Shown in pieces: positions 1-11,407 of a stretch of 11,407 bases of DNA. The position numbers and the translations under genes are program-made. Under the pieces are notes generated by a model, which was not told where the DNA came from, did no database searches, and was given only the letters and a program-made list of their open reading frames with translations. How positions within the stretch are numbered: the first letter of the stretch is position 1; each line of letters begins with the position of its first letter. Source of the DNA: Chloroflexota bacterium (lineage in GTDB: Bacteria; Chloroflexota; UBA6077); the NCBI GenBank assembly GCA_021806765.1, contig JAJZQR010000167.1, forward strand, positions 1 to 11,407, given 5' to 3'.

Positions 1-182
1 ACCGCGCGACCTACGAACTGGCAGGGGGCGCATGCCGGGTGGTCCGGAGCCTGCGGCGCCTGCAGGGACGTGCGTCGGAGTTCGAGCGCTACTACCAGGA
101 GCTCTTCGTCACCTATCGGCGCTACCCTGCGCTGAAGGACGAACTCCGCAAGGCCATCGAGGGATCGCGGGCTCGCCGCTGA
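1..182 (+). CDS. 3' end of an unrecognised gene (partial)
   Basis: An open frame enters from the left edge (first full codon at position 3) and ends at TGA 180-182, giving about 59 C-terminal residues. The tail is rich in Arg, Glu and Tyr (for example FERYYQELFVTYRRYPALKD) and looks like soluble charged helix. There is no motif I can assign to a family. The stop lies 4 bp from the stop of the convergent gene that follows, so the two genes meet tail-to-tail. Frame openness and codon composition support a real gene end; the function is unknown. Confidence 0.55.
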   Translation, partial: RATYELAGGACRVVRSLRRLQGRASEFERYYQELFVTYRRYPALKDELRKAIEGSRARR

Positions 183-186
183 CTAC

Positions 187-1017
187 CTATGTTAGATCCA
201 GCGCCCTGTAGAGCCGGTTCAGGGCGCTGTTCAGTCGGCGCGCGGCGCGCACCACCTCGTCCACGTCGGCCCGTTCGTGCACGGCGGACCGCGCCAGGTG
301 CACGGCCGCTCGCAGCACGCCAAAGGCGCTCCGCTGCGCGGGCGTTTCGGGCATCTTCAGCTTGGCAATCTCCTGCTCGATCCGGTCCAGTGTGGCTATC
401 AGCTCATCCACCGACAGGCCATGCTTCTTTGATCGACGGAGGACCGGTTGCTCCTCCGTAGGGCCAGTGAGGGATTCGATGATGCCAGTGGTGGCCTTGA
501 TCTTCTGATAGGTCTGGTTGAGGCTCCCACGGATACCCGCGCCAAAGTACACGTTGTAGGAGTGCACCAGGCCATCGTAGACGATCTTGTCCCGCCAAGG
601 GAGGAGCACCGTCTTGACCATTATTGGCGGGTTTCGCATGAACAGGGCTTCGATCTCGTCAGTGATGCCGAGGACGCCGTAGGCCTTCGGCGGCTCCTTG
701 TCGTCGAGGAACACCGCGTAGCGTTTCAGGTACCGAAAGATGTAGAACGTCCCCACGACGGCCTGCTTCCACGCGGCGACCAGCGTCAGCTCGTCTGGGG
801 GGATCCTGGCGGGGTTCTCGGCGACGAAGGAATCGATGACCCGTGGGTTCGCGTACAGGGCATCGCGGATCTTCAGCTTGTCCTCCATCGAGCTTGCCCG
901 GAAAGCCTCTTCCGAGTCGACTTCGGGCACGAGACCGAGCCTCTGGTTCGCATACACCAACAGCGCAATCTGCAGACGGATGAACAGCGCCGCGTCCGCG
1001 ACAGACAGAGTTGCCAC
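187..1017 (-). CDS. Conserved hypothetical protein, about 276 aa
   Basis: This is a long, well-composed frame with no signal peptide or membrane segment. The N-terminal half is helical. The centre has a distinctive aromatic block (GTFYIFRYLKRYAVFL), then KAYGVLGI, VKTVLLPWRDKIVYDGL and YFGAGIRG. The last 80 residues look like a charged helical tail. I recall similar uncharacterised bacterial proteins with this KAYGVLG / LLP-IVYDGL pattern but cannot name the family or its activity. The frame could start at ATG 1056. I prefer GTG at 1017, because GGAGG at 1024-1028 lies 6 nt upstream of it and the extra 13 residues are Arg/Lys-rich and low in information. It is divergent from the UPF0175 gene and convergent with the gene ending at 182. 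Confidence 0.75.
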   Translation of the reverse strand: MATLSVADAALFIRLQIALLVYANQRLGLVPEVDSEEAFRASSMEDKLKIRDALYANPRVIDSFVAENPARIPPDELTLVAAWKQAVVGTFYIFRYLKRYAVFLDDKEPPKAYGVLGITDEIEALFMRNPPIMVKTVLLPWRDKIVYDGLVHSYNVYFGAGIRGSLNQTYQKIKATTGIIESLTGPTEEQPVLRRSKKHGLSVDELIATLDRIEQEIAKLKMPETPAQRSAFGVLRAAVHLARSAVHERADVDEVVRAARRLNSALNRLYRALDLT

Positions 1018-1023
1018 TCGACA

Positions 1024-1028
1024 CCTCC
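1024..1028 (-). promoter_or_regulatory. Shine-Dalgarno GGAGG deciding the GTG start at 1017
   Basis: On the minus strand GGAGG is followed by six bases and then GTG. The same arrangement (CGGAGGTGTC then GATGGCA) precedes the antitoxin start at 2383, which supports choosing this start over ATG 1056. Confidence 0.55.
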
Positions 1029-1085
1029 GATCCCCGGACTTCTCTTTCCTTCTCATCCTGCTACCGAATCGTCCACATAGAGGAA

Positions 1086-1376
1086 TTGCTCGACCTACTC
1101 AAACGATCGCGGCTCGGCAGCAGGTCCGTGCCGGACCGGGTGAGAACCGCCCTGGCGATTCACCTGTTCTTGGAGGGTCTGGTGTCGATTGGGAAGGCCG
1201 CTGAACTGGCAGGCGAGGCCAGAGTGGAGTTCGAGTGGCTGCTGGCGAAAATGGGCCTCCCGATAGTCCGTTATGAGTTGGCCGACTACGAGATGGTGTG
1301 GAAGCGCGTTCCCAACGTGCGGGAATACGGGAGCAGGCCCGCCGAGCCCTCCAGCACGTACATCTGGAGGCACTAG
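1086..1376 (+). CDS. UPF0175 family small protein, antitoxin-like
   Basis: The core (RTALAIHLFLEGLVSIGKAAELAG, then EFEWLLAKMGLPIVRYELAD) matches the UPF0175 pattern: a helix with LxxEGxISxGKAAELAG, then a second helix and a GIP-like turn. UPF0175 proteins are short DNA-binding or antitoxin-like proteins, often paired with a PIN-like DUF3368 toxin. No such partner is visible here. The start is uncertain: no ATG fits. TTG 1086 gives 96 aa and keeps the usual ELLDLL N-terminal helix, while GTG 1128 gives 82 aa. The C-terminal tail after VWKRVPNVREYG is longer than usual and may be read-out into unrelated DNA. The stop TAG 1374-1376 overlaps the stop of the convergent RES gene. Confidence 0.7.
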   Translation: MLDLLKRSRLGSRSVPDRVRTALAIHLFLEGLVSIGKAAELAGEARVEFEWLLAKMGLPIVRYELADYEMVWKRVPNVREYGSRPAEPSSTYIWRH

Positions 1377-2021
1377 CACTGGAAGTGGAGTCCGAACAGT
1401 TCGAGGGTCTGCCGGAAGTCCCCGTCGTCTGGCAAGATCAGCTCGATGGACCCCACCTGCTCGATGGATGCGTTGTTGAACACGGCCCAGCAGGTGCACC
1501 CGTCATCGAAGCGGCTGCTGTAGACGATCCCGTTGTAGCCGTTGTCCCATGCCCAGGCGGCGGCGGTCTGAGTGAACACCCGGTGTGGACTGCGCACGGT
1601 GCTGCCCCAGGTCCGTTAGCCCCAGACTCACCAGCGTCTCCGCCAACTCCACCCGTAGCGCCTCCCTGGTCTCGATTGCGCGCAGGTCCAGCCACTTCTG
1701 CCCCGGCGCCAAATCCAGGCGCCCAATGGCGCGTTTTGAGCACCAGTCTCGAGGAACAGTGGGAATCAGAGTTGAATCCAGGCTGGCTCCCGTCCGTTTC
1801 ATTCGCACCAGGGTTTCAGGGTCCGGCCTGAGGGGCCCGAGCACCTCGTAGAAGCAGGCGCGACGCTGCTCGGCACAGTAGAGGGTCCTGAAACGCCGGC
1901 GGGGATCATCGAACCGGCCGCCGCCCACGGCAGACAGAGGAGGCCACCCCAAGGGGTTCGGCAAACGGCCGATGCGATAGAGGGCCTCTTGGGGCGAGGC
2001 CGCGTCTCGAACGGCGATCAT
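1373..2021 (-). pseudogene. RES-domain toxin (NAD+-degrading type), frameshifted
   Basis: The first frame (ATG 2021) has the RES signature: LYRIGRL near residue 15, GGGRFDDP with Arg36, LYCAE with Tyr48, and FYEVLG with Glu59. Near position 1600 the match passes to another frame, which continues TQTAAAWAWDNGYNG, VYSSRF (the conserved Ser) and WAVFNN to a TAG at 1375-1373. Both parts together total about 216 codons, the usual RES length. The span is one base off a multiple of three, so a single small indel in the ctggggcagcacc stretch explains it. RES toxins such as Mycobacterium tuberculosis MbcT destroy NAD+. Its start overlaps the antitoxin stop by ATGA, as in a coupled operon. As written it is inactive, though a base-call error is possible. 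Confidence 0.8.
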
Positions 2022-2383
2022 CCGTTGGCAACAAAGGAGCGAGCGGCCTGCAGCACCCGGACAGGCTCCTTGGCGATCATCAGAGCCGGTGAGGCGTCAT
2101 CTAGCTCCGGATTCACGCCCATGAACCAGGCACGCGCGGTCTCGGCCGAATCGACGCTCATCAGCATCTGGGTAATCTGGAAGGCAAGCCGTAGTCGCTT
2201 CTCGACCTCGGGACGCGGCGTTTGGCGCGCCTGGGCCCATCTGCCCACGGCCTTGGCGTCCGAGACGTCCGCGATGACCGCAGTAAGCCGTTGCCCCAGT
2301 ACCTCCTGGAGATACCTGGCTATGGTCGCCACGTCGGTGCGAACCGCTTGACGGTGCGCTTCTCTATCTAGAGCTACTGCCAT
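2018..2383 (-). CDS. Xre/MbcA/ParS-family antitoxin, partner of RES
   Basis: The 121-aa protein has the toxin-binding domain of the MbcA/ParS/Xre family (formerly DUF2384) at about residues 44-120. Its hallmarks are AVGRWAQ, EKRLRLAFQITQML, ARAWFMGVNPELDDASPALMI and a C-terminal VLQAARSFVANG helix, which in this family reaches into the RES active site. The N-terminal 40 residues are helical and may be a short DNA-binding part. The start is ATG 2383, with GGAGG 7 nt upstream. The stop overlaps the RES start as ATGA (2021-2018), so the antitoxin is first in the operon, the usual order for Xre-RES pairs. Such antitoxins commonly repress their own promoter. Confidence 0.85.
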   Translation of the reverse strand: MAVALDREAHRQAVRTDVATIARYLQEVLGQRLTAVIADVSDAKAVGRWAQARQTPRPEVEKRLRLAFQITQMLMSVDSAETARAWFMGVNPELDDASPALMIAKEPVRVLQAARSFVANG

Positions 2384-2660
2384 CGGACACCTCCGAGGAT
2401 CGCGAGCCTATGCTACACTACTGCCAATAATACCAGCAGCACCCGTGCAACACAACCGCCAATTCCGTGCCAGCACATCCGCAGGGATACTCCGGTCGTA
2501 CTACCCGGCTGGGCACTCAGAGGTGCCGAGGTGGTGCACACCCACTTGACCGAGGCGAGCGGGCAACCGAAAATCATCTGTGCTTCACGATCGGGCAGCA
2601 TCACACGCAACCCGTCGCCGCGGCCTTCTCTGGCTTCGGTGTACTGCCCCGTCCTGGGCA
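2384..2660. other. Gap of 277 bp with no convincing gene
   Basis: This lies between the antitoxin start and the stop of the HTH gene, so it should hold the MbcA-RES promoter. The minus-strand stretch at about 2405-2435 is locally AT-richer (ggtattattggcagtagtgt), but I could not fit a -35/-10 pair with normal spacing. Short frames exist on both strands, and none resembles a family I can name with confidence. Confidence 0.4.
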
Positions 2661-3122
2661 CTAGCCGGCAGCCACGAGTCTCTGTTCCTCGTCGAACGAC
2701 GACCTGTCATCTACCTGGACTACCACACCCTGACGAAGAGCGTCCAGTACCCGCTGTGCACGCTCCACAGTAATCCCGTGGTACTCGTTCCGCTCGTCGC
2801 GCGATACCACGGACTCGCTCACTCCCAGTCGGTCTGCCAACTCCCGCTGGCTTATCCCGTTGGCGATTCTCAGGGCAATCAACAAACGACCAACGGCGGT
2901 GAGACGCCGGATGATGGGGAAGTTGCGGCGACGCACGTTCTCGTACCATTCGACTTCTTCGGCTAGCTGTGCCTGGAAGGAGAGCAATGGCTCCATGCCG
3001 CGCTCGACTTCCTCTTCTGTCAAGCTGGCCTTGACGAGGGCTCCCTTCTGCTTGGCCGCGACATGCCGGTCCTGCTCCAGTCTGCGGAGTGCCTCCTGGT
3101 ACTCCGCTTCATTCCCTATCAT
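2661..3122 (-). CDS. Xre-type helix-turn-helix regulator / antitoxin-like
   Basis: Starting from ATG 3122 (AGGTGG just upstream) the protein is 153 aa. It opens IGNEAEYQEALRRLE, a start typical of HigA-like antitoxins in which an N-terminal helical region of about 60 residues precedes the DNA-binding domain. A charged helical linker follows, then a C-terminal helix-turn-helix (IALRIANGISQRELADRLGVSESVVSRDE), with the recognition helix at GVSESVVSRDE. The ten or so residues after VLDAL are probably disordered. The frame is open 21 codons further upstream to 3185, but that stretch matches a different protein and is described separately. It probably regulates its own promoter. No intact toxin partner is present. 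Confidence 0.78.
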   Translation of the reverse strand: MIGNEAEYQEALRRLEQDRHVAAKQKGALVKASLTEEEVERGMEPLLSFQAQLAEEVEWYENVRRRNFPIIRRLTAVGRLLIALRIANGISQRELADRLGVSESVVSRDERNEYHGITVERAQRVLDALRQGVVVQVDDRSSFDEEQRLVAAG

Positions 3123-3306
3123 TTCCACCTGCCACAACTCGCCGACCTGGATCTCCAGATTGTCCACCAGATGCCTTCGCGCCATCCCACGTGGGCGAAC
3201 TCAACTGCACGCCGGTCACCAGGGTCGACTCGCGCAACTGGGCGACCATCATGGGATAGTCGCCAACCGGAAGCACCCCGTCTGCCGTGAACGGCGGCAG
3301 ATCCAT
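3123..3306 (-). pseudogene. N-terminal remnant of a DUF6932-like protein
   Basis: The frame from ATG 3306 reads DLPPFTADGVLPVGDYPM, LRESTLVTG and SSPTWD. The match then slips one base near 3185 to ARRHLVDNLEIQVGELWQV. The series PPF-x-GVLPxGDY, LxxSxLVTG, SPTWD, RxxLVDNLExxxxxLWQV is how I recall DUF6932-type (nucleotidyltransferase-like) proteins beginning; after LWQV they go on to an IFIDGSFVEDK-like block. Here the HTH gene's ATG follows LWQVE at once, so the rest of the gene is missing. I infer a deletion that joined the two genes, plus a one-base frameshift. The family assignment is from memory of the motif pattern. Confidence 0.5.
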
Positions 3307-3312
3307 GCCCCA

Positions 3313-3329
3313 AGCTTACCTTCTAAGCT
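3313..3329. promoter_or_regulatory. Perfect 6-bp inverted repeat, candidate operator
   Basis: AGCTTA and TAAGCT are separated by 5 bp just upstream of the minus-strand ATG 3306. An Xre-type regulator lies in the same transcription unit, so autoregulation here is plausible. On the minus strand TTGCTC and TATACC, 16 bp apart, lie further upstream (about 3346-3373) and could be a weak promoter. This is inferred from position and symmetry only. Confidence 0.3.
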
Positions 3330-3359
3330 AGCAGCCCCGGATCGGGTATACTTCGATGC

Positions 3360-3976
3360 ATGATCCGAGCAAATCTAACAACCGACACCCGCGACGCAGT
3401 GCAGGCGCTGCGCCGCGATGCTACCTTGAGCCCAGCCGAGCGGGACCGGGTAGAGATGATCCTGCTGTCCGACGAAGGCTGGAGTCCGCCCCATATCGCC
3501 AACCATCTGAAGTGCCATGCCAAGACGGTGCGCCTGGTCCTGAAGCGCTTCCACGAGCAGGGACTGGCGAGCCCGCGCTATCAACGCCCTGGTCCTCCCC
3601 CCGACACCGCTCGGCGGGAACAAGTCACTTCCGCCTTGGAGCAGTTACTGAGCCAGAACCGCACCTGGACGGCTGGACAGTTGGCCGAGGCTCTGGAGGA
3701 CTTCGGCATCCAGCTCAGCACCCGGCAGACCCTCAAGTACCTGGGGCGGATGGAGGCCCACTGGCGGCGCACCGCCCGTACCCTGCGCCACAAGCAGGAC
3801 CCGGTGCGGGTGGACCATGCCCGCACCCAACTCGCCACGCTCAAAAAAAGGCCGAAGACGGCGAACTTGTCCTGACCTACCTGGACGAGTGCGGCTTTGC
3901 TCCCTCCCAGCCCGTGACCTACAACTGGGTTCGACCAGGCGAGCGCAAGCTCATCCCCTATGAGAACCCCAGGGCC
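3360..3976 (+). pseudogene. IS630-family transposase, frameshifted and 3'-truncated
   Basis: The first frame (ATG 3360) has an N-terminal helix-turn-helix region (LSPAERDRVEMILLSDEGWS through KTVRLVLKRFHEQGL), a Pro-rich linker and a second helical domain (WTAGQLAEALEDFGIQLSTR), ending at TGA 3873-3875. In the -1 frame it resumes at the A7 run with EDGELVLTYLDECGFAPS, then NWVRPGERKLIPYENP. That is the start of the IS630/DDE_3 catalytic domain, with the first Asp in YLDECGF. The match stops at about 3976, where the IS21 end begins. The second Asp, the final acidic residue and the right inverted repeat are absent. I see no continuation of the gene beyond the IS21 element. No clear ribosome binding site precedes ATG 3360. 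Confidence 0.82.
3843..3849 (+). other. A7 slippery run at the IS630 frame change
   Basis: Seven consecutive A (ctc AAA AAA Agg) lie exactly where the two halves of the transposase must join by a -1 shift. Programmed frameshifting on A-runs is known in several IS families. A base-count error or ordinary decay would look the same. Confidence 0.5.
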
Positions 3977-3988
3977 GTCGTGTTTTCG
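3972..3988. repeat. Left inverted repeat of the IS21 element
   Basis: It pairs with 7054-7070 at 16 of 17 positions. It directly abuts the end of the IS630 reading frame, so the insertion or a later rearrangement cut that gene here. Confidence 0.75.
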
Positions 3989-4155
3989 TCAATCCGGTGC
4001 GGCCCACTTTGATACTCGGGAATGGCCCACCCTGGTGGGTCAGCCCGTGTAACTCCTCGTTCTCACCTCCTCGGTTTTGGCAGGTCGGCACGGCCGCTTC
4101 GATTCTCCAGGCTGTGCCATCTCCGACGCCTTTCGCTGTTGGGTGGCCACCTCCC
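3989..4155. other. Non-coding left terminal region of the IS21 element
   Basis: It contains GGCCCACTTTGAT at 4001-4013, then GGAATGGCCCACC at 4019-4031, which are copies of the internal repeat seen at the other end. The GC palindrome CCCACC-ct-GGTGGG follows at 4026-4039. The remainder up to the passenger-gene stop shows no gene on either strand. Confidence 0.55.
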
Positions 4156-4536
4156 TTAGTCACTAACGAGATCACCGATGGCCACTGGCTCGTCGCAGTG
4201 AGGACAGCGGCCACCCGGGCCTACCCGCCTACAGAAGAGCTGACAGTCCACGCAGCGTTGCTGGCCCAGATAGCGCGTCCCGCACGACGGGCACTCGTAG
4301 ACGGTCCCTGAGCGGGCTGACTGCAGCGGGGCATGTGGGAGGGGCGCTGGCGAGCCGTGGCGTCGCCGCCAAGCGGCCTGACGGCAGGCGTCCGAGCAGA
4401 AGCGCCTTCGGCCCACCGGAGGGAAGGCGCGTCCGCAGATCGGGCAGATCGTCCGAGCCATCGTTATACCATCGTTACGGGACGGGCAGAAGCCCTCGGA
4501 CAGGCTGTCGGGGGCGTCGCCGCAGCGGTCAGTCAT
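4156..4536 (-). CDS. Zinc-ribbon passenger protein of the IS21 element
   Basis: A small Cys-rich protein. From ATARTICP-like start [13 protein letters not shown] (4461) it has [39 protein letters not shown] and RCPHCDEP: repeated CxxC knuckles consistent with two or three zinc sites. I recall similar short ORFs next to istB in IS21-type elements of high-GC bacteria, with no known function; DNA binding or an accessory role in transposition is a guess. Two starts are possible. ATG 4536 (126 aa) overlaps the istB stop by 8 bp and has AGGA upstream, suggesting translational coupling. ATG 4461 (101 aa) matches the start of the Cys-rich domain but has no good ribosome site. Confidence 0.65.
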
Positions 4537-5338
4537 GGCCATCCATCCTATCGTCCGTCCCCTTGTGCTGGCGGCCCCCTCTGTGCTGCAGGGTTCGCCT
4601 GAAGCGATACGACTCGGTGCCCGTCTCGATGATGTGGGCCCGGTCCGTGATGCGATCCAGGAGGGCCTTGCACAGGCGGGCATTGGGGATCACCTGGGTC
4701 CACTCGCTGAAGGGGAGGTTGGTGGTCAGGATGAGGGCCGCCCTCTCGGCTCGGTCTGCGATCACCTGGAAGAGGAGCTCGGCTCCGGCCTCGGCCAGGG
4801 GCACGTACCCCACCTCGTCGATGGCGATCAGGTCGTAGCGTTCCCAGCGTGAGAGCACCCGGCGAAGGGCGAGCTGCTCCTTGGCCTCCACCAGTTCGTT
4901 AACGAGAGCCGCCGTCGTCGTGAAGCGCACCCTCCGCCTCTGCCGGCAGGCCGCCACGCACAGCCCCGTGAGCAGGTGCGTCTTGCCTGTGCCGGCCTCC
5001 CCAATGAACACCACCGGCTCGGCCCGCTCGATGTAGCCCCCTTCGGCGAGCTCCCTGATCTTCGTCGCCGAGATCACGGGCGCCTGGGAGAAGTCGAACT
5101 CCTCCAGAGTCTTCACCTTCGGCAGATGGGCATCCTTGATCCGCCGAAGGACAGCGCCGGCTTCCCGCTCCTCGATCTCCGCGCCGAGTAGCGCCTCCAG
5201 GTAGCCGAGGTAGCCTTGACGGCCTCGTTCCGCGTCCTGTGCCAGTCGGGCGCACTGTCCCGCGACCGTCGGCAGGTGCAGGGTTCTGCAATGCTGCCTC
5301 ACGGCGCTCTCTTGGAGGTGCGACGATGTCTGGCTCAT
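4529..5338 (-). CDS. istB: IstB-like ATP-binding transposition helper
   Basis: An intact 269-aa AAA+ ATPase. Its features are an N-terminal helical domain (residues 1-75), Walker A GEAGTGKT at 113-120 with Lys119, Walker B LIAIDE at 170-175 with Asp174 and Glu175, a sensor-like [11 protein letters not shown] at 203-213, and [15 protein letters not shown] near the C-terminus. IstB binds ATP and DNA and works with the IstA transposase in target selection and strand transfer. The start ATG 5338 overlaps the istA stop by ATGA, the usual coupling in IS21. The length is normal. The tail after YRFRR is low in similarity and overlaps the zinc-ribbon ORF. Confidence 0.93.
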
Positions 5339-6954
5339 CGTGCCCTCCCTCCAACCGGAGCCGCGGGACGAGCGGCAAGCGACCCCGAGCTATGCTCGGG
5401 GCGCTCGTTCCGACCGGCGAAGCCGGCCGTCGCCTGCAGCAGCCGGTCGTAGTCGGCCACATCCGGCAGCGGCCGCTCGAAGGCGGCTAGCCTGCCCACA
5501 TCCTCCAGCGGGGCGGGAGACGGCCGGCACGTCACTTTGGCACTGAGCAGGTAAGCCACTGCTGAGCTGTCGGCGCACCCGAGGGCCAGCGCCTGCTCCA
5601 CCGCCGCCCGCAGCCTCGCCTGGCCGCACGTGCGCCCCAAGATCAGCAGCTCGATCATCTGCCTGGTCCCACCCCCTCGGCCGTGTCGCTCGACCAGCTT
5701 CTGCCACAGATGGTCGTAGCTACCCGGCCACCTGCCTGCCGCCCTCCACTGGGCCAGCGGCTTGCTACCCGCCAATGCCCCGGGCTTACGCTCCAGGACG
5801 TCCAGGTAGTGCTCAAGATCCAGGATCTCCTGGTGGTGGCCGTAGCACCGCTCGTGGGTGGCGACGCAGCGCCCCTCATGCCACAGCTCCACATGGCTGG
5901 CCGTGATCTTCGCCTCGACCGTCTTACCGGCGTCCATGGGCACCGAGTAAGCGTTGGTGCGAACCTTCACGCAGCCGAAGGCGCTCACCGTGGGGAAGGC
6001 CGTCTCCACGAGATCGAAGTCCTCCTCTACCAGCGGCAGGAGGTGAGCCTCCTCGATCAACATCGCTCGTCCCACTGTCTCCTGCCGACCAGCGATCACC
6101 CGCGCCTCATCCTCACGGCAGGCCCGAAGGAGCATCTCGTTCAGCTCAGCGAGGTCGGCTGCCTTTGGTACCGGCACCCAGTGATTACGCCTGAAGGTGC
6201 CAACCTCGTTCTCCACCCCTCCCTTCTCGTGCCCCTCCCCAGGGGTGCAGAAGGCTGACTCGAAGCGCTAGTGGGAGCGGAAGGCCACGAAGCGGGCCGT
6301 CTCCTCCCGCCGAAAGCCCCGCAGGGTGCGCTTGACCGCAGCGGGCAGGTTGTCATATCGAAGGCGGCGGAAAACCCCGAAGTAGTGGAAGGCAAGCTGG
6401 TGGGCCTCAAGGAAGGCTTGCTGGGTACCTCGTTGGTACGCTCGGTGGAAGACAGCCCCGCTTGCCATGCTGCGCAGGACGAACACGGCCAGCTTCACCC
6501 GCTCTTGCCCGAGCTCCGACTCCGCCTCGTACCAGTCGACCTGCGACTCCTCTCCCCAGGCATAGGCCTGGGGCACGAACGTCTCACGAGATGCCAGCCC
6601 TATCGCGGCCCTGCGCTCCCGCACATATCGGCGCACGGTGGACTCGGCCACAGGGAAGTCCGGATACTCCTTCCCGATGCGCACCTAGATCCGGTGGGCC
6701 GTGTGACGCTGCTTCCGCGGCGCCTTCTGGTCCCCCTCCAGGATCCCGTCGATGAAGTCGGCCACCGGCCCCAGCCGCGGACGCGCTCGCCTTGCCGCTG
6801 GCCTCTCCGCCGGCACTGCGCTCCCCAGTGCCGCCCGCACCATCCGTCGATGCACACCCAGCTTGTGGGCTACCCCCTGGATCGTGCCCACCCCGAACTC
6901 GTACTCCCGTCTGATCTCCTCGAACAGCTCCACGCTCGCTCTTCTCCTTCGCAT
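5335..6954 (-). pseudogene. istA: IS21 transposase with two in-frame TAG stops
   Basis: One continuous frame of 540 codons, start ATG 6954 with a GAGGGGGG ribosome site. It has an N-terminal helix-turn-helix ([20 protein letters not shown], residues about 12-40), then the integrase-type core with Asp140 in QVDWYEAE, Asp201 in RYDNLP and Glu248 in the HEKGGVENE block. A C-terminal region ends at the ATGA overlap with istB. Codon 90 is TAG where the family has Trp ([15 protein letters not shown]), and codon 229 is TAG where it has Tyr (RSH-stop-RFESAF). Both need a single base change from the expected codon. All catalytic residues remain. It is inactive unless the ambers are suppressed; TAG ends other genes here, so suppression is not expected. 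Confidence 0.9.
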
Positions 6955-7002
6955 CGGCCCCCCTCGCCCGCCTTCCTGACACGCTCAGGGTAGCCATATT
7001 CG

Positions 7003-7045
7003 TGATCAAACGTGGGCCATTCATCATGATCAAAGTGGGCCATTC
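7003..7045. repeat. Two internal terminal repeats at the IS21 right end
   Basis: TGATCAAACGTGGGCCATTC at 7003-7022 and TGATCAAAGTGGGCCATTC at 7027-7045 are 24 bp apart. Inverted relatives lie at 4001-4031. Paired sites at each end are the expected IstA binding sites. Confidence 0.7.
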
Positions 7046-7053
7046 CAGGGTAT

Positions 7054-7070
7054 CGAAAACACAACGGCCC
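7054..7070. repeat. Right inverted repeat of the IS21 element
   Basis: It is complementary to 3972-3988 with one mismatch and marks the outer end of the element beyond istA. Confidence 0.75.
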
Positions 7071-7190
7071 GAGAAGCCCCGACTGGGCCGAAAGACGGCG
7101 GGAGACGCGAGGCAAGAGATCGAGGGAGTCTGGCGTACTGGCACCGCCGACAATTCCTCGGGGCCAGCCAGTGGAACCGGTGGGTGCCGA
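7071..7190. other. 120 bp with no recognised feature
   Basis: It lies between the IS21 right end and the first TGACCAAGGG repeat. It does not continue the IS630 frame that was interrupted at 3976, so the DNA on the two sides of the IS21 element does not match up. I see no gene or hairpin worth calling. Confidence 0.4.
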
Positions 7191-7293
7191 TGACCAAGGG
7201 TCTGCATCGGACTGACCAAGGGACTCGAACTTGGCTGACCAAGGGACTCGAAACCGACTGACCAGGGGACTGTTTCGGAGCGACCAAGGGACT
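7191..7293 (+). repeat. Left array: five direct copies of TGACCAAGGGACT, 22-23 bp period
   Basis: Copies start at 7191, 7213, 7236, 7259 and 7281, so the steps are 22, 23, 23 and 22 bp. Each is 11-13 of 13 identical to TGACCAAGGGACT. The 9-10 bp between copies (for example CGAACTTGGC, CGAAACCGAC) are looser but related, so the real unit may be 22-23 bp. Two helical turns per unit puts every copy on one face of the DNA, as for tandem protein sites: iterons, or transposase sites at an IS21-type end. The spacers are far too short for CRISPR. Confidence 0.8.
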
Positions 7294-7294
7294 G

Positions 7295-7386
7295 TGACCT
7301 AGAAACTGCTGGGGAGAAACGGGCGGTTCTGACCTAGAAACTGAGCGATTCCCCGCATTTCCCTTGGTCACCTGCCCCAGAAACTC
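7295..7386 (+). repeat. Variant copies, TGACCTAGAAACTG type
   Basis: TGACCTAGAAACTG occurs identically at 7295-7308 and 7330-7343. A weaker relative, TGCCCCAGAAACTC, is at 7373-7386. They align with TGACCAAGGGACTG at 11 of 14 positions and so look like a second class of the same site. An inverted CCCTTGGTCA lies between them at 7361-7370. The last variant runs into the anticodon loop of the tRNA fragment. Confidence 0.6.
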
Positions 7387-7427
7387 ATAAGCCCTTGGTC
7401 GTCAGTTCAAATCTGACCCCCGCCACC
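7384..7427 (+). tRNA. 3' half of tRNA-Met(CAT), truncated
   Basis: The sequence parses as an anticodon loop CTCATAA (7384-7390, anticodon CAT at 7386-7388), anticodon 3' stem GCCCT, variable loop TGGTC, T stem GTCAG, T loop TTCAAAT, T stem CTGAC, acceptor strand CCCCGCC (7418-7424), discriminator A and CC. The T stem is perfect. The five bases before the loop (agaaa) cannot pair with GCCCT, and no D arm or GGCGGGG acceptor strand lies upstream, so the gene is cut exactly at the anticodon loop. Halves of this shape are what site-specific integration into a tRNA gene leaves behind. It cannot make a functional tRNA. Confidence 0.75.
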
Positions 7428-7654
7428 TTTGCTTCCCTCCGCATATCCAGGGCTCACTCGTTTTAGCTAGCTTTTGTCTTCTTCTCATGGCTCCACCCGT
7501 CCTCACTACGCTGACCAAGGAACCAGAACTTCCCTGGTCACCAATCGCCAATCTGATCGGCCGTCGGCAGTCTTGTCTAGCCTCGCTCGTGTCTTGTTGC
7601 CGATTATCACTTTAGGCATCCTTATCACTCCGACCAGACACTCTACAAAGTGGT
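7428..7654. other. Gene-free stretch between the repeat arrays
   Basis: This is somewhat more AT-rich than its surroundings (for example around 7458-7486 and 7600-7630). Apart from the inverted repeat at 7512-7540 and a weak copy (CGACCAGACACTC, 7631-7643), I see no gene, promoter or terminator that I could defend. Confidence 0.45.
7512..7540. repeat. Inverted pair of the array motif
   Basis: TGACCAAGGAA (7512-7522) and TTCCCTGGTCA (7530-7540) form an 11-bp stem with one mismatch and a 7-bp loop. It is the same core as the direct repeats, here arranged as a palindrome. Confidence 0.65.
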
Positions 7655-7785
7655 TGACCAAGGGACTTCCGGCCGGCTGACCTGGGGATTCCTGCCCAGT
7701 GGTTTTCAGCGACCAAGGGACTTTTCCTGGCTCCGTTTTCGTGAACAAGGGACTTTCCGTCGACCCGATTTGTGACCAAGGGACT
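7655..7785 (+). repeat. Right array: five direct copies of TGACCAAGGGACT, mostly 31-32 bp apart
   Basis: Copies start at 7655, 7678, 7710, 7742 and 7773 (steps 23, 32, 32, 31). Two are perfect, and the others differ at 1-3 positions (TGACCTGGGGATT, CGACCAAGGGACT, TGAACAAGGGACT). They have the same orientation as the left array. The spacing is about three helical turns, against two in the left array. The array ends 35 bp before the stop of the HNH gene. Confidence 0.75.
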
Positions 7786-7820
7786 CCCTGGCACCATGGA
7801 GGTGTCCATACCTACCGCAA

Positions 7821-8550
7821 TCACCCCACCTTGGGAAGATGCTTGTTCATGCGAAGCCGCGCGACTCCACGCATCGAGAAGATGAAGCTCAGGCTTTCGT
7901 AGTCGAAGGGGGCATCATCCCGGTGCACTGCGGCATGATGGTTGGGACAGACCAATGCCATGTTGTCCAGTTCGTCATCGCCTCCGTGAAAGAGCCACTC
8001 ATTGTGGTGGCCGTGACATAGCCTGAACCGGAACTCGTCACAGGGGTCGAAAAGGCAGAACTGGCAGCGTCCGTCATGCAAGTCCTGCGAGCACTCAATG
8101 CTTCGACGCGCTCTGGTCGGACCCGTAGACTCGTAGGGGACATCAGCCTCGTTGCGTAGTCCTGTGTATCCTCACGCAGTACGGTGGCCCGAGCAACCTC
8201 TCCGTGAACCAGACGCGCCTCGAATTCATCCTCAGGGTACACACCGACACGCGACAGCACCGACAGGTCCCATGCGAGGCTAACAAGAAGGAGGTGGTCG
8301 TCGGAGGAGATGCTCCTCATGGCAGCGTGGGCCTGAAATGCCTGTGCCAGGCGAGGGCCTCGGGCTGAGACGCTCAGATGACGAATGAGGGGCTCAGCGT
8401 TTGGGCCGCGCCAGATGTCGAAGTACCGGCGTCCCCCCAGGCACGATGGGCGCCGTACCGATAGTTGGGCGGATTCCGCGTGACGGCACGGATGACCAGT
8501 TCGGCACCCAGGACGTACAGCCCATCCCGTTTCCGGCAAGTGAAAGCCCA
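7821..8550 (-). pseudogene. HNH endonuclease, broken by frameshifts
   Basis: Three frames join to one protein. From about 8550, FTCRKRDGLYVLGAELVIR, then TRNPPNYRYGAHRAWGD. After a run of six G (8433-8438), RRYFDIWRGPNAEPLIRHLS through a helical middle to VLREDT. Then, from about 8165, GLRNEADVPYEST, CSQDLHDGRCQFC, RLCHGHHNEWLF, DELDNMALVCPNHHAAVHRD and a tail RLRMNKHLPKVG to TGA at 7823-7821. The CxxC, GHH and CPNHHxxVH pattern is an HNH nuclease fold with a zinc site. Such proteins occur in restriction, phage and defence settings, and the substrate cannot be told here. The 5' end is unclear because TAG 8553-8551 blocks the first frame and no start codon fits. Confidence 0.78.
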
Positions 8551-8644
8551 CTAGCTATCTCCAAGGACCGCCGCTGCCATGACCGGACTGCTTTAGTTGA
8601 GGTGGGAGCCCAACCCGAAGGCACGAACCCGTACGTAGTTGTCG

Positions 8645-9597
8645 CAGGGTCTTTTAGTTGTGGCACACAAGTAGCAGGTAAGTACGTCAGGTATCTCAGG
8701 GAGTGGGAGGTGGAGATGGAAGACGTGCTGACGCTGGAGCAGGTGGAGAAGGCAGCGCCACCGCGGACGTTGGCGGAGGTACTGGCAGAAGTGCCGGACC
8801 CGAGAGATCCTCATGGGAAACGGTACCGGATAGGGACGATCTTGGCCTTTACGGTGTGTGCGATGCTGTGCGGAGCCAGGAGCCTGTATGCCATTGCCCA
8901 ATGGGGACGGGATCACGATCCGGAGATGGCGCAGGCGCTCGGGTTCAGGAGCAGCACCCTCTGCGTAGCAACGCTACACCTGCTGTTCAAGCGGCTGGAT
9001 CGGGACAAACTGGAGGCTGTCCTGGGGCAATACTTCCAGCAGCAGGGGTTGGCTGCTGGGGAAGCTGTGGCCATCGACGGGAAGAGTCTGAGGGGAATCC
9101 ATGGGGAGCAGTTGCCAGGGGTGTCTCTGGTGGCAGCCTAAGCCGGCAGGGTTCTGGCGCAAAAGGGGGGTCAGGGACAAGGAAGCTGAACTGGCGGTCG
9201 CGCCAGAAGTGCTCAAGTGCTTGGATTTGAAAGGGCTGGTGGTGACGGGCGATGCCCTGTATGCCCAAAAGGAGCTGTACAAACAGATTGTGGCGGCTGG
9301 TGGGGAGTATCTATTCGTGGTGAAGGATAACCAACCCACACTGCGAGAGGATATCGCCCCACCCTGTTTAACGATCCGCCGGTCAAGCCAGCACAAGTGG
9401 TGCAGCAAAGCCACCACGGGGACCGGAGAGAAGTGCGGAAGCTGGAGGCTTCCACAGCCCTGGACGAATACAGCGACTGGCCGCACCTAGCCCAGGTGTG
9501 TCGCATCCAGCGGGAGGTGACGCGCAAGGGGCAAACGAAGCCAGAGGTGGCCTACGCGGTCAACCAGCCTGTGGCCCCATGAGGCAGACCCTAGGCG
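8645..9597 (+). mobile_element. ISAs1-family element, 3'-truncated
   Basis: The transposase begins at 8716. The left end may be at CAGGGTCTTTTAGTTG (8645-8660), a guess from position and from the CAGGG start common in this family. The right end is missing because the IS4 element starts at 9598 within the coding region. Confidence 0.6.
8716..9597 (+). pseudogene. ISAs1-family transposase, decayed
   Basis: Start ATG 8716 with GGGAGGTGGAG upstream. The N-terminus has LAEVPDPRDPHGKRYRIGTILAF, the family's opening, and the first catalytic Asp at residue 121 (VAIDGKSLRG). The frame meets TAA 9139-9141 where Tyr is expected (SLVAA-stop-AGRVLAQKG) and then shifts at six G (9165-9170) into VRDKEAELAVAPEVLKCLDL, VVTGDALYAQKEL (second Asp) and YLFVVKDNQPTL. 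It shifts again at about 9356-9364 to LFNDPPVKPAQVVQQSHHGDRR, VAYAVNQP, and once more at about 9578 to EADPRR. There the IS4 element interrupts it, so the C-terminal catalytic Glu is absent. It is inactive. Confidence 0.85.
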
Positions 9598-9615
9598 CAA
9601 TACGGTTCACTTAAG
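9598..9615. repeat. Left inverted repeat of the IS4 element
   Basis: It is an exact complement of 11171-11188 and lies immediately after the EADPRR remnant of the ISAs1 transposase. Confidence 0.9.
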
Positions 9616-9713
9616 CCAACAACATATAAGAAGGGACGCCTCCCATCGAGAATTGTGGCATCCTTAGAAGTGTCAACACCAGGCTGGCCACAGCCCTCGA
9701 AAGGAAACGTCCC

Positions 9714-11179
9714 TTGGGATTCATGATACGACAGATCGATCCGAACGCCAAACTCGCCGACGAGGTCTCGGTGGACGCCCTGGAGGCCGCAGTACCGCGC
9801 GCGACCGTGGAAGCTGTGGTCGCGGATCCGGGGGTGGCCGAGCAGCGCAGGCGTAAGCTCCCAGCGGAACTGACCGTGCTGCTGACCGTCGCCATGAACC
9901 TCTTTACTCACGATGCGCTGGAGGAGGTGCTGCGCAAGTTGCTCAGAGGGCTGCGCTTCATCTGGCCCCAACCGGACATCACCACTGCTAACAAGGGTGC
10001 CATCTCCATGGCCCGCTATCGCCTGGGTGCCGCTCCCTTGGCAGAGTTGTTCCATCGAGTCTGCAAGCCTATGGCCACCGATGAGACCCAGGGTGCCTTC
10101 CTCTTCGGCCTGAGGGTCATGGCCTTCGACGGCACCAACGAGGAGCTGCCCGACACTGCCGAGAACGCCCGCATCTTCGGCCGGCCTGGCGGCTACCGTG
10201 GAGATGGTGCCTTCCCCCAGGCCAAGGGGGTCTACCTGTTGGAGTGTGGCACCCACGCCATCGTCGATGCAGGCTTCTGGCCAGCCGCACCGGCGAGGAT
10301 AGCTGCGCTCGTCGGCTGCTGCGCTCCGTGACCGAGGGGATGCTGCTGATGTGGGACACCGGGCTGCACAGCTTCGATCTGGCCCAGGCCGTCCGGGCCA
10401 GGTCCGCTCATTTCCTGGGTCGAGTGCCCGACAACGTCAAGTTCAAGCCTCTGTGGCGTCAGTCCGATGGCTCCTATCTGGCCTACATCTACCCCTCGGA
10501 ATACCAGCGTCGCAAGAGGGGCGAGCATCTCCTGGTTCGGGTGATCGACTACACCCTGACCGATCCCGCGAGGCCGGGCTATGGACAAACCCACCGTCTG
10601 ATGACCTCCCTGCTGGATCCCGACCAGTGCCCAGCCACAGAGTTGGCCTGCGCCTACCACGAGCGATGGGAGATCGAACTCACCGTGGATGAGGTGGATA
10701 CCCACCAGAAGCTCGCCCAGCACCCCCTGCGCAGTAAGAAGCCCGTGGGGGTTATCCAGGAGCTGTACGCCCTTCTGATCGCCCACTACGTCGTCCGTCA
10801 CACCATGCACGAGGCGGCCCTCCAGGCGGGTCTCGACCCGGATCGCCTGAGCTTCACCAAGGCGCTGAGTCTCCTCTGCGATGCTATCCCAGAGTTCCAG
10901 ATGGTGGTTCCCGAACAGCATGCGGCCCTGTACCGGCGGCTCCTTGAGGACATCGCCCGCCAGCGACTACCAGAGCGCGAGGGCCGCACCAACCCACGGG
11001 TGGTCAAGCGTAAGATGTCCAACTTCCGCCTGAAACGGGCCGAGCATCAACACTGGCCGCAGCCGTCCGTCCCCTTCCGGGAGGCGGTTGCGGTCTCCCG
11101 TCGCGCCACGGTGCCGCTACTGGCGATGAAGCCGCAGCCGTCCATTGCCTACCGGGAGGCCGCCACGGTCCTTAAGTGA
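9714..11179 (+). pseudogene. IS4-family transposase, one frameshift
   Basis: The first frame starts at TTG 9714 (AAGGA 8 nt upstream) or ATG 9723. It has the N-terminal IS4 domain (KLPAELTVLLTVAMNLFTHDALEEV, RLGAAPLAELFHRVC) and the first catalytic Asp139 in VMAFDGTNEE, and runs past GVYLLECGTHAIVDAGFWP. At about 10280-10290 the match moves to a second frame: ARRLLRSVTEGMLLMWDTGLHSF (second Asp), RVIDYTLTDPARPGYG, the YHERWEIELTVDE block with the catalytic Glu, then LRSKKPVGVIQELYALL and PRVVKRKMSNF, ending TAA... at 11179. Total about 488 codons, normal for this group. All three catalytic residues remain, so a one-base correction would restore the protein. The stop lies inside the right inverted repeat. 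Confidence 0.9.
11057..11170 (+). repeat. Duplicated segment in the IS4 transposase tail
   Basis: CCGCAGCCGTCC at 11057-11068 recurs at 11132-11143, 75 bp (25 codons) later, each followed by a related CCGGGAGGC-containing stretch. The protein therefore ends with PQPSVPFREAVAV and then PQPSIAYREAATV. This looks like a diverged in-frame duplication outside the catalytic domain. Confidence 0.6.
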
Positions 11180-11188
11180 ACCGTATTG
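11171..11188. repeat. Right inverted repeat of the IS4 element
   Basis: It is an exact complement of 9598-9615 and includes the last codons of the transposase frame. Confidence 0.9.
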
Positions 11189-11204
11189 GCTCTAGACAGG
11201 ACAA

Positions 11205-11246
11205 TTGACAAGACAGTTGACAAGACAGCTTCTCGTCGGCTAGTAT
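11205..11246 (+). promoter_or_regulatory. Sigma70-type promoter with doubled -35
   Basis: TTGACA occurs at 11205-11210 and again at 11217-11222, inside a 12-bp tandem repeat (GACAATTGACAA, GACAGTTGACAA). The second is 18 bp from TAGTAT at 11241-11246, a good -35/-10 pair. It lies just outside the IS4 right end and points at the partial gene at the window edge, implying a leader of roughly 110-150 nt. Confidence 0.5.
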
Positions 11247-11361
11247 CCGGCGCGTTGCTGGTGGAACGCGTCGGCTCGCCGCCCGCCAACGACGAGAGGT
11301 CGAGCGTCCTGATGCCGATGCGATCCGAACGACTGCATCAGCCGTATTCCATACGCAAATC

Positions 11362-11407
11362 ATGGTGGCTATCGTCACCCTGGACTCGGGGAGGTACAAA
11401 CCCATGG
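11362..11407 (+). CDS. 5' end of an unidentified gene (partial)
   Basis: ATG 11362 opens a frame that runs off the window (MVAIVTLDSGRYKPM). ATG 11404 in the same frame has GGGGAGG at 11388-11394 with 9-nt spacing and is the better start. The promoter-like pair upstream supports a real gene. Too little is present to assign a function. Confidence 0.35.
   Translation, partial: MVAIVTLDSGRYKPM

Follow-up and report, generated by a model that had tools for sequence, protein, structure and literature searches.

A candidate tyrosine-recombinase attachment site at a tRNA-Met(CAT) gene in a Chloroflexota bacterium, with flanking arrays that resemble its core

A stretch of DNA of 11,407 nucleotides from a Chloroflexota bacterium, referred to hereafter as the window, harbors within about 600 bp two arrays of a short repeat arranged around half of a tRNA gene. 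The question raised by this locus is what the arrays are. An earlier note, made from the sequence alone, had regarded them as tandem protein-binding sites and had named three possibilities (plasmid iterons, terminal sites of an IS21-type element, or integrase arm sites); the last of these is the one that the evidence reported below supports.

Repeat arrays and tRNA half in the window

The motif TGACCAAGGGACT was searched for on both strands, allowing up to 3 mismatches. The scan disclosed 19 matches in the window, versus a mean of 3.33 and a maximum of 8 in 200 shuffled sequences; 16 of the 19 matches fall between positions 7191 and 7785, and the remaining three are located at 4150, 10329 and 10854. 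The excess of the motif is therefore confirmed by a mismatch-tolerant scan, and the earlier note had placed both direct arrays, the variant sites and the inverted pair correctly.

The repeats are located on both sides of an inverted core, and the two sides are referred to here as the P arm (7191-7370) and the P' arm (7512-7785). The P arm begins with five direct copies on the plus strand (7191-7293), starting at 7191, 7213, 7236, 7259 and 7281, that is, with steps of 22, 23, 23 and 22 bp. These are followed, on the same strand, by two sites of the variant TGACCTAGAAACTG, which start at 7295 and 7330 and are thus 35 bp apart (7295-7343), a third and weaker copy of the variant being found at 7373. 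The scan also revealed two minus-strand copies of the motif that were absent from the earlier list: the one at 7358-7370 represents an inverted P-arm site (as judged from the motif scan and from the comparison of offsets), and the one at 7389-7401 falls within the tRNA half. When the P-arm stretch of the window was shuffled 500 times, the mean number of sites was 0.93 and the maximum, reached once, was 7, versus the 8 sites found.

On the other side of the core, a second inverted pair (7512-7524 and 7528-7540) has a core-like layout of 29 bp (7512-7540), and a similar pair exists in the P' region of the related locus L059. It is followed by the five direct copies of the P'-arm array, on the plus strand (7655-7785), which start at 7655, 7678, 7710, 7742 and 7773 with steps of 23, 32, 32 and 31 bp. 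A stretch of 19 bases within this array (7710-7728) is identical in L059, where it is located between the tRNA-Met gene and the integrase gene.

No complete tRNA was called by ARAGORN in the window. The tRNA half noticed in the earlier note is the 3' half of a tRNA-Met(CAT) gene, located on the plus strand at 7384-7427; it opens with CTCATAA at 7384, which corresponds to the anticodon loop, and closes at 7427. The assignment comes from the sequence of relatives, from ARAGORN and from blastn: in relatives that hold the same sequence plus its 5' half, ARAGORN calls a tRNA-Met(cat). The core reads TGCCCCAGAAA-CTCATAA-GCCCTTGGTCG and has an inverted 11-7-11 structure (7373-7401), composed of a half-site at 7373-7383, the loop at 7384-7390 and a half-site at 7391-7401; the two core halves match the motif at 9/13 and 10/13 positions. 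The inverted half-sites flank the anticodon loop, as is expected of an attachment site of a tyrosine recombinase targeting a tRNA gene. The Rfam search of the region 6900-8000 returned a single match, far below the gathering score.

As for the rest of the window, an IS630-like frame (3360-3990) is directly followed by an IS21 element (about 4000-7060), with IstB at 4529-5338, pieces of IstA at 5335-6684 and TGTTTTCG ends; its flanks, GGGCCGTCG and CAACGGCCC, are, by eye, inverted repeats of each other. A frame judged HNH-like by eye, without any Pfam or NCBIfam match, is located to the right of the P' array (7821-8081, minus strand). Further to the right, transposase pieces are found at 8401-9582 and 9714-11179, with a DDE_Tnp_1-associated domain and an IS4-type transposase spread over two frames (PF13006 and PF01609). 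At the opposite end, the minus strand encodes a protein without Pfam match (187-1056) that has 91 relatives, the close ones being named Dehalococcoidales bacterium and Chloroflexi bacterium.

Related loci and their integrases

The genome_contigs collection was scanned for pairs of exact motif copies 7-22 bp apart, and 13 stretches were obtained. Twelve of them were short tandem repeats and were dropped; the thirteenth, L008, from a Chloroflexi MAG, carries the motif in unique sequence, and its copies are followed by CTCATAAACCCTCGGTC, which represents, in degenerate form, the beginning of the tRNA half of the window. The first 30 bases of this half, allowing up to 3 mismatches, were matched in 55 of 301 Chloroflexota genomes. 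Many of these matches are intact tRNA-Met(CAT) genes, and ten, in nine of the loci listed, represent displaced 3' halves that lack the 5' half; one of them, L076, closely repeats the left flank of the window. In the 29 genomes searched from a single class, a degenerate two-copy pattern was found four times (L076, L075, L079 and L008), in each case next to the 3' half, degenerate or not, of a tRNA-Met gene. The exact pattern was found in 1 of 400 Chloroflexota genomes, i.e., that of L008. In viral sequences, scans with paired motifs, with the exact tRNA half or with the motif combined with the tRNA gave nothing, and neither did blastn against plasmids and phages. Nine viral contigs were dropped since their copies differ in type from this motif: L039 contains an 11-bp tandem repeat, and the others look like repeats with 33-bp steps. 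In L036, L042 and similar viral contigs, GACCAAGGG repeats with steps of about 33 bp are unlike att sites.

The window was then compared by blastn with the loci fetched to that point. The match with L076 extends over 7093-7430 (88.5% over 340 columns) and includes the outer left flank of the P arm (7093-7190, plus strand), which is common to the two loci. Shorter matches were obtained with L079 (7259-7428, 71%), L074 (7283-7420, 72%) and L075 (7359-7426, 88%). In all four relatives, the homology ends at 7420-7430, at the 3' end of the tRNA or a few bases from it, and no blastn match exists between L076 and the window to the right of the tRNA end.

Site positions are given here as offsets from base 1 of the anticodon loop. 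The window and L076 have eight sites at identical offsets: -193, -171, -148, -125, -103, -89, -54 and -26, the last one being inverted. L079 has sites at -117, -103, -89, -54 and -26, with two weaker inverted ones further out, and L075 at -119, -102, -88, -53 and -26. The two variant sites (-89 and -54 in the window) are therefore found again at the same offsets in L076 and L079, and at -88 and -53 in L075. In L074, the sites at -104 and -90 are kept and an inverted one is present at -119; in L008, the copies at -48 and -27 are inverted and those at -162 and -148 are direct. By the same scoring, the 260 bp that precede the tRNA contain 0-2 sites in 11 intact tRNA-Met loci, and no more than one site was found for any of six other displaced halves, among which L087 has just 143 bp of upstream sequence. 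The sites at -103, -89, -54 and -26 are thus common to the window, L076 and L079, and the corresponding ones of L075 deviate from these offsets by no more than 1 bp. The stop of homology at the tRNA 3' end, together with these fixed distances from the loop, points to the attachment site of a tyrosine integrase. In L074, a stretch of 8.2 kb (5911-14170) separates an intact tRNA-Met from a decayed displaced half and contains frames that by eye are HsdR-like and DprA-like, with no integrase match.

Neither an integrase nor a remnant of one was found in the 11.4-kb window. In L076, three motif-like copies to the right of the core are followed by a frameshifted tyrosine-integrase gene, whose C-terminal frame matches PF00589 with E = 3.3e-17. 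The only other match to this integrase with E <= 1e-20 in 301 genomes is that of L096, which is intact, adjoins a tRNA-Lys and is 51-52% identical to the L076 one; no match to the L096 integrase was obtained in viral contigs, plasmids or phages. In L059, an intact tRNA-Met is followed by an inverted pair, two direct copies and a frame of 372 amino acids encoding an integrase, the first residues of which overlap the copies if the first start of the frame is used; the tRNA was found by ARAGORN in L104, which is the same locus. A frame beyond the integrase of L059 matches the IscB model with E = 1.6e-8, below the cut-off. A gene of the Replic_Relax type adjoins the P arm in L079, and a related gene is located next to the L096 integrase. 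No replication gene was found in the ten frames of the window that were scanned. Despite the Replic_Relax gene of L079, an origin of replication or a cluster of regulator-binding sites does not seem to be needed to explain the arrays.

The integrase of L059 has matches in 19 of 251 Chloroflexota genomes at E <= 1e-45. In 12 of the 29 loci of this family, the integrase is immediately preceded by an intact tRNA, which is a tRNA-Arg in four cases, a tRNA-Gly in three, a tRNA-Leu in three, a tRNA-Lys in one and a tRNA-Met in one. In a thirteenth locus, L108, the tRNA-Gly is cut by the start of the contig, and the other 16 have no tRNA there. A second search, performed with a 17-member profile on 138 genomes of the class of G031, disclosed 30 loci, in 20 of which the 3' end of a tRNA faces the integrase within 600 bp. 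In genome G049, contig C1 contains three equal-scoring integrase copies (at 262078, 284436 and 831848), each with one TAA.

Ten integrases of relatives were scanned for protein domains. All of them have core-binding-type and catalytic domains, plus other matches at chance level, and an arm-binding domain was seen in none of the ten at E <= 1, a count to be read with the facts that Pfam can miss such domains and that the N-terminal ends of the L059 and L096 integrases are uncertain. The AlphaFold model of the L122 integrase (mean pLDDT 82, pTM 0.63) opens with the four helices of a core-binding domain. Among solved structures, XerD gave the highest-ranking profile match and XerA the next, with IntI4 (2a3v) also matched, and the Brujita integrase (5vfz) is among the fold matches of L122. 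With NCBIfam, four integrases are nearest to XerC, XerD or XerA models, below every cut-off.

On the whole, the 600 bp very probably represent the attachment site of a tyrosine recombinase at a tRNA-Met(CAT) gene, the arrays being sites of its integrase. Since the left arm is common to L076 and the right side is different, the site would most likely be the junction of two elements integrated in tandem. The presence of P arm, core and P' arm all together is also what is expected of the attP of a circular excised element or of a plasmid, rather than of a chromosomal tandem junction. We consider this second possibility unlikely: the P arm is shared with L076 at 88.5% and then the match is lost, as expected for stacked elements, and the P' arm is not flanked by an integrase.

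Copies of the targeted tRNA in the flanking DNA

In these loci, inspection of the DNA between tRNA and integrase disclosed copies of the anticodon-arm half-site of that same tRNA; as an example, copies of the ACTAGC type are found by tRNA-Leu, and an exact copy of 15 bases by the tRNA-Gly of L110 and L111. This correspondence was quantified by scoring (out of 13) the best match to the half-sites of the own tRNA within the 300 bp that follow it, with a probe accepting either half-site at each position; the probe was chosen on a discovery set and used unchanged on a held-out one. The discovery set was composed of 12 loci (nine of the 12 L059-family loci plus L089, L092 and L096), L111, L124 and L131 having been left out as near-duplicates. 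The held-out set was composed of 18 loci, L152 and L154 having been dropped as repeats of discovery loci; these two and the held-out set stem from the same class.

In the discovery set, the mean score was 11.67/13 with the own probe versus 9.93 with those of tRNAs of other kinds (permutation p = 5e-5), and shuffled probes gave 10.0 (sd 0.19), with 0 of 200 as high as the own one. The held-out loci gave 11.50 versus 9.95 (permutation p = 5e-5) and, with shuffled probes, 9.57 (sd 0.16; 0 of 200 as high); both permutation p-values treat the loci as independent. The 52 tRNAs without a recombinase match within 700 bp scored 10.02 versus 9.86 (p = 0.11); 33 of these 52 controls are tRNA-Met, and they include L092, whose integrase fragment is too weak to be seen. 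A score of at least 11 was reached by 25 of the 30 loci versus 11 of the 52 controls (Fisher p = 4e-8, with L092 in both groups).

Some loci do not fit. In L096, the probe of its own tRNA-Lys scores 10 and the Met probes score 11; among the held-out loci, L151, L170, L173 and L180 score only 10, and in L171, which scores 12, 7 of 14 foreign probes equal the own one. When single half-sites were used, the result was clear for several Met regions, Leu and the Gly loci L110 and L111, and weak for Arg, Lys, L104 and L105; the probe accepting either half-site was adopted in view of this outcome. A displaced 3' half was found at the far end in 3 of the 12 elements searched; the identity starts at the first base of the loop in two Arg elements and one base earlier in a Lys element. 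The latter carries TGACACCCTGAYT in both arms, with one copy at -89 as in the window, and the two Arg elements have one and zero P-arm sites at threshold. Taken together, these comparisons suggest that relatives in the Chloroflexota targeting Met, Gly, Lys, Arg, Leu, Ile and Pro tRNAs tend to hold, between tRNA and integrase, a copy of the core half-site of the tRNA that they target.

The location of the P' copies might have another meaning, since in L104 and in the eleven other loci with an upstream tRNA they lie between the tRNA and the start of the integrase gene, or within the first part of this gene. The arrays might then be operators, or sites of an accessory factor such as an excisionase or a repressor, placed at the integrase promoter; moreover, in the case of ICEMlSym R7A, a passage of PMC11963761 says that the attP-bound integrase blocks further transcription of intS. 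However, the copies match the half-site of their own tRNA, a sequence that the integrase must read and that a separate regulator has no known reason to follow, and an array is also present in the P arm, which makes a regulatory nature of the arrays quite improbable.

Even more improbable is that the arrays are functionless debris left by repeated insertions of tRNA fragments at an integration hotspot, although the tRNA-Met 3' half is present more than once in some genomes and the window abounds in transposase genes, broken ones included. A displaced tRNA half would place the variable-side half-site in the minus sense, but in the 25 loci scoring at least 11 the best copy is in the plus sense only in 20 cases and in the minus sense only in 2, with 3 ties; besides, the copies are only about 13 bp long and regularly spaced, and their distances are kept at 71-88% identity.

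Finally, almost no credence can be given to the proposal of the earlier note that the direct copies are the transposase-binding end repeats of a vanished or non-autonomous IS21-like element: the IS21 of the window (IstB PF01695 and a Mu-type transposase C domain) does have end repeats about 23 bp apart, and L008 does show forward and then inverted copies, but the end motif of that IS21, as read from its sequence, is different, the two arrays point the same way (as the earlier note itself had remarked) less than 400 bp apart, with too little room for istA and istB, the clusters lie at tRNA-Met halves in 4 of 4 cases in the 29-genome class, the sites of the relatives adjoin tyrosine integrases, and no copies inverted around istA/istB were found in the pattern scans of genome_contigs and of the 400 and 29 genomes.

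A possible mechanism and its relation to known systems

If the locus is the attachment site of a tyrosine recombinase, the two inverted 11-bp half-sites in the anticodon arm would be the binding sites of the enzyme, with strand exchange across the 7-bp anticodon loop. The element would supply a replacement 3' half, so that the tRNA gene would survive the integration. The arrays of the P and P' arms are predicted to be further binding sites of the integrase. Since no arm-binding domain was seen and the arm motif is similar to the core half-sites, one and the same clamp, formed by the core-binding and catalytic domains, probably reads both core and arms. The spaced extra copies might load and order the integrase on the side of the element, favoring integration, and the P' copies might in addition regulate the expression of the integrase gene, which is their neighbor in the relatives.

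Several known systems share part of this design. The attI site of integrons carries extra IntI-binding direct repeats beside the crossover, and the window is similar to it in that a simple recombinase would work with added core-like sites next to the crossover; attI, however, has no tRNA gene as its site, and its additional sites are not known to change along with the host target. The core overlap of lambda is 7 bp, and the window resembles lambda in having a core of inverted half-sites between P and P' arms with repeated sites. According to a passage of PMC4880445, a separate N-terminal domain of lambda Int binds arm sites of a different sequence family. Unlike lambda, the arms described here resemble the core (with the exception of L096, L151, L170, L173 and L180), and neither the integrases of the relatives (10/10) nor the L122 model show a visible arm-binding domain. 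The arm-less system of Brujita is similar in that the integrases of the relatives are tyrosine recombinases without an arm-binding domain, and is different in that the window has arrays on both sides of the core. A passage of PMC7194413 states that the Brujita system has neither an arm-binding domain nor arm-type sites. More generally, integrases without an arm-binding domain are termed "simple recombinases" in the relevant passages of PMC8138268, where they are a minority among phages and conjugative elements and where it is also noted that Pfam misses some arm-binding domains.

As for islands in tRNA genes, the passages on Islander in PMC4383910 describe a displaced tRNA fragment that marks the end of the island, a crossover centered on the anticodon, and tandem arrays. 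The site of the window has a displaced fragment of this kind and a predicted anticodon-centered crossover, and those passages are silent on arm arrays that copy the core half-site. No description of arm sites copying the core half-site was found in the titles and the starts of abstracts of the papers listed by searches of the open-licence literature. Arms copied from the targeted tRNA look like a departure from the textbook integration systems. On the basis of what the sequences tell, we are inclined to think that a group of islands of the Chloroflexota uses Xer-like integrases without an arm-binding domain and that their arm sites would be copies of the core half-site of the target tRNA, both being read by the same protein surface.

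If this is true, the retargeting of an element to a new tRNA would be equivalent to the rewriting of its whole attachment region, and the arms would record the tRNA for which the element was built. From a practical viewpoint, the copy of the half-site located between tRNA and integrase could help to name the target tRNA from just one end of an element, a rule meant for fragmentary metagenomes. A system devoid of the arm-binding domain, whose arms look like the core and track the target tRNA, would represent an intermediate design, suggesting how arms could predate the arm-binding domain and how elements change their target.
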